NCBI RefSeq assembly: GCF_017347095.1
Contig: NZ_JADPRZ010000001.1
Span: 1-64,000, forward strand
Direction of reading: 5' to 3'
From: Sporosarcina sp. E16_8
GTDB taxonomy: Bacteria; Bacillota; Bacilli; Bacillales_A; Planococcaceae
DNA length: 64,000 bases
The notes beneath the pieces are model-generated. The model was not told the origin of the DNA, did not search any database, and worked only from the letters and a program-made list of their open reading frames with translations. The translations under genes and the position numbers were made by a program. This document shows positions 1 to 64,000 of this stretch, piece after piece (positions within the stretch are counted from its first letter, which is position 1; every line of letters starts with the position of its first letter).

Positions 1-257
1 GCAATTGCACTATATACGTTCGCGAATTGAGCACCTGCAATCTCCAAATAAGCTGTGTGAATTCCCCCTTCACGAATAGCTTGAAAATCAGTGGCATGTT
101 TACCATGCCAAGTCGTGGCTGAAAGTTCTGGTTCCAAACATTTGTGTTCATTCATAGTGAATTGCTGCTGTTTTTCGCTTAGTGAGGATTGACACGCATT
201 AAGACGTGCAACCTCCCCTTCCTTCTTACTCAATAATGCATAGTAATAGCCAAGCAA
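1..257 (-). CDS. YwqH-like (DUF5082-type) small protein, 3' end beyond the window
   Basis: The minus strand is open from 257 to the window edge (85 codons). A TTG start at 257-255 sits 8 nt after a run of five G. The peptide starts MLGYYYALLSKKEGEVARL, has a probable coiled coil, then ELSATTWHGKHATDF and REGGIHTAYLEIAGAQ. The order coiled coil, Cys, PELS-TW-G, F-R, Y is what I recall of the YwqH-like family, small WXG100-like proteins encoded in front of LXG toxins secreted by type VII systems. If so it would be a partner or adaptor of a toxin encoded further left. No other T7SS gene is visible on this side, and the family call rests on memory of the pattern. Confidence 0.5.
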   Translation of the reverse strand, partial: MLGYYYALLSKKEGEVARLNACQSSLSEKQQQFTMNEHKCLEPELSATTWHGKHATDFQAIREGGIHTAYLEIAGAQFANVYSAI

Positions 258-754
258 TCCTCATTCCCCCTGCCTTTTTTATTTACCTCACATTTACCCC
301 ACAATGACTTACCGGTTACTTACACCAGAAACTTTGATGAATTCCGATAAAAGGTTGTGAAGATTTTTATATTCATTTTTCGCTGCAACGATTTATGGAA
401 CATCATCAAATCTATGAGCTATCGAGGAATAACTATCCGTAATTTCCTCACACTAATTCTCCTTTATATTATTAATCGCGAATAATATGGAAATCAGTCA
501 TTGATACTATAAATAGCATCCCAACCTCCACGTTGTCAAATATATCCAAAACGACATGTGGTTCCCTTAGTACTATTATCCCTGTGTCTACTATCACTTA
601 TGATTATTTCATGTTTTATTACACCTACTTCTCACCTTAAATCTATGAATTCGCGACTATTATAATAGAAAATTCCGAATAAAAGTCCGACTTCATGACT
701 TTTGATTCATCTTAGGTAGAATCAAAAAATAATAGTACATGCGGGAATCTATAA
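258..754. other. Intergenic, no gene seen
   Basis: AT-rich stretch between the YwqH-like gene and a gene remnant. All frames are broken and I see no terminator, promoter or repeat I can support. It is probably degraded accessory DNA. Confidence 0.4.
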
Positions 755-886
755 CATACCTTTTTTGAAACAGAACATTACAAGGAACCTTTTTATAGTA
801 AAGAACGTATTATCAATACAGAAGACGGAATATTAAACAATTTTCCCAGGTTAGTTGAACAGGATTTTAAGAAAAGGGTGGAATGA
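755..886 (+). pseudogene. C-terminal gene remnant coupled to the next gene
   Basis: An open frame of 43 codons starts right after a TAA (752-754), has no usable start codon, and reads TFFETEHYKEPFYSKERII...RLVEQDFKKRVE. Its TGA (884-886) overlaps the first ATG of the following membrane gene, as in translationally coupled pairs. I read it as the 3' end of a gene whose front was lost. The family is not recognised. An immunity gene would fit the T7SS neighbourhood, but that is only a guess. Confidence 0.3.
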
Positions 887-888
887 AA

Positions 889-1173
889 ATGAATATTAAT
901 TTATGGTCCTTTATTCTTTCTTTATGTTGTATCCTTCTATTCTTCATAGTATCATTTGCAAAATTCCCAAGTTTTCTTACACAAATCATAGGGGCCCATC
1001 CTTTAGATATTGTTTTAGGCATAACGTTGATAGCGTTTTTTCTTGGAGTTATCGGCTTAAAGGATGTAAGGGAATGGAAAGCAATGGCTAGAAGTATATT
1101 TACCATAATTTTCTCAACAGGCTTGTTGGTGTTATTAGTTTACATTATCCTTATTGGCAGATTGCTTAGTTAA
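889..1173 (+). CDS. Small membrane protein, three predicted TM segments
   Basis: The 94-residue protein has three hydrophobic segments (about residues 5-23, 38-56 and 70-88) joined by short charged loops, including LKDVREWKAMARS. It is probably an integral membrane protein with no visible catalytic motif. I chose ATG 889 because AGGGTGG at 875-881 lies 7 nt before it; ATG 883, two codons earlier, is only 1 nt from that site. It follows a gene remnant whose stop overlaps ATG 883. Family unknown. It could be an accessory or immunity membrane protein of the toxin locus at the window start. Confidence 0.6.
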   Translation: MNINLWSFILSLCCILLFFIVSFAKFPSFLTQIIGAHPLDIVLGITLIAFFLGVIGLKDVREWKAMARSIFTIIFSTGLLVLLVYIILIGRLLS

Positions 1174-1758
1174 TCTTCTTTAACTAATCCGCTTTAGTTA
1201 ATGAAAAGCTATATGGAGCCTATTCTGAGCAGAATCACACTGATTAAAAATGTACACCGTAGTAGATGCCTTCATTATTCAACTCACCCGGATAATCATC
1301 AAGTACTAAAAGGTTTTAAAGTTTTATTAAAAAAAGAGGTTTATCTTAATTCAGCGCGGGTATAGTTAGATTACAAGGCGGAACTACCGGAGGATGAACT
1401 TAGTAGACGAGTAACCTACAAATGATTCTGACGATGAACTGCACAGCCTTGGCGGAAAATTTGCTTTGCTGGCGATAGGTACACTTTTTTAAGAACCGTG
1501 CAATAAGGTTCCAATCTCTATGTGTTAACCAAGCAGTAAGCATTATGTTTTTTGTGGAAGTGCAACTTGAAGACTGAGCTCAAAAGAGCGGATCGCGTAC
1601 CAACCATCTTGCGACTGCATGGCCGAAATGGCTAATTGAGTCAGCCCTATCAAACTGCATTGACGAGCGTTACATTATTATTCGTCAGGAAGAACAGTTT
1701 GTGTAATTGAAAAAACCATCAAATTTTCCGAGTGCAACCCGTTTTTATCGGGTAATTG
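1174..1758. other. Intergenic with worn coding traces
   Basis: No intact gene. One stretch (1578-1706, plus strand) is open for 42 codons without a start and ends with a stop; it includes HLATAWPKWLIESALSN and DERYIIIRQEEQFV, which looks protein-like but is unassigned. The region looks like decayed accessory DNA. Confidence 0.35.
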
Positions 1759-1797
1759 AAAAAGCATGACCCTCTTAGTTTGAGGGTCATGCTTTTT
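1759..1797. terminator. Strong symmetrical terminator hairpin
   Basis: A perfect 16-bp inverted repeat (1759-1774 with 1782-1797) has a 7-nt loop, five A on the left arm and five T on the right. It can end transcription from either side. It separates the accessory region on the left from the kdp operon on the right. Confidence 0.85.
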
Positions 1798-1996
1798 CTT
1801 TGTGTATACAGGTAGTGTGACCCACCGCGCAAAACAGACTAAGTAGAGACGCGGCGGGTACCATCTATAAAATGTTTTGAATTATCGAACCCGGCGTAGG
1901 CACCTTACAGGGATAGGCGAAGCTACCTAGCTTAAGGCGAAAAGCATCCCCTAAGCGCCGGAGCATTATTCAATGGAATCATTCAATATATGTCCC

Positions 1997-2635
1997 TCAT
2001 TTCTCCTTCATTTTTTGGTATATGTCTAAGTTAGCACCCAAGACATTGATTTTATCTTCTCCGAGCACACCTAACACGCGGCTCTCGGTGTTTGCTAGGA
2101 CAATTTCATTCACTTCATCTACAGACAATCCACTTGATTGTGCTACGCGTTTCACTTGAATGTACGCAGCCTCAATGCTGATATGCGGATCAAGACCCGA
2201 TCCCGAGGCGGTCATCAAGTCAGCTGGAATCTGCGCACGCTTTACACCCGGATTAGCATCTAAAAACTTCACAATATCCGCTTCAATTCGTTTTTTCAGT
2301 TCAGGATTGGACGGTGCATAGTTGAATGTCCCCGAACTGACACCGCCGTATGTTGTTTCGCCATTCACATCCGGTACGGTATCTTCTTTCGAATAGACAT
2401 TGTAATTCACCGCAGATACGCGTCCTGAGAAATACATAGGGTCAGTGAATGCCTGCCCCAAATTTTTAGATCCGACAATCTTACCATCCGCTTCGATTAA
2501 ACTGCCGTTTGCCTGGTGATTGAATAATGCTTGAGCTACCCCAGTGACTGCAAATGGGTAGATTAAGCCACATATAACGAGTAACGAAAACGTAACCAGC
2601 AGTGCTTGTTTGGTGTATTCGAAAAACCCTCTCAT
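1997..2635 (-). CDS. kdpC: KdpC, potassium-transporting ATPase subunit C
   Basis: KdpC is the single-span subunit that stabilises the KdpFABC potassium pump and couples KdpB to KdpA. The 212-residue protein has one N-terminal transmembrane helix (about 8-30), then the family's GSKNLGQAFTDP and YFSGRVSAVNYN segments, and the conserved DLMTASGSGLDPHIS and EVNEIVLANTE near the C-terminus. It is slightly longer than the usual 190 or so residues. It is the last gene of the operon, 13 nt after kdpB, with GGAGGAAGAG before the ATG. Downstream lies a 14-bp palindrome (1920-1933) but no clear T-tailed terminator until 1797. Confidence 0.96.
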   Translation of the reverse strand: MRGFFEYTKQALLVTFSLLVICGLIYPFAVTGVAQALFNHQANGSLIEADGKIVGSKNLGQAFTDPMYFSGRVSAVNYNVYSKEDTVPDVNGETTYGGVSSGTFNYAPSNPELKKRIEADIVKFLDANPGVKRAQIPADLMTASGSGLDPHISIEAAYIQVKRVAQSSGLSVDEVNEIVLANTESRVLGVLGEDKINVLGANLDIYQKMKEK

Positions 2636-2648
2636 AGTACTCTTCCTC

Positions 2649-4715
2649 CTATAGACCCATCATAGTTAAAATAGGCCCTGTCATTAAATCGAGCAATTTT
2701 ATCCCTATAAAGGGCGCTATGACACCACCAAGCCCGAAATGTAGCAAGTTTCTCTTTAATAATTTCTCTGTGCTCATCGGTTTATAGTGAACACCTTTTA
2801 GTGCAATTGGTATTAGTAACGGGATGATGATCGCGTTAAATAGTAACGCTGAAATGATCGCACTCGTCGGCGAGTTCAACTGCATGACGTTCAGTGCGCT
2901 CATTTCGGGGACTGCCACCATTAGCATCGCCGGAATGATTGCGAAATATTTCGCCACGTCGTTTGCGATACTAAATGTCGTTAAGGCACCCCTTGTCATC
3001 AATAATTGCTTTCCAATTTCTACAACTTCAATGATTTTCGTTGGGTTCGAGTCCAAGTCGACCATATTCGCGGCTTCCTTCGCCGCGTTTGTCCCGGAGT
3101 TCATTGCCAATCCGACATTTGCCTGAGCAAGTGCAGGTGCATCATTCGTACCGTCCCCAGTCATCGCTACAATTTTCCCTAATGCCTGCTCTGCTTTGAT
3201 TAAATTAATTTTATCTTCTGGTTTGCTTTCAGCGACAAAGCTGTCCACGCCTGCTTCTTTTGCGATTGTGGCCGCTGTAAGCGGATTGTCACCTGTACAC
3301 ATAATCGTTTTAATGCCCATTGCACGTAACTGTTCGAATCGTTCTTTTAAGCCAGATTTCACGACATCCTTTAAATAAATGACGCCAAGTATTTTATCAT
3401 CTTCCGTCACGACTAACGGTGTACCGCCAAGTGATGATACTCGATTCACAAGCCCCTCCAAGTCTTTTGGGATAACTTGACCGGCAGCGATACTTCTATT
3501 TTTCATCGAATCATACGCGCCTTTACGAATTTCCGGGCCATTTTTCATATCCAACCCACTCATGCGTGTCTGAGCTGTAAATGAAATATGTTTACTCGTC
3601 TCGGTAATCGTTTTTTCATCGGCATCATTGACGTTTAATGTACGCGCAAGTGATAAAATCGATTTCCCTTCAGGCGTGTCGTCTGTTAATGAACTTAACC
3701 ATGCAGCACGTATTAGTGTTTCACTAGCAACGCCTTGTACCGGCGAAAATTCTGATGCCTGACGGTTCCCATAGGTGATGGTTCCGGTTTTATCCAAAAT
3801 CAATGTATCGACATCTCCACACGCTTCAACAGCTTTTCCTGACATGGCGATAACGTTGAACTGTGTAACGCGGTCCATACCGGCAATACCAATTGCTGAC
3901 AACAATCCACCAATTGTCGTTGGGATCAAACAGACGATCAACGCAATTAGCGTCGCTATCGGAATATCAACATGTAGATAGGTAGTCATTGGATATAGCG
4001 TCACGACCACTAGTAAAAAAATAATCGTTAAACTGACTAATAAGGTGTTTAATGCAATTTCATTCGGTGTTCTTTTACGGCTCGCTCCTTCAATAAGCGC
4101 AATCATTTTGTCGAGGAATGATTCGCCTGGTAGAGAAGTAATTTCGATTTTCAACCAATCACTTGTCACAGTAGTACCGCCTGTAACCGATGAAAAGTCA
4201 CCACCGCGCTCTTTCACTACAGGGGCCGATTCACCGGTAATTGCCGATTCATCGACGGTTGCAATCCCTTCAATCACTTCGCCGTCGTTCGGGATGATTT
4301 CACCAGCCCGAACTAACACAATATCGCCCTTTTTAAGTTCTTCGGCCTGTTTCATGACCAGCGTGCCGTCAGCAAGCAACATGCGTGCCTCTGTGCTAGT
4401 TTTTGTTTTCTTAAGTGTTTGCACTTGAGCTTTACCACGACCTTCCGCTATGGCTTCGGCAAAGTTCGCGAATAGAATTGTGACGAGTAATATCGAAGCG
4501 ACTATCGCATTATAGAGACGCGCATGTCGATCTCCGCCATCGTCCAACATATTCGGGAAAAAAGTTAACACGAGTACAAATATGAACCCAATTTCAACTA
4601 CGAACATCACAGGGTTTTTTATCATAAAGACTGGATTTAATTTCTTAAAGGCTCCTATTATAGAGCTTTTTAGTATATCACGCGTTATAAAACTTTTTTT
4701 TGATGCAGTTTCCAT
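2649..4715 (-). CDS. kdpB: KdpB, catalytic P-type ATPase subunit
   Basis: KdpB hydrolyses ATP to drive high-affinity potassium uptake through KdpA. The 688-residue protein has the P-type hallmarks: TGES of the actuator domain (160-163), the phosphorylation motif DKTGT (308-312), the nucleotide-domain [13 protein letters not shown], and flanking membrane helices including CLIPTTIGG. All key residues are present and the length is normal. It lies 15 nt after kdpA and 13 nt before kdpC in one operon. GAGGAGAG precedes the ATG. Confidence 0.98.
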
Positions 4716-4730
4716 TGTTGTCTCTCCTCG

Positions 4731-6425
4731 TCAAGAACGTATTTGTAAGTGTTCTGTTATTGGACCGAGTGCTAAAGCGGGTAAGAATGTCAATGCACCA
4801 ATCATCAGCACGACTGCGACAAGCATGAATGTGAACATTGCGTTGTCTGTTTTCAATGTCCCCACCGTTTCACTGTGCCATAATTTAGTAGCAAGTAGTG
4901 ATGCAATGGTCAGTTGGATAATAATCGCTAAATAGCGGCCAAAGAACATCGCAAGACCCGTCGTCACATTCCAATATGTCGAATTATCGGCTAACCCTTC
5001 AAAACCGGAACCATTATTCGCCGAGGAAGAGGCATATTCATACAGAACTTGCGATAAGCCATGCGCACCCGGATTTGTGATACCCGCAATTCCAGCGACG
5101 GTCGTTACAGCAATTGCTGAGAACACCAAAATGATTGCCGGGTGGATTAAAATACAAAGTGCGATTAATTTCATTTCTTTTTCTTCAATTTTCTTGCCTA
5201 AAAACTGCGGTGTGCGTCCGATCATCAAACAGGCAATGAAAATAGTCAGTAAGACATACATCATCATGTTCATCAAACCGACTCCCTTGCCGCCGAAGAC
5301 AACATTTAGCATCATGTTAAACATCGCCACCATACCACCAAGCGGCGTTAAGGTATCATGCATATTATTGACGGTTCCGGTCGTGAAGGCCGTCGTCACA
5401 ACTGTGAATAAAGCGGATTGCGCAACACCAAAGCGCATCTCCTTCCCTTCCATACTGCCAAGATCCTGCGTGATGCCGAGCGTGTCTATAATCGGATTGC
5501 CCGCACGTTCAGCCATGTAACACGTGACCAAGCCGATGAGGAACAGAATACCCATTCCTGCAAAAATGACCATTCCTTGTTTACCGAATAGTACTTTCTT
5601 ACGCCGTGATGCGACCATTAAGCCGAATGCCACAACACATGCGCCAGGCAACAGCATCATGGATAGTATTTCAACAATGTTTGAAATCACAGTTGGATTT
5701 TCAAACGGAGTTGTTGAGTTGGCGCCGTAATAACCGCCTCCGTTCGTACCGACGTGTTTGATTGACTCGAGCGAGGCGACAGGCCCAAGCGCAATATCCT
5801 GCATTTTGCCTTCTATTGTCTGTGCAGTTTCGTTCGCGTTAAAAGTTTGCGGCGTTCCCTGGACGACTAAAATCATCGCTACAATAAAAGAAATCGGCAG
5901 CAATATACGTGTTGTCACGCGTACAATGTCCACAAAGAAATTGCCGAGTGTATCTGTTTTCGCCACTAAACGACGACAAAATGCCATGCAGGCCGCATAA
6001 CCGGTCGCCGCAGATGTAAACATCATGAACGTGATGACAAGCATCTGGGCCAAGTAACTTAACCCTGACTCACCGCTGTAATGCTGCAGATTCGTATTGG
6101 TTATAAAAGAAACAATCGTATTGAATGACAACGTCGCTTCCATATTACCAATATCATTCGGGTTGAAAGATAATACCGACTGAATGCGCAAAATAACGTA
6201 GCCAATGAATACCATAATGGCATTTGAAAGAATGAGCGCCAGCACATATTGCTTACCCGTCATATCAACCCGCTTAACGCCCGAAAATTTGAAGATGATA
6301 GTGTCTATTCGGTCCATTACCGGATCAAGCCATGTCTTTTTCTGCATCGTCACGTGATACAAATAATGACCTATACCAATGACAAGCGGTAAATATACTA
6401 GTAGTACTAAGGCGATTTGCCACAT
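4731..6425 (-). CDS. kdpA: KdpA, potassium-translocating subunit
   Basis: KdpA is the membrane channel-like subunit that binds and conducts potassium in the KdpFABC complex. The 564-residue protein has about ten hydrophobic segments and four filter-like loops, among them SFITNTNLQHYSGE, GTNGGGYYGANS, TTAFTTGTVNNMHDTLTPLGG and SSANNGSGFEGLADN, as expected for the superfamily of potassium transporters. It starts 26 nt after kdpF behind AGGGGGTAA. Expression is likely controlled by the divergent KdpDE pair, as in other bacteria. Confidence 0.98.
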   Translation of the reverse strand: MWQIALVLLVYLPLVIGIGHYLYHVTMQKKTWLDPVMDRIDTIIFKFSGVKRVDMTGKQYVLALILSNAIMVFIGYVILRIQSVLSFNPNDIGNMEATLSFNTIVSFITNTNLQHYSGESGLSYLAQMLVITFMMFTSAATGYAACMAFCRRLVAKTDTLGNFFVDIVRVTTRILLPISFIVAMILVVQGTPQTFNANETAQTIEGKMQDIALGPVASLESIKHVGTNGGGYYGANSTTPFENPTVISNIVEILSMMLLPGACVVAFGLMVASRRKKVLFGKQGMVIFAGMGILFLIGLVTCYMAERAGNPIIDTLGITQDLGSMEGKEMRFGVAQSALFTVVTTAFTTGTVNNMHDTLTPLGGMVAMFNMMLNVVFGGKGVGLMNMMMYVLLTIFIACLMIGRTPQFLGKKIEEKEMKLIALCILIHPAIILVFSAIAVTTVAGIAGITNPGAHGLSQVLYEYASSSANNGSGFEGLADNSTYWNVTTGLAMFFGRYLAIIIQLTIASLLATKLWHSETVGTLKTDNAMFTFMLVAVVLMIGALTFLPALALGPITEHLQIRS

Positions 6426-6451
6426 TTCCGTTACCCCCTATTGGCTTCTTA

Positions 6452-6526
6452 CTATTTTTCTGGATAAAGCAATGCATGACCTAAATAAACAAACAACGCA
6501 CTCACAATGCCTATTTCTATCCACAT
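6452..6526 (-). CDS. kdpF: KdpF, 24-residue accessory subunit
   Basis: This tiny ORF reads MWIEIGIVSALFVYLGHALL then YPEK: one transmembrane helix followed by the short polar end (tyrosine/arginine-PEK) typical of KdpF, which packs against KdpA and stabilises the complex. GGGAGG (6534-6539) lies 7 nt before the ATG. It is the gene immediately upstream of kdpA in the same direction, the usual kdpF position. Confidence 0.85.
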   Translation of the reverse strand: MWIEIGIVSALFVYLGHALLYPEK

Positions 6527-6538
6527 AAAAATTCCTCC

Positions 6539-6628
6539 CTAGTTGTTGACTTGCTTGTAACACCAGACCGTCAAGCCATAAAGACTAGCAAAACTTATGA
6601 CTAGTAAACCAACCATATAAACATCCAT
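6539..6628 (-). CDS. 29-residue membrane peptide leading the kdp operon
   Basis: The ORF reads MDVYMVGLLVISFASLYGLT then VWCYKQVNN: one hydrophobic helix and a short basic tail. AAAGGGTG lies about 9 nt before ATG 6628; an in-frame ATG further up (adding ERVIDV) is also possible. Its stop codon borders the kdpF ribosome binding site, so the two are probably coupled. Family unknown. It might be an extra small Kdp subunit or a leader peptide. Confidence 0.5.
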   Translation of the reverse strand: MDVYMVGLLVISFASLYGLTVWCYKQVNN

Positions 6629-6715
6629 CACATCTATCACCCTTTCCATCTATTGGTTATTCCCATCATAATTGTTTTCAAATTAACGTAGTGTTAGAGA
6701 AATACGAATTGTATG

Positions 6716-6751
6716 AAGGCAGTATTAAGATATCAATCTTAATACTGCCTT
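6716..6751. promoter_or_regulatory. Perfect 16-bp inverted repeat in the kdpF/kdpD divergent promoter region
   Basis: Arms 6716-6731 and 6736-6751 (start AAGGCAGTATTAAGAT) are fully complementary with a 4-nt loop. The repeat lies between the divergent kdp genes, just before the kdpD -10 box, and has no T tract, so it suits an operator better than a terminator. KdpE is the obvious candidate binder, but this is inference. Confidence 0.5.
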
Positions 6752-6766
6752 AATGGTAGTTGGCGC

Positions 6767-6772
6767 TATAAT
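6767..6772 (+). promoter_or_regulatory. Probable kdpD -10 box (TATAAT)
   Basis: TATAAT lies 20 nt before the kdpD start. The matching -35 position falls inside the right arm of the inverted repeat at 6716-6751 and is a poor match, which would fit regulated transcription. Confidence 0.4.
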
Positions 6773-6791
6773 AAAAGAGAGGTGAAGACTA

Positions 6792-9503
6792 ATGGAAGAC
6801 TTACGTCCGAGTCCGGAAGCCATTTTAGCGAAGATTAAACAACAGGAAATAGAGGTAGGGCTAGGCAAGCTAAAACTATTTCTCGGATATGCAGCAGGAG
6901 TTGGTAAAACATATGCCATGCTTGACGCCGCTCACAGAGCAAAAAAGCTCGGTATGGATGTGGTCATCGGTTATGTCGAACCACATGCCCGACCAGAAAC
7001 AGCAGCCTTACTTAATGGGCTTGAAATAATACCACCAAAAAAAATAGCTTATAAAAGAAAGACCTTTGAAGAACTTGATATCGACGCGGTACTTGAACGA
7101 AAGCCCGCGATTGTGTTGATTGATGAGCTGGCACATACAAATGTACCGACGATGCGCCATTTAAAGCGATTTGGCGATGTTGAGGAATTGCTAGCGAAAG
7201 GAATCCATGTCTATTCGACCGTCAATATTCAGCATATTGAAAGTCTCCACGATTTGGTTGAAGAGATTACTGGTGTGAACGTACGCGAGCGCATTCCGGA
7301 TTATTTGATCGACAATGCATCGCAAATCAAGCTTGTCGATATTGAACCGGATGATTTAATTCAACGTTTACTAGAAGGTAAAATATATAGACCGGCACAG
7401 ATTGAAAACGCAATGGACCATTTTTTCCGCAAGCCGAATCTGGTGGCGCTCCGAGAAATCGCGCTACGTCGCACAGCAGACACGATTTATTTTCAAAAAG
7501 TGCATGAGAGCGATTCGCGGTGCAACAACGCCCAGGTGGAAGATCATGTATTGGTCGGTATCAGTAGTTCGCCGACGAACGCAAAAGTTATACGTTCGGC
7601 AGCGCGATTGGCACACGCTCTACATGGTAAATTCACGGCACTTTATGTACAAAAAGAGGACATGACTAATGGCGACGAAGTGCATTCCGAACGGCTGCAA
7701 CAGCATATTAAACTGACAGAGCAGCTCGGCGGCCATGTAGTGACTGTGCAGGAGGACGATGTGGCTGCGGCCCTTGCCAATTATGCAAGGATGAGCGGTG
7801 TGACAAGTCTCGTTATTGGGAGATCCGCGGTGACAAAGCAGTGGTGGCGGCCAAATCCCAAAATCGCAGACCGTATTAATGACTACGTGCCGAATTTGAC
7901 GATGCATATTGTAGCTGATCAACAAAACGAACCGATTCGCTTCCCCCGTGTAAGACCATACTTAACGTTTAATTGGAATGACTTGTTGAAAATGTCAGCC
8001 GTGTTTGGCTTTGCATCCGCAATCGGGCTGTTTTTTTCAACGGTCGGCGTAAGTGAAGCGAATATCATCACCATTTATATTTTAGGCGTGTTGGTACTTG
8101 CCATGTGGTCAACTGGCTGGGTGGTAAGCATGATCAGTTCCCTAGTGGCGGTACTGTTGTTCAACTTTCTATTCACTGAACCACGTTTTACGTTCGAAGC
8201 GTATCACCGAGACTACGCGATGACGTTTTTAATCATGTTTGTTTCCGGGTTCATCACAAGTAGTCTGACGCGGAAAGTGAAGGCGCAGGCAATTGGAGCG
8301 GTTCGTAAGTCATATCGAACGGAAGTATTACTTGAAACGAATCGGAAATTGCAGCATGCGAAGTCTCTTGAGGAAATCATCACTGAGGGCATGTCCCAAA
8401 TTGTCAAACTAGTCGAAAAGCCCGTTGATTTTTTTGAAATCGCGAATGAACTAATTGTGCGTTCAGTATTTTTCCCGTCAAATGCCCTGATTAATTCGGA
8501 AAACAAAGAGCTCGAAGCACTGTTTGACAATGCGAACGAGCGTGGCGTGGTAACATGGGTTGCAAATAATAAGCATGTGGCAGGCGTGTCAACAGATACC
8601 TTCCCTGAAGCGAACGGGTACTATTTACCAGTCATCTCGGGCGGCAATGTGAAGGGTGTTATTGGTATCGCACTGACGAAAGAAGCACCATTGCCGGCGT
8701 TTGAACGAAATATTTTGCACGCCATCATGAACGATTTTTCATTTGCGCTTGATAAATGGTATTTACAGAAATCGAATGAGGAAGTCACGCGAGAAGCAGA
8801 GCTTGAGCAGATGAGAGCAAATCTTTTGCGTGCAATTTCACATGATTTAAGGACGCCGCTGACAAGCATTTCAGGGAATGCTGATATTTTGTTGACGAGC
8901 TCGGAACAACTTAACGACACACAGAAACTCCAGCTTTACCGCGATATTTACAGCAACTCGAAATGGCTTGTGCAAATGGTGGAAAATCTGCTCGCTGTAT
9001 CAAGGCTGGATGATGGGCAACTTGCGATTGAAATGCAACCAGAAATTGTGGAAGATATTATGCAGGAAGCACTATTACATGTGGTGCGCAATGACAATAC
9101 GCATAGAATTTCTTGCCATGTCGAGCCGGAGTTGTTATTCGCAGTGATGGATGCACGGCTCATTATTCAAGTGATTATTAATATTATCGACAATGCGCTG
9201 ACATACACACCGGCTGGCAGTGAGATTAGCCTTACTGCGCAGGAAACGGGTAGTTACGTGCATATCCGCATCACGGATAACGGTCCTGGCATTGATGATA
9301 AGCTAAAAGCCCGACTTTTCGAGCCGTTTACGACGGGCAAAATTCACCGCAGTGACAGCCGACGGGGTCTTGGACTCGGCTTAGCATTGTGCCAGACGAT
9401 CTTAAACGTACATGGTAGCGAACTGACAGTGGCAGACAATGAGCCATCAGGCACCATTTTTAGTTTTATGCTTAAAAAGGGAGATATCAGCATCGATGAA
9501 TAA
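6792..9503 (+). CDS. kdpD: KdpD, sensor histidine kinase for potassium/turgor
   Basis: This 903-residue sensor phosphorylates KdpE when potassium is short. Domains in order: N-terminal KdpD domain with the Walker-A-like GYAAGVGKTYAM (about 33-44) and DELAHTN; a universal-stress-protein-like domain (about 250-370), a known c-di-AMP binding site in Firmicute KdpD; four closely spaced membrane helices (about 395-500); a GAF-like region; the H-box AISHDLRTPLTSI; and the ATPase boxes NIIDNAL, DNGPGI and GLGLAL. AGAGGTG precedes the ATG. It is divergent from kdpFABC and overlaps kdpE by 8 nt. Confidence 0.97.
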   Translation: MEDLRPSPEAILAKIKQQEIEVGLGKLKLFLGYAAGVGKTYAMLDAAHRAKKLGMDVVIGYVEPHARPETAALLNGLEIIPPKKIAYKRKTFEELDIDAVLERKPAIVLIDELAHTNVPTMRHLKRFGDVEELLAKGIHVYSTVNIQHIESLHDLVEEITGVNVRERIPDYLIDNASQIKLVDIEPDDLIQRLLEGKIYRPAQIENAMDHFFRKPNLVALREIALRRTADTIYFQKVHESDSRCNNAQVEDHVLVGISSSPTNAKVIRSAARLAHALHGKFTALYVQKEDMTNGDEVHSERLQQHIKLTEQLGGHVVTVQEDDVAAALANYARMSGVTSLVIGRSAVTKQWWRPNPKIADRINDYVPNLTMHIVADQQNEPIRFPRVRPYLTFNWNDLLKMSAVFGFASAIGLFFSTVGVSEANIITIYILGVLVLAMWSTGWVVSMISSLVAVLLFNFLFTEPRFTFEAYHRDYAMTFLIMFVSGFITSSLTRKVKAQAIGAVRKSYRTEVLLETNRKLQHAKSLEEIITEGMSQIVKLVEKPVDFFEIANELIVRSVFFPSNALINSENKELEALFDNANERGVVTWVANNKHVAGVSTDTFPEANGYYLPVISGGNVKGVIGIALTKEAPLPAFERNILHAIMNDFSFALDKWYLQKSNEEVTREAELEQMRANLLRAISHDLRTPLTSISGNADILLTSSEQLNDTQKLQLYRDIYSNSKWLVQMVENLLAVSRLDDGQLAIEMQPEIVEDIMQEALLHVVRNDNTHRISCHVEPELLFAVMDARLIIQVIINIIDNALTYTPAGSEISLTAQETGSYVHIRITDNGPGIDDKLKARLFEPFTTGKIHRSDSRRGLGLGLALCQTILNVHGSELTVADNEPSGTIFSFMLKKGDISIDE

Positions 9504-10188
9504 TCGAATTTTAGTAGTTGAAGATGATGTGGCTATCGCAAACTTGATCAAAATGACATTGACAATGCAGAATTATGACTATGAAATTGCATCAGACGGT
9601 AAAACCGCGTTGCAAAGAGTTCTATCGATGCAACCTGCTGTCATTATTCTAGATCTTGGCCTACCGGATATGGATGGCATTGACGTTATCCATAAAGTAC
9701 GCAGCTGGTCGCAAACTCCGATTATCGTTGTGAGTGCACGCGGCGAGGATACTGATAAAATAAACGCACTCGATGCCGGAGCCGATGATTACGTAACGAA
9801 ACCGTTCAGCGTCGATGAGCTACTGGCACGTATTCGCGTAGCGTTTAGGCGAATTTCGAGCGATCGCAATTTGGAAAAGGAGCAACCCGTGTTCGAGAAC
9901 GGCGATTTACGAATCGATTATTTAGCGAATACAGTGTTTGTGCGTGGCCAGGAAATACATTTGACACCGATTGAATATAAGTTATTGGTCGTGCTATCCA
10001 AACATGTCGGCAAAGTACTGACGCATAATTTTCTATTGAAGGAAGTATGGGAGCAAGTGTCGCAATCCGACGTGCCAAGCCTGCGTGTATTTATGGCGAC
10101 GTTACGCAAGAAAATTGAAGTGTCCCCCGCGGATCCAAAGTATATCCAGACACATGTGCGCGTTGGCTATCGGATGTTGCGGTACTAA
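9496..10188 (+). CDS. kdpE: KdpE, response regulator of the kdp operon
   Basis: This is an OmpR-type regulator. The receiver domain starts MNNRILVVEDDVAIANL, has the phosphoacceptor aspartate in IILDLGLPDMDG and the lysine in DYVTKPFS; the C-terminal winged helix includes HLTPIEYKLL and RVGYRM. I chose ATG 9496 inside the kdpD end (8-nt overlap, GGGAGATAT before it), giving the normal 230 residues; an earlier in-frame ATG at 9439 would add residues with no family match. It is co-transcribed with kdpD and probably activates kdpFABC. Confidence 0.96.
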   Translation: MNNRILVVEDDVAIANLIKMTLTMQNYDYEIASDGKTALQRVLSMQPAVIILDLGLPDMDGIDVIHKVRSWSQTPIIVVSARGEDTDKINALDAGADDYVTKPFSVDELLARIRVAFRRISSDRNLEKEQPVFENGDLRIDYLANTVFVRGQEIHLTPIEYKLLVVLSKHVGKVLTHNFLLKEVWEQVSQSDVPSLRVFMATLRKKIEVSPADPKYIQTHVRVGYRMLRY

Positions 10189-10272
10189 TCCTAATAAGTA
10201 TTTATATTTTTCCAGTTTGTAGTTGTGATTTTTCACATTTTGGAAACACTACTGCTTGAAGGAGGAGATAAA

Positions 10273-10545
10273 ATGGCTAGCAAGAATAGAATTTTAGTTC
10301 CAGGTGCACGTAAAGGATTAGATCGCCTTAAAGCTGATGTCATGAAAGCACAAGGATACAACGTAAATGCTGATAATCCCAATAACGTGAAATATGAAAT
10401 TGCGAATGAACTAGGTATTCCACTGTCGAAAGGCTATAACGGAAAACTAACGTCGGAACAGGCGGGGAAAATTGGCGGCCCAATCGGTGGTAATATGGTG
10501 AAAGAAATGGTGAGAATGGCTCAACAACAAATGGCGAAGAAATGA
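10273..10545 (+). CDS. Alpha/beta-type small acid-soluble spore protein
   Basis: These proteins coat and protect DNA in dormant spores and are degraded at germination. The 90-residue protein has the two family blocks: KYEIANELGIPL, which contains the GPR protease cleavage site after the glutamate, and KLTSEQAGKIGGPIGGNMVK followed by MVRMAQQQMAKK. A strong GGAGGAG ends 6 nt before ATG 10273; the frame is open further up but without a ribosome binding site. The N-terminus is basic and longer than usual. Expected to be expressed in the forespore under sigma G. Confidence 0.93.
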   Translation: MASKNRILVPGARKGLDRLKADVMKAQGYNVNADNPNNVKYEIANELGIPLSKGYNGKLTSEQAGKIGGPIGGNMVKEMVRMAQQQMAKK

Positions 10546-10549
10546 AAAT

Positions 10550-10586
10550 AACGCTTGTCCCGCAACTTGTGGGGCAGCGTTTTTTA
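10550..10586 (+). terminator. Terminator of the SASP gene
   Basis: AACGCT (10550-10555) pairs with AGCGTT (10576-10581), with an inner GTCCC/GGGGC stem, followed by T residues, directly after the SASP stop codon. Confidence 0.7.
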
Positions 10587-10588
10587 TT

Positions 10589-10735
10589 TGTTGGACGATT
10601 TGCCGTGTTGGTTGGATACTTTCGTACAATGGTTGGACACTTTCGTACAATGGTTGGACACTTTCGTACAATGGTTGGACACTCCACTGCGTTGGTTGGA
10701 CACTTTCGTACAATGGTTGGACACTTCGGGAAAAG
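10589..10735. repeat. Seven 21-bp tandem repeats
   Basis: The unit begins GGTTGGACACTTTCGTACAA and repeats exactly every 21 bp at 10610, 10631, 10652, 10673, 10694 and 10715, with a worn copy at 10589. The fourth copy carries a different second half. Because 21 is a multiple of three, spurious frames open through it on both strands. The array lies between the convergent SASP and yqkK genes. Confidence 0.9.
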
Positions 10736-10779
10736 TGCACTTAGAAAAGCACCAGCTAAGTTGCAGCCGGTGCTAAGTT

Positions 10780-11031
10780 TTAAAACTTCGATCCAGTTTC
10801 GCCGAACTCTTTGAGAAGTTCCCCAAAACTTTTGTTTTTCTCACGTTCTTTGCGTTCAAGGCGAAGTTGCTCTTGACGTTCTTCTTCTTTCGACTCTTCA
10901 ACAGCTGACAATGCCTTTTTTGCCGCCTTCAATTTCTCAAGAATATCATCGTCAAGTGCATCTGAATATACAGATCCTTCGTTGTCTCTTTTTTTCGGCT
11001 GTGGTACAGACTGTTTACGTTTTTTCGCCAT
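10780..11031 (-). CDS. yqkK: YqkK family (DUF3886) protein
   Basis: The 83-residue, highly charged protein begins MAKKRKQSVPQPKKRDNEGS, contains a long charged helix (KLKAAKKALSAVEES and an EEERQEQLRLERKEREKN stretch) and ends with the family's KSFGELLKEFGETGSKF. It has no enzymatic motif and its function is unknown. AGGTG precedes the ATG. It lies 19 nt after the end of the thiolase gene in the same direction and may share its transcript. Confidence 0.8.
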   Translation of the reverse strand: MAKKRKQSVPQPKKRDNEGSVYSDALDDDILEKLKAAKKALSAVEESKEEERQEQLRLERKEREKNKSFGELLKEFGETGSKF

Positions 11032-11050
11032 TTATTTCACCTACTTTCGT

Positions 11051-12235
11051 TCATGGTCGTGTAACAATGGTTGCGACCCCTTGTCCCCCACCGATGCACA
11101 GCGTAGCAAGTCCGGATTTCACATCACGACGTTTCATTTCGTGAAGAAGCGTCACTAGGATGCGTGCCCCGCTAGCCCCGATTGGATGGCCAAGTGCAAT
11201 TGCGCCGCCGTTGACGTTAAGTTTTGATGCGTCAAATTCCAGTTCTTTTCCGACCGCGATAGACTGTGCTGCAAATGCTTCGTTCGCTTCAATCAAATCG
11301 ATTTCCGATAGTTGCATATTTGCTTTAGTCAGTGCCTTTTTAACCGCTTCCACAGGTCCTAGACCCATAACGGAAGGATCCACGCCTGCATTACCATTTG
11401 CTACGATTGTTGCGAGTGGCGTTAAGCCTAGCTCGTCAGCTTTTTCTTTCGACATGATGACAAATGCTGCCGCACCGTCGTTAATGCCCGAAGCATTCCC
11501 TGCAGTTACACTGCCATCTTTTTTGAATGCCGGTCGAAGTTTACCGAGCTTTTCTGCAGTTGTTCCGACTTTGACGTATTCGTCTTGATCGAAAATAATA
11601 GGGTCACCTTTACGCTGCGGGATTTCAATCGCAACGATTTCTTCTTTGAAAGTTCCGGCTTCAATTGCTGCCGCTGCTTTTTCCTGCGATGTAGCAGAAA
11701 ATGTATCTTGCTCTTCACGTGTAATTGAATAACGATCACAGAGATTTTCTGCCGTGATGCCCATATGGTAATCATTGAATGCACACCATAGTCCATCTGA
11801 AATCATACTGTCGATAATTTTTTGGTCCCCCATTTTAAAGCCTTCTCGGCCATCTTTCATTATGTAAGGGGCTTGGCTCATATTTTCCATACCGCCTGCA
11901 ACTATAATATCCGCATCTCCTGCAATAATTGCTTGACGTGCAAGATGCACAGCTTTTAATCCAGAACCGCATACTTTGTTAATTGTCAGAGCAGGAACGG
12001 TTTCAGGTAGTCCCGCTTTCATTGCCGCTTGTCGTGCCGGATTTTGACCTAATCCCGCTTGTAGGACATTCCCCATGATCACTTCGTCAACGCTCTCTGG
12101 TGCCACACCTGCACGTTTTAATGCCTCTTTGATAACTGTCGCCCCAAGATCTGTTGCCGGTATATCTTTCAATGAACCAAGGAACGATCCGATAGCAGAA
12201 CGAACCGCACTGATAATTACGACTTCTTTCGACAT
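11051..12235 (-). CDS. Acetyl-CoA acetyltransferase (thiolase)
   Basis: The enzyme condenses two acetyl-CoA to acetoacetyl-CoA or works in reverse. The 394 residues have all catalytic motifs: nucleophilic Cys89 in NKVCGSG, the NEAFA asparagine, the histidine in GHPIGASGA and the C-terminal CIGGGQG cysteine. Length and motifs fit the biosynthetic/degradative class II group (MmgA/AtoB-like). It is divergent from HMG-CoA lyase, whose product acetoacetate/acetyl-CoA pool it shares, which suggests leucine or ketone-body catabolism. GGGGGAAAAG precedes the ATG. Confidence 0.93.
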
Positions 12236-12311
12236 TTCTTTTCCCCCATTCCCTTATTTAAGTTGCCTGTATATGCATCCCTTCATTACAATATACTAGA
12301 GGAGGGATGAT

Positions 12312-13214
12312 ATGTTCATTTTACCAAACAACGTCACAATAATCGAGGTTGGTCCACGCGATGGGCTTCAAAACGAAAAGAAACATGTCAATGAAAATGA
12401 TAAGCTAGCATTTATTGAGGCTTTACAAGGGGCAGGCATTCAAGAAATGGAGCTTACTTCGTTTGTATCACCGAAATGGGTGCCGCAAATGGCGGATGCA
12501 AAAACGATTGTAGAAAAGTCAAAAAAGGTCGGCAGGCAATTCGTCCTTGCACCGAATGACAAAGGTGCCGAGCTTGCAATTGAAGCTGGTGCGACCAGTA
12601 TTGCCGTGTTCGTTGGGGTGAGCAATACATTTAACAAAAAAAACATTAACCGAACAACCGCTGAAAGCATCGATGCGCTTCAGCCCGTCTTTGCGAAATT
12701 AAAAATAAATGACGTTTTTATACGGGCTTGTATTTCAACTGCGTTTTATTGTCCGTATGAAGGGAAGATAGAGATAGAGGATGTCGTCGCACTTTGTAAA
12801 CGATTTGTCGCCATGGGTGCGAACGAACTTAGTGTCGCGGATACGATTGGGAAGGCGAATCCCCGTGAAAGTTATGAGTTGTTCAAGACGTTGAAAGAGG
12901 AATTTCCAGACGTACTGTTGACAGCTCATTTCCACGATACGCAAAAAATGGCTATCGCAAATATTTTTGCTGCGCTTCAAGCAGGTATCAACCGGTTTGA
13001 TACCTCTGCAGGCGGCCTCGGCGGCTGTCCGTTCGCACCTGGCGCAACAGGTAATGTCGCGACAGAAGATGTTGTCAACATGCTCGATAAGCTTGGCATT
13101 GATACCGGTGTTGATGTGAAAAAAGTTTGTCAAGCAGTCCAAGTGATTGCGCCGCATGTGTCACGGCCAATTGATACAGGTATGTATAGATTGTTCGAAA
13201 ACAATCAACCGTAA
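12312..13214 (+). CDS. Hydroxymethylglutaryl-CoA lyase
   Basis: Cleaves HMG-CoA into acetoacetate and acetyl-CoA, the last step of leucine breakdown. The 300-residue TIM-barrel protein starts with the DRE-TIM motif EVGPRDGLQNE, has the catalytic HFHDT, and the HMG-CoA lyase cysteine signature in GGLGGCPFAPGATGN. It is close to YngG of Bacillus. GAGGAGGG lies just before the ATG. The next gene starts 15 nt after its stop. Confidence 0.93.
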   Translation: MFILPNNVTIIEVGPRDGLQNEKKHVNENDKLAFIEALQGAGIQEMELTSFVSPKWVPQMADAKTIVEKSKKVGRQFVLAPNDKGAELAIEAGATSIAVFVGVSNTFNKKNINRTTAESIDALQPVFAKLKINDVFIRACISTAFYCPYEGKIEIEDVVALCKRFVAMGANELSVADTIGKANPRESYELFKTLKEEFPDVLLTAHFHDTQKMAIANIFAALQAGINRFDTSAGGLGGCPFAPGATGNVATEDVVNMLDKLGIDTGVDVKKVCQAVQVIAPHVSRPIDTGMYRLFENNQP

Positions 13215-13229
13215 AAGGAGTTGAGTGGT

Positions 13230-14156
13230 TTGAAACGGCGCGTTCTTTATATAACCGGTGTGATTTCTAGCATTGTTACAGCGTTACTGAGCATTTTCGG
13301 ATTTCTCGCAACGAATAGACTGATGTTTTTGAAGTTGAAGGATTCCAACTTTATTTTAGAACGCGAAATTATTTCGAAACGGTTTGACGAACATTGGTAT
13401 GAAAAGGTGCGCAAAGATGATATGTGGATTGAGTCACCAAATGGTTATTTATTGAAAGCTGTATTTCTGAAACCACTTGAAACCGCAAAAACTGTGATTA
13501 TCTGCCACGGAGTAACGGAAAATAAAATAAATTCGATGAAATATGCCCGTCTTTTTGAACGACTTGGATTTAATTCTGTCATCTATGATCATCGACGACA
13601 TGGTGATTCAGGAGGAAAGACGACGAGTTTTGGTTATTATGAAAAGATTGACTTACAAGTGATTGTCCGTGCCGTACGGGAACGGATCGGAAAACGAGCT
13701 TTGCTCGGTATCCACGGCGAATCCATGGGTGCCGCAACAACGATATTATATGCGGGAACATTTAAGGATGAAGCAAATTTTCATATTGTCGATTGCCCGT
13801 TTTCGGATTTCTCCGAGCAGATTCTTCATATTCTACGGAAAAATACGCCTATTCGGTCATCGATGGCTCTACGTATTGCCAACGTCTTTCTCAAAATGCG
13901 CGATGGCTATACCCTAAACCTTGTCTCTCCGCGGGAAGTCGTCAGAAACATCACTAAACCGGTTCTTTTCATCCATAGTTTGGAAGACGATTTCATCCTT
14001 CCTTATATGACAGTGGAATTGTACGAAGCAAAGCTAGGCGACAAAATGTTGATTCTTTTTAATAAAGGTGCCCACGCAAAGTCGTTCAATGATAATCCGG
14101 TTCAATACGAAAAAACAGTACAGGAATTTTTGGGCAGATTCGGATTTAGAGATTGA
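13230..14156 (+). CDS. Membrane-anchored alpha/beta hydrolase (YqkD-like)
   Basis: The 308-residue protein has an N-terminal signal-anchor helix (about 4-27) and an alpha/beta hydrolase fold: oxyanion region VIICHGVTEN, YDHRRHGDSGG, the nucleophile elbow GIHGESMGA (serine), an aspartate in SLEDDFILP and the histidine in KGAHAKSF. It is an esterase or peptidase of unknown substrate, probably facing outside. I chose TTG 13230 because AAAGGAG (13214-13220) is 9 nt before it; the in-frame TTG at 13221 touches that site. It follows the HMG-CoA lyase gene closely. Confidence 0.8.
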   Translation: MKRRVLYITGVISSIVTALLSIFGFLATNRLMFLKLKDSNFILEREIISKRFDEHWYEKVRKDDMWIESPNGYLLKAVFLKPLETAKTVIICHGVTENKINSMKYARLFERLGFNSVIYDHRRHGDSGGKTTSFGYYEKIDLQVIVRAVRERIGKRALLGIHGESMGAATTILYAGTFKDEANFHIVDCPFSDFSEQILHILRKNTPIRSSMALRIANVFLKMRDGYTLNLVSPREVVRNITKPVLFIHSLEDDFILPYMTVELYEAKLGDKMLILFNKGAHAKSFNDNPVQYEKTVQEFLGRFGFRD

Positions 14157-14189
14157 AGAAAAACGCCCGCTATGAACGATTGAACTGCA

Positions 14190-14240
14190 CCCCGAATTTC
14201 GGACACTTTGAAAAAAGATCCGAGATTTGGGGTTTTTGTT
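14190..14240 (+). terminator. Terminator after the hydrolase gene
   Basis: CCCCGAATTTCGGA pairs with TCCGAGATTTGGGG (two G-T type pairs), followed by TTTTTG. It lies 34 nt after the hydrolase stop. Confidence 0.65.
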
Positions 14241-14299
14241 TAACTTTTTTTGCGTGACCAAACGTAAATACCTTGCTACTGATCATAAATGCCCCGCTA

Positions 14300-14690
14300 T
14301 CAATTTTATCCTATGCGAACCGATCATTAACTATCCACAGCCAATCATATCTTATGCCAACCGAGCATTAACGGCACACGACCGATCATATACCATACCA
14401 ACCGAGCATTAACGACACACGACCAATCATATCCCACGCCAACCAAGCATTAACTACTCACGACCAATCATATCCCACGCCGACCGAGGATTAACGACAC
14501 ACGACCAACATATACCACGCCAACCGAGCATAAACTACACTCGACCAATCATATACCATACCAATCGAGCATTAACTACTCACGACCAACATATACCACG
14601 CCAACCGAACATAAACTACTCACGACCGATCATATCCCACGCGGACCGAGCATAAACTACACACGACCGATCATATCCCCGAGCGTTAAC
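14300..14690. repeat. About ten 40-41-bp tandem repeats
   Basis: A unit built from CCAATCATATCCCACGCC and AACCGAGCATTAACTACTCA recurs at about 14300 (worn), 14341, 14382, 14423, 14464, 14505, 14545, 14586, 14626 and 14667. The two halves resemble each other, so the array may have grown from a 20-21-bp unit. No unique spacers are present, so it is not a CRISPR. It lies just outside the left edge of the genomic island. Confidence 0.9.
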
Positions 14691-14870
14691 TTATCCTCAG
14701 TAGGAAATCAATATATTCCTAGACAACAAAAAACCATCTTTCCTGTCAAGCGTTCAACAGATAAAATGGCTTATTAAGTGATCGGTAGAAAGTTTAAGTA
14801 ATCCGAGTAAATTTCAGGTGAAAGATTAACCTATGTATAAAAATTTGCAGGCTTTCCTTTTCACTAATCC

Positions 14871-15052
14871 TTTACAACCCAATTAATAACGGGTATTATG
14901 TAATTACTTTTTAACCTTTTTTGTCACTTACTTTGTTCATTTGGTTCATCATTTGATTGATTTTTTTCTGTGAGGGTTTTTGTCCCATTTGCATCATCAT
15001 ACGTAACATCTGATTTAATGGGTTTTCATCAATTTTAAAAGTCACTAATTCT
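14871..15052 (-). pseudogene. Partial copy of the yneF 3' end (left border of the island)
   Basis: On the minus strand it reads [40 protein letters not shown], then G and a stop. This is the C-terminal half of YneF, whose intact copy is at 24719-24961. The DNA from about 14871 to 15012 is nearly identical to 24690-24833, including sequence beyond the gene's stop codon. An 8-bp deletion shifts the last codons and one methionine codon is missing. It marks the left edge of the inserted region, either as the displaced 3' end or as an old duplication. Confidence 0.8.
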
Positions 15053-15417
15053 ATTAAGAAAAATATAGCATAGTTTTAAAGCTTTGTCTACTAAGATAAG
15101 GTATCAAAAAGCCCTCATTTTTGGAGGCAATTATCTCCTATAAGCAAACCTTTTCCTCTTATCCCCAATCCAGAATTACTAATGTAACACATTCAAGTAT
15201 GCCTTGTCGGTTATCTGTGTTCTTCGTAGTATACTGAATGCCAAGATGTTATTCTCTCTTAATTGTTCAGCCCTTCCCATTCATCTCGAGTTCGAATGGT
15301 ACTATGGCTTCTGCTGACTTCTGATTGTTCAGCTACCCATCACTGAGTAGGTTACCATGTTGTACTTGGCTTATCAATCAGACATCCCCAGGTAAGAACG
15401 TAGTCTTTCCCTCCACC
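15053..15417. other. Island DNA without an intact gene
   Basis: All frames are broken. A weak hairpin with AAAAAGCCCTC lies near 15106. Nothing else can be supported. Confidence 0.4.
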
Positions 15418-15600
15418 TTATATTCTTCTATATAATAGCCGTATATGTAATACCTTTTTCTTCTTTTTAGTTGCATCTTTCTTGGATGAACCTCTTACCC
15501 AAGCTTCACGACTCTTTCTACTTTTCAGTGTACCAAGTTTCACATCATGCTTTTCAGCCAATGCAGCAAGTTTTTATAGTTTCCCATCCCACTCTGATTT
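15418..15600 (-). pseudogene. Phage terminase small subunit-like remnant
   Basis: The minus strand reads KSEWDGKL, a stop, then KLAALAEKHDVKLGTLKSRK, SREAWVRGSSKKDATKKKKV and a short tail to a TAA at 15418-15420. The helix-turn-helix LAALAEKHDVKLGTLKSRK followed by a tryptophan and a lysine-rich linker resembles the DNA-binding N-terminus of phage terminase small subunits. The in-frame stop and missing ends show it is dead. The assignment is tentative. Confidence 0.4.
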
Positions 15601-15735
15601 TACTCCAGTTCATTTACATGGCACTTACCTCCAATAATAAGTATGTATAAGAGCTTCGGGAGTCTACATTTTCCGTCTTCTCATAAAAGAGATTATGGTG
15701 TAAATTGATATTAAGTAAACAAGGTGGTGAAAATA

Positions 15736-15882
15736 ATGATTAATAGCTGTGTAGTCGAAAAAGTTGACGGCGAATGGAGGATCACGTCAGGCTTCCCGAT
15801 TGCCGGAAGGATTTCTCAAGAGTCCTTCTCGTCTGAGGAAGAGGGTCTTAAGGCGCTAAAAGAAGGAAACTATAGTTTTTAA
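15736..15882 (+). CDS. Small hypothetical protein, 48 residues
   Basis: The ORF reads MINSCVVEKVDGEWRITSGF, then PIAGRISQESFSSEEEGLKA, LKEGNYSF and a stop. AAGGTGGTG lies about 6 nt before the ATG, so it looks like a real translated gene. The fold hint is a short beta hairpin then an acidic helix. No family is recognised. It is in the island next to decayed phage-like DNA. Confidence 0.5.
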   Translation: MINSCVVEKVDGEWRITSGFPIAGRISQESFSSEEEGLKALKEGNYSF

Positions 15883-15986
15883 TAATCACCGCACGGTTTA
15901 TTGCCGCGTACTTATTTCATTTAGTTCTAATTTCATCACATTTAGCACATCATCGTCCACCTCCGTTATTTTTATGCATAGAAAAA

Positions 15987-16009
15987 AGCGCAGCAACTGG
16001 CGCTCCATT
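15987..16009 (-). terminator. Terminator-like hairpin reading left
   Basis: On the minus strand AGCGC, an 8-nt loop and GCGCT are followed by TTTTTTC. It lies downstream of the IS3 element and could end its transcript. Confidence 0.45.
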
Positions 16010-16114
16010 TAGAATATTTATCCAATTGATATTTTAGATGAAATAACTACTTGTTCAGTTAATTCTAAAACCACGTCTTTCGCAAGACCTGAAAGTTGGT
16101 ATGTCAACACTAAA

Positions 16115-16977
16115 TCAAACGAAATTATTAAGGGCTATTTTTTTATAAGCAACCGGACTTAGGTAGCCTAATGTACTGTGCGAACGGATATTATTATACC
16201 AATTGACATAATCGAAAAGTTCAAGGGACAGCTGGTTAAGGGTTTGATAGTGGGCTCCGTTGATCAATTCTGTTTTTAAAATCTTAAATGTTGCCTCTGC
16301 ACCGCATTATCATAAGGATTCCCTTTATGGCTGAGTGATCTTTTAATTTTGTATCCTCTTAATAATTCATCGATACCAACGTTTTTAAATTCAGAACCGC
16401 GATCTGTATGAAATAAGTTCACGTTTCCCAATGGGTATTTAACAGAATCGAAGGCACGCTGAACTAAAGCAGCGTCTTTTTGTGCTCCGACGCTCCACCC
16501 GACAATTTCACGATTGTATAGATCGATTAAGAAACAAACGTAACTCCAACGGTATCCTACTTTTACGTATGTTAAGTCGCTTACTAACACGGACATCTCT
16601 TTGTCCACTTCAAATTCTCGATTTAATACGTTTCGAACGGATTCTTCATTTGGTCTTGTTGCCATTGGTTTATAGGAAGGTTTGGCGTATTTTGATTGAA
16701 GTCCAAGTTCGCTCATCAATCTTCCAATTCGGCGTCTCGAGATTGGAAGGCCATCTGTCTCTTTATCTAGTTCTATTTTTAGTTTCCGAGTCCCATAAAC
16801 GTGTAGGTTTTCATTGAAAACCTTAGCGATATTTTCTTTTAATACGCGTTCTTCTTCCCGCTTTACTTGCTCTTTTTGAGCGGATACTTCAGTGTCATAA
16901 TAGAAGGTGCTACGCGCAATTTTTAGGACTTTACACATTGCTGATACCGAATAGGTGTGACGGTTTTGTTGAATCAC
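16115..16977 (-). pseudogene. IS3-family transposase orfB with a 1-nt deletion
   Basis: OrfB is the DDE recombinase of IS3 elements. The first frame (from ATG 16977) has an HTH_21-like N-terminus, VSDLTYVKVG and FHTDRGSEF (two catalytic aspartates) and stops at 16276 after HKGNPYDNAVQRQHLRF. Just before 16300 one base is missing: the next frame continues AEATFKILKTELINGAHYQT and runs to a TGA at 16115, and that part holds the catalytic glutamate region and the usual C-terminus. The gene is therefore broken late, with the front 233 codons intact. Confidence 0.85.
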
Positions 16978-16979
16978 AT

Positions 16980-17261
16980 CTATTTTCGTCCCATGATCAG
17001 CGCTGCTTGCTTTAAAATATCTACTTCCATTTCTAGTTGCTTATTTCTCTTCCGTAAGGCAATCAATTCCTGTTCCTCTGGAGATTGATTATCTATCTCT
17101 AAGAAAGAGCCTGACTGCCTGAATTGTGTAATCCACCTATCAAGAGCAGATGCGGTTAATTCATATTCTTTGACAATATCTTGTCGGCTTTTTCCGTTTT
17201 CATATAGGGCTACCACTTGTTTTTTGAAATCTGTAGAAAACGTTCTTCTTTTTACGGACAT
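16980..17261 (-). CDS. IS3-family orfA, DNA-binding transposase subunit
   Basis: The protein (93 residues from ATG 17261) has an HTH: FSTDFKKQVVALYENGKSRQ, DIVKEYELTASALDRWITQF, then a leucine-zipper-like coiled coil (EEQELIALRKRNKQLEMEV and DILKQAALIMGRK). In active IS3 elements a frameshift joins OrfA to OrfB. GGAGGAGATC precedes ATG 17261; an in-frame ATG five codons earlier lacks such spacing. It ends 3 nt before orfB. Confidence 0.85.
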   Translation of the reverse strand: MSVKRRTFSTDFKKQVVALYENGKSRQDIVKEYELTASALDRWITQFRQSGSFLEIDNQSPEEQELIALRKRNKQLEMEVDILKQAALIMGRK

Positions 17262-17355
17262 AGTAGATCTCCTCACTTCTTGTGTATTATTCTACTAGCC
17301 CTTAATTTAATTGTCCAACTAAGTGTAACCTATCCATATTCGTTATATTCAATAT

Positions 17356-17529
17356 ATGATAAGTGCATCAAATAGTATGCTTGATTATGATACGTTTCAA
17401 AAGTTATTTCAACACTATATGATACACTTATTTCCGAATAAGAATGGCTTAGGTAATGGCTTTCAATTTACGGTTGAAAGTGTTTCAATATGTGTACATT
17501 TTGATGCATTGATACATGCCATCCACTGA
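17356..17529 (+). CDS. Hypothetical 57-residue ORF beside the IS3 element
   Basis: It reads MISASNSMLDYDTFQKLFQH, then YMIHLFPNKNGLGNGFQFTV and ESVSICVHFDALIHAIH. There is no clear ribosome binding site and the frame is open upstream into the IS border, so it may be the C-terminal part of a gene cut by the IS. No family recognised. Confidence 0.3.
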   Translation: MISASNSMLDYDTFQKLFQHYMIHLFPNKNGLGNGFQFTVESVSICVHFDALIHAIH

Positions 17530-17617
17530 TTAGGAATGACAGGATTATTCCCCTGCTAATAAGAAGAATGGGGATTTTTCCGAATTTTCCCTTCTATGAT
17601 TTTATTTAAGACAACAA

Positions 17618-17646
17618 AAAACGACCTTTTTGCTAAGATCGTTAAT
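17618..17646. terminator. Weak hairpin between convergent ORFs
   Basis: AACGA and TCGTT arms with an inner CTT/AAG stem lie between the ORF ending at 17529 and the gene ending at 17688. It is a possible terminator. Confidence 0.35.
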
Positions 17647-17687
17647 GGTTTGTGTTGTATTTGATTTTAGATGCTATTCTTTATGCT

Positions 17688-18092
17688 TTACTTTCCTTTT
17701 AGATCTACAAAATTAGAAACTTGCACGCGAATTAATTTTATTCGATTCAATGCAGATAGCAGTACAGTTATTTCCTTCCGATCTAAGTAGTCTAGCAGTT
17801 CAGAATAGATCAATGTATGCTCTTGAATGATATCGGATAGGATTTCATCTATAGGAATAGGATTAAGTGCATTAGATTGGCTAATCTTATTTTCATAGAT
17901 CCTAAGCGCAAGCATTTCTTTTGCCAATGCGCTGAATGAAGTGGATGACATCAAAGCATTCTTCAGTAAATCCATTTGCCTTGGACAAGTTTTGTTAAAC
18001 GCAACTCCCTGTGTGATATATTTCCCTTTGGTTCTATTAATCATATCTTCAATTGCTTTATCTACTTCCTCTTCTGATTTATGCCATTCCAT
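17688..18092 (-). CDS. Hypothetical protein of mobile-element type, 134 residues
   Basis: Mostly helical protein starting MEWHKSEEEVDKAIEDMINR, with a central YITQGVAFNKTCPRQMDLLK and SSTSFSALAKEMLALRIYE, ending in an amphipathic helix. The pattern of a short strand (VAFNK), then two helices around SFSALAKEML, recalls ribbon-helix-helix proteins of plasmids, such as partition or relaxosome proteins, but I cannot confirm it. AGGGAGATT precedes the ATG. It is one of the few intact genes of the island. Function unknown. Confidence 0.55.
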   Translation of the reverse strand: MEWHKSEEEVDKAIEDMINRTKGKYITQGVAFNKTCPRQMDLLKNALMSSTSFSALAKEMLALRIYENKISQSNALNPIPIDEILSDIIQEHTLIYSELLDYLDRKEITVLLSALNRIKLIRVQVSNFVDLKGK

Positions 18093-18652
18093 ATGCTAAT
18101 CTCCCTACCCTCCTGATTAAATTATTGACTATCGGTTAATTTACGTTTCTCTAAATTAACCCTATCCGTTAAACTTTTGTATGATAATAGTATGATAGGA
18201 GGGACATGGAAAGAAGATAGTCGGGGAGGAAATAGTCAAGTTTGAAACCCAAGGCTTCACTCTCGACCACTTACGATACAACCGTATGTTTTTGCATCTT
18301 ATAGTCCTAGATCAAATATCGCTTATTTATATGTAATGAACGTAGCGGCGTGCGTGCAACGCTTATTTATTTAGTATTGAAGATGCTTAATCTGAATTTA
18401 GACATCTTCACTGTTCCTACTTTCGAATAATAACAAGAATAGGTATTTTGTGCATTTATATACGAATATATAGAAAAAAGAACGTATCCGTGATGGGAGT
18501 ACGCTCCATTATTGAATTACCGTCGCAATGATTCAATTATTTATCTAACGCTTCCTTGTTGCTGCCAACAACTGGGGAGTTTTTTATTGCATTTATATCA
18601 TGCTAGTTACCATTAACCGTACCCTTCATGAGTTCTGAATTTCAAGCTGGTC
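18093..18652. other. Intergenic region with a small inverted repeat
   Basis: No gene. A 9-bp inverted repeat (GGTTAATTT at 18134-18142 with AAATTAACC at 18153-18161) lies 42 nt upstream of the preceding minus-strand gene and could be an operator. An AGGAGGG before a five-codon ORF near 18204 suggests the lost start of another gene. The rest shows nothing I can support. Confidence 0.4.
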
Positions 18653-18898
18653 TCATTCATGTTGTTTTATACTTAAATTTCTCACAAAAAAAAAAAAAAA
18701 AAAAAAAAAAAAAACAAAACACCTGTTGCCTAAAATGCAATCAAGTGCTTTATAGTTAGCTATATAAAGTAATTCATTACTATTTCTATCTTTAAACCAA
18801 CGAGCCTGTTTAATTTCGTAAGTTTTTGGCGTGTTCCCTGTAACAATACTTCGTAAGTTTAAAATGTCATCTCGCCAGTTATCATACTTACTTTTCAT
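18653..18898 (-). CDS. Hypothetical protein fragment reading into a poly-T tract
   Basis: From ATG 18898 the first 60 residues look like a real protein: MKSKYDNWRDDILNLRSIVT, then GNTPKTYEIKQARWFKDRNS, then ELLYIANYKALDCILGNRCF. After that the frame runs through a 29-nt homopolymer that would encode nine phenylalanines, then ends. No good ribosome binding site is visible. The gene is probably truncated, with the true C-terminus lost at the homopolymer. Family unknown. Confidence 0.35.
   Translation of the reverse strand: MKSKYDNWRDDILNLRSIVTGNTPKTYEIKQARWFKDRNSNELLYIANYKALDCILGNRCFVFFFFFFFFFVRNLSIKQHE
18686..18714. repeat. Homopolymer of 29 A
   Basis: An uninterrupted run of 29 A on the plus strand is flanked by CTCAC and CAAAAC. 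It is far longer than any other homopolymer in the window and sits inside an ORF. Confidence 0.95.
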
Positions 18899-19017
18899 AA
18901 ACCATGTATTCTTTGGTACAATCTACATGAGTTATTGATTTTGACTAACCTCAGTAAGATTACTTTGTGAGTGGTAGACTAATAGAATATTGCAGTTTCC
19001 AATTATTTGCATGTTTT

Positions 19018-19716
19018 TTAATTATCTTGAAGCCCTATTACAATCCATTCATCTACAATATCCCAGAAATCCACATTATATTCAGGCTTACCATTGGTAA
19101 ACCATAATGTCGCTACATCATCGATACAGTTGTTTAAATCTATAGCAACATATCCTCCCATGCCGTTTTCAAAAAAACCATATGTTGTAGCCATATTAAT
19201 TCCTAATGGTTCATCTAATTCTTTAAGTATTCCCCATTCATAATCCTCAAAATGAGTAGTGCGTTCCACTGGTACTAGCCCCATAGCTCTACTTGGCAAA
19301 TAATAAAACCCATTGTGTAACTTTTCATAGAACCCCTTAATAGATTCTGGAACATTTGACCAATCTTGTTGCATTTCTGAAATATAAATAGAACTGGTCG
19401 GTATACCACCTTCGTAATAAAGAATTTCGTCATTTTCACTCTTTACGCTGTATAGTACTGCATATTGTCCATTATCTACAATTAGTTCAAATTCTAATAA
19501 ATTCTCTTTCAAGTATGATATAGTATTACTCAATTCTTTTTCACACACATCATTCCATAAAGCTATTAATTTATCTTTCTTTCTAGTTTTATCTGTTTCT
19601 TTAAATATCTCTATCCATTTTTCAGGCATATTTTCCTTTTCTATATTGAGTAAGTCTTTGTTAGATACAAGCTCTATACTTTTTCTGTATTGTTTTAATA
19701 AAGATAACTTATCCAC
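19018..19716 (-). CDS. SUKH/SMI1-KNR4-like immunity protein
   Basis: This 232-residue protein directly follows the toxin remnant (6-nt gap), the usual place of an immunity gene. It has an N-terminal helical part (MDKLSLLKQYRKSIELVSNK) and then a SUKH-like core with SNVPESIKGFYEKLHNGFYY, LPSRAMGLVPVERT and a C-terminal FWDIVDEWIVIGLQDN. SUKH proteins neutralise polymorphic nuclease toxins by direct binding. AGGAGTG precedes the ATG and the frame is complete, so it may still give protection. The family call is by pattern only. Confidence 0.65.
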   Translation of the reverse strand: MDKLSLLKQYRKSIELVSNKDLLNIEKENMPEKWIEIFKETDKTRKKDKLIALWNDVCEKELSNTISYLKENLLEFELIVDNGQYAVLYSVKSENDEILYYEGGIPTSSIYISEMQQDWSNVPESIKGFYEKLHNGFYYLPSRAMGLVPVERTTHFEDYEWGILKELDEPLGINMATTYGFFENGMGGYVAIDLNNCIDDVATLWFTNGKPEYNVDFWDIVDEWIVIGLQDN

Positions 19717-19722
19717 CCGAAA

Positions 19723-20442
19723 TCACTCCTTTTTATTTATCCTATTAAATTCATCTGTCATCTTTTGTATCTCAATTTCTAGTTCTTTTTCTTTTAATAT
19801 CATTTTTTCCCTAAATACAGGATTTACCAAAATGTTTTCTTTTTTGTAGATGTTCCAATCTGCAAATGATTTTGAACCTTTAGATGTATTAGCTGCTTCA
19901 CTAAGACCTTTAAAATTCTCTACAAAATTGGCAATTTCCTTCTGTTGTTGGTAAGTCAATGTCTCAAAACCTTCCAAACGAGCTATTTTCTCTAGAGAAA
20001 CAATATGGTCTGCATGCAGTTTTTTTTCAATTATTTTTCCGGGTAAAGCAAAATCCTCAGTTCCAATAATATCATCAATATTTTTATTAACTTCTTTTTG
20101 TATTTTAGAAGATGGCGATGCTCTTCTTAATTTACCATATGTCTCATCGGAAATTTTCCTTTCCCCATATCGTGCACCTTACGTAATGTTTTTATCCGTA
20201 CCCTTAGCCCCAACATCCACATTTTTTATTTCGACCTTAACATCGGTAGCTCCACTTTTTATATTCGTAGGGATATCCGTTTTTGCAAATGGCATATTGA
20301 ATGCAATGGCATTTGGCGTACCCAATTGGTAATGAGTGTTAGTTAAGAAATCTAGTTGATTTTGAGTTTTTCCTAGTGAACTGTTGACGACATCCTGGTA
20401 AATTGGGGAATAGATGGACTCCATCTTCTCTGTACTTACCAC
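19723..20442 (-). pseudogene. LXG-type toxin C-terminus (HNH-like nuclease) with premature stop
   Basis: The frame from 20442 begins VSTEKMESIYSPIYQDVVNS, reaches GAKGTDKNIT and meets a TAA (20181-20179). It resumes in the same frame with GARYGERKISDETYGKLRRA and ends with a nuclease-like domain holding HADHIVSLEKIARLEGFETL, ANTSKGSKSFADW and a charged tail. This end resembles the C-terminal toxin domain of YobL/YxiD-type LXG proteins exported by T7SS. The N-terminal LXG export domain is missing; an IS4-type element begins just beyond. A single codon change to TAA and the lost front make it dead. Confidence 0.75.
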
Positions 20443-20514
20443 TTTACTTACTTGATTTCACTAGCGTCGCATTAAAATAAAATACACCTCTTCGTGAATC
20501 TGAATAATCTGCAA

Positions 20515-21556
20515 TTTTAATCAAACACAAAAAAATCCTTTATAATGGGTTGGAGGTAGTAACCTATCCAAATCCAATATAAAGGACCTAATCATGGATA
20601 AGTTTACACGAAAAACATCATTTGAACAATGGCTTTCACCTATTTCCAACGAATTATTTGAAGAACTGGTGAAGACACATCGTTTAGACTACTATACAAA
20701 GAAGCTGTACATGGCTTCGTTTACAAAATTGTTACTGTATGCCCAACTACATCAAACAGAAAGCTTACGTGCCATCAGCGATTGCGTCTTCTCGAAAGAA
20801 TTGCAGGAAGCATCAAACCTGGATTCGATCAGTTTCTCTCAATTAGGAAGACGGTTACATCAAGTTCCTACGGAATTCTTTCAGGCTATTTTTCTAGACT
20901 TGGTGGCTCAAATACATGAAATCACTGATTTTCAGACGAGACGGAAAACAACTACTCCGTTAAAAATCATTGACTCGAGTACACTGCCTTTAAACTTGAA
21001 TACTCATCGATGGGCGAAATTCCGACAAACAAAGTCCGGTATCAAACTCCATCTACGACTTGTGTTCATGGAAAATGGCTGTTCCTATCCAGATCAGGCA
21101 GTCTTAACAAATGCAAAGGAACATGACCGAGGACAACTGGAAGTACTAATCGACGATAAAGAATGCATGTATGCGTTTGACCGCGGATACCTGGATTATA
21201 AGCAGTTCGATCGTATGTCAGATGAAGGGTATTTCTTCGTCTCCCGCTTACGTAAGAATGCGGTAGTACACTCGCTCAAGCACTTCGAACTTCCAGAAAA
21301 CTCATCGGTGCAATCAGACGAAATGGTTATCATCGGTACTGCGCAGAATCGTTCAGAAAACGCTTTTCGCCTTCTTAAAGTGCTAGATTTCAAAGGCAAT
21401 CAGCTGAACCTGATTACAAACCGATTTGATTTGCCTGCGGATGAAATCGCGGTACTGTACAAATCCCGCTGGGCCATAGAACTATTTTTCGAATGGATGA
21501 AGCAGCATTTGACTATCAAAAAGTTCTATGGACAAAGTCAGGAAAGCGTACATAAC
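20515..21556 (+). mobile_element. IS4-family element, right end truncated
   Basis: The left part has a promoter (TATAAT 20539-20544) and a leader hairpin in which CCTTTATA pairs with TATAAAGG, as is common before transposase genes. The transposase continues to about 21556, where the sequence switches abruptly to a different gene on the other strand. The right inverted repeat is missing, so the left limit and the family group are approximate. Confidence 0.65.
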
Positions 21557-21685
21557 GTCGCTCATATGCTTAAAGGAATCGAATTTGCTAAAAGGAACTT
21601 TTGTGAATCCTTTGGAGTTAGCAAATTGTATTCTCAAAGCATCGTTTATACTAAAGTCATTAAGGATTTCTCCATCCCGACTTAA
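20594..21685 (+). pseudogene. IS4-family transposase, C-terminus replaced at a junction
   Basis: DDE transposase with IDSSTLPLNLNTHRWAKFRQ (first aspartate), YAFDRGYLDYKQFD (second aspartate) and YKSRWAIELFFEWMKQHLTI (the Y-(2)-R-(3)-E-(6)-K signature of IS4 elements). It is normal up to FYGQSQESVHN near 21556. After that about 43 codons read through unrelated DNA (antisense to the neighbouring gene), replacing the usual helical C-terminus. All catalytic residues remain but the end is wrong, so activity is doubtful. Confidence 0.8.
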
Positions 21686-21952
21686 AGCGTTAATCTTGAT
21701 TACACCTTTATCCACCAATGACTTTAAGTACTTTTTATTAGTCGCACCACTTGCTTTATGAGTTGTCGAAAATTTAATTGGTGAGAATACACTTAATAAT
21801 GTTACTGTCGTTTCCGTAAATTCATCGTACCCAACTTTTCTTTTCAAAAGGGAATACAGATATAACTCCACTTCATTAAGATGTGCATCCTCTCCTTCTG
21901 TAACCAACGTGTCGTACACCATGATGAATTCCTTCTCATTTTCGTTTCCCAT
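21557..21952 (-). pseudogene. Replication-like winged-helix protein, 3' end cut by the IS
   Basis: From ATG 21952 (GAGGAAG before it) the protein reads MGNENEKEFIMVYDTLVTEG, EDAHLNEVELYLYSLLKRKV and then a winged-helix-like segment with SPIKFSTTHKASGATNKKYL, KSLVDKGVIKINAL. This resembles the N-terminal domain of plasmid or phage replication initiators. At about 21556 the frame enters IS4 sequence, so the C-terminal half is lost. Rep function is inferred, not shown. Confidence 0.5.
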
Positions 21953-22693
21953 AGTAATAATCTTCCTCTCATGTTTCTCATAATAAAGAATAATAAACAC
22001 CACATCTCTATACAATACATGTCTATGTATATATTTATAATAATGTGTATATCTTTAAACTGTCCGATATTCATTCTGTTTCGGTATGTTATTCGGACAC
22101 TGTCGTTCGATTTACATACCATTTCAGCATGTTTTTCGGACTTTTTTAAATCGCGATGTCATTGCGTTTCTTTAAATTGAATTAGTAACTCCTGCAACTC
22201 ATCCGATTTCTGATATAAAGTAAAACTCCACGAAGATACCACTTCCAATTAGTGGTTCAACCTCTATACTAGTTATTATCTTGGTAAGAACCGAAATCAT
22301 CAATAGATTTCAAATTTTCTTCGTTTTTATTTTATTTATGATTACCTATTGTTTTTTTTTGTGATCCACCCTGTAAATAGATGTTTCAATCGTTTTCCTA
22401 TCTCCAAAAATAGCTTGTCCCGCTATTCAGTGATTCGCATTAATCTCTGCCTTAATTATGATGATACTCACTCATACAGCTCCATCTGAGCCCGTCTCAT
22501 ATATTGTGATATATTTATTCAACTTATTAATAAAGTCGATGTAACGGAGCCGTATGACCTCTGCGTGAGCGTTGTAAGTTAGGAAGGTTGTAAGGGAAAA
22601 GAAAAGGGATGTCATTTAGACACCCCCTCAAGTGGATTCATTTTGCTGACTTTTAGTTTTATATATGATCCTCTTCGCATCAGGGACAAGGTT
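21953..22693. other. Upstream region of the Rep-like gene; no gene
   Basis: It contains TGTCCGA (22061-22067) and TCGGACA (22093-22099) as an inverted pair and related TTCGGAC words near 22135, which could be binding sites for the Rep-like protein. The remainder is AT-rich with broken frames. Confidence 0.35.
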
Positions 22694-22879
22694 TTAGATA
22701 ACTTCAACTTCAATTCTATATTTAATGTCGATTAATAGTACCTTGGCTTCGATTTGTTTGCTTATATATGTGCCTTGTTTCTCAATTTTATAGTTAATTT
22801 CAGATAGCTCATTCATTAAAGTAAACTCATGACTGTAAGTCCTGCATTTAGTAAATAATGAATGGCGACTTTCCCCCAT
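22694..22879 (-). CDS. Hypothetical 61-residue protein
   Basis: It reads MGESRHSLFTKCRTYSHEFT, LMNELSEINYKIEKQGTYIS and KQIEAKVLLIDIKYRIEVEV then I. GAGGG lies about 6 nt before the ATG. It has a central helix and a beta-rich end, with no family recognised. It is in the island between the Rep-like remnant and the integrase. Confidence 0.35.
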   Translation of the reverse strand: MGESRHSLFTKCRTYSHEFTLMNELSEINYKIEKQGTYISKQIEAKVLLIDIKYRIEVEVI

Positions 22880-23480
22880 CAGATACCCTCTAATCCTTCC
22901 AGACTCTATCGTTATAACACTTGACTCTTTCCTGCTGCCACTTGTTATTGCTGGCTGATATTCCTACCTGAGTGTTCTTATTCTTAGGATTACGTTTGAT
23001 GAATATTAATAATGCATAAAGAGTACTTGTTACTTGACTTTGAACTGCCCTTCCAGAACAGAGTAGCAGCTTGACCTTGGAAACGGCTTGTGAACGTTTT
23101 TGCCTACTTTCCAAACAAAATGAAAATACAAATAGAATCATAATGTTTAAAAAGTAGGCGAAAAACTACGTACAACGTCATAGAGATGACTGTGGTATCC
23201 GTTCGTCCTTGTTTAGTTCCGATATTCCTATCGCTGTATTCTCATGCTTTCATTGCCCCACATGTGCCTACAAGTGTCTGTGAACCTCATAGAGCCTAAA
23301 TACAATCGCACTAGCTGTAACTAGTCAATGCTTCCAACCCAAGCCGTTAACGGTCGCTCTCACCGTTCGTCATCCACCGAAACAAGGAACGGCTTACAGG
23401 ATGATATATCCCTTGGTTGCAGTGGTAGGGAATACCTGTCAAGGTTAGATTAGAGACGTATTAGTAGGCATTCCACGACC
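22880..23480. other. Island DNA without a recognised gene
   Basis: Frames on both strands are short or implausible. The stretch 23330-23460 is richer in G+C than its surroundings and has small inverted repeats (GTCATCC with GGATGAT), but no named RNA can be assigned. Confidence 0.35.
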
Positions 23481-23558
23481 AGAGTTCCTTAAAAAGGCAT
23501 CACTAAATAGCCTTGCCTATATCCAATTTTTTTGATATAGTAAGAAACAAGGAACTCT
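23481..23558. other. Folded element: nested inverted repeats downstream of the integrase
   Basis: Outer arms AGAGTTCCTT (23481-23490) and AAGGAACTCT (23549-23558) are perfectly complementary. Inside are AGGC/GCCT and TATATC/GATATA pairs, giving a branched structure. It may be a recombination site, a single-strand origin or an RNA; nothing distinguishes these. Confidence 0.45.
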
Positions 23559-23607
23559 TATTCAATTGTAGGTGTACTTCTGTTTAAGGGTAGATACGTT
23601 TTCACAC

Positions 23608-23641
23608 GAGGTTAGGCGTTCGAGCGCTTGACCTCTTTTTT
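23608..23641 (+). terminator. Hairpin with T tail at the integrase 3' end
   Basis: GAGGT (23608-23612) pairs with ACCTC (23631-23635) around a near-palindromic AGGCGTTCGAGCGCTT, followed by TTTTTT on the plus strand. It would insulate the integrase end from plus-strand transcription. Confidence 0.5.
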
Positions 23642-24554
23642 ATTTGTTCTTGTTTATATTGGATAATGGACTAAAGGATATGGCTTTCCTCTCTATTTCC
23701 TCCGTGGTCATACTGCGTAAGTATTCCTGTGTTATTAAAATTGAAGAATGACCCAAAAGTTTTGAAAGTGTAAAAACGTCAATTCCGTTATTTACCATTC
23801 TTACAGAATAGAAGTGTCGAAATTTATGCGGATGAGCATCTTTCACTTACGCCTTTTTCGCCGTGTCTTTGACTATGTTGTGTAATGACATGTGCGTCAG
23901 TTTGTTGCCTTGATATGTCAGAAAATAGGTATCGGATGCAACAATTTTGTCGCTAAAGAATTGTTGTTTTAGTCGTTCATATTTGATTAAAATCTTCTGT
24001 ACAGTTGGACTGATAAAAACTACCCTTTGCTTGTTCCCCTTGCCATTTATTATTAGGATCGAGTTTTCTTTTACATCATCATTCTCAATCCCCCTTATTT
24101 CCATCGCCCTTAAACCACAATCAGCTAACATTGCAATTACCGCTTTATTACGGGCTTCGAGATAAGTTTTATATCCGTAAACACCAATCATCTTAATGAC
24201 TTCCTTCTCAGTGAATCCTACTGTCACCTTTTGCGGAATCTTAGGTATCTCAACCGTTCGCATTTGATTCTTTTTCAAATAGTCCTCGCGTACACACCAG
24301 TTCATGTATGCTGCAACAACCTTTGCAATAGTATCTAGACTTGTCGGCTGAAGCCCTGTGCTTTGTCTAAACCTGAAATATGCTTTCATATCATGCTCAG
24401 TGATTAGTTCTAACTCTGTGATTGCTCGTTTTCCAATTAGAAACCTTTGGAAATGACCCAACTCATGTCGCTTATTGTGTAAAGTCCTCGAGGTTAAACC
24501 CTCTGCCTTACAATGAACCATGTATTCCTCTATAGAATCCTTTAGGTACAACAA
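23640..24554 (-). pseudogene. Tyrosine recombinase/integrase with in-frame stop
   Basis: The gene encodes an XerC/phage-type integrase: a SAM-like N-terminal domain (DSIEEYMVHCKAEGLTSRTL), then the catalytic residues in CGLRAMEIRG (arginine), GKGNKQR (lysine), HPHKFRHFYSV (His-x-x-Arg), LGHSSILITQEYL (histidine and nucleophilic tyrosine). A TAA at 23849-23847 falls between DTAKKA and VKDAHPHKF without changing frame, so the protein lacks its last 66 codons including the tyrosine. I chose TTG 24554 (GAGGGG 9 nt before it); GTG 24563 touches that site. It sits next to yneF, the likely insertion target. Confidence 0.85.
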
Positions 24555-24689
24555 AAAAGCCACCCCTCTATCAAACCTTCTGATAGAAAAAGTGACTTCT
24601 TCATTTTTGATTCAAATCGCCCATGAAAGATATATCAAATGAATGAACATCATATGTACTCAAGAATGACAATTTAGGTGCAAAGTTTA

Positions 24690-24833
24690 CAAACCCATAA
24701 ACTACGGGTATTACGTAATTACTTTTTAACCTTTTTATCTTTTTTGTCACTTACTTTGTTCATTTGGTTCATCATTTGATTGATTTTTTTCTGTGAGGGT
24801 TTTTGCCCCATTTGCATCATCATCATACGTAAC
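24690..24833. repeat. Right copy of the island border repeat (yneF 3' end)
   Basis: This stretch, covering the last 38 or so codons of yneF and about 29 bp beyond it, matches 14871-15012 with a few substitutions, an 8-bp gap and a 3-bp gap. The two copies are direct repeats about 9.8 kb apart and bracket the integrase and the IS elements. Confidence 0.8.
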
Positions 24834-24961
24834 ATGTCTTCATTAATCGGCGGGTTATCTTTCAAATATTTCATCATATATTGACGTGCAATGAAAAATC
24901 CGAGGGCCACACCTGCTAATAGCGCAACGATGATCAAAACGATCCACCATACTGTAGTCAT
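24719..24961 (-). CDS. yneF: YneF family membrane protein
   Basis: The 80-residue protein has one N-terminal transmembrane helix (about 4-26, ending [13 protein letters not shown]) and a conserved polar tail with [20 protein letters not shown] and [14 protein letters not shown]. Function unknown; it is a widely conserved Firmicute protein (UPF0154). In B. subtilis it also lies beside sirA and tkt, so this is the ancestral locus. The intact copy lies at the right border of the island. Confidence 0.9.
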
Positions 24962-25107
24962 CCGCTATACCTCCTCTACTTCAGTTATTCGATTTTACTC
25001 TACCATCATGGATTATACAACATTGTACGGGTGAATAGCAATGGACCTTTATTAAATATTCTAATCATCGCATAATGGAATTTCTTACTTAATGCTATTT
25101 GAACAGA

Positions 25108-25136
25108 CAAAATAGACCCTATTTTTGAGATTTGGG
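25108..25136 (-). terminator. Possible sirA terminator hairpin
   Basis: GGACCC and GGGTC arms around a 14-nt loop lie 32 nt after the sirA stop on the minus strand, followed by ATTTTG. The T tail is poor. Confidence 0.35.
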
Positions 25137-25167
25137 TCCTTTTTGTCCCTTTACTATCAGTATCATT

Positions 25168-25617
25168 TCAAAGATATGCGGCTTCTTCATACGAACGAAA
25201 ATCAGTCGTTTTGACCGGTTTCAGCCATCCCCATTCACCGTGTCCATCCATGACAGCGAAGAAGCGGTCAGCCGCCCCAGATAAGGCAACAAACAAATCC
25301 AAATCCAACATACGGGATCCGTCGCAAAAGACATTAAGCGAATACGATGATAGCGAAATTAGAATGGATCCTTTGACCGGATGCGTTAGTTTGTATTCCC
25401 CGTTTCGAGATTCAATCGACGTAAATCCTTCGCCAAGATTTGCAATTATAGCCTCATCAATCATTTTTTCTTCAAGTCTGTCACATAAGTAATGAACTTC
25501 AGGCATACAATTATTCTTCTGCTCGTCTTCTTTTAAAAGATCATACAAAAGCCGTTCACGCCCAATGATGAATGGCTGGTACATTTCTTTCACTTTATAA
25601 ATTCCATATGATCGCAA
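25168..25617 (-). CDS. sirA: SirA, sporulation inhibitor of replication
   Basis: SirA (YneE) binds DnaA domain I to stop new rounds of replication when sporulation starts. The 149-residue protein starts MRSYGIYKVKEMYQPFIIGR with the family's Y-I/F-GRE-LLYDLL pattern, and ends DRFFAVMDGHGEWGWLKPVK, matching the FLAMDFN-YGWLNPVK end of the B. subtilis protein. I chose TTG 25617, about 5 nt after AGGGGGTGG; an in-frame GTG at 25626 lies inside that site. Position between yneF and tkt is as in B. subtilis. Confidence 0.85.
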   Translation of the reverse strand: MRSYGIYKVKEMYQPFIIGRERLLYDLLKEDEQKNNCMPEVHYLCDRLEEKMIDEAIIANLGEGFTSIESRNGEYKLTHPVKGSILISLSSYSLNVFCDGSRMLDLDLFVALSGAADRFFAVMDGHGEWGWLKPVKTTDFRSYEEAAYL

Positions 25618-25797
25618 TATCGCCACCCCCTAGAGATAATCCTACATGGTTTGATGTAAAAAGGGTGTCACATTGCGGAATAGAACGGCACTATTATTGT
25701 CGGAAAAGATTGGTGACTAAAGATTCCGTCAAATTATCTGAAAAAGCAGTGCCGTTTGCCAAAAATCCTTCGACAAACGGGACTGGATCATTTATTT

Positions 25798-27804
25798 TTA
25801 GTTATTGATTAACATTTTCACAGTAGCAAGGACATTGTCCTCTGTGAAGCCGAATTCTTTAATGACAGTATCTCCAGGCGCACTTGCTCCAAATGTGTCA
25901 ATCGCAATGATTGCGCCTTCGTCACCAACATATTTATGCCATCCTAATGAAACGCCCATTTCGATACCAAGACGTTTTTTTACATCTTTCGGCAATACAC
26001 TTTGTTTGTATGCATCGTCTTGCTTCTCAAACAGATCCCATGAAGGCATAGAAACAACCGCCACATCGATTCCTTCAGCTAACAGTTTCGCTTGTGAAGA
26101 TACCGCTAGGTTCACTTCAGAACCCGTCGCAATTAAAATTGCGTCTGGTTGTTTTTTGCTTGCAGGAGATATGATGTAAGCTCCTTTTTTGACGCCTTCC
26201 ATCGCAAGTTCAGCTGACTTTGGAAGAACAGTCAAGTTTTGACGAGACAATACAAGTGCAGTCGGCGAGTTCTTCGACGACACTGCAATATTCCATGCAG
26301 CTGCAGTTTCGTTAGCGTCAGCCGGACGAATAACCGAAAGTCCAGGCATCGCACGAAGCGCAGCAAGTTGTTCAACTGGTTCATGTGTAGGACCATCTTC
26401 ACCAACAGCTACGCTGTCGTGTGTAAAAACGTATGTGACAGGTATACCCATAAGAGATGAAAGTCGGATTGCAGGACGTACGTAATCGCTGAACACGAAG
26501 AACGTTCCACCGAACACATGTAATCCGCCATGCAAAGTCATTCCGTTTAACGCTGTTCCCATTGCAAACTCACGAACGCCGAACCAAATATTACGGCCGG
26601 AATAATTGGTAGCAAGGAAATCTCCTGCTTCCTTAATTGTCGTTTTGTTTGAGCCTGCAAGGTCGGCACTTCCACCAAAGAACGAAGGAAGCTGTTTAGC
26701 AATTGCATTGATAGCGTCACCTGATGCAGAACGTGTTGCATGGGATGAACCCGCTTCATACGTCGGCAATGATTTTTCGAATCCTTCAGGTAGTTTTCGC
26801 TCAATTGCATCTTTCAATTGCTTCGCAAGTCCTGCATGTGTAGTTTCGTATTCTTCAAATAGTTGGTTCCATTCCTGTTCTTTTAGCACGCCCAATTTCT
26901 CAGCTGCTTCTTGGAATGTTTCATAGACACCTTCAGGAACATGGAAATCTTCTTCCAGCGTCCATTTATAGTATTCTTTTGTCAATTTCATTTCATCTTC
27001 ACCAAGTGGCATACCATGCGCATCCGATTTTCCGGACCTATTTGGCGATCCGTAACCGATGACCGTTTTAACTTCGATCATTGTCGGGCCTCCGACATTG
27101 CCTTTAGCTTCTTCAATCGCTGTTGAAATGTTGTCAGTGTTGTTGCCATCTTCAACACGGATGTAATTCCAGCCGTATGATTCAAAACGTTTACGAATAT
27201 TTTCAGAGAACGACATGTCAAGTTCACCATCGAGTGAAATGTCATTGCTATCATATAGGACAATCAGTTTATTTAACTGTAAGTGACCGGCAAGTGAAAT
27301 TGCCTCAGCAGCAACGCCTTCCATAAGGTCGCCATCACCGCAAAGAGCATAAGTGTAGTGGTCGACAACGTCAAAGCTTGGTTGATTGTACGTTGCAGCA
27401 AGGTGTTGTTCCGCCATTGCCATTCCGACTGCCATTCCGATACCTTGTCCAAGTGGACCAGTTGTTGCTTCAACTCCGACTGTATGACCGTATTCGGGAT
27501 GTCCAGGCGTTTTAGAGTTCCATTGTCTGAAGTTCTTGATTTCATCCATCGGAAGTCCGTAACCGCCAAGATGAAGCAGGCTGTAGAGAAGCATAGAGCC
27601 GTGTCCTGCCGAAAGAACGAAACGGTCACGGTTAAACCACTGTGGATTTGAAGGGTTGTGATGCATATGTTTTGTCCAAAGCGTATAGGCCATCGGAGCA
27701 GCCCCCATTGGTAAACCAGGGTGTCCTGAATTCGCTTTTTCGATTGCGTCAATAGAGAGCGTACGGATTGTGTTAATGGCTAGCTGATCAATTTGTTTAG
27801 TCAT
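25798..27804 (-). CDS. tkt: Transketolase
   Basis: Thiamine-diphosphate enzyme of the pentose phosphate pathway that transfers two-carbon ketol units. The 668-residue protein has the usual TPP-binding [20 protein letters not shown] segment, [16 protein letters not shown], the transketolase motif [17 protein letters not shown] and a C-terminal domain ending TVKMLINN. I chose ATG 27804 (GGAAGGA 8 nt before it), giving [17 protein letters not shown]; an earlier in-frame ATG would add seven residues without a proper site. Its neighbours sirA and ynzC match B. subtilis order. Confidence 0.96.
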
Positions 27805-27878
27805 CGTGTACATCCTTCCCGTCATATGTATTTATCTACACATCCTAGTTTAGACAATTCGCGCAGTTAATGCAAAGC

Positions 27879-28112
27879 TCAGTTTAAATATTTGCCGCTA
27901 CGGGCGTCTTTTACCTTATCAGGTGTCACATCGTTGCCTTCAGGATCAAGGATTTTGACCTGCTCAATTGTGTTGCGCATAGATGAACGAAATGTCTCTA
28001 AATATTCTTTTCGTAGTTGTGTCTGTTCTTTTGCCTCTTCGATCGACAGACCTGACGTCTTCGATTTTTTTGAAAGTTCATTAATTCGTTTCATTTTCTC
28101 AGCTGGTAGCAT
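27879..28112 (-). CDS. ynzC: YnzC family (DUF896) protein
   Basis: The 77-residue helical protein starts MLPAEKMKRINELSKKSKTS, GLSIEEAKEQTQLRKEYLET, has the conserved FRSSMRNTIEQVKILDPEGN and a C-terminal DVTPDKV. It belongs to the YnzC/YozC family, linked with the SOS region in Bacillus, and its function is unknown. AGGAAATC precedes the ATG. It lies between yneB and tkt. Confidence 0.92.
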   Translation of the reverse strand: MLPAEKMKRINELSKKSKTSGLSIEEAKEQTQLRKEYLETFRSSMRNTIEQVKILDPEGNDVTPDKVKDARSGKYLN

Positions 28113-28175
28113 ATGATTTCCTCCATTTAGTTTATGACTACAAACGTATACAAAAAGTACAGAAAGTGCAATAAA

Positions 28176-29146
<971 letters not shown>

Positions 29147-29157
29147 TATCCCCCTAG

Positions 29158-29171
29158 CGAATACTTGTTCG
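29158..29171. promoter_or_regulatory. LexA (SOS) box near yneA
   Basis: CGAATACTTGTTCG matches the Firmicute box CGAAC-N4-GTTCG with one mismatch. It lies just downstream of the yneA promoter; a weaker half-matching site (GGAATGCTTGTTCT) follows at 29171. Confidence 0.75.
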
Positions 29172-29185
29172 GAATGCTTGTTCTT

Positions 29186-29214
29186 ATTATAGGAAAAACA
29201 AGTGAGATTGTCAA
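29186..29214 (-). promoter_or_regulatory. Consensus sigma-A promoter of yneA
   Basis: On the minus strand TTGACA (29214-29209) and TATAAT (29191-29186) are both perfect and separated by 17 bp. Such a strong promoter needs tight repression, which the LexA boxes on either side would give. Confidence 0.85.
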
Positions 29215-29222
29215 CACTTATT

Positions 29223-29262
29223 CGAACCTGTGTTTGCCATTTATCCAGGAGACTGATATAAT
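29223..29262 (+). promoter_or_regulatory. lexA promoter with overlapping LexA box
   Basis: The box CGAACCTGTGTTTG (29223-29236) overlaps the -35 element TTGCCA (29234-29239); TATAAT (29257-29262) follows after 17 bp. This is typical autoregulation of lexA. Confidence 0.85.
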
Positions 29263-29346
29263 GAATCTATTGAAAAGACTTGATTGTCGGGAATTTATTT
29301 CACGACTTTCGAAAGTTAGCAGAATATAAGGCGAGAGGTGAATGGG

Positions 29347-29967
29347 ATGCAAAAAATTTCAAAAAGACAAGAAGATATTTTGTCTTTCATTAAATCTGAA
29401 GTAAAGAAAAAAGGTTATCCACCATCCGTGAGGGAAATTGGCGAGGCTGTCGGTTTGGCATCAAGTTCAACTGTTCACGGGCATCTAGCGCGATTGGAAA
29501 GCAAAGGTTTCATTAGAAGAGACCCAACAAAACCGAGAGCAATTGAAGTACTCGATCCAGAAGGGCTAGAAACGATGAAGCCCGGTGTTCTTCACGTACC
29601 TCTTGTCGGTAAAGTGACAGCGGGTCTCCCAATTACAGCTATTGAAAATATCGAAGAGTACTTCCCACTTCCTGAATCTTTTGGTACATCGGAAGACAAG
29701 CTGTTCATGCTTGAAATAGTTGGGAATAGTATGATTGAAGCTGGAATTTTGAATGGCGACTACGTTGTCGTTAAACAACAGCAGACCGCTAATAACGGCG
29801 AGATTGTCGTAGCAATGACCGAAGATGATGAGGCTACAGTGAAACGTTTCTTTAAAGAAAAAGATTATTTCCGTCTGCAACCTGAAAATGCTTCGATGGA
29901 TCCAATCATTCTCGATAACGTATCGATTCTTGGTAAAGTGGTTGGCGTTTATCGCATGATGCATTAA
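29347..29967 (+). CDS. lexA: LexA, SOS repressor
   Basis: The 206-residue repressor has a winged-helix domain ([40 protein letters not shown]), the self-cleavage site in [11 protein letters not shown] (Ala-Gly) and the serine-lysine dyad in GNSMIEAGI and EATVKRFF. RecA filaments trigger its cleavage. I chose ATG 29347 (GAGAGGTG 6 nt before it); a GTG at 29338 lies inside that site. It is divergent from yneA. Confidence 0.96.
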
Positions 29968-29979
29968 TCTCAAGTATGC

Positions 29980-30021
29980 AAAAGGGCTACATCCTTCACT
30001 TGAAGGATACAGCCCTTTTTT
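29980..30021. terminator. Bidirectional terminator between lexA and the PLP enzyme
   Basis: AAAAGGGCT/AGCCCTTTT and an inner ATCCTTC/GAAGGAT form a long hairpin with A and T tails on both sides, between convergent genes. Confidence 0.85.
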
Positions 30022-30053
30022 ATTTGAAGAATTGCCATGACAGTTAGCTATCT

Positions 30054-31316
30054 TTACTTCCCAATCAAGTTTTCACTAACTAATTTTTCGATTGAGGATA
30101 ACACAGCTACTTTTACATGCTCGTAAGTCAAGCCACCTTGGACATATGCCGTATAGGGCGGTCTGATAGGGCCATCTGCCGTCAGCTCGATGCTGGAGCC
30201 TTGGATGAATGTCCCTGCAGCCATGATGACGTCGTCCGTATAGCCAGGCATATAGGACGGCTCAGGCGCGTAGTGCGCATTGATAGGCGAGTTTTCTTGT
30301 ATTGACCGACAGAACGCAATCATTTGATCTGCATTTTCGAAGGATACCGATTGAATCAGGTCGGTTCTTTTTTCAGAGTAATGTGGCGACGTATTGAGAC
30401 CGAAGCTTTCTAGGAGTGCTGCTGTGAATAGCGCTCCTTTTACTGCTTGACTGACAACATGCGGCGCTAGGAAAAATCCTTGGTACATTTCCCGCAGTGT
30501 ATCCAGCGATGCCCCCGCTTCTGCCCCGAGTCCTGGTGAAGTCATCCGGTATGCACACTTTTCAACGAGGTCAGCACGGCCAGCGATATAGCCACCCGTT
30601 CTTGCCAGTCCGCCACCGGGATTCTTGATGAGTGAACCTGCCATTAGGTCCACACCGACTTGAGTTGGCTCTTTTTCTTCCACAAATTCACCGTAACAGT
30701 TGTCCACAAAAACAACGAGCTCAGGATTAATGGCCTTCACTTTACGAACCATTTCACCGATTTCATCCACCATGAAAGAGGGACGATCGGAATAGCCTTT
30801 CGACCGCTGGATACCGATCATTTTCGTCTTACCATGAATGTTTTTAGCGACTTCTTCAAAATCGACTGTGCCATCTTCATTTAAGTCAATATGTTTATAG
30901 GAAATGCCATAATCATGCAGTGAACCTGTGTCTTTACCTTTTCCAGAAACGATAGAATCCAGTGTATCATAAGGTTTCCCCGTAATATAAAGGAGTTCAT
31001 CGCCTGGTCTCAGGATTCCGAAAAGGCTGATTGAAATTGCGTGTGTGCCCGAAATAATTTGGTTGCGTACGACGCAATCTTCCGCTCCAAATACGTCGGC
31101 GTATACTTGTTCCAATACATCCCGGCCTGCGTCATCATAGCCGTAACCTGTTGAACCGGTCAGGTGAAAATCGCTCACCATATTTTTACGGAATGCAGCG
31201 AGCACTTTCCGTTGATTGTAAAAGGCGGTTTTTTCGATACCTTTGAAAAATGGTGCAAGTTTCTCTTCGATTACTTCCGCATTTGCAAATAAAAGGTCGT
31301 CTTGTTCTGTAAACAT
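30054..31316 (-). CDS. ynbB: PLP-dependent enzyme of the methionine gamma-lyase/YnbB type
   Basis: The 420-residue protein belongs to the fold-type I PLP family annotated as methionine gamma-lyase-like or aluminium resistance protein (YnbB). Seen: TGSTGYGYDDAGRDVLEQVY, the cofactor-binding VVRNQIISGTHAIS, the aspartate in VVFVDNCYGEF and the PLP lysine in MAGSLIKNPGGGLARTGGYI. Its true substrate is not settled. GAGGAAT precedes the ATG. In B. subtilis it also lies downstream of the hfq region. It is convergent with lexA. Confidence 0.88.
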   Translation of the reverse strand: MFTEQDDLLFANAEVIEEKLAPFFKGIEKTAFYNQRKVLAAFRKNMVSDFHLTGSTGYGYDDAGRDVLEQVYADVFGAEDCVVRNQIISGTHAISISLFGILRPGDELLYITGKPYDTLDSIVSGKGKDTGSLHDYGISYKHIDLNEDGTVDFEEVAKNIHGKTKMIGIQRSKGYSDRPSFMVDEIGEMVRKVKAINPELVVFVDNCYGEFVEEKEPTQVGVDLMAGSLIKNPGGGLARTGGYIAGRADLVEKCAYRMTSPGLGAEAGASLDTLREMYQGFFLAPHVVSQAVKGALFTAALLESFGLNTSPHYSEKRTDLIQSVSFENADQMIAFCRSIQENSPINAHYAPEPSYMPGYTDDVIMAAGTFIQGSSIELTADGPIRPPYTAYVQGGLTYEHVKVAVLSSIEKLVSENLIGK

Positions 31317-31461
31317 AATTGGTATTCCTCATTTCATTAAATAGTCACTTCATTATCTTATCAGTCTGTCCGTAGAGGTCAACGTTTACGGGGTTTTCTT
31401 CATTGATTAATAATTGTAATCTGTTAGAATGCTAAAGGGTATATTGAATGGAGGAAGTTAA

Positions 31462-32061
31462 GTGGCGTGGGATGTATTTAGCTTTATCGGTACCGCGGCA
31501 TTTGCCATCTCGGGCGCAATTGTTGCGATGGAAGAGGAATATGATATTTTTGGCGTTTATATATTGGGTATGGTCACTGCTTTTGGCGGCGGTGCCGTTC
31601 GTAATGTCTTAATAGGTGTACCTGTCTCTGTACTATGGGATCAACAATTCTTATTTTTAGTGGCAAGCATTTTGATAACCATTATTTTCTTTTTTTCTAG
31701 GTATCTTCTTTCGCATTGGAATAGATGGGGGAATTACTTTGATGCGATCGGTTTGGCGGCATTCGCAATACAAGGCGCTATGCTAGCCATTTCACTGAAT
31801 ATGTCACTTTATGCAGTTATGGTTGCAGCCGTTCTAACAGGAGCTGGCGGCGGTGTCATTCGTGATCTGTTAGCAGGTAGAAAACCACTGGTCTTTAAAC
31901 GGGACATCTACGCAGTCTGGGCTGCTCTCGCCGGACTTATAGTCGGCCTGGGTCTATTCAAAAGTGACCTGGCACTTTATGCGTTACTCGTGATGACTGC
32001 CGGTCTTCGTATTTTCTCGCTTGTCTTCCAATGGAAATTGCCTACTGGAAAAATTCATTAA
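31462..32061 (+). CDS. TRIC-like cation channel family protein (YvgT/UPF0126)
   Basis: The 199-residue membrane protein has about seven helices in two repeated halves; each half begins with a glycine-rich motif (FGGGAVRNVLIG near 40 and GAGGGVIRDLLAG near 126), the signature of prokaryotic TRIC trimeric channels. It likely conducts potassium or other monovalent cations. It starts with GTG behind GGAGGAAG and stands alone, followed by a strong terminator. Confidence 0.88.
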   Translation: MAWDVFSFIGTAAFAISGAIVAMEEEYDIFGVYILGMVTAFGGGAVRNVLIGVPVSVLWDQQFLFLVASILITIIFFFSRYLLSHWNRWGNYFDAIGLAAFAIQGAMLAISLNMSLYAVMVAAVLTGAGGGVIRDLLAGRKPLVFKRDIYAVWAALAGLIVGLGLFKSDLALYALLVMTAGLRIFSLVFQWKLPTGKIH

Positions 32062-32062
32062 C

Positions 32063-32102
32063 AAAAGCGGAACAAGGATTTTACTCCCTGTTCCGCTTTT
32101 TT
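32063..32102 (+). terminator. Terminator of the TRIC-like gene
   Basis: AAAAGCGGAACA (32063-32074) and TGTTCCGCTTTT (32089-32100) are perfectly complementary and followed by more T, right after the stop codon. Confidence 0.85.
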
Positions 32103-32117
32103 ACGTCTAGAGGCTCG

Positions 32118-32190
32118 CTTTTGTTTACGTCGAGACTCCGGGCACCTAGAGGCTCGGACATAAGGCGGTCCGGCTATGCGGCAAAGAACG
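32118..32190. repeat. GC-rich intergenic element, first half, related to 63690-63815
   Basis: GAGACTCCGGGCACCTAGAG followed by GCTCGGACATAAGGC resembles AAGACTCCGGGCGCCAGACG followed by CTCGGGACATAAGTC at 63691. Both are non-coding and richer in G+C than neighbouring genes. Confidence 0.55.
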
Positions 32191-32195
32191 CCACT

Positions 32196-32256
32196 TGGGC
32201 CTGCCGGATGCAGGTCATGCAGTCATTGCGACAGGACGTCGCGCACGTAGACTGCC
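32196..32256 (-). ncRNA. Twin-hairpin element, copy 1 (Bacillaceae-1-like)
   Basis: Hairpin 1: CCTGC (32200-32204), loop CGGAT, GCAGG. Hairpin 2: GCGAC (32228-32232), loop AGGAC, GTCGC, on a basal stem GCAGTC/GACTGC. Stems differ from the other copies in compensating pairs while loops keep GGA. Read on the minus strand the loops are ATCCG and GTCCT, close to the RUCCU loops of the Bacillaceae-1 RNA motif. On that strand the element lies downstream of hfq. Confidence 0.6.
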
Positions 32257-32283
32257 TTCCTTTTTTACGTCTTATGCCTGCCG

Positions 32284-32345
32284 CGGGCCTACAGGATGTA
32301 GGTCATGCAGCTGTTGCCACAGGAAGTGGCGCACTTAGGCTGCGT
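32284..32345 (-). ncRNA. Twin-hairpin element, copy 2, tandem to copy 1
   Basis: Hairpin 1: CCTAC (32288-32292), loop AGGAT, GTAGG. Hairpin 2: GCCAC (32316-32320), loop AGGAA, GTGGC, on a basal stem GCAGC/GCTGC. Compared with copy 1, stem pairs changed on both sides. It is 30 nt downstream of the hfq stop on the minus strand. Confidence 0.6.
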
Positions 32346-32375
32346 TCATTTGTGACAGGTACCCTCCGCTTTTGC

Positions 32376-32603
32376 TTATTCAGTCTCGTCTTTTAAAATA
32401 ACCGGTTTTGTTGGGACATATGTGGAAATCGCATGTTTATAAATCAGTTGTTGCTTGCCGTCCGATTCAAGCAACACGGTATAATTATCATACGATTTAA
32501 TAAGTCCTTTCAATTGAAATCCATTCAGTAAGAATACCGTTACAAATGTATTATTCTTTCGTAACGAGTTTAAAAACGTTTCTTGCATGTTAACCTGTTT
32601 CAT
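32376..32603 (-). CDS. hfq: Hfq, RNA chaperone
   Basis: The 75-residue Sm-like protein has the Sm1 motif ([40 protein letters not shown]) and Sm2 with the Hfq signature [10 protein letters not shown]. It forms a hexameric ring that binds small RNAs and AU-rich RNA. GGAGG precedes the ATG. It follows miaA in the same direction, the conserved miaA-hfq pair. Confidence 0.96.
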
Positions 32604-32648
32604 ACGCCGAATCCTCCAGTTGTCATAGATATATTTCTAGTGCTCCAC

Positions 32649-33596
32649 TTACTTTATTCGACCTGAATTATCGAAATCCTTCAAGATTGCCAAAATTCTC
32701 TTTACAATTTCGGTTGTACCCAATTTTCCATCGAACCAGCTGATGTCCAATTTGTTGCGGAAATAGGTCATTTGCCGTTTTGCGTAGTTACGCGTATTTT
32801 TTTTAATTAATTCAACAGCATCGTCTAGTAACAACTTCTCTTCGATATATTGATGAAGTTCCTTATAGCCAATCGCTTGTACAGATTGTACGCCACGAAT
32901 GTTTTCATCCCATAATCGATTCGCTTCCTCTAGAAGACCTTTTTCCATCATTATGTCGACACGGAGACCAATCCGTTCATAGAGTACATCACGGTCCATA
33001 TCAAGACCGACAATGAGATGATCATATAGGGGCTCTTGTCCCGCATCGTCTTCGTGGTCTTCTTTCGTTTTACCAGTCACTTCAATGATTTCAAGCGCAC
33101 GAACCAGCCGACGATGATTATTCGGATGAATTTTTTCAGCACTCACCCGGTCAAGCTCGACAAGTTTTCCATGCAAATAGGCGCCCCCTTTTTCAGCCAG
33201 TTCCTGCTCCAAGCGTTTCCTAACTTCTAGATCCGCCGCCTCTTCTGTAAAACGGAAATCAAACAACACCGATTGTATATATAATCCGGTGCCCCCTGTA
33301 ATAATTGGAATTTTTCCACGGCCTTGGATTTCTGTAATCCATTTACGTACAGCCGCTTGGTACTCCGCAACAGAAAATGATTCATTCGGTTCTTTTACAT
33401 CGAATAAATGATGTGGGATGCCATCCATTTCTTCTTCTGTGATTTTTGCTGTCCCAATATCAAGACCTTTGTATACTTGCATTGCATCGCCATTAATGAC
33501 TTCCCCACCAATTATTTTGGCAAGTTCGACACTTAACGCCGTCTTCCCAGATGCTGTAGGTCCGACGATTGCGATTACTTCAGGATAGTTACTCAT
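32649..33596 (-). CDS. miaA: MiaA, tRNA dimethylallyltransferase
   Basis: Adds a dimethylallyl group to A37 of tRNAs reading codons that start with U; MiaB, encoded nearby, then thiolates it. The protein (315 residues) has the P-loop [22 protein letters not shown]-like [26 protein letters not shown] and the C-terminal [15 protein letters not shown] chose ATG 33596 ([12 protein letters not shown]), which overlaps the lipase stop by 8 nt; the ribosome binding site is weak, so coupling is likely. Confidence 0.95.
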
Positions 33597-34506
33597 TTTT
33601 TTCAATCCAGTCATAAACGGTTTCGAATACGTGTTGGCGATTCTTTTCATGGAGCATTTCATGCCTGCCACCTTCGAACAAAAATAGCGTAACATCTTCT
33701 AGGCCCGCCTTATTATATTGCTGTGCTACACTCCAAACCCCTTTTCCATTGCCACCTACCGGGTCTTCACTCCCTGAAAAGAGGAAAACAGGCAGTTTTT
33801 TAGGGATTTTATTTATTTCATCTATATCATGGATTTCTCCAAGTCCTTTGAATAAATCCGCAAAAAGTTGTGTGGTTGGGACAACTCCACAAGCGGGATC
33901 AATCAGGTACTTCTCAACTGCTTCAGTATCGGTGGAAAGCCAATCGAATGGCGTTTTTGGTTGATGTACTGACTTATTGTAGCCACCAAAAACGAGTTTA
34001 TTCAGGAAATTATCGGGCTGATCGAAACCGTTTTTCTTGCCGTGCAGATAAGCAACTGCCTGCCCTGCGAACCGGCTTGCACCGGGGTCTCCGCCTGTCC
34101 CTGAAAATATTGCCAGGTCAACTTCACTGCCATGGAGTTGGACATATCTCCGTGCGACGAACGATCCCATACTATGACCGAACAGAACGAAACGCGAGGA
34201 TGGATACTGTTCCCTGAGATTTGAAATGACTTCGAAAGCATCTTGAACAACGTGGTCAAAACCGTCCTTGTCGGCAAAATGCCCTTTCAATCCGTTCATT
34301 TTAGCCGTTTTACCATGTCCCCGGTGATCGTGTCCGGATACGATATATCCTTTTCCTACGAGATAGTGAGCAAATTCTTCATATCTGCCAATATGTTCGG
34401 ACATGCCGTGAAGAAGATGGATATGTCCGACTGGATTGCCTTCAGGTTTCATCACGATGGCATGAACTAAAAAACCATCTGACATTTCAAGTGTCGCTTC
34501 TCTCAT
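33589..34506 (-). CDS. Monoacylglycerol lipase/lysophospholipase-like hydrolase
   Basis: The 305-residue alpha/beta hydrolase of the Hydrolase_4 (serine aminopeptidase S33) group has [30 protein letters not shown], the nucleophile motif [13 protein letters not shown], an aspartate in [10 protein letters not shown] and histidine in [10 protein letters not shown]. It is probably a cytosolic lysophospholipase or monoacylglycerol lipase. It sits between mutL and miaA, a place not occupied by such a gene in B. subtilis, and its stop overlaps miaA. Confidence 0.85.
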
Positions 34507-34567
34507 TGACGTCCACCATCCCTCACTTTAAGTCTTGTAATAGCTACTAACTTCCACCCATCTCTTC

Positions 34568-36391
34568 CTACATCACTCGTTTGAACATTTTTTCAAGTTC
34601 ATATGTCGTGAAATGAATTAGCACCGGTCTACCATGCGGACAAGTAAATGGATTGTCGGCAGCGGATAGATCATTCAACAGCCTTTCCATATCTGCCAGT
34701 GTCAAATGGTGATTGGCTTTGATGGACCGTTTGCAACTCATCATGATGGCGGCTTCTTCACGCAATTTACCGATATCAATTTTCCGTGTTGTCAACACTT
34801 GCTCAATAATATCTTCGATGATAACCGTCTCTTCTCCTGCTGGAAACCAAGATGGATATTCTTTTACCGCATAGGAAGATGGACCAAACTCCTCTAGGAA
34901 GATACCGACTTCCTGCAACAGGCTCATATTTTCCTCAATTTTCGTTTTCTCATCTGCTGAGTAATGGAACATAAGAGGAATCAGTAACATTTGACGTTCT
35001 TCATCATCAGTCACACTCAATTTATCTCTGAAAAACTCATACTTTATTCGTTCTTGGGCTGCGTGCTGATCAATCATGAAGAAACCATCTTCATTTTGCG
35101 CAACAATATAGGTGCCATGAACCTGTCCAACTGGCTCTAGAGCTGGAAATTTTTTATCAACTTCTGATTGTTCAGCTTCGTCTAGAGCAATCTGTGGTTC
35201 ATTGACCGTCCAAGGCGTTTGTTCAACGGGGTCATTTTCAGGGAGATCATACGGCACGTACTCAGGTTTTTCTAGTGGTGTCATTGACGGCGCTGTCACG
35301 GGTGTTGGTCTTTCGGTTCGGAATTGATTCCACATATTTACTTGTTCAGACTGATTTTTCTTGGCAGGTTCTTTTTTAATAGCATCTGGAACGATTGTGT
35401 TTTTCCGGATCGCTTTCTGGACGGATTCTTTAATTAACGCCAGCAACTCGCCTTCTTTGCTCATGCGGATATGTTGTTTGGAAGGATGCACGTTGACGTC
35501 TGTCAAATAAGGGTCCCCTTCAATGTTAATAACCGTAATTGGAGATCGTCCAATCGGCAAATACGTATGGAATGCATCTAGAATTGCGTGATTGATTGCA
35601 TTGCTCTTTACCCATCTACCATTGACGATTAACGTCATATAATTCCTTGACGCACGCGTCATTTCAGGTAGTGTCACATGGCCTGAAACGCTGTAATCCG
35701 CATTCTCTCCCGCGAAGCTCACCATTTTACGGGCGACAGCTATGCCGTATATATCTGATAGTACTCGGCGTTGATCTCCGCTTCCCGCTGTCTGTAATAG
35801 CACTTGACTGTAATGAGAGAGTTTAAATGCTATCGCGGGATGACTGAGCGCAAGTCGATTGACGAGATCGATTGTATGGCCCAGTTCTGTTTGGATTGTT
35901 TTCATGTATTTTAGGCGTGCTGGCGTATTGAAAAACAATTGAGAAACAGTAATATCCGTTCCTTTGCGGAATGCCGCATTATCGTGTTTGACAAGTCTGC
36001 CTCCGTCAATTTGTACTTCTGTGCCTTCTGTTTCACCGTCGGAAGTCCACATAATTATCTTGGACACGGATGCGATACTCGCAAGTGCTTCTCCTCGGAA
36101 ACCGAGCGTGCGAATTCGGAACAGATCATGGTCATTGGAAATCTTGCTCGTTGCATGCCGCTCAAACGCTTGAACAGCATCTTTTTTAGACATTCCATTG
36201 CCGTTATCTGTTACACGAATTGTCAGCAGACCGGCTTCCTCAAGCCCAATTTCAATTACGGTACTTTCTGCATCAATCGCATTTTCAACAAGCTCTTTAA
36301 CGATGGAAGCAGGACGTTCGACGACTTCGCCCGCAGCGATTTTATTGGACAGCGTATCGTCCATCACTTTGATGATGTCTATCGGTCTCAC
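34568..36391 (-). CDS. mutL: MutL, DNA mismatch repair endonuclease
   Basis: MutL (607 residues) links MutS mismatch recognition to strand incision. The GHKL ATPase part has LVENAIDAESTVIEIG, DNGNGM, and RTLGFRGEALASIASVSK; the C-terminal endonuclease part has DQHAAQERIKYEF, SCKRSIKANHHL and CPHGRPVLIHF, the metal-binding motifs of nicking MutL proteins. The GTG start overlaps the mutS stop (GTGA), giving the conserved mutSL operon. Confidence 0.96.
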   Translation of the reverse strand: MRPIDIIKVMDDTLSNKIAAGEVVERPASIVKELVENAIDAESTVIEIGLEEAGLLTIRVTDNGNGMSKKDAVQAFERHATSKISNDHDLFRIRTLGFRGEALASIASVSKIIMWTSDGETEGTEVQIDGGRLVKHDNAAFRKGTDITVSQLFFNTPARLKYMKTIQTELGHTIDLVNRLALSHPAIAFKLSHYSQVLLQTAGSGDQRRVLSDIYGIAVARKMVSFAGENADYSVSGHVTLPEMTRASRNYMTLIVNGRWVKSNAINHAILDAFHTYLPIGRSPITVINIEGDPYLTDVNVHPSKQHIRMSKEGELLALIKESVQKAIRKNTIVPDAIKKEPAKKNQSEQVNMWNQFRTERPTPVTAPSMTPLEKPEYVPYDLPENDPVEQTPWTVNEPQIALDEAEQSEVDKKFPALEPVGQVHGTYIVAQNEDGFFMIDQHAAQERIKYEFFRDKLSVTDDEERQMLLIPLMFHYSADEKTKIEENMSLLQEVGIFLEEFGPSSYAVKEYPSWFPAGEETVIIEDIIEQVLTTRKIDIGKLREEAAIMMSCKRSIKANHHLTLADMERLLNDLSAADNPFTCPHGRPVLIHFTTYELEKMFKRVM

Positions 36392-38955
36392 CCTTTCTTA
36401 GGTCTGAGCTTTTCTTTCAATTCATGGATGTATTGCAGTGCCTGGAACGGTGTCATATTTAGTAGATCTGCATCGTTCAGGTCAGTCAGCACTTCTTGCT
36501 CTTCTGTAGACAGGGAAACCTGTCCTTCATTTTGAATATCGAAAAAGTTCAACTGCATAGGTTCATCTTCACGAACCGTTTGTTTCTCCACATTTTCAAA
36601 TGTAGTGAGTAATGTTTTTGCTCGGTTGAGAAGCGATTCAGGTAGACCTGCAAGATCCGCAACGTAAATCCCGTAACTTTTATCAGCTGGCCCCGTCATG
36701 ACTTTATGGAGAAAGACGACTTTTCCATCCTGTTCCATTGCAGCGACATGAACATTTTCAAGTCGAGATAGTTCTTTATCCAAATTGGTCAGTTCATGAT
36801 AATGGGTAGAAAACAGTGTATTCGCTCCGATTTCATTGTGAATATGCTCCATCATCGCCTGCGCTAAAGCCATGCCATCATAAGTTGAAGTCCCACGCCC
36901 GATTTCATCAAAAAGGAGAAGACTTTGCGCAGTTGCATTTGCGATCGCGAATTGAGATTCCATCATTTCCATCATAAATGTACTTTGTCCTGAAGCTAGG
37001 TCATCCGCAGCACCAATTCTTGTGAATATTTGATCGGTAACTGGAAGTAACGCCTGATCGCAAGGAACGTAGCAACCAATCTGCGCCATCACAACAATGA
37101 GCGCAATTTGCCGCATATACGTACTTTTACCGGACATATTGGGTCCCGTGATAAGCAACATATTCGCTTCGTCAGTCAATTTGCAGTTATTAGGAACGTA
37201 AAGAGAATGGTCAATCATCTTTTCAACGACCGGATGACGACCGTTCTTGATTTCCAATGCTTTCCCATCGTGAAATACGGGTTTGACGTAGTTACGCTTT
37301 TCCGAAACTGCTGCGAATGAAAGAAGGACATCCAGTTCGCTTAGGACACTTGCAAGATGCTGGATATTACGGATATGTGTTTTCATGGAATCTCGGACCT
37401 TGCTGAATAATTTATACTCAAGCTCTAGCCCTTCCGCTTCCGCATTGAGGATAAGGTCTTCTTTCTCTTTTAGCTCAGGCGTTATGTAACGTTCAGCATT
37501 CGCAAGCGTCTGCTTTCTCTCATATCGTTCCAAATCCGCAAGATGGATATTGGACTTCGTAATCTCTATATAATAGCCGAATATTCTGTTGTACCCTATT
37601 TTTAACGATTTAATGCCTGTTCGCTCGCGCTCCTCACGTTCAAGTTCTGCAAGCCACGCCTTACCATTTTTTGAAGCATCACGGTATTGGTCAAGTTTTG
37701 CATCATAGCCATCCTTGATGATACCGCCTTCTTTAACGGATAGTGGCGGATTTTCAGCAATTGCTAGTTCAAGAATTTGTAGTGCTTCTTCGCAACCATT
37801 AATCCGCTCAGAAAATTGATTCAGCAGCGGGCGTTCTGATTCATGGAGTGCTTTTTTGATAGTTGGAACACGACGGAGTGAGTTACGAAGTTGTGCAAGA
37901 TCCCTTCCACTCGCGCTACCCATCGAAATTCGCCCAGCAAGTCGCTCTAAATCGTACACTTCTTTCAAGCTTGTCTTCAATTCATCCCGCAGGAAAAATT
38001 CTTCTATCAGCTCAGTCACTGCATCAAGACGGTTTTCAATTGCTTTTTTTTCGGCTAATGGCTGATGAATCCACATTTTTAATTTACGTGCGCCCATCGC
38101 TGTAACCGTCTCGTCAAGCAACCAGTAAAGCGTACCATCCTTGCTACCGTTGCGGATTGATTGAATGAGTTCCAAATTACGCATGGAATTGGCATCAATG
38201 GATAGCTTCGTTTGTTTCTGAATGAATTCGAATGGACGTATATGATCGAGTGCCGTTTTCTGCGTGCGCTTTACGTAGGATACAAGCATGCTACATGCTT
38301 CTCTGACATCCGTTGGAATTGCACCAAAAAGATCTTCCGTTTCGAACTGTTCTTCGCCATATTCGATGGACAATACAATACTGCGTTTCGCCATGCTGTC
38401 ACTAAGAGCGAGATGCAGCCTTTCATCGACAACGACCTCTTTCATACCCAGTGCCTCAATCTCAGCAATTAGCGTCCGCTCATCGCCTTCCACACACTCT
38501 ACTTTGCCCTCACCAGTTGCTAGGTCAAGATAAGCGAGCGCATACTTGTTGCCATCTATACTATCAGCAGAACCGATGAAATGATTCGTATTCGCATCAA
38601 TTGTTTTTCCCTCCGTCATCGTACCCGGGGTAATGATTTTAACGACTTCCCTTTTGACGATACCCTTCGCTTCTTTTGGATCTTCTGTCTGTTCACAAAT
38701 AGCCACTTTATGCCCTTTACGTACGAGCGTTTCAATATAACCCGCAGCGGCATGATAAGGTACACCACACATCGGAATCCGCTCACGATTTGCAGCATCC
38801 CGACTGGTTAATGTAATTTCAAGAATTTGAGATGCTTCTTCCGCATCCGCGAAAAACAATTCATAGAAATCGCCTAATCTAAAAAACAGAAATGCATCTT
38901 CATGCTCTGATTTTACTTTTAAATATTGTTGAATCATTGGTGTATGTGTTGTCAT
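36388..38955 (-). CDS. mutS: MutS, DNA mismatch recognition ATPase
   Basis: The 855-residue protein has the mismatch-binding domain with FFRLGDFYELFFADAEEAS (the phenylalanine-x-glutamate wedge), the core and clamp domains, Walker A in LLITGPNMSGKSTYMRQIAL, and the ABC-type LLFDEIGRGTSTYDGMALA and STHYHELTNL. I chose ATG 38955 (MTTHTPMIQQYLKV), 7 nt after AAAGAGG; the longer frame adds 34 residues without family match. Upstream is the structured repeat array at 38999. Confidence 0.96.
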   Translation of the reverse strand: MTTHTPMIQQYLKVKSEHEDAFLFFRLGDFYELFFADAEEASQILEITLTSRDAANRERIPMCGVPYHAAAGYIETLVRKGHKVAICEQTEDPKEAKGIVKREVVKIITPGTMTEGKTIDANTNHFIGSADSIDGNKYALAYLDLATGEGKVECVEGDERTLIAEIEALGMKEVVVDERLHLALSDSMAKRSIVLSIEYGEEQFETEDLFGAIPTDVREACSMLVSYVKRTQKTALDHIRPFEFIQKQTKLSIDANSMRNLELIQSIRNGSKDGTLYWLLDETVTAMGARKLKMWIHQPLAEKKAIENRLDAVTELIEEFFLRDELKTSLKEVYDLERLAGRISMGSASGRDLAQLRNSLRRVPTIKKALHESERPLLNQFSERINGCEEALQILELAIAENPPLSVKEGGIIKDGYDAKLDQYRDASKNGKAWLAELEREERERTGIKSLKIGYNRIFGYYIEITKSNIHLADLERYERKQTLANAERYITPELKEKEDLILNAEAEGLELEYKLFSKVRDSMKTHIRNIQHLASVLSELDVLLSFAAVSEKRNYVKPVFHDGKALEIKNGRHPVVEKMIDHSLYVPNNCKLTDEANMLLITGPNMSGKSTYMRQIALIVVMAQIGCYVPCDQALLPVTDQIFTRIGAADDLASGQSTFMMEMMESQFAIANATAQSLLLFDEIGRGTSTYDGMALAQAMMEHIHNEIGANTLFSTHYHELTNLDKELSRLENVHVAAMEQDGKVVFLHKVMTGPADKSYGIYVADLAGLPESLLNRAKTLLTTFENVEKQTVREDEPMQLNFFDIQNEGQVSLSTEEQEVLTDLNDADLLNMTPFQALQYIHELKEKLRPKKG

Positions 38956-38998
38956 TTTTTTAACCTCTTTACGTTTACTGTTTTTTATTATTATACCA

Positions 38999-39273
38999 AA
39001 GTTGGGCCACGAAGAGCCCAACTTCTGTGTGATTTTTGCGGGCTGTGCGAAAATCACAACAAAATCGGACTACGAAGGGTCCGATTTCTGCGTGATTTTT
39101 GCGGGCTTCAAAAATCTAAGCAAATACCGGACAACGAAGAGTCCGGTATTTGTGTAATTTACACGGGCTGTGTGGAAATTACAACAAAGTTGGGCCACGA
39201 AGGGTCCGATTTCTGTGTGATTTTTGCGGGCTTCAAAAATCTAAGCAAAGTTGGGCCACGAAGAGCCCAACTT
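38999..39273. repeat. Five-unit array of alternating hairpins with compensating stem changes
   Basis: Units of about 62 bp start at 38999, 39062, 39122, 39187 and 39248. Each has hairpin A, a 9-11-bp stem around an 8-nt loop ACGAAG (A stems: AAGTTGGGC/GCCCAACTT in units 1 and 5, AAATCGGAC/GTCCGATTT in 2, AAATACCGGAC/GTCCGGTATTT in 3; unit 4 mixes arms 1 and 2 and pairs through three G-T wobbles). Units 1-4 also have hairpin B around CGGGCT with stems GTGATTTT/AAAATCAC, GATTTTTG/CAAAAATC, GTAATTT/AAATTAC and again GATTTTTG. Loops are kept while stems covary. Confidence 0.9.
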
Positions 39274-39280
39274 CTGTGTA

Positions 39281-39500
39281 ATTGCAACTCCACGATTTTA
39301 ATTGCAACTTCACTGCTCTAATTGCAACTTTACCATTCTAATTGCAACTCCACCGCTCTAATTGCAACTTTACCGTTCTAATTGCAACTCCAGATTTTCA
39401 GTCAAAACGCCGGACATTAAAAGGTGTGTAATCGCAACTTCGAAAACCTAATCACAACTCCACCACTCTAATCTCAACTGCACATCTATCATCACAAACT
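39281..39500. repeat. 20-bp tandem repeats upstream of mutS
   Basis: ATTGCAACT-N(11) recurs exactly every 20 bp at 39281, 39301, 39321, 39341, 39361 and 39381. A second, in-phase group with ATCRCAACT follows at 39431, 39451, 39471 and 39491. The array runs straight on from the hairpin array, whose last unit switches into it. Confidence 0.9.
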
Positions 39501-39547
39501 TCAGCTATGAAGCTTAGTAAGCGTACTCTCACAAAATTCAAGTAACT

Positions 39548-39575
39548 AAAAAAAAGCCGGTGGTGTTTGCCGGCT
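39548..39575 (-). terminator. cotE terminator
   Basis: On the minus strand AGCCGG and CCGGCT arms around a 9-nt loop are followed by seven or more T, 2 nt after the cotE stop codon. Confidence 0.85.
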
Positions 39576-39576
39576 C

Positions 39577-40170
39577 TCAAAATGACGATGATTCGTTTGG
39601 TGATTTATGATTTTGTCCTTGACCTTGTTCATTGCCCCGCACTTGCGCTTGTTCACGTCCTGGACCGTGCCCCTGTTCATGGGATGATGATTCATCTGAA
39701 AACTTCCATTCCTCTTCAAAACTTTGCGGATGTACCGTAATACAGACTTTTGTTTCGCCAACAACTTCAGCCATCAACTCTCGTTCAATCGTTATGCAGA
39801 ACTTCTCACCACATTCCGATATAATCGCCTCTGTACAATTCGGGTGCTGTACAACATCAACGATGACTTCTTCATGCCCAGATGTCGGCTCGTCTCGATA
39901 ATGCAAACGAATCCTGTCCTTGTAAGGAATTGACTCCGTAAATACAGATGTCTTTGAATGTTCTTGATGGGAATACCAAACATTGACGTCGAACTTACCG
40001 GTAACTTCGATGAATTTACCGACCTTTTTCGCCTGATGTGTATGGTTGATGACCCAACATCCGAGTATACTCGTCGGACTATTCGGCGGCTTCAGTGTCA
40101 CAGTCGTCTCAGTCCGCTTCTTCCCCTTGGCAATAACCGTCTTCGTCACGATCTGACGTAAATTTTTCAG
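39577..40170 (-). CDS. cotE: CotE, outer spore coat morphogenetic protein (probable CTG start)
   Basis: CotE is needed to build the outer spore coat. The conserved core has SPTSILGCWVINHTHQAKKV, GKFDVNVWYSHQEHSKT, VVQHPNCTEAIIS and MAEVVGETKVCITVHP; the C-terminal 45 residues are a low-complexity tail rich in Glu, Gln, Gly and Ser. The frame has no ATG before MTKTVIAKG (GTG 40149), which lacks a ribosome binding site, whereas GGAGGAGG lies 7 nt before CTG 40170. Starting there gives (M)KNLRQIVTKTVIAKGKK, which aligns with the first residues of B. subtilis CotE. About 197 residues. Confidence 0.88.
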   Translation of the reverse strand: MKNLRQIVTKTVIAKGKKRTETTVTLKPPNSPTSILGCWVINHTHQAKKVGKFIEVTGKFDVNVWYSHQEHSKTSVFTESIPYKDRIRLHYRDEPTSGHEEVIVDVVQHPNCTEAIISECGEKFCITIERELMAEVVGETKVCITVHPQSFEEEWKFSDESSSHEQGHGPGREQAQVRGNEQGQGQNHKSPNESSSF

Positions 40171-40272
40171 TTCGATTCCTCCTCCATTCGCTTCAATCCA
40201 TCTTATGCAACAGAAGCCCAGAGAGTGAGAAAAATCGGCAGGAAATATTTTCCCACCGATTGGTATACTTAC

Positions 40273-40704
40273 TTATAGTTTTTCATATGTCGTATTTTTT
40301 ACATAAGAACCTGTTTCTCCACGTCTTACATCGCCATCTGTCGCTTTGATGATTTCATCTGTGACAGTGTTTGCGATTGTGTTCGATACAAGTTGTAGTA
40401 AATCATTCACTTCACCCTGAGATTGTTTAAATTCCTGAACAATCGGAACTTCGTCTATATCACTTTGGATTTTTTCAATTTTGCCTTCAATGATACCCAG
40501 TGCTCTTTCTTTTCCATACTGCTGGAAATTGACTGCCTGCTTTTGCAATGATTTTAGACTTGCAATATTTTCACGGATTTTTTGATTTTCATTAATCTGC
40601 TCTTCTGCCCGCTTGAAAAACTCCACTTGCTCCGTGTTTGCAATCATTACTGCGATTTCGCGTGCCTTTGCGATAATTTCATCTTTTGAATAGTTCTTTT
40701 CCAT
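40273..40704 (-). CDS. ricA: RicA (YmcA), Y-complex protein
   Basis: RicA, with RicF and RicT, forms the Fe-S-containing complex that helps RNase Y mature certain mRNAs and promotes biofilm formation, competence and sporulation in Bacillus. The 143-residue helical protein starts [20 protein letters not shown] and has ENQKIRENIASLKSLQKQAV and EVNDLLQLVSNTIANTVTDE. Its ATG shares a base with the miaB stop (TAATG). RNase Y itself is encoded nearby at 43867. Confidence 0.92.
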   Translation of the reverse strand: MEKNYSKDEIIAKAREIAVMIANTEQVEFFKRAEEQINENQKIRENIASLKSLQKQAVNFQQYGKERALGIIEGKIEKIQSDIDEVPIVQEFKQSQGEVNDLLQLVSNTIANTVTDEIIKATDGDVRRGETGSYVKNTTYEKL

Positions 40705-42248
40705 TATGACATCACCTTTTCCTTTTCTACTACGCCGATAAACTCACCGTCGAGTGACCATGTTTTGGCCTCTATTATTTTCACATTGACTATTTTACCA
40801 ATCACCGATTGTGGTGCTTTAAAATTGACGAGTTTGCTTTTCTCAGTGTAGCCCGCGAGAACTTCCGGATTACGCTTACTTTCCCCTTCGACAAGCACCT
40901 CAACGATTTTACCTTTATAGGGTTTCATCGCTTCTGCGGATAAATCATTGACGACTTTATTTAATCGTTGTAGACGTTCTTTTTTCACATCCATCGGAAT
41001 ATTATCAGCCATTTTTGCGGCCGGCGTGCCATCCCGTGGCGAATAAATATACGTATAAGCAATGTCGAAACCAACTTCCTTGTACAAGGATACTGTCTCT
41101 TCAAATTGCTCGTCCGTTTCATTCGGGAACCCAACGATAATATCCGTCGTTAATGTAACGTTCGGAATCGCTTTCTTTATTTTACCCACGAGTTCCAGAT
41201 AATGTTCACGAGTATATTTTCGCGCCATGATTTTCAAAATATCGCTAGAACCCGATTGAACTGGAAGATGAATATGATCGACTAGATTTCCACCCTTCGC
41301 AAGTACTTCGATTAGATAGTCATCGAAGTCACGTGGATGGCTCGTTGTGAAACGGATTCGCGCAATGTCGATTTTTCTTAGATCATCCATTAAATCGCCA
41401 AAACGGTAACTCGTTCCTTCAAAATCTTTTCCATATGCATTAACATTCTGACCAAGCAACGTAATTTCCTTATAGCCCTCTGCCGCTAACTGCCGTACTT
41501 CCAGAATAATATCTTGCGGACGTCTGCTTCGTTCCTTGCCCCTCGTGTATGGCACGATGCAATACGTACAAAACTTGTCGCAGCCGTACATAATGTTCAC
41601 CCAAGCTTTAATTTTTCCGTGACGGACTTTTGGAAGGTTCTCAATAATATCACCTTCTTTTGACCACACTTCAATGACCATTTCTTTTGATAAGTAGGCC
41701 TCATTTAAAATATGGGGCAATCTATGGATATTGTGTGTCCCAAAAATCATATCAACCTGATCATACTTTTTAAGAATTTTATTAACAACTGATTCCTCTT
41801 GCGACATACAACCACATACGCCAATCAAGACATCAGGATTTCTTCGTTTCAACGATTGCAAATGGCCTAGCTCACCAAACACTTTGTTTTCGGCGTTTTC
41901 ACGAATGGCACATGTATTGAGCAACACGACATTCGCATCTTCAACAGTATCTGTCGGTTCATACCCAAGGGCTATTAAAATTCCTGCAATCACTTCTGTG
42001 TCATGTTCATTCATTTGGCAACCATATGTCCGTATATAAAATTTCCGGTTCGACCCCATTTCACGGAAGCGCTCGTCAATTTCAAAGTTATCGTAATAAG
42101 CGATTTCTTCCTTGCCACGTTTTTTGGCGTCTTTCAAAGAAGGGGGTGTGTAGGCTGTCTGAAAATAGTGGCTATAGTCCTTCTCGTCTGCAATTTTTGC
42201 TAGATTTGGCTTCACTAGCCCTTCATTCAATCGCTGTTCCTCATTCAT
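40704..42248 (-). CDS. miaB: MiaB, tRNA-2-methylthio-N6-dimethylallyladenosine synthase
   Basis: Radical-SAM enzyme that methylthiolates i6A37 made by MiaA. The 514-residue protein has the three N-terminal cluster cysteines ([28 protein letters not shown]), the radical-SAM motif [17 protein letters not shown] and a C-terminal TRAM domain ([13 protein letters not shown] to [11 protein letters not shown]). GGAAAGGGG precedes the ATG. It starts an operon with ricA; a structured element lies in its leader (42296-42360). Confidence 0.96.
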
Positions 42249-42295
42249 TTAACTTGTCCCCTTTCCTACAAAGCCTTGTGACATCCGCTGGAGGC

Positions 42296-42360
42296 TTGGG
42301 CCAACAGGATGTTAAGGATACTCAGACGTCGCCGCAGGACGCGGTAGTTTCAGTCTGAGT
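42296..42360 (-). ncRNA. Twin-hairpin element, copy 3, in the miaB leader
   Basis: Hairpin 1: CAAC, loop AGGAT, GTT with an outer CC/GG. Hairpin 2: GCCGC (42331-42335), loop AGGAC, GCGGT, on a perfect 8-bp basal stem ACTCAGAC/GTCTGAGT. On the minus strand both loops read RUCCU (ATCCT and GTCCT). It lies between the miaB promoter candidate and the miaB start, so it would be in the mRNA leader. Confidence 0.65.
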
Positions 42361-42416
42361 TCCCCTAATCGGCAGGGAATTTGCGCCCCACTGAGTAAAG
42401 TTGAACGTATGATTTC

Positions 42417-42446
42417 ATTATACTTAATTGTTGACCCACTGTACAA
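42417..42446 (-). promoter_or_regulatory. Possible miaB promoter
   Basis: On the minus strand TTGTAC (42446-42441) and a perfect TATAAT (42422-42417) are separated by 18 bp. Transcription would start near 42410 and give a leader of about 160 nt. Confidence 0.45.
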
Positions 42447-42596
42447 GAACTCAAAGCTTTGTCGGTTGTTTGTCACAGTTCTTATAGAACTTTCTCTTGT
42501 GATAAAGGTAATCTTCAATCAGCTGGCCGCTTCTTCCCACCGATTGTTTGTTTAACCATTCGGTCTTTTACGGGCAGTTAATGCGGGATACAACTA

Positions 42597-42632
42597 AAAG
42601 ACCACAGGGAATTAACGCGTCCCGTGGTCCTG
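42597..42632 (-). terminator. spoVS terminator
   Basis: On the minus strand GACCACGGGA and TCCCTGTGGTC arms are followed by TTTT, 13 nt after the spoVS stop codon. Confidence 0.8.
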
Positions 42633-42644
42633 ACTCTTTCTAAT

Positions 42645-42920
42645 TTACATATGACGCTGTCTTTTTTCAACAAGTAATTTCAATGCCGTACGTCCTTCAC
42701 CGTTAATCTCAATATCAGTGAAAGCGGGTGCACAGATGAGATCACCGCCACTTGGAGCGACGAATCCACGTGCAATTGCAATTGCTTTTATTGCCTGATT
42801 TAAGGCACCAGCACCTACTGCCTGCATTTCTGCGTACCCCTGGTCCCTGATAACTGCAACGAGTGCTCCTGCAACAGAATTCGGATTCGAGCGGGATGAT
42901 ACTTTCAATGGGTTCAACAT
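42645..42920 (-). CDS. spoVS: SpoVS, stage V sporulation protein S
   Basis: A small conserved Alba-like protein needed for spore coat and septation control. The 91 residues start MLNPLKVSSRSNPNSVAGAL and include QAVGAGALNQAIKAIAIARG and PAFTDIEINGEGRTALKLLV. It is a few residues longer than the usual 86 at the C-terminus (EKRQRHM). AAGGAGG precedes the ATG. It is transcribed after ymdB and has its own terminator. Confidence 0.96.
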   Translation of the reverse strand: MLNPLKVSSRSNPNSVAGALVAVIRDQGYAEMQAVGAGALNQAIKAIAIARGFVAPSGGDLICAPAFTDIEINGEGRTALKLLVEKRQRHM

Positions 42921-43003
42921 GATTCCTCCTTATTTTTCGGTGTCTATGGAACGGATATCTCCATAAACCATCCTATGATTCGGAGGCGATGTTTAGACGC
43001 GCA

Positions 43004-43801
43004 TTAGCCTTTGAATGTGCGGTCAGCATTGATGGCAACTCGTTCAACTCTGATTGCTTTTCCTGTTTCATCATCCAATACTACGAAAAGACCGTTTAAC
43101 TGGGTACGTCCTGTTTTCGGAACTTCAAAACGAACTGGTAAATTCGTACGGAAACGATAGATGACGTCTTCTTTTTTCATACCTAAAATTTCATCGTAAG
43201 GGCCCGTCATGCCCGCATCAGTTAAATAGGCTGTTCCACCTGGTAGAATGCGATCATCCGCCGTCTGGACATGCGTGTGCGTTCCTACAACAACAGATGC
43301 TTTCCCATCAAGATGCCAACCCATCGCAATTTTTTCGCTTGTCGCTTCAGCGTGGAAATCAACGAAGACGAGCGGAGAAATTTCTCTTGCTTCCGCTACC
43401 AATTCATCTGCCTTTTCAAATGGATCGCCGTGCGGTGGTAAAAATGTCCGGCCATGCAAATTGATGATAGACATCGTCACACCATTCCGTGAAATCGTTG
43501 TCATCCCTTTACCGGGTGCTTCATCTGAAAAATTGGCAGGACGGATAAGATAATCTGTGTCATCGATAAAATCGTAAATCTCTTTTTGATCCCATGTGTG
43601 ATTTCCCATTGTTACAACGTCTACTCCAGCACGGAGCAAATCATCAAATATTGCTTTAGTGATTCCTCTTCCAGCTGCTGCGTTTTCTCCGTTCGCAATA
43701 ATAACATCTGCGTTATACTTCCTTTTGAGTCGTGGTAAATAGTCAAATACCATATCTCGTCCTAGCGATCCTACTATATCTCCTATAAATAATACTCTCA
43801 T
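43004..43801 (-). CDS. ymdB: YmdB, metallophosphodiesterase
   Basis: YmdB is a calcineurin-like 2',3'-cyclic nucleotide phosphodiesterase that controls biofilm gene expression in B. subtilis. The 265-residue protein has the metal motifs GDIVGSLGRD, NGENAAAGRG, MGNHTWDQ, DFHAEATSEK and GTHTHVQTADD. I chose ATG 43801 (MRVLFIGDIVG, GGGAGAG before it); the frame is open 16 codons further up. It follows rny, as in Bacillus. Confidence 0.94.
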   Translation of the reverse strand: MRVLFIGDIVGSLGRDMVFDYLPRLKRKYNADVIIANGENAAAGRGITKAIFDDLLRAGVDVVTMGNHTWDQKEIYDFIDDTDYLIRPANFSDEAPGKGMTTISRNGVTMSIINLHGRTFLPPHGDPFEKADELVAEAREISPLVFVDFHAEATSEKIAMGWHLDGKASVVVGTHTHVQTADDRILPGGTAYLTDAGMTGPYDEILGMKKEDVIYRFRTNLPVRFEVPKTGRTQLNGLFVVLDDETGKAIRVERVAINADRTFKG

Positions 43802-43866
43802 AAAATAATCTCTCCCAATAGAAAAAGAGGCCCCCGGACCGAAATGCACGGAAACCCCTTTTTTCT

Positions 43867-45429
43867 TTATTTTGCGTATTCGACCGCCCGTGTCTCACGG
43901 ATGACCGTTACTTTAATATGTCCTGGATAATCGAGCTCTTCTTCAATCCGTTTCCGGATATCTCGCGCTAGACGATGGGCTGTAATATCATCGATTTGGT
44001 CTGGGCGGACAATAATTCGAACTTCGCGTCCTGCCTGGATAGCAAACGATTTCTCCACGCCGTCGTACGATTCAGAAATCTCTTCAAGTTTTTTCAGTCT
44101 GCGGATATAGTTTTCAAGCGTTTCACTGCGCGCTCCCGGCCTTGCAGCTGATAATGCATCTGCTGCTGCAACCAATACGGCAATGACTGATGTCGCTTCA
44201 GTATCCCCATGATGGGATGCGATACTGTTAATAACAACAGGATGTTCTTTATATTTCGTTGCAAGTTCAACGCCAATTTCAACGTGACTGCCTTCTACTT
44301 CATGGTCAATCGCTTTTCCGATATCATGAAGGAGTCCAGCGCGTCGTGCGAGCGTTACATCTTCTCCAAGTTCTGCCGCCAATAAACCTGCTAGATAAGC
44401 AACTTCTGTCGAATGCTTCAAGACATTTTGGCCATAACTTGTACGGAAACGCAATCTTCCGATGATTTTAATAAGATCTGGGTGCAGATTATGAATGCCT
44501 ATATCGAAAGTTGTCTGTTCTCCAGTTTCGCGGATAAGTTCATCCACTTCACGCCTCGATTTATCAACCATCTCTTCAATACGTGCTGGATGAATTCGTC
44601 CATCTTGCACAAGTTTCTCTAGTGCAAGTCGTGCAGTTTCCCGGCGTACCGGATCAAAGCCTGACAAGATGACCGCTTCTGGCGTATCGTCGATTATTAG
44701 GTCAATTCCTGTCAACGTTTCGAGTGTGCGGATGTTACGTCCTTCACGACCGATAATACGGCCTTTCATCTCATCATTCGGTAGATTTACTACCGATACA
44801 GTCGTTTCAGCAACATGGTCTGCTGCAAAACGTTGCAAGGCGATAGAAAGTATTTCACGTGATTTTTTATCCGATTCCTCTTTTGCTCGTTGCTCTGCTT
44901 CTTTTGTCATAACAGCGATATCTGTAGCAAGTTCTTTCTCTACTTCACTAAGGATGAGCCTTTTCGCTTCATCACGTGTCAGAGAAGATATCTTTTCAAG
45001 TTCGGTTTTCTGAACCAAAACAAGTTCTTCCGCTTTGCGTTCCATCTGTTCGATATGCTGCTGTCTTCCGGTAAGCGCTTCTTCTTTGCGCTCCAGACCT
45101 GCGTCTCTTTTATTGAGAGCTTCATCTTTACGGTCATGATTTTCTTCCCGTTGCAAAAGACGGCTTTCTTGTTTTTGCAGTTCCGCCCTTCGTTCACGGA
45201 TCTCTGATTCCGCTTCAATTCTCAGTTTGTGAGTTTCATCTTTCGCTTCTAGTAGTGACTCTTTTTTAAGAGCATCCGCTTCACGCTTCGCCTCTTCGAC
45301 GATTTGTTCTGCCGTAAATTTGGCACCAGTCACTTTTGAATCGTTCACTTTCTTATTAAAGAAATAGGTAACAGCGACACCAACGAGCAGACCAAGCAAA
45401 GCGAAGATGATCAATTGTAGTTCTAACAT
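43867..45429 (-). CDS. rny: RNase Y, membrane-bound endoribonuclease
   Basis: RNase Y starts the decay and processing of many mRNAs. The 520-residue protein has an N-terminal membrane helix ([19 protein letters not shown]), a long charged coiled coil (about 30-200), a KH domain with [17 protein letters not shown], and an HD domain with [21 protein letters not shown] chose ATG 45429, 6 nt after GGAGGAGGTG, which gives exactly the B. subtilis length. RicA, its partner, is encoded 3 kb downstream. Confidence 0.96.
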
Positions 45430-45628
45430 CCAGGTCACCTCCTCCTGCTATTCTTTTCATTTTCAGTCGGCTCATATATCAACGTACAACATACTGCCAA
45501 AATCATTTCAATGGTATGAAATTATACAATTCTAATTGTATCTATGTAAATTTGACATGTCAAGGTTACACAAGTCTTTGCGACACATTATTCTTGGATT
45601 AATAGTTGTATTTTCTGCATCTATGTAA

Positions 45629-45666
45629 AAACCGATCACGCCCTATAAAAAGGACGGATCGGCTTT
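45629..45666 (-). terminator. recA terminator
   Basis: On the minus strand GCCGATC and GATCGGT arms are followed by TTTT, directly after the recA stop codon. Confidence 0.75.
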
Positions 45667-45675
45667 CTGTATTAC

Positions 45676-46734
45676 TTATTCTTCATCAAGTAGAAGTTCT
45701 AACTCTTCGTCCTCATCTACTGCTTGAGCACCAATCACATAGTTAGAGCTTGCAAGTCCATATGCTTCACGAATTTTGTTGGCGATTTCCGCACGTATAT
45801 CCGGGTTTTCCTTCAAGAATTGTTTCGAATTCTCTCGCCCTTGTCCAAGTCGTTCTCCTTCATAGGAATACCAAGATCCACTCTTTTGGACAACTTCGGA
45901 GTCAGCACCAAGGTCGATGATTTCTCCTTCTCTAGAGATTCCTTCTCCGTACATAATATCAACTTCCGCTGTTTTGAACGGAGGTGCAACTTTATTTTTC
46001 ACAACGCGGATTCGTGTTTTATTTCCCACTATATCATTGCCTTGTTTGATTGCTTCTCCACGTCGTACATCTAGGCGCACTGAAGAGTAGAATTTCAATG
46101 CGCGCCCCCCTGGAGTTACTTCAGGGCTACCGAACATAACGCCGACTTTTTCACGGATTTGGTTAATGAATATTGCAATTGTATTTGACTTATTAATGGC
46201 ACCAGAAAGTTTACGTAAAGCTTGTGACATAAGACGGGCTTGTAAACCGATATGCGAATCTCCCATCTCACCTTCAATTTCCGCTTTTGGTACAAGTGCA
46301 GCGACGGAGTCCACAACAAAAATATCAACTGCACCGCTTCGTACAAGCGCTTCAGCGATTTCAAGTGCTTGCTCTCCCGTATCAGGTTGGGAAAGTAATA
46401 ATTCGTCGATATTAACGCCTAATTTACGCGCATAAATCGGATCGAGCGCATGTTCAGCGTCGATAAATGCTGCTGTTCCTCCAGCTGCTTGTACTTCTGC
46501 GATGGCATGAAGAGCAACTGTCGTTTTACCCGAACTTTCAGGTCCGTATATTTCAATGACACGGCCGCGTGGATATCCGCCTATGCCGAGTGCAGAATCA
46601 AGTGCAAGGGAGCCTGTCGAAGATGTTTCAACTTCCAGGTTTGTTTTTTCACCCAATTTCATAATAGATCCTTTACCAAATTGCTTTTCTATCTGTTTTA
46701 GCGCCATTTCTAAGGCGGCTTTACGATCGCTCAA
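45676..46734 (-). CDS. recA: RecA, recombinase and SOS coprotease
   Basis: RecA (352 residues) forms filaments on single-stranded DNA, drives strand exchange and triggers LexA cleavage. Seen: Walker A GPESSGKT (64-71), the catalytic glutamate in AIAEVQ, the conserved [17 protein letters not shown] loop region and an acidic C-terminal tail ([13 protein letters not shown]). It starts with TTG, 6 nt after GGGAGGA. A LexA box lies in its promoter region. Confidence 0.98.
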
Positions 46735-46781
46735 TTTATTTCCTCCCTCAAGGTAATGTTTCTGTTTTTCTTACTACCCCT

Positions 46782-46832
46782 AGTATACTCCTTTAATGAG
46801 AAATACTCAATCAAAAAGCGAACATTTATTCG
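46782..46832 (-). promoter_or_regulatory. recA promoter and LexA box
   Basis: On the minus strand TTGAGT (46810-46805) and TATACT (46787-46782) are 17 bp apart. The box CGAACATTTATTCG (46819-46832) just upstream matches the LexA consensus with one mismatch. Confidence 0.75.
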
Positions 46833-46909
46833 ATTGTTTTTCTTGAATTAAATATTTAATTGAGAATAACGGGTGCTAGACATTTTTAATTGAGAAAACG
46901 GATTAAATC

Positions 46910-48163
46910 TTAACTTTGGCCTTCTTTTACAGTTAGGTGTTTGATGAGATAATAGAGCGCAAACCTTGCTGCCCTGAGACGGTTTGCGTTTCTTGAACCT
47001 GACAGTAACAACTTAAATGTTTCTGTATTTGCATTTGTAGAAGCGATACCAATCCACACAGTGCCGACCGGTTTACCATCATGAGGATCTGGCCCCGCTG
47101 CACCCGTTAAACCGATTCCGATATCCGATTTGAACGTTCGTTTTACGTTTACCGCAAGGGCCGCCGCACATTCTGCACTGACGACGCCATACTCCGTAAG
47201 TAAAGACTGTTCAATACCCAGTTGTTCCACTTTCGTTTTCTCTTTGTAGACGACAATACCACCTTCAAGTGACGAACTAATCCCTGGTTCACCAGCTAGT
47301 TCTGCCATGAATAGACCAGCCGTTAAACTTTCTGCCGCGGCTATCGTCCAACCGTTTCGGACTAGGAGTTCTGCGGCTTTGGACGCCAATGTATCATCAT
47401 CGGTCCCGTAGATGTAGTCCCCAACTAATGATCGTATATCCTCTTCCATAGGCGCAATCAGCTTTAATGCCGCATCAGTTGTTTGTGCTTTTGCAGTGAG
47501 GCGCAATGTTACCGCGTCAGCTGTTGCCAGCGGGGCAACTGTCGGATTCGTCTGTTTGTCCAAAATGGGTTGAATCCGGTGTTCAAGCTCGGCCTCTCCA
47601 ATACCGTAAAACTTCAGAACCCGCGATGTGATGACTTCGTGCTTGCCAATAACGCCTAACAAATAAGGAATTGCCTCATCGGTAAACATCGGCTCCATTT
47701 CATGCGGTGGACCTGGTAGAAGAATATAGCGTACGCCATCCTTTTCCACAGCCATACCGGGTGCCATACCTTTTCGGTTCGCTAAGACTTTTGCGCCTTT
47801 AAACACCAGTGCCTGTTTCTTATTATTCTCCGTCATAACCCTACCGCTACGTTCAAAATACTGTTGAATATATAGAAGTGCCTCGTCATCGCTGACTAAT
47901 GTTGTACCAATATGCTTCACGATGGTTTCTTTTGTCATGTCATCTTTTGTCGGTCCAAGTCCGCCTGTAAAAATTAGAATATCTGCACGTTTCCTTGCAA
48001 TTTCAATCACTTCATCCAAACGATCCGGGTTGTCGCCCACGACTGTCTGATAATGAACATCGATCCCGATTTCTGCGAGTTTTAATGAAATGAATTTAGC
48101 GTTCGTATTCGTAATTTGTCCAAGCAATAACTCTGAACCAATTGCAATGATTTCTGCTTTCAT
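46910..48163 (-). CDS. cinA: CinA, competence/damage-inducible protein
   Basis: The 417-residue protein has an N-terminal MoaB/MogA-like (COG1058) domain (MKAEIIAIGSELLLGQITNT, FTGGLGPTKDDMT) and a C-terminal nicotinamide-mononucleotide deamidase-type domain (AAESLTAGLFMAELAGEPGI, IGLTGAAGPDPHDGKPVGTV). CinA proteins salvage pyridine nucleotides and hydrolyse ADP-ribose. The cinA-recA order is typical of Gram-positive bacteria. GGGGATGGGA precedes the ATG. Confidence 0.95.
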   Translation of the reverse strand: MKAEIIAIGSELLLGQITNTNAKFISLKLAEIGIDVHYQTVVGDNPDRLDEVIEIARKRADILIFTGGLGPTKDDMTKETIVKHIGTTLVSDDEALLYIQQYFERSGRVMTENNKKQALVFKGAKVLANRKGMAPGMAVEKDGVRYILLPGPPHEMEPMFTDEAIPYLLGVIGKHEVITSRVLKFYGIGEAELEHRIQPILDKQTNPTVAPLATADAVTLRLTAKAQTTDAALKLIAPMEEDIRSLVGDYIYGTDDDTLASKAAELLVRNGWTIAAAESLTAGLFMAELAGEPGISSSLEGGIVVYKEKTKVEQLGIEQSLLTEYGVVSAECAAALAVNVKRTFKSDIGIGLTGAAGPDPHDGKPVGTVWIGIASTNANTETFKLLLSGSRNANRLRAARFALYYLIKHLTVKEGQS

Positions 48164-48177
48164 GGCTTCCCATCCCC

Positions 48178-48756
48178 TTACATTGAATCAATCAGTACAC
48201 GCCTGTTTTTATAGAAATAATCGAAACCTGACCAAATTGTAAAGAAGAGAGCGATATAGAGCATAATGACACCGAATGGCACACCAATCGACTCGAAAAA
48301 TATATTATTCAATAACAGCGAGGTAATTGCTAAAATCTGTGCAACCGTCTTAATCTTCCCTAGTTGGTTGGCCGCCACGACTTCTCCACCACCTGCTAGG
48401 ATAAGCCTAAGGCCTGTCACAGCGAATTCACGGCTTATAATGATGATGACAATCCATGACGGTGCTGTTCCAAGTTCAACAAGAATGATGAATGCAGCAG
48501 AAACGAGTAATTTGTCTGCAAGCGGGTCAAGAAATTTCCCCATATTTGTTACAAGATTATTTTTTCTAGCGATATAACCATCAAGCCAATCTGTTATAGA
48601 AGCAATAATAAAAATAAGTCCACCGATTAAATGCTCTTTCATCATTTCAGTACCAGCGACAGCTACAGTGCCCAATTTAAAATCAACCAGCATGAAAACC
48701 ATAAAAACTGGAATGAGCAGAACGCGTGATACGGTTATTTTATTTGGCAAATTCAT
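48178..48756 (-). CDS. pgsA: PgsA, phosphatidylglycerophosphate synthase
   Basis: Membrane enzyme that joins CDP-diacylglycerol and glycerol-3-phosphate, the first step of phosphatidylglycerol synthesis. The 192 residues have the CDP-alcohol phosphotransferase motif within [18 protein letters not shown] followed by KFLDPLADK, plus several membrane helices. I chose ATG 48756 ([16 protein letters not shown]) behind AAAGGTG; the frame is open seven codons further. It precedes cinA by 14 nt. Confidence 0.95.
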
Positions 48757-48782
48757 AAAATACACCTTTCCTTTCAAAGAAA

Positions 48783-48807
48783 ATAGTCATCTGAAGTAGA
48801 TGACTAT
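48783..48807 (-). terminator. Hairpin after rodZ
   Basis: ATAGTCATCT and AGATGACTAT are perfectly complementary around 5 nt and lie right at the rodZ stop. On the minus strand the T tail is modest (ATTTTCTTT), so it may only partly end transcription before pgsA. Confidence 0.6.
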
Positions 48808-49667
48808 CACTCTTTCTTGTATTCAATCAAAATATTCTGCGGGACTGTATCCTGAGGTGGCACACCGTATTCAAGTAACACACCGTTTACATATATTTCT
48901 GTAGACTTAGGACGCCCTACACGGATTCGCACGGAGTCCGTAGCCGTCACATCAAATTCAATCGTTTCCCCTGCGGACATAATACGCGCAGGCGACATCC
49001 ATTCTTTCCCGGAATTATCCTTAACACCAATCCAAGATCCGCCGTTTAAACGGATTTCAAGTTGGAATGATTCTGCTCCAGTTAATCCGTACGTCGACGT
49101 TTCGCCACTTGCACTTTCAAAAGCTAAAGTCTGTTCCGGTTTTTCCGGTTCTGGCTCTTCTTTTACAGGCTTTTCCTCTGTTTTTTCTGGCTCTTTTTTA
49201 ACTGGGCTTTTTTCCATTATTACTGGTTGATTCGTTTCGCCGCTGTCTACATCACCCTGCTTGTTGTTAGATGAGCCTTGATATAGAGTCCAAATGACAA
49301 CTACAATAACGATAATAAATAAAGCAACGATGATTTTAGGCATCATTTCATTTAGCTGGTCATTATTTCTCAAACCTCTTTTACGTGTCAATGTCGACGA
49401 AGCGCGCTGACCTGCCTCTTCCTCGGATGACACTTCAGGAGAAGTATTTTTAAACATAGATAGCATTTCATCAGAATCTAGGCCTACTGCCTCTGCATAT
49501 TGTTTGATGAATGCACGTACATAAAAAGATCCAGGCATCATGCTGTAATCTTCATTTTCGATACCCAAGAGATACCGTTTCTGTATTTTCGTTATTGACT
49601 GTAAATCATCCAATGTATATCCTTTAGTCATTCTCGCCTGCTTGAGACGATCACCTAATCCGGTCAC
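48807..49667 (-). CDS. rodZ: RodZ-like cytoskeletal/HTH membrane protein (YmfM)
   Basis: RodZ links MreB to the cell-wall machinery. The 286-residue protein has an N-terminal HTH_25 domain (LGDRLKQARMTKGYTLDDLQ, KIQKRYLLGIENEDYSMMPG, SFYVRAFIKQYAEAVGLD), one transmembrane helix (about 121-140), a Pro/Glu/Lys-rich linker and a C-terminal DUF4115-like domain ending PQNILIEYKKE. I chose GTG 49667 (AGGCAGGTG before it), which aligns with B. subtilis YmfM; a longer frame reaches 49709. Confidence 0.85.
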   Translation of the reverse strand: MTGLGDRLKQARMTKGYTLDDLQSITKIQKRYLLGIENEDYSMMPGSFYVRAFIKQYAEAVGLDSDEMLSMFKNTSPEVSSEEEAGQRASSTLTRKRGLRNNDQLNEMMPKIIVALFIIVIVVVIWTLYQGSSNNKQGDVDSGETNQPVIMEKSPVKKEPEKTEEKPVKEEPEPEKPEQTLAFESASGETSTYGLTGAESFQLEIRLNGGSWIGVKDNSGKEWMSPARIMSAGETIEFDVTATDSVRIRVGRPKSTEIYVNGVLLEYGVPPQDTVPQNILIEYKKE

Positions 49668-49683
49668 CAAAAACACCTGCCTA

Positions 49684-50481
49684 TCAGAAGTTGAATAAAC
49701 CCGATCCATCCATCATTCCATGATTGGACATCATATCATTTTTTTCCATCATTTCATATGTAATTTCTTGATCTGGATCTGTTCTTAATTCAATAATATA
49801 ATCAAAATCTTCAATACTGTATTCCGAATGCTGAACGAACATATCCGGATGCTCTACAACTTTTATAGTAGGCATTCGCATCATTTCTCGGACAAGTTGC
49901 ATGTGACGCTCATCCTCAGCCTTACGCGTAACGATGCCATCCAAGATAAAGATATTATCTTTCGAAAATTCATCGCCTGCTAAGTTTTTCCGCAACGTTT
50001 GCTTAATCATCGTCGAAGAAAGGAAGATCCATTTTTTATTGGCACAAACGCTTGCTGCAACAACTGATTCCGTCTTCCCAACTCGCGGCATCCCGCGAAC
50101 ACCAATTAGTTTATGACCTTCTTGTTTAAATATTTCAGCCATGAAATCAACAAGAATTCCAAGGTCACTTCTAAGAAACCGGAACGTTTTTCTCTCGTCC
50201 GCATCACGCTGTATATAACGTCCGTGTCTGACCGCTAAAATATCACGTAACTTCGGCTCACGGATTTTTATCACTTGAATCGTTTCCATCGTCTCGGCGA
50301 TTTGTTCAAAACGTGCAATCTGGTCGTCGTTGTCAGCCCGCAGCAGCATTCCGCGATGTCCGCCATCAACACCATTAATTGTAACAATGTTCACGCGCAA
50401 CATTCCTAGCAGCGACGAAATATCGCCTAGAAGGCCAGGACGGTTAACCTGAATTTCATATTCAAGATACCATTCACCCAT
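49684..50481 (-). CDS. ymfK: YmfK family (DUF3388) protein
   Basis: The 265-residue protein has an ACT-like N-terminus (MGEWYLEYEIQVNRPGLLGD, ISSLLGMLRVNIVTINGVD) and a central P-loop-like GVRGMPRVGKTESVVAASV. The role is unknown; the ACT-like fold suggests ligand control of an ATPase-like domain. Its position between ymfI and rodZ is as in B. subtilis. AAAGGAG is followed by several possible starts; I took ATG 50481, but GTG 50490 three codons earlier is possible. Confidence 0.85.
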   Translation of the reverse strand: MGEWYLEYEIQVNRPGLLGDISSLLGMLRVNIVTINGVDGGHRGMLLRADNDDQIARFEQIAETMETIQVIKIREPKLRDILAVRHGRYIQRDADERKTFRFLRSDLGILVDFMAEIFKQEGHKLIGVRGMPRVGKTESVVAASVCANKKWIFLSSTMIKQTLRKNLAGDEFSKDNIFILDGIVTRKAEDERHMQLVREMMRMPTIKVVEHPDMFVQHSEYSIEDFDYIIELRTDPDQEITYEMMEKNDMMSNHGMMDGSGLFNF

Positions 50482-50585
50482 CAGACACACACTCCTTTGA
50501 CCATTTTTTGAACACGCACTACTATATGACGCACAAGAAGTAATATAGTTCTATGATAGCTGATTAAATGCATTATGAAAAGGAA

Positions 50586-50610
50586 AAAGGGGATTATCGT
50601 AATCCCCTTT
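50586..50610 (-). terminator. ymfI terminator
   Basis: AAAGGGGATTA (50586-50596) and TAATCCCCTTT (50600-50610) form a perfect 11-bp stem with a 3-nt loop; on the minus strand the T-rich end follows just after the ymfI stop. Confidence 0.8.
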
Positions 50611-50615
50611 CACAA

Positions 50616-51350
50616 TTAAATATACCAGCCGCCATTCACTTTCATAATTTCGCCTGTCATATAATCCGCCTTACCACTTAACAGGAAATTAACTGCTTCA
50701 GCGACATGTTCTGGCGTCCCGGAACGCATAAGTGGTATTTCATCGATAACCATCTGTCGTTCATCTACCGGGATTTCATTGTTCATACGCGTTTCAATCC
50801 AACCTGGTGCCACAGCGTTGACGCGCACCCCTGAAAAGGCTGCTTCTTTCGCATACGCTTTCACAAATGCGTGTTGCGCCCCCTTGACAGCGGAGTACAT
50901 CACTTCACCTGCCGCCCCCGTATTGCCCCAAATCGAGCCAATCACGACAACGTACGATTGTTCAAACTCGCGTAATTGAGGAGATACAAGACTTATAAAT
51001 CTCGCTGGGTTTTGTACATGGACTTTCCATAATGCATCCATGTCTTCCCCGCTCGTTTCAGTCAACAGTTTCATCATCGATTGCCCATTCGCAACAACGA
51101 CAGCACAAATCGTGCGAACTTGTTGGACAAGTAATTCTGCTCCGCCTTGTACACTGAAATCTGCTTGGACTGTTTTAAAAATCGATTGTGGATATGCTGC
51201 GCTTAGCTCTTTTTGCACTCGTTTAGCATGTGTAGCATTTTCATTGTAATGAAGATATAGAGACCAGCCTGCAGCCGCTAATGCTCGACTAATCGCATCG
51301 CCTATTCCACCTGATGCACCAAGTACAACGCAGTATTTCTGCCCCGTCAT
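50616..51350 (-). CDS. ymfI: YmfI, SDR-family EF-P 5-aminopentanone reductase
   Basis: The 244-residue short-chain dehydrogenase has the NAD(P) motif VLGASGGIGDAISRALAAAG, the YSAVKGAQ tyrosine-lysine pair and VNAVAPGWIETRM. In B. subtilis YmfI reduces the 5-aminopentanone on elongation factor P to 5-aminopentanol, which supports swarming. The assignment rests on the ymfF-ymfH-ymfI order. Its ATG overlaps the ymfH stop (ATGA). Confidence 0.88.
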   Translation of the reverse strand: MTGQKYCVVLGASGGIGDAISRALAAAGWSLYLHYNENATHAKRVQKELSAAYPQSIFKTVQADFSVQGGAELLVQQVRTICAVVVANGQSMMKLLTETSGEDMDALWKVHVQNPARFISLVSPQLREFEQSYVVVIGSIWGNTGAAGEVMYSAVKGAQHAFVKAYAKEAAFSGVRVNAVAPGWIETRMNNEIPVDERQMVIDEIPLMRSGTPEHVAEAVNFLLSGKADYMTGEIMKVNGGWYI

Positions 51351-52648
51351 TCTGCCTTATCGGCTGGAACAATTGAATAGACCGTATGACCGCTTTCATC
51401 TGAAAACGTTTGGAATGCATCTTTCAAGTTTTCGAGCGTTAATTTCTCCAGGGTTGGAACAACATCAAACAAATTCATGTTGTTAAACGTATAGCGCGTA
51501 AATTGGTTGGCGATAAATTCCGGAGAATTCAATGAACGCATGAATTGACCAATTTTCTTTTTCCTCATTCGATTTAATTCTAAGTCGGTGATAGGCCATG
51601 TGTCAACAGTGTTTTTCACAGTTGTTCGGATTGCTTTTTCGAGTTGTTCCGGCTGGTCTGTATCAGAACCAACCATTGCGAAACCGAAGCCATTCTCCAT
51701 TGTGAAATCATAAGAAAATGACTCATCAATCAGCCCATCATTATACGTTTCCGTATAGAAATCGGAAGACCTGCCAAACAGAATATCCAGTACAAGACCC
51801 GCGGAAAGTTCCTGGATAAGCATCTCTTCTCCATCGATATCCGTGTTAGTGCATTTCATACCCATATTAAATTTCGGTTTCGATATATCCATTGCAAGCT
51901 TCCGTTCAGTAATTGCTACAGTATCCATTTCAGTAGGGAAACTACGTATGATATCTGCAGGATCTTCGAATGTTTTTGCATCTTGGTTTTTCTTGATGAA
52001 TGCCATCATCTCTTCCGGATCAACAGCACCTACAACGAACAGCACCATATTTGATGGATGATAGAACGTTTCATAGCATTCATACAAGTAGTCCGCTGTG
52101 ATATCTTGAATCGATGCTACCGTACCAGCGATGTCAATTTTCACTGGATGTTCATGGAACAGGTTTTCAATTGTTCCGAAATAAAGACGCCAATCCGGCT
52201 GATCATCATACATCGTTATTTCCTGGGCAATGATACCTTTCTCCTTATCAACCGTCTTTTCCGTGAAGTACGGCTCCTGTACGAAATCAAGAAGAATTTC
52301 CGTATTGTCATATAACTTATCCGTAGCGGAGAACAAATAAGCAGTCCGTGTGAATGATGTAAACGCATTGGCGGATGCACCGTGGACACTAAATTTCTGG
52401 AATACGTCCCCATCTTCTTTTTCGAACATTTTATGTTCAAGGAAATGAGCAATGCCATCGGGAACCGTCACTTCTTCTGTTTTTCCACGTGGAATAAATG
52501 TTCGATCGATTGAACCATATTTGGTCGTAAACGTCACGAATGTTTTTGAAAATCCACGTTTCGGTAAAATATAGACATCCAAGCCGTTGTCAAGTTTTTC
52601 ATTATATAATGTTTCCTGTAAATTATCGAAGTGAATATTCTTCATCAT
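51347..52648 (-). CDS. ymfH: YmfH, M16 zinc peptidase (active-type)
   Basis: The 433-residue M16 protein carries the inverted zinc motif H-x-x-E-H in AHFLEHKMFEKEDGDVFQKF with the distal glutamate region EKGIIAQEITMYDD. It would act with YmfF, which lacks the motif, as a two-subunit peptidase like other split M16 pairs. Its start shares a base with the ymfF stop. The substrate is unknown. Confidence 0.9.
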   Translation of the reverse strand: MMKNIHFDNLQETLYNEKLDNGLDVYILPKRGFSKTFVTFTTKYGSIDRTFIPRGKTEEVTVPDGIAHFLEHKMFEKEDGDVFQKFSVHGASANAFTSFTRTAYLFSATDKLYDNTEILLDFVQEPYFTEKTVDKEKGIIAQEITMYDDQPDWRLYFGTIENLFHEHPVKIDIAGTVASIQDITADYLYECYETFYHPSNMVLFVVGAVDPEEMMAFIKKNQDAKTFEDPADIIRSFPTEMDTVAITERKLAMDISKPKFNMGMKCTNTDIDGEEMLIQELSAGLVLDILFGRSSDFYTETYNDGLIDESFSYDFTMENGFGFAMVGSDTDQPEQLEKAIRTTVKNTVDTWPITDLELNRMRKKKIGQFMRSLNSPEFIANQFTRYTFNNMNLFDVVPTLEKLTLENLKDAFQTFSDESGHTVYSIVPADKAE

Positions 52649-53922
52649 TAATTAGCCTCCTTGCCCGATAACAGATAGACGATTTCTAGTTTAATGTCAG
52701 ATGCCATATTTTTAACATCGTCTTTTGTAACGGATTCCCAGCCTGCAATGATTGTGTCCGCCGTGAAGTTTTCATCAAGCTCTTTGTATTGATCAAATAC
52801 TTCAATCTGCCCTCTTGCAGAATCAAACGCACTTTTAATGCCGTTAGCAAGTAATGCTTTTGTCTGTTCCATTTCAAGGTCTGTGATTTCACCTTGTTGA
52901 AGCGCAGTGAGTTGAGCATTAATAAGATTTACCGCTTTTTCTTCAAGTTCAGCATCGATTCCTGCCATTACATAGAGCAGCCCATAATGAGAAGAATAAG
53001 AACTAGATGCATAATACGCCATGCTTTCTTTTTCACGGACGTTAATGAAAAGCTTACTGTGCGCAAAACCGCCGAAAACACCGTTCGTTATTTGCATTTT
53101 CGGATAATCAGGATGGCGGAATGTAACAGGCGTGCTAAAGCCTAAATGGAGTTTCCCTTGTTTCATATCTTGTTTTTCACGAACATGACGAACTTCTGTT
53201 TCTTGAGCCATCGTTTGTTGTGTAGCCGTTTGACGTTTATTAACTTTACGGCTATTGAATGTCAGTAGTGACCTGATCTTTTCAGTCATGTCATCTTCGT
53301 CAATGTCACCTACAATATAGATATCAATTTCATCTTCATTTAACATGCTTTCGTATGCTGCAAATAGGTCTGCAGATGTAAGTGCATCTACATCCTTTTC
53401 CGTTCCATATGACGGTGCGGATGCAGCGCTATCAGGACGTATTAATTCAAGCATACGCATCTGTGCGAATCGCGTCTTGTCATCGTAAAGCGAACGAATT
53501 CGCTCTTTCACAGACCTTTTTTCACGGTTGACAACCGTTTCATCGAACTGTCCGTCTACCACATTTGGGTCAAATATGACGGTCTTAATCAAACTCAGTA
53601 CTTCTTCAAGTACACCGCCTTCGGAAAGATATTCGTCATTTACACATTCAGCGGATAGTGAAACAATATTGGTTTCCCCACGTTTTCCGGCATCTGTGTA
53701 CAATACCGTTCCGTATAATTCATCTAGCGCATTGCGGAACTCCGTTTGTGACCGGTATCGACCGTTAGATTCTTCTAATACATTTGCGAGTACTGCACGA
53801 AGAGCCGATTTCTTTTCATCAAGAGCCGTTTTCCACTTGATGGAGAAATTGACAGTTTTGAACTGTTCTGACTTGCGGATATATAATGTGACGCCCTCTT
53901 GTAGCTCAACTTTTTTGAACAT
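52648..53922 (-). CDS. ymfF: YmfF, M16 peptidase-like partner without the zinc motif
   Basis: The 424-residue protein has the M16 fold (TVNFSIKWKTALDEKKSALR, GVFGGFAHSKLFINVREKES, YYASSSYSSHYGLLYVMAGI) but where the zinc motif should stand it reads VLANVLEESNGRYRS, so it cannot bind zinc that way. The SKLF-VREKE-AYY segment is the usual substrate-binding part of the non-catalytic partner. GAGGTG precedes the ATG. First gene of ymfF-ymfH-ymfI. Confidence 0.9.
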   Translation of the reverse strand: MFKKVELQEGVTLYIRKSEQFKTVNFSIKWKTALDEKKSALRAVLANVLEESNGRYRSQTEFRNALDELYGTVLYTDAGKRGETNIVSLSAECVNDEYLSEGGVLEEVLSLIKTVIFDPNVVDGQFDETVVNREKRSVKERIRSLYDDKTRFAQMRMLELIRPDSAASAPSYGTEKDVDALTSADLFAAYESMLNEDEIDIYIVGDIDEDDMTEKIRSLLTFNSRKVNKRQTATQQTMAQETEVRHVREKQDMKQGKLHLGFSTPVTFRHPDYPKMQITNGVFGGFAHSKLFINVREKESMAYYASSSYSSHYGLLYVMAGIDAELEEKAVNLINAQLTALQQGEITDLEMEQTKALLANGIKSAFDSARGQIEVFDQYKELDENFTADTIIAGWESVTKDDVKNMASDIKLEIVYLLSGKEAN

Positions 53923-54050
53923 ATAAACACCTCTGTTTTAGTTAATATGCGGAATCCTCACTTCACTATACATTCCATAAGTCAAAAGATGCAAATAAAC
54001 AAGCGAATGCATCGTAACTTATATAAAAAATCACATGCTGTAGGCCAAAA

Positions 54051-54089
54051 AACGCCCCGTAGTCCAACGTAACAGACTATCGGGGCATT
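54051..54089 (-). terminator. Terminator of the nucleoside transporter operon
   Basis: On the minus strand GCCCCG pairs with CGGGGC and AGTC with GACT inside, followed by TTTTTT, 9 nt after the stop of the last permease gene. Confidence 0.85.
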
Positions 54090-54097
54090 TTCATTTT

Positions 54098-55057
54098 TTA
54101 ACGATTTCCTTTGATATACGGTTGTCCACTTGCTTTTGGCGCATTCGCCCTTCCAATGAATCCTGCAAGTGCAAGAATGGTCAATGCATACGGCAAAATG
54201 TGGAAGTACACAGCCGGAACATTTTCCAAGTAAGATATGCTTGACGAGCTGATAGCAAGTGCTTGTGCGAATCCAAAGAACAATGCGGCTCCCATTGCAC
54301 CAATCGGATGCCATTTACCAAATATCATTGCAGCAAGTGCCATGAATCCTTGCCCGTTAATCGTTGCATGACCGAAATCATTTGTCATTGTTTGAGAATA
54401 GATAGCTCCACCAATACCAGCAAGACCGCCTGAAATGATAACCGCAATATAGCGGATTTTAGTTACGTTGATGCCCATTGTATCAGCAGCCATTGGGTGT
54501 TCCCCAACTGATCGAAGGCGTAGACCAAATGGCGTTTTATAAATGATGAACCAAGCTAATAAAGCAAGACCTATCGCCAATATCGATGAACCATAAATCC
54601 CAGTGAAAAACATGGGTCCGATAAACGGAATTTCATGTAATACTGGAACGTTGAAACGCGGAATACTCTGTTGGATGAAATCCGTCTGTCCTTTGTCAAA
54701 AATCATTTTTACAGAGAACAAAGCAATGGCAATCCCTAGCATGTTAATGGCAACACCTGATACTACTTGGTCAGCACGGAATGTAATCGATGCGACCGCG
54801 TGCATGATGGAGAAGATTGCAGAAACAGCCATTGCCACAAGTAAGGCAAGCCATGGTGTCCAAGAGCCAAATGTATCCGCATAAAACAGATTAAATAGAA
54901 TACCGGTAAAAGCACCCATTACCATGAGCCCTTCAAGTCCAATGTTAACTACACCTGCACGTTCCGAGAACACGCCTCCGATTGCAGTGAAAATAAGGGG
55001 GGCAGCGTATGAAATGGTTAACGGAATGATGAAATAAACTATCTCAAGAAGACTCAT
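54098..55057 (-). CDS. nupQ: Nucleoside ABC transporter permease (NupQ/YufQ-like)
   Basis: The 319-residue BPD_transp_2-type permease has about eight helices and the family's FSERAGVVNIGLEGLMVMGA and SVGEHPMAADTMGINVTKIR. With the upstream permease and the ATPase it would form a guanosine/nucleoside importer fed by BMP lipoproteins, as in B. subtilis NupNOPQ (formerly YufNOPQ). It starts 8 nt after AAGGAGG, right behind the other permease. Confidence 0.9.
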   Translation of the reverse strand: MSLLEIVYFIIPLTISYAAPLIFTAIGGVFSERAGVVNIGLEGLMVMGAFTGILFNLFYADTFGSWTPWLALLVAMAVSAIFSIMHAVASITFRADQVVSGVAINMLGIAIALFSVKMIFDKGQTDFIQQSIPRFNVPVLHEIPFIGPMFFTGIYGSSILAIGLALLAWFIIYKTPFGLRLRSVGEHPMAADTMGINVTKIRYIAVIISGGLAGIGGAIYSQTMTNDFGHATINGQGFMALAAMIFGKWHPIGAMGAALFFGFAQALAISSSSISYLENVPAVYFHILPYALTILALAGFIGRANAPKASGQPYIKGNR

Positions 55058-55058
55058 A

Positions 55059-56105
55059 TCATTTTGCCTCCTTTTTCTTTTTCATCTTGCTAAGAAGAAC
55101 TCGGATGATATAACCTGATGCAACAAAGAAGATGATAAGTGCAATTACAATTGAAACAATTTCAACTGGCACCCCTGCCTCATTCGGCATATTGCCGGCA
55201 CCGTATTTCAGTGAACCGAATAGCGATGCACCAAAAATAACACCAAGTGGCGTATTAGCCCCTAATAAAGCGACGGCAATCCCGTCAAATCCAATACCAG
55301 TAAAGCCACCGCGAGTTACCATGTTACCAAATGTTCCAAGGGCTTCCATCGCTCCTCCAAGCCCTGCGAAAGCACCAGAAACAACCATTGATAGAATAAT
55401 GTTCTTTTTCACGTTCATTCCCGCATATTGAGAAGCATGGTCGTTAAATCCGACCGATTTAAGCTCAAATCCGGTTTTCGTCTTCTCCAAAATGAACCAC
55501 ATGACTGCAACCATCGCCAGTGCGACAAAGATTCCGTAATGTAATGTAGAGAAATCAGTCAGATTAGATAAAAAGTCTGAACGCAGCGACGCCGTAGGGT
55601 GGATTCTTTCTGTCTTGTATCCACCTTCTGAAACCGCTTTTATCAACGCATTTACCGTATGAAGAGCAATGTAGTTCATCATGATTGTAACGATAACTTC
55701 GTGTACATGAAGCGTTGCTTTTAAAATACCTGGAATCAATCCCCAAAGTGCTCCTGCTAATGCCGCTGCAATGAGGGCAAGTGGTAAGTGGATGAATTTC
55801 GGTAGCTCAAATGCCATACCGACGTATGCCGCCGCAAACCAGCCGACAATCAATTGTCCTTCGACCCCAATATTGAAAAGCCCAGACCTGAATGCAAATG
55901 CAACCGCGAGACCTGCTAATATATAAGGGCTTATTTGTCGGATTGTTTCTCCGATTGAATACATATCCCCGAAAATCCCGTTCCATAATGCGATATAGCC
56001 CATAACCGGATTATATCCACTGAACCACATTACAGCTGCTCCCACAAGCAACCCCAAAATAATAGAGATGATGGGTACCAGTATATTTACAAACCTATTC
56101 GACAT
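55059..56105 (-). CDS. nupP: Nucleoside ABC transporter permease (NupP/YufP-like)
   Basis: The 348-residue permease has eight to ten helices with AFRSGLFNIGVEGQLIVGWF and SVGFNDHASQYAGMNVKKNI, the marks of the branched-chain/ribose-type permease family. It ends in a basic tail KKKKEAK. I chose ATG 56105, about 6 nt after AAGGTGATG; it overlaps the ATPase gene by 11 nt, indicating coupling. Confidence 0.9.
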   Translation of the reverse strand: MSNRFVNILVPIISIILGLLVGAAVMWFSGYNPVMGYIALWNGIFGDMYSIGETIRQISPYILAGLAVAFAFRSGLFNIGVEGQLIVGWFAAAYVGMAFELPKFIHLPLALIAAALAGALWGLIPGILKATLHVHEVIVTIMMNYIALHTVNALIKAVSEGGYKTERIHPTASLRSDFLSNLTDFSTLHYGIFVALAMVAVMWFILEKTKTGFELKSVGFNDHASQYAGMNVKKNIILSMVVSGAFAGLGGAMEALGTFGNMVTRGGFTGIGFDGIAVALLGANTPLGVIFGASLFGSLKYGAGNMPNEAGVPVEIVSIVIALIIFFVASGYIIRVLLSKMKKKKEAK

Positions 56106-57651
56106 GGTTATCATCACCTTCTTTCAGCGTAACAGTAGCTTTGTCCCTGGATTGTCCTGCCATGAGAAGGCCGAGTTGCTGCTCTGTTGTTTCTGTCGGA
56201 ATAACTGTATCAACAATTACTCCGTCGTAGATAACTGCAATACGGTCAGAGACGTTCATGACCTCATCTAGTTCAAATGATATGAGAAGGACTGCCTTAC
56301 CGTTATCACGTTGTTCAATTAGTCTTTTATGAATGAACTCAATTGCACCAACATCAAGACCACGTGTTGGAAGTGCAGCAATCAGTAATTCCGGGTTGCG
56401 ATCCACTTCTCGTCCAATGATGAGCTTTTGCTGATTACCGCCTGAAAGTGAACGGGCTAATTCATGCTCACCTTGTGTCCGCACGTCAAACATCTCTATG
56501 ATTTCTTTTGCTTTCTTAGATACGTGTTTATAATTCATAATGCCCTTTTTGGATAGAGGTTCTTTATAATACGTTTGCAATGCCACATTATAGCCAACAG
56601 AGAAATCAAGAACAAGACCATGCTTGTGGCGATCTTGCGGAATATGACCGAGACCAGACTCTGTTATTTCACGTGGCTTTTTCCCAGTTACATCCTTAGA
56701 ATCTATGAAAATTTTCCCACTTTTCACTTTACGAAGACCTGCAATTGCCTCAATCAATTCAGATTGTCCATTGCCGTCAATTCCAGCGATTCCTACGATT
56801 TCACCTCTACGAACGGAAAGATTTAAACCTTTCACTTTCTGAATTCCGCGGTAATCTTCTACAACTAGGTTCTCTACACGGAGAACTTCTTCTGCCGGAT
56901 AAGAGGGTCCTTTTTCTGTTTTGAATGTCACTTGACGTCCTACCATCAATGTTGCAAGCTCTTCCGGGTTCGTCTCAGAAGTAATTACTGTTCCAATCCC
57001 TTTTCCTTTACGGATTATCGTCACACGATCGGACACATCCATTATCTCCTGAAGTTTATGCGTAATGATGATGATCGATTTTCCTTCGCTAATCAATTTC
57101 TTCATAATTGAAATCAGTTCAGTGATTTCTTGCGGCGTTAAAGATGCCGTCGGTTCATCAAAAATCAGAATTTCTGCTCCACGATAAAGCGTTTTCAAAA
57201 TTTCTACTCGTTGTTGCATACCGACTGATATATCTTCAATCTTTGCATAAGGATCCACATCAAGCCCATAAAGATGCGAAATTTCAGCCACTTTTTTAGC
57301 GGCGTCTTTAACGTTGATCATTCCCATTTTTTTCGGTTCATTACCAAGAATGATATTTTCTGTGACAGTCAGATTTTCAACAAGCATGAAATGTTGGTGA
57401 ACCATTCCAATACCCAAACCATTCGCGACGTTCGGATCTGTAATAGCGGTCGCTTTCCCTCGCACCCTAATTTCTCCACCTTCAGGCTGATAAAGACCAA
57501 ACAACACGTTCATTAACGTTGATTTCCCTGCCCCATTCTCGCCTAATAGAGCATGAATTTCACCTTTTTCAAGCTGAAGAGTAATATCGTCGTTCGCAAC
57601 AAAATTACCGAACTCCTTTCGGATGTTCAACATTTCAATAACATATTCCAC
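56095..57651 (-). CDS. nupO: Nucleoside ABC transporter ATPase (NupO/YufO-like)
   Basis: The 518-residue protein has two ABC domains. The first has Walker A GENGAGKST, signature ISVGMQQRVEILK and DEPTAS; the second has a degenerate Walker A (GIDGNGQSELIEA), signature RSLSGGNQQKLIIGRE and a Walker B where the family's usual EPTRGLD reads ALPTRGLDVG. This duplicated form is normal for sugar/nucleoside importers. I chose GTG 57651, 7 nt after GAGGGAGTG; the frame is open 35 codons further into the leader. Confidence 0.93.
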   Translation of the reverse strand: MEYVIEMLNIRKEFGNFVANDDITLQLEKGEIHALLGENGAGKSTLMNVLFGLYQPEGGEIRVRGKATAITDPNVANGLGIGMVHQHFMLVENLTVTENIILGNEPKKMGMINVKDAAKKVAEISHLYGLDVDPYAKIEDISVGMQQRVEILKTLYRGAEILIFDEPTASLTPQEITELISIMKKLISEGKSIIIITHKLQEIMDVSDRVTIIRKGKGIGTVITSETNPEELATLMVGRQVTFKTEKGPSYPAEEVLRVENLVVEDYRGIQKVKGLNLSVRRGEIVGIAGIDGNGQSELIEAIAGLRKVKSGKIFIDSKDVTGKKPREITESGLGHIPQDRHKHGLVLDFSVGYNVALQTYYKEPLSKKGIMNYKHVSKKAKEIIEMFDVRTQGEHELARSLSGGNQQKLIIGREVDRNPELLIAALPTRGLDVGAIEFIHKRLIEQRDNGKAVLLISFELDEVMNVSDRIAVIYDGVIVDTVIPTETTEQQLGLLMAGQSRDKATVTLKEGDDNHVE

Positions 57652-57730
57652 TGGGTTCACTCCCTCGCGTCTGCGTATGTATACATCAATCACGCCTCGG
57701 TGTGATTGCGTCAAGATTTTAAATTGAGCT

Positions 57731-57790
57731 TGTGCCTGCTGGACGCAGGTATGCAACCTTTTCCGCAGGACGCGGCGTTCTTAGTCTGAG
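57731..57790 (-). ncRNA. Twin-hairpin element, copy 4, upstream of the ABC ATPase
   Basis: Hairpin 1: CCTGC (57735-57739), loop TGGAC, GCAGG. Hairpin 2: CCGC (57763-57766), loop AGGAC, GCGG. The right flank TTAGTCTGAG matches that of copy 3, but the left basal arm is changed (ATGCAAC), so the basal stem is lost here. It lies between bmp copy 1 and nupO on the minus strand. Confidence 0.55.
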
Positions 57791-57851
57791 ATAAATTAAC
57801 ACAAGAAAAAAGTCCTTGCACGGTATGTTTTCCTCTATTAATTTAAATGGA

Positions 57852-57887
57852 AATCATGAAGACCGAACTACATCGGCCTTCATGATT
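57852..57887 (-). terminator. Terminator after bmp copy 1
   Basis: AATCATGAAGACCGA and TCGGCCTTCATGATT form a long stem (one mismatch) around a 6-nt loop, 15 nt after the lipoprotein gene. It may attenuate reading into the transporter genes. Confidence 0.65.
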
Positions 57888-57901
57888 ACTTATTTCTGTT
57901 A

Positions 57902-58972
57902 TTATTTTTTAGCTCTGAATTCTGGCACTTCAATTTCACCATCAGCAATTTGCTTAGTGAATTTTTCTACTTCGTCTAATACATCTTGTGGGATTGCTCC
58001 GCGTGAATCAGCAAGTGCGATACCATCGTCAGCAAGACCGAAAGTTGTTACTTCGCCGCCTGGGAAATCGCCTTTAGCAGCTAGATCAGCTGTGTTTTTA
58101 ACTGCAATATCAACACGTTTCAGCATTGAAGTCAATGTAATGTTATCCTCACCGATTTTACCTTCTTCGTACTGATCGGAGTCAACACCTATTACCCATA
58201 CATATGCGTTTGAATCTGCTTTTTTACGTTCTTTTGCTTCAGAGAATACGCCGTTACCTGAACCGCCGGCCGCGTGGAAAATAATATCTACGCCTGAAGA
58301 ATACATACGGTTTGCAAGTGCTTTACCTAGTTCAGCTTTTGCAAAATCGCCTGTATACTGAACATCTACTTTAAGTTCAGGTTTCACTGATGCAACACCT
58401 GCAAGGAATCCAGCTTCAAAACGCTCGATTACCGGAATATCCATGCCGCCAACAAACCCAATTTTATCGGATTTCGTCATATGAGCAGCTGCAACACCCG
58501 CAAGGAACGAACCTTCTTGCTCTTTGAACATAAGGCTTGCTACGTTCGGTAAATCAGAAACTTCGTCAACAAGTGCAAATTTATTGTCAGGACGTTGTGT
58601 AGCAATTTCTTCAATAGACTCTTTCAATAAGAATCCTATTCCGTAGATTAGATCGAAGTCACGTTGAACTAGTTTATTAAAGTTTGGCAGGTAATCAGCG
58701 TCTTCTTTTGATTGTAAGTAATCAAAACCGCCATCGCCTTTTGTATAGTTATTTTCTTTGCCGTATTCTTTGATACCTGTCCAAGCAGATTGGTTGAACG
58801 ATTTGTCGTCAACGCCGCCTGTATCAGTTACCATCGCGATTGAAAAAGTATCTTCCTTCGGAGTGCTTGTAGAACCTTCTTTTTCTTTTGCTTTATCCGT
58901 TCCGCATGCACCAAGTAGTGTACCTGCTGCAAGAACCATTGATAAAGCAAGACCAAATTTACGTTTGCTCAT
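57902..58972 (-). CDS. BMP family nucleoside-binding lipoprotein, copy 1
   Basis: The 356-residue substrate-binding lipoprotein has a signal peptide with lipobox LLGAC (Cys23), then the PnrA/BMP domain: FSIAMVTDTGGVDDKSFNQS, GFVGGMDIPVIERFEAGFLA, GVDIIFHAAGGSGNGVF and WVIGVDSDQYEEGK. It would deliver purine nucleosides to the adjacent permeases (NupN-like). It is closely similar to the next gene over its whole length, a tandem duplication. A shared palindrome lies in front of both. Confidence 0.92.
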   Translation of the reverse strand: MSKRKFGLALSMVLAAGTLLGACGTDKAKEKEGSTSTPKEDTFSIAMVTDTGGVDDKSFNQSAWTGIKEYGKENNYTKGDGGFDYLQSKEDADYLPNFNKLVQRDFDLIYGIGFLLKESIEEIATQRPDNKFALVDEVSDLPNVASLMFKEQEGSFLAGVAAAHMTKSDKIGFVGGMDIPVIERFEAGFLAGVASVKPELKVDVQYTGDFAKAELGKALANRMYSSGVDIIFHAAGGSGNGVFSEAKERKKADSNAYVWVIGVDSDQYEEGKIGEDNITLTSMLKRVDIAVKNTADLAAKGDFPGGEVTTFGLADDGIALADSRGAIPQDVLDEVEKFTKQIADGEIEVPEFRAKK

Positions 58973-58995
58973 TTGTGGAACCCCCTGTTTTCATT

Positions 58996-59032
58996 ATTAT
59001 ATAGTAGGACGCGTTAGCGTCTTATACCCGTT
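58996..59032 (-). promoter_or_regulatory. Conserved palindrome before bmp copy 1 (possible GntR operator)
   Basis: Minus strand: GGGTATAAGACGCTAACGCG then TCCTACTA, with GACGC/GCGTC arms, directly followed by TATATAAT. The same context before bmp copy 2 has GACGT/ACGTC arms, so the stem is kept although both sides changed. Confidence 0.5.
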
Positions 59033-59247
59033 TCCAGGAAACATAAATGTTGAAAAGTACTAACTAACGTTCGGATGAAGTGGGGGAATTCTGCTAAATC
59101 AAGTTAAATCTTTCTCGAAGATTCAGCATCCCATTACCTCATTCCCAGTGGTGCACTTCCTCGCGATTGCTTACTAACATAATAATGGTAGCTATAACTT
59201 CACACAAATCCTTGAAGGCTGGATTACTCAAGCCCCCCATGATTCTA

Positions 59248-60321
59248 TTATTTAGTCGGATATTCAGGTACTACAATTTCACCGTCAGCGATTTTTTTCG
59301 CAAACTCATCAACTTTTGCAAGGACATCATCTGGAATCGCACCATGTGAATCCGTAAGCGCCATTCCATCCTCAGCTAGACCGTAAGTTTTCACTTCGCC
59401 TCCTGGGAATTTACCGTCACGTGCAAGTTCCGAAATATTTTTAACGGCTACGTCTACACGCTTAAGCATAGAAGTCAATGTAATGTTTTCATCCCCGACT
59501 TGTCCTTCTGCATATTGGTCGGAGTCAACACCAATGACCCAAACGGATGCGTTTTTATCGGCTGATTTACGTTCTTTTGCTTCAGAAAACACACCATTTC
59601 CTGTTGCGCCAGCAGCGTGGAATATAATATCTACACCTGAAGAATACATACGGTTCGCAACTGCTTTACCGAGTTCTGCTTTTCCAAAATCACCGGTATA
59701 CTGAACGTCAACTTTAATGTCAGGGTTTACTGCTGCAACACCTGCTACGAAGCCCGCTTGGAATCGTTCTATAACTGGAATTTGCATTCCACCAGCAAAA
59801 CCAATTTTATCGGTTTTTGTCATTAATGCAGCTGCTGCACCCGCAAGGAAAGCACCTTCTTGCTCTTTGAACATAATGCTGACCACATTCGGACTGTCAG
59901 CAATTTCATCGACAAGACCGAACATTGTGTCCGGATGCTGATCCGCAATTATTTCCATCGCATCTTTCAGAAGATAACCGATTCCGTATACAAGGTCGAA
60001 GTCACGGCGGACAAGTCTGTTCAAGTTCGGCTCAAAATCAGCGTCACCCTTAGATTCCAAGTAGTCGTAGCCGCCATCACCTTTCTCAAGGTTGTTTTCT
60101 TTGGCAAATTCTTGGATCCCTTTCCAAGCCGATTGGTTGAACGATTTATCATCAACACCGTTTGTGTCCGTAATCATTGCAATTGAAAAATTATTTTCTT
60201 TTGCTCCTTGTTTAGAACCTGTGCCTTCGTTGTTCTTTGCTTTCTCTGTTCCACATGCACCAAGTATTGTACCGGCAGCAAGAACCATCGTTAAAGCAAG
60301 ACCAAATTTACGTTTGCTCAC
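59248..60321 (-). CDS. BMP family nucleoside-binding lipoprotein, copy 2
   Basis: The 357-residue paralogue has lipobox ILGAC (Cys23) and the same motifs: FSIAMITDTNGVDDKSFNQS, GFAGGMQIPVIERFQAGFVA, GVDIIFHAAGATGNGVF and WVIGVDSDQYAEGQ. Substitutions in the ligand region (for example GGSGNG to GATGNG) may change specificity. It starts with GTG behind GAGGAGG. It lies directly after the GntR gene. Confidence 0.92.
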   Translation of the reverse strand: MSKRKFGLALTMVLAAGTILGACGTEKAKNNEGTGSKQGAKENNFSIAMITDTNGVDDKSFNQSAWKGIQEFAKENNLEKGDGGYDYLESKGDADFEPNLNRLVRRDFDLVYGIGYLLKDAMEIIADQHPDTMFGLVDEIADSPNVVSIMFKEQEGAFLAGAAAALMTKTDKIGFAGGMQIPVIERFQAGFVAGVAAVNPDIKVDVQYTGDFGKAELGKAVANRMYSSGVDIIFHAAGATGNGVFSEAKERKSADKNASVWVIGVDSDQYAEGQVGDENITLTSMLKRVDVAVKNISELARDGKFPGGEVKTYGLAEDGMALTDSHGAIPDDVLAKVDEFAKKIADGEIVVPEYPTK

Positions 60322-60348
60322 TTTTGGAACCTCCTCATTTTCTTCATT

Positions 60349-60386
60349 TTAGTAGGACGTATTAACGTCTTATACCCTTTTTCGTA
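60349..60386 (-). promoter_or_regulatory. Conserved palindrome before bmp copy 2 (possible GntR operator)
   Basis: Minus strand: GGGTATAAGACGTTAATACG then TCCTACTA, overlapping the gntR stop codon. Arms GACGT/ACGTC. A third, weaker relative (GACGTTTAACATC) lies upstream of gntR near 61130-61145. Confidence 0.5.
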
Positions 60387-61098
60387 CAACATGAAAACTA
60401 AATTTATCGGCCCGGAAATAATTTTTCGAGTAGAGGACCATTTCGCCTTCCTCACTATAATGATGTTGCCGGAGGACAAGGAGCGGAATGTCGACACCAC
60501 ACCTCAGGATGGACGATGCTTCATCATCGTAACCTACAGGTTCAATATGCGCCACAGCTTGAACAATACGGATTGTACCTGACTTTTCGATTGCATCGAA
60601 TAGGGAGTTATTCAATAATTCATCCGTACTAGACGAGAGATTTTTTGAAAGAACCTGGTCAATACAATAAACGACCGGATCGCCGTCCGCAGTCCTTACT
60701 CTTTTAATTGTAACTAGACGCTCATCTTCACCACATCCAAATTTTGCGATGCTTTCATCACAGGGTGCCGTCTCTAAAACGTCCATAAAAATCGTTCCTG
60801 GCTCCATCCCCGCATCACGAATCATAGAGGATACACTGGATAAGTTTTCGATGCCCGATGAAAATAATGGTTTTGGTTTAACGAACGTTCCAACACCGTG
60901 TTTACGGACAATGACTTTATCCTCCTCTAACACACGAAGTGCTTCACGGAGTGTTGCACGGCTGACACCCAACGTACGAGCGAGTTCAAATTCCGAAGGG
61001 AACCGCTCATTCTCTTTGAATATACCCGATTCAATGTCCTTTTTCAGACGTTCAATCACCTGGACATATAGATGCCTTTGGTCCGCCTTTACCATCAT
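60370..61098 (-). CDS. GntR/HutC-family transcriptional regulator (YmfC-like)
   Basis: The 242-residue regulator has an N-terminal winged helix (IESGIFKENERFPSEFELAR, TLGVSRATLREALRVLEEDK, VIVRKHGVGTFV) and a C-terminal UTRA ligand domain (ERLVTIKRVRTADGDPVVYC, MVLYSKNYFRADKFSFHVVR). It probably controls the BMP and nucleoside-transport genes downstream, with a nucleoside or related metabolite as ligand; this is inferred from position. GGGGGGAG precedes the ATG. Confidence 0.9.
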   Translation of the reverse strand: MMVKADQRHLYVQVIERLKKDIESGIFKENERFPSEFELARTLGVSRATLREALRVLEEDKVIVRKHGVGTFVKPKPLFSSGIENLSSVSSMIRDAGMEPGTIFMDVLETAPCDESIAKFGCGEDERLVTIKRVRTADGDPVVYCIDQVLSKNLSSSTDELLNNSLFDAIEKSGTIRIVQAVAHIEPVGYDDEASSILRCGVDIPLLVLRQHHYSEEGEMVLYSKNYFRADKFSFHVVRKRV

Positions 61099-61257
61099 TA
61101 CATCTCCCCCCTCAACGAGGTCAGACCTCTGATGTTAAACGTCACTACTAATCATCCATACTATATCACTTTCGTCATATAAAATAAACAATATTTCAAA
61201 AAATATTATCAATGTGTTCTTTTGACTTGATTAAATATACCTATTTTGTCACCCTTA

Positions 61258-63579
61258 TTAAGTATGACTATCCAATTCGTCCTTACTTATTAGCACTTGA
61301 CGTGGCTTGCTGCCTTCAGGCGGTCCCACAACCCCCCGCATTTCCATCTGATCTACAATGCGTGCCGCTCTCGAATAGCCAACCCTGAAACGACGCTGCA
61401 ATAAGGAGACGGATGCTGTCTGCATATCCGTCACTAGTTGAACCGCTTCATCGTAATAGTCGTCTGTTTCTTCATGTGGCGCCACTTCTTCAATTTCTGT
61501 TGGAATCATTTCTTCTTGGTACTGGGCTTTCTGCTGTTCAATAACAAAATCGACGACTGCCTCAACTTCCGCATCCGTGACAAATGCACCTTGAATCCGA
61601 ACCGGTTTTGCAACACCTGCCGGAAGGAACAGCATGTCCCCCCTACCCAGTAGTTTTTCCGCACCGCCACCATCCAAAATCGTCCTTGAATCGATTGACG
61701 ATGACACCGCGAATGCAATCCTCGATGGAATATTCGCTTTAATGATACCTGTTATAACGTCAACACTTGGTCGTTGTGTCGCGATGATCAAGTGGATCCC
61801 AGCAGCACGGGCCATTTGTGCAAGCCTTGTGATTGAATCTTCCACATCGCTGGATGCAACCATCATGAGGTCCGCCAGCTCATCCACAATCACAACGATA
61901 TACGGCATACGTGGATGCTTTTCCTCATTCTCTTCGTTCCAGACGACGATATGTTCATTGTATCCTTCAATATTTCTAGTTCCCGTGTGAGAAAACAATT
62001 CATAACGTCTTTCCATTTCAGAGACAACTTTCTTCAGCGCCTGAGATGCTTTCCGTGGATCCGTGACGACAGGTGCAAGTAAGTGAGGAACGCCGTTATA
62101 GACATTCAGTTCAACCATTTTAGGATCAATCATCATCATTTTCACTTCATGCGGTTTTGCACGCATTAAAATACTGACAATAATGCCGTTGATACATACA
62201 CTCTTACCGCTACCTGTTGAACCGGCAATCAAAACGTGCGGCATCTTATTCAATTCTGCTAGCATCGCCTGCCCTGTGACGTCCCGCCCTAGCGAAATCA
62301 TTAATTTTGAGTCGGGGCGATTATTCTCTTTTGCTTCAATAACTTCCCGCAGGCTGACAACAGCAACTGAACTGTTCGGAACTTCAATTCCGATTGCAGA
62401 CTTCCCTGGAATCGGTGCTTCGATACGAATTCCGCTTGCAGCTAGTGCAAGTGCTATGTCATCAGCAAGGCTCACGATACGGCTTACTTTAACCCCCGTA
62501 TCCGGTAACACTTCGTACTTCGTGACAGCCGGTCCAAGATGCACCTCAGTAACCTTCGCTTTCACGCCAAAACTAAGGAAAGTTCGTTCAAGCTTTTGCG
62601 CATTCGCCTGAATCGAATTGTACTCTTCCGACTGGTCGATAATTGGCGTTTGTTTCAGTAATGACGGGGGAGGTAAGATGTACGATTCGTTCTCCTCTTC
62701 TCCTGTCACACCTGTATAAGCATTAACTTCTACGGGAACTTCCTGTTGTTCCACTACCGCCACCTGCTCATCCTGAACTGGCTTATCTATCCGTTCACTA
62801 AACGCCGAAATAATCGGTTGTGATACAACCACTTCGTTTTCTGGTTGGAGTGGCGGCAGATTTTGCACAGATGGTTCATCCTCAGAATTAACTTTCTTCC
62901 TCGAGCGGGTCGTTCTTGATTCGCCAGAAGTTTTTTTAACTGCCGGCGCTTTTTTGGGTAATGAATCTTTCATCGACTTAAGCAGTTTCGGGAAATGATC
63001 GGCTACATATGGGACAAGCGCTTTTCCTGTTAATAGAACAACACCAATTAAAAATAATAAAATACCTGCAACCATTGCCCCAGCCGAATCAAACAACGAA
63101 TAGAACATGGCAAATAGAATTGCCCCTGTCATTCCTCCCCCGAGCGCTCCACTTCTCGACGTGATGCCATCATTCGTGATAAGTACTTTCCATGTTTCTT
63201 TAAGCGCTGAACTCGACATAAGAACACGGCTTTCGTAGAGTTCCTTGAACAAATGGACATGGCTAAACAGAACGAAACTAGCCAGAATGAATAAACAGCC
63301 TCCTACAACACGGTTTCTCCATCCGCCCACTTTCTGTTTAATCATGAACATAAGCGCCTGAACAATGAGCAAGAGTGGGATTGCAACATGCCAGTTCCCG
63401 AAAATGAATCTTGACAAGGAAGAAAGGCCTCTCCCAACAATCCCGAATTCAAATATGATGATGATAGCAAAGCCAATCATCACCAAGCCCATCACCTCAT
63501 ATATCAACGGATGCAACTCGGATGACTTCTTTTTTTGCGCGGCCGATTTCTTTTTCTTCTTATTTGATTTCCTAGCCAT
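61258..63579 (-). CDS. spoIIIE: SpoIIIE/FtsK DNA translocase
   Basis: Pumps the chromosome into the forespore and clears DNA from division septa. The 773-residue protein has a lysine-rich N-terminus, four membrane helices (about 24-190), a variable linker, and the motor with [19 protein letters not shown] (Walker A), [15 protein letters not shown] (Walker B) and [17 protein letters not shown]. The C-terminal gamma winged helix ([20 protein letters not shown]) reads the orienting DNA sequences. GGAGG precedes the ATG. It lies after rnjB as in Bacillus, but tepA is absent between them. Confidence 0.95.
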
Positions 63580-63605
63580 GTATTAATGGTACCTCCTTTT
63601 CAAAA

Positions 63606-63643
63606 AAAGGGTTTCCCGCCGGTCAGACGGCAAGGAAACCCTT
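63606..63643 (-). terminator. Terminator between rnjB and spoIIIE
   Basis: AAAGGGTTTCC and GGAAACCCTTT arms with an inner GCCG/CGGC stem, followed by T on the minus strand, end transcription coming from rnjB. Confidence 0.8.
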
Positions 63644-63689
63644 TGTAGCATTTTTAATAAATTAGAAGCTTACCAACTTAGATCCGTGT

Positions 63690-63815
63690 CAAGACTCCGG
63701 GCGCCAGACGCTCGGGACATAAGTCAGCCCAGCTAGGAAGGATTGGACTGCATCCTTCCCCGGAAAAGTTCGCCGCGCCGCCAGTCCTTCTTATGACTGT
63801 CGCGTCTAAGCGGCA
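63690..63815. repeat. GC-rich folded intergenic element
   Basis: AAGACTCCGGGCGCCAGACG and later GCGTCTAAGCGG form complementary ends (AGACGC/GCGTCT, AGTCA/TGACT), with an inner GAAGGAT/ATCCTTC hairpin. Its first 35 nt resemble 32118-32150. It is non-coding and lies just after rnjB on the minus strand. Confidence 0.55.
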
Positions 63816-63835
63816 CCCTGCACTTTTCTTATGAA

Positions 63836-64000
63836 TTAGTATTCCATTATTATAGGAATGATCATTGGTCTTCTTTTCGTTTGCTGATACAGATATGAAC
63901 TAAGTGTATCGCGTATCTCTTGTTTAATGTTTGTCCATTCGAACGTCTCTTTATTCACATATTTCTCAACAATTTTTCTGACAAGATTTGCAGACTCTTC
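63836..64000 (-). CDS. rnjB: RNase J2 C-terminal end (rest beyond the window)
   Basis: The last 54 codons are visible: EESANLVRKIVEKYVNKETF, EWTNIKQEIRDTLSSYLYQQ, TKRRPMIIPIIMEY. The ending Y-x-QTKRRPMI-P-IIME is characteristic of RNase J proteins; the position next to spoIIIE points to RNase J2 (YmfA) rather than J1. Confidence 0.85.
   Translation of the reverse strand, partial: EESANLVRKIVEKYVNKETFEWTNIKQEIRDTLSSYLYQQTKRRPMIIPIIMEY

What the first reader, a model, noticed from the sequence alone, without database searches (positions are those of the whole stretch)
38999..39273. Array of alternating hairpins whose stems covary while loops stay fixed
Five units of about 62 bp each carry hairpin A with loop ACGAAG, and four carry hairpin B with loop CGGGCT. 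Stem sequences differ between units but pairing is kept by changes on both sides (AAGTTGGGC, AAATCGGAC and AAATACCGGAC with their exact complements). Unit 4 combines arms of two types and still pairs through G-T wobbles. Such within-array covariation means the fold, as RNA or as cruciform DNA, has been selected. It lies between the cotE terminator and mutS, so it could be in a long mutSL leader or be a mobile hairpin repeat.
Basis: seen in the sequence. Interest (0 to 1): 0.7.

Follow-up and report, generated by a model that had tools for sequence, protein, structure and literature searches.

The report
Nesting two-hairpin repeat of Sporosarcina
Next to the predicted promoter of a DNA-repair gene, this bacterium carries a row of a two-hairpin repeat that a model search matched up to 90 times in one Sporosarcina genome and in none of 193 other genomes of the same family, whose hairpins are kept by matched changes in both arms, and which likely spreads as mobile DNA that settles inside other repeats.

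Summary
In detail: five A and four B hairpins lie at 38999-39273. They are a tandem row of a ~62-bp two-hairpin unit. A covariance model finds the unit in 66 of 68 genomes of the genus (E <= 0.01), with 72-90 matches in three of them, and in 0 of 193 other genomes of the family. In 215 distinct copies aligned by sequence alone, core arms are Watson-Crick paired in 97% (A) and 94% (B) of cells, although stems differ.

By loose motifs 183 of 238 copies lie inside other repeats; two alignments put the unit in a hairpin loop of the Bacillaceae-1 RNA. A 227-bp repeat carrying the unit is missing at the same site in five relatives. In five genomes 104 of 133 places point against the replication fork.

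Best reading: non-autonomous mobile double-hairpin DNA, behaving like REPs and mitochondrial double-hairpin elements but not shown to belong to either; its enzyme is unknown. The mutSL-leader idea is not supported: a conserved extended -10 box lies between array and mutS. An RNA role and any effect on mutS are untested.

The parts
38999..39024 (+). Unit 1, hairpin A (loop 39008-39015)
39026..39061 (+). Unit 1, hairpin B
39062..39087 (+). Unit 2, hairpin A
39089..39122 (+). Unit 2, hairpin B
39122..39151 (+). Unit 3, hairpin A (11-bp stem)
39151..39186 (+). Unit 3, hairpin B
39187..39212 (+). Unit 4, hairpin A, chimera: left arm as units 1/5, right arm as unit 2, three G-T wobbles
39214..39247 (+). 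Unit 4, hairpin B, like that of unit 2
39248..39273 (+). Unit 5, hairpin A only; B is missing and 20-bp repeats follow
38990..38998 (-). Predicted extended -10 box of mutS (TGGTATAAT)
   Evidence: TGnTATA(A/C)T in 33 of 36 cotE-mutS loci; not listed by the two-hexamer scan; start site not measured
36388..38955 (-). mutS, ATG at 38955-38953
   Evidence: ORF ending at 36388 with this ATG; relatives start alike
39546..39580 (-). Terminator-like hairpin and T-run after cotE
   Evidence: read from the sequence; not listed by the scan
39577..40149 (-). cotE

Best explanation
The array is a head-to-tail row of a ~60-base two-hairpin repeat that is scattered through Sporosarcina genomes, keeps its stems by matched changes in both arms, and likely belongs to non-autonomous mobile DNA that is predicted to be copied as a folded single strand at the replication fork. 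Shown: dispersal, no match in 193 other genomes of the family, a fixed A loop with changing stems, nesting inside other repeats, one site where a repeat carrying the unit is present here and absent in five relatives, and an orientation that follows the replication fork in five genomes. Inferred: that an enzyme acting in trans recognises the fixed loop; that the folding strand is single-stranded DNA and not RNA; that the row grew by unequal crossing-over or slippage, which would also have made the chimeric unit 4. At mutS the array takes the place of the sequence just upstream of the predicted -10 box; an effect on mutS is untested.
For: Dispersal: 66 of 68 genomes of the genus at E <= 0.01, 0 of 193 others in the family at E <= 0.001, 87, 90 and 72 matches in three genomes. 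Covariation in a sequence-only alignment of 215 distinct copies; structure against slid controls on 20 copies, 95.6% against 28-45% paired. Nesting: full-length Bacillaceae-1 matches spanning the unit in 4 of 6 loci; five copies of the large host repeat without the unit. Orthologous empty site in five relatives. Fork orientation 104 of 133 places, and 13 of the 16 units of one genome that are not between two leading-strand genes (p 0.02). Further tandem groups in two other genomes.
Against: No mobilising enzyme is linked to the unit: no unit in 32 Y1-transposase loci, and PF01797 is undetected in 17 of 68 genomes, among them unit-rich ones. The empty site shows movement (or loss) of a composite repeat, not of the bare unit. 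No target-site duplication was evident at that one site. Hairpin B has 77 G-U against 8 A-C cells, which fits RNA as well as single-stranded DNA. The folding strand lies opposite to the strand exposed as lagging-strand template, so the simple IS200/IS605 picture would need the other strand to be the active one. Three A hairpins read as terminator-like on the - strand. Two of five genomes are not significant alone for orientation.
Confidence: 0.57

Rival explanations
1. The unit is a functional structured RNA (a protein-binding or mRNA-stabilising hairpin pair), selected after transcription, and the array is a multi-copy binding platform.
For: G-U cells exceed A-C cells 77 to 8 in hairpin B; one loop is fixed while stems change; REP literature reads G-T pairs the same way (PMC3733652, passages).
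Against: Hairpin A shows no strand preference (11 G-U, 13 A-C). The strand that would fold is opposite to both flanking genes in 46 of 80 intergenic copies and on the same strand as both in 10. A predicted promoter separates the array from mutS. Copies lie inside other repeats and follow the fork. No transcript data were available.
Confidence: 0.2
2. The array is a DNA regulatory element of mutS: hairpins or cruciforms against the extended -10 box tune repair-gene expression.
For: Units touch the predicted mutS -10 box in the window clade and in L073 and L086; on the MutS tree presence needs three changes, two of them forced.
Against: Most loci examined have the box without the unit, the sister species S. 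limicola lacks it, and the unit occurs at many unrelated places. The tree count includes L074, a degenerate hairpin judged by eye.
Confidence: 0.1
3. The unit is a REP moved by a TnpA-REP (Y1) transposase of this genus.
For: Short intergenic palindromes with subfamilies of complementary stem changes, fork-linked orientation, PF01797 proteins in 51 of 68 genomes.
Against: GT[AG]G lies near hairpin A in 13 of 238 copies and, on the other strand, near the B end in 4 of 221; CGTC or its complement in 1 of 238 and 1 of 221. No unit in 32 Y1 loci. Unit-rich genomes without a detected Y1 gene.
Confidence: 0.08

Closest known systems
REP / REPIN elements with TnpA-REP (RAYT), PMC3733652 and PMC6006769 (passages read)
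   Same: Short palindromes in tens of copies, mostly intergenic, subfamilies with alternative complementary stems, G-T pairs, tandem clusters; lagging-strand link documented for the related IS200/IS605 elements
   Different: Two unlike hairpins per unit, fixed C-G-N-A-G loop, no GTAG/GTGG or CGTC foot as a rule, no Y1 gene next to units in 32 loci, nesting in other repeats
Mitochondrial double-hairpin elements (Paquin et al. 2000, seen only as a reference in PMC5910586; features otherwise recalled) and sponge hairpin elements (PMC2800124, passages)
   Same: Small mobile hairpin units, double hairpins, insertion without flanking duplications reported for Allomyces in PMC2800124
   Different: Organelle genomes of eukaryotes; no sequence relation tested
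bcr1 of the Bacillus cereus group and double-hairpin families Efa-1 and Pae-1 (PMC2267715, passages)
   Same: Lineage-specific structured intergenic repeats; bcr1 reported with mobile character (title of a cited paper), Efa-1 and Pae-1 with two adjacent stem-loops
   Different: No fixed-loop, changing-stem pattern, nesting or fork orientation in the passages seen; sequences were not compared
Bacillaceae-1 RNA (RF01690)
   Same: Dispersed two-hairpin element in the same genomes (four in the window); spans the unit in 4 of 6 loci scanned
   Different: The array itself does not match it

Membership tests
REP / REPIN | GT[AG]G (or CGTC) foot at one end of the palindrome | tested here: not met
   GT[AG]G in 13 of 238 near A and 4 of 221 near the B end; CGTC/GACG in 1 of 238 and 1 of 221
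REP / REPIN | Copies flank a Y1 (RAYT) gene | tested here: not met
   No match at E <= 1 in 32 PF01797 loci with about 1-1.5 kb flanks; not every PF01797 gene was examined
REP / REPIN | Short palindrome, intergenic, many copies | tested here: met
   80 of 97 copies overlap no ORF of 100 aa or more; up to 90 matches
IS200/IS605-type single-strand transposition | Orientation follows the replication fork | tested here: met
   104 of 133 places in five of 18 single-contig genomes
IS200/IS605-type single-strand transposition | Y1 transposase available in trans | tested here: inconclusive
   51 of 68 genomes, but undetected in unit-rich G054, G009, G057, G035 and G020
Mitochondrial-type double-hairpin element | Two adjacent hairpins kept while stem sequences change | tested here: met
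Mitochondrial-type double-hairpin element | Mobility of the unit itself | tested here: inconclusive
   Composite carrier absent at the orthologous site in five relatives; host repeats with and without the unit
Mitochondrial-type double-hairpin element | Resides in organelle DNA | tested here: not met
   Bacterial chromosomes
MITE | Terminal inverted repeats and target-site duplication | tested here: inconclusive
   Looked at in one site only, on the composite; no clear duplication seen
Known Rfam RNA family | Match at or above gathering score | tested here: not met
   No match over the array; best is TD-2 at 30.8 bits against a gathering score of 48.7
mutSL leader RNA | Lies between transcription start and mutS | tested here: not met
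   Conserved extended -10 between array and mutS; by sequence only

The most novel reading that the evidence does not exclude
A bacterial counterpart of mitochondrial double-hairpin elements: a 60-nt hairpin pair without a gene of its own that moves at replication forks by an enzyme other than Y1 transposases and invades the loops of other folded repeats, so that genomes build nested hairpin trees from interchangeable modules; its fixed C-G-N-A-G loop is the recognition mark.
Probability: 0.28. Interest if true: 0.8.

Novelty: new variant of a known kind. Interest (0 to 1): 0.6.

Why it matters
One large class of bacterial palindromes (GTAG REPs) is tied to a Y1 transposase. This family shows neither the GTAG/CGTC foot nor a neighbouring Y1 gene in the copies and loci tested, yet it reaches about 90 matches in a genome, keeps its fold through compensating changes, nests inside other structured repeats, including a hairpin loop of an element that Rfam lists as a small RNA, and follows the replication fork. 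With 66 genomes carrying it, how hairpin repeats move, and whether DNA or RNA is the folded form, becomes testable in laboratory strains. It also warns that covariation alone does not prove an RNA gene.

Tried and rejected
Rejected: a mutSL leader (predicted promoter lies between); a known Rfam family (the weak matches are all below gathering score); REP membership; 'the unit always sits in an apical loop of its host': the two Bacillaceae-1 alignments shown place it in a hairpin loop, but in five empty copies of the large host repeat the insertion point was in no apical loop on either strand.

Led nowhere or corrected: the pattern was wrongly drawn and replaced; the pair counts were off by one column and redone; of nine rows that labelled EMPTY, three hold a unit with a changed loop and one is another module, leaving five; one search assumed the origin at position 1, which one search showed wrong for four of five genomes, and one search replaced it; the order-level search held the same 261 genomes as the family, so nothing outside the family was tested; the two-hexamer promoter scan did not list the -10 box; literature searches with Sporosarcina and repeat terms listed nothing relevant, which covers only the held library. 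In one search, 11 of 39 MutS rows were dropped because the script found no full frame, L073 among them.

Full report
Observation. A hairpins lie at 38999-39024, 39062-39087, 39122-39151, 39187-39212 and 39248-39273; B hairpins at 39026-39061, 39089-39122, 39151-39186 and 39214-39247. On both strands 0 of 100 shuffles fold as well. Unit 4 is a chimera: its left arm is that of units 1 and 5, its right arm and B hairpin are like those of unit 2, and the mixed stem pairs through three G-T wobbles on the + strand. Recombination within the array is the simplest explanation (inference).

Relatives at the same place. Related arrays sit beside mutS in G037 (86% identical), G035, G020 and G036, with remains in G021 and G022. 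The genus is taken as Sporosarcina because contigs of G037, G036, G021 and G041 have the same lengths as named Sporosarcina records. In named cotE loci the model reports units in the spacer of L069, L070, L071, L073 (ACRSM) and L086; S. limicola (L072), sister of the window's clade, has none. On a MutS tree of 28 rows, six of them scored as having a unit, the label needs three changes, two of them forced by well-supported branches. One of the six, L074, is only a degenerate hairpin judged by eye that the model did not report. The spacer also collects other repeats: the large host repeat in L081 and ~20-bp tandem repeats in L082.

Promoter. In 33 of 36 cotE-mutS loci TGnTATA(A/C)T stands 43-51 nt before the TPMI/TPMM codon of mutS. 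In the window the box is 38998-38990 on the minus strand and touches the foot of the first A hairpin. The array is therefore predicted to lie upstream of the mutS start site. The two-hexamer scan did not list this box, nor the cotE terminator; it did list three A hairpins as terminator-like on the minus strand, against 0.7 expected, so transcription stopping there is possible and untested.

A genus-wide family. Twenty copies were aligned (A1) and a covariance model R1 was built. These copies had been picked with a loop-and-arms scan that required pairing, so alone is biased. R1 matches 66 of 68 genomes of the genus at E <= 0.01 and 65 of 261 family genomes at E <= 0.001, all 65 in this genus, hence 0 of 193 outside it; that run scored 20 candidates per genome with stricter filters. 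Deeper searches gave 87, 90 and 72 matches and 54, 18, 26, 30 and 19. The window's own genome gave 13, while a strict loop pattern gave eight, five of them in the array; inside arrays the model also reports shadow matches on the other strand, so match counts slightly exceed copy counts. Tandem groups occur elsewhere: G026 at 987980-988169 and 3299231-3299433, and G051:C3 at 218330-218779.

Covariation. With a profile of sequence only (nhmmer), 391 hits in the window and 388 loci reduce to 243 distinct near-full places and 215 distinct sequences. The six core pairs of A were 1237 Watson-Crick, 11 G-U, 13 A-C and 19 other, with 10 gapped cells set aside; the eight core pairs of B were 1588, 77, 8 and 13, with 34 gapped (smaller set). 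Left core arms include TCGAAC 130, GCGAAC 32, CCGAAC 13, TTGGGC 8, TCGGAC 6 and CCGGAC 5. Many of the loci had been fetched through R1, best matches first (in G054 all 54 listed matches), which favours paired copies. It does not by itself explain why G-U exceeds A-C in B but not in A, since both hairpins passed the same filter.

Loop. In the A loop C13, A16 and G17 are each kept in 213 of 215, position 14 is G in 203, position 15 varies (A 197, T 7, G 6, C 4) and position 12 is a purine in 213. C-GNA-G is the pattern of very stable DNA mini-hairpins; this is recalled, and one search gave only a listing of papers. It hints at DNA and proves nothing.

Nesting. By loose motif classes 238 copies fall into: large host repeat 86, Bacillaceae-1-like 61, three further repeat contexts 19, 14 and 3, tandem array 8, unclassified 47; some of the unclassified plainly resemble the classes. 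The three bases before the unit are GCC in 127 and GCG in 45. In 4 of 6 loci scanned a full-length Bacillaceae-1 match spans the unit; the two alignments shown place 70 and 65 nt in one hairpin loop. The window's four Bacillaceae-1 copies have no insert. Five copies of the large repeat read AGCC-TCC or similar where filled ones read AGCC-unit-TCC.

Movement. A 1.8-kb stretch around one copy of the window's genome (L036) was searched in ten relatives. In G037, G020, G035, G021 and G022 the flanks meet within 2 to 12 bases and a 227-bp repeat holding the unit is missing; the other five match with larger gaps, all shorter than in the window's genome. So a composite that carries the unit was gained here, or lost elsewhere. 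Movement of the bare unit is inferred from hosts with and without it.

Orientation. Five of 18 single-contig genomes were examined, chosen so that the match list stayed complete. With dnaA as origin and the terminus taken as opposite, 104 of 133 places (same-strand copies within 2 kb merged) have the A-to-B strand against the fork (p = 4e-11): 15 of 17, 41 of 52, 16 of 23, 19 of 23 and 13 of 18; the third and fifth are not significant alone. In G054, 30 of 38 units between two leading-strand genes are anti-fork, and so are 13 of the other 16 (p 0.02), so gene direction is not the sole cause. Genes there are plain ORFs of at least 100 aa. Copies in one host repeat family are not independent.

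Enzyme. PF01797 proteins occur in 51 of 68 genomes but were not detected in G054, G009, G057, G035 or G020, which had 54, 42, 23, 21 and 17 unit matches. No unit lies in the 32 Y1 loci examined. The mobiliser is unknown.

Reading. The array is a local tandem expansion of a dispersed, likely mobile hairpin pair. It behaves like REPs, bcr1 and mitochondrial double-hairpin elements, and fails the REP tests made here. RNA function is the main rival, because hairpin B clearly favours one strand. Of the papers cited I read passages found by terms, not whole texts; the others were seen as listings only.

Noticed in passing
32200-32354, 42301-42369, 57735-57800: Four Bacillaceae-1 RNA matches on the minus strand. 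On the complementary strand the hairpin loops of the first two read CAGGATG/CAGGACG-like, resembling CsrA-binding loops (recalled); the Rfam strand or function may deserve a second look.
   Followed up: no
39279-39490: A ~20-bp tandem repeat (TAATTGCAACT...) follows the array directly; the same motif flanks units in G037 (L019, L023).
   Followed up: partly
L044, L050, L052, L185: The large host repeat holds a further hairpin with the same ACGAAGA loop and another stem (AAAGCCGT / ACGGCTTT); in L050, L052 and L185 it lies on the strand opposite to the unit.
   Followed up: no
L086: A record named Arthrobacter beigongshangensis REN13 encodes Sporosarcina-like CotE (67% identity) and MutS; probably a mislabelled assembly.
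   Followed up: no
L025:1490-1560: In G037 another unit also abuts a TTGGTATACT-like box on its antisense strand, as at mutS; units may favour such promoters or supply their upstream edge.
   Followed up: no
15270-15354: Group II intron domain match (RF01998, 75.9 bits) on the minus strand.
   Followed up: no
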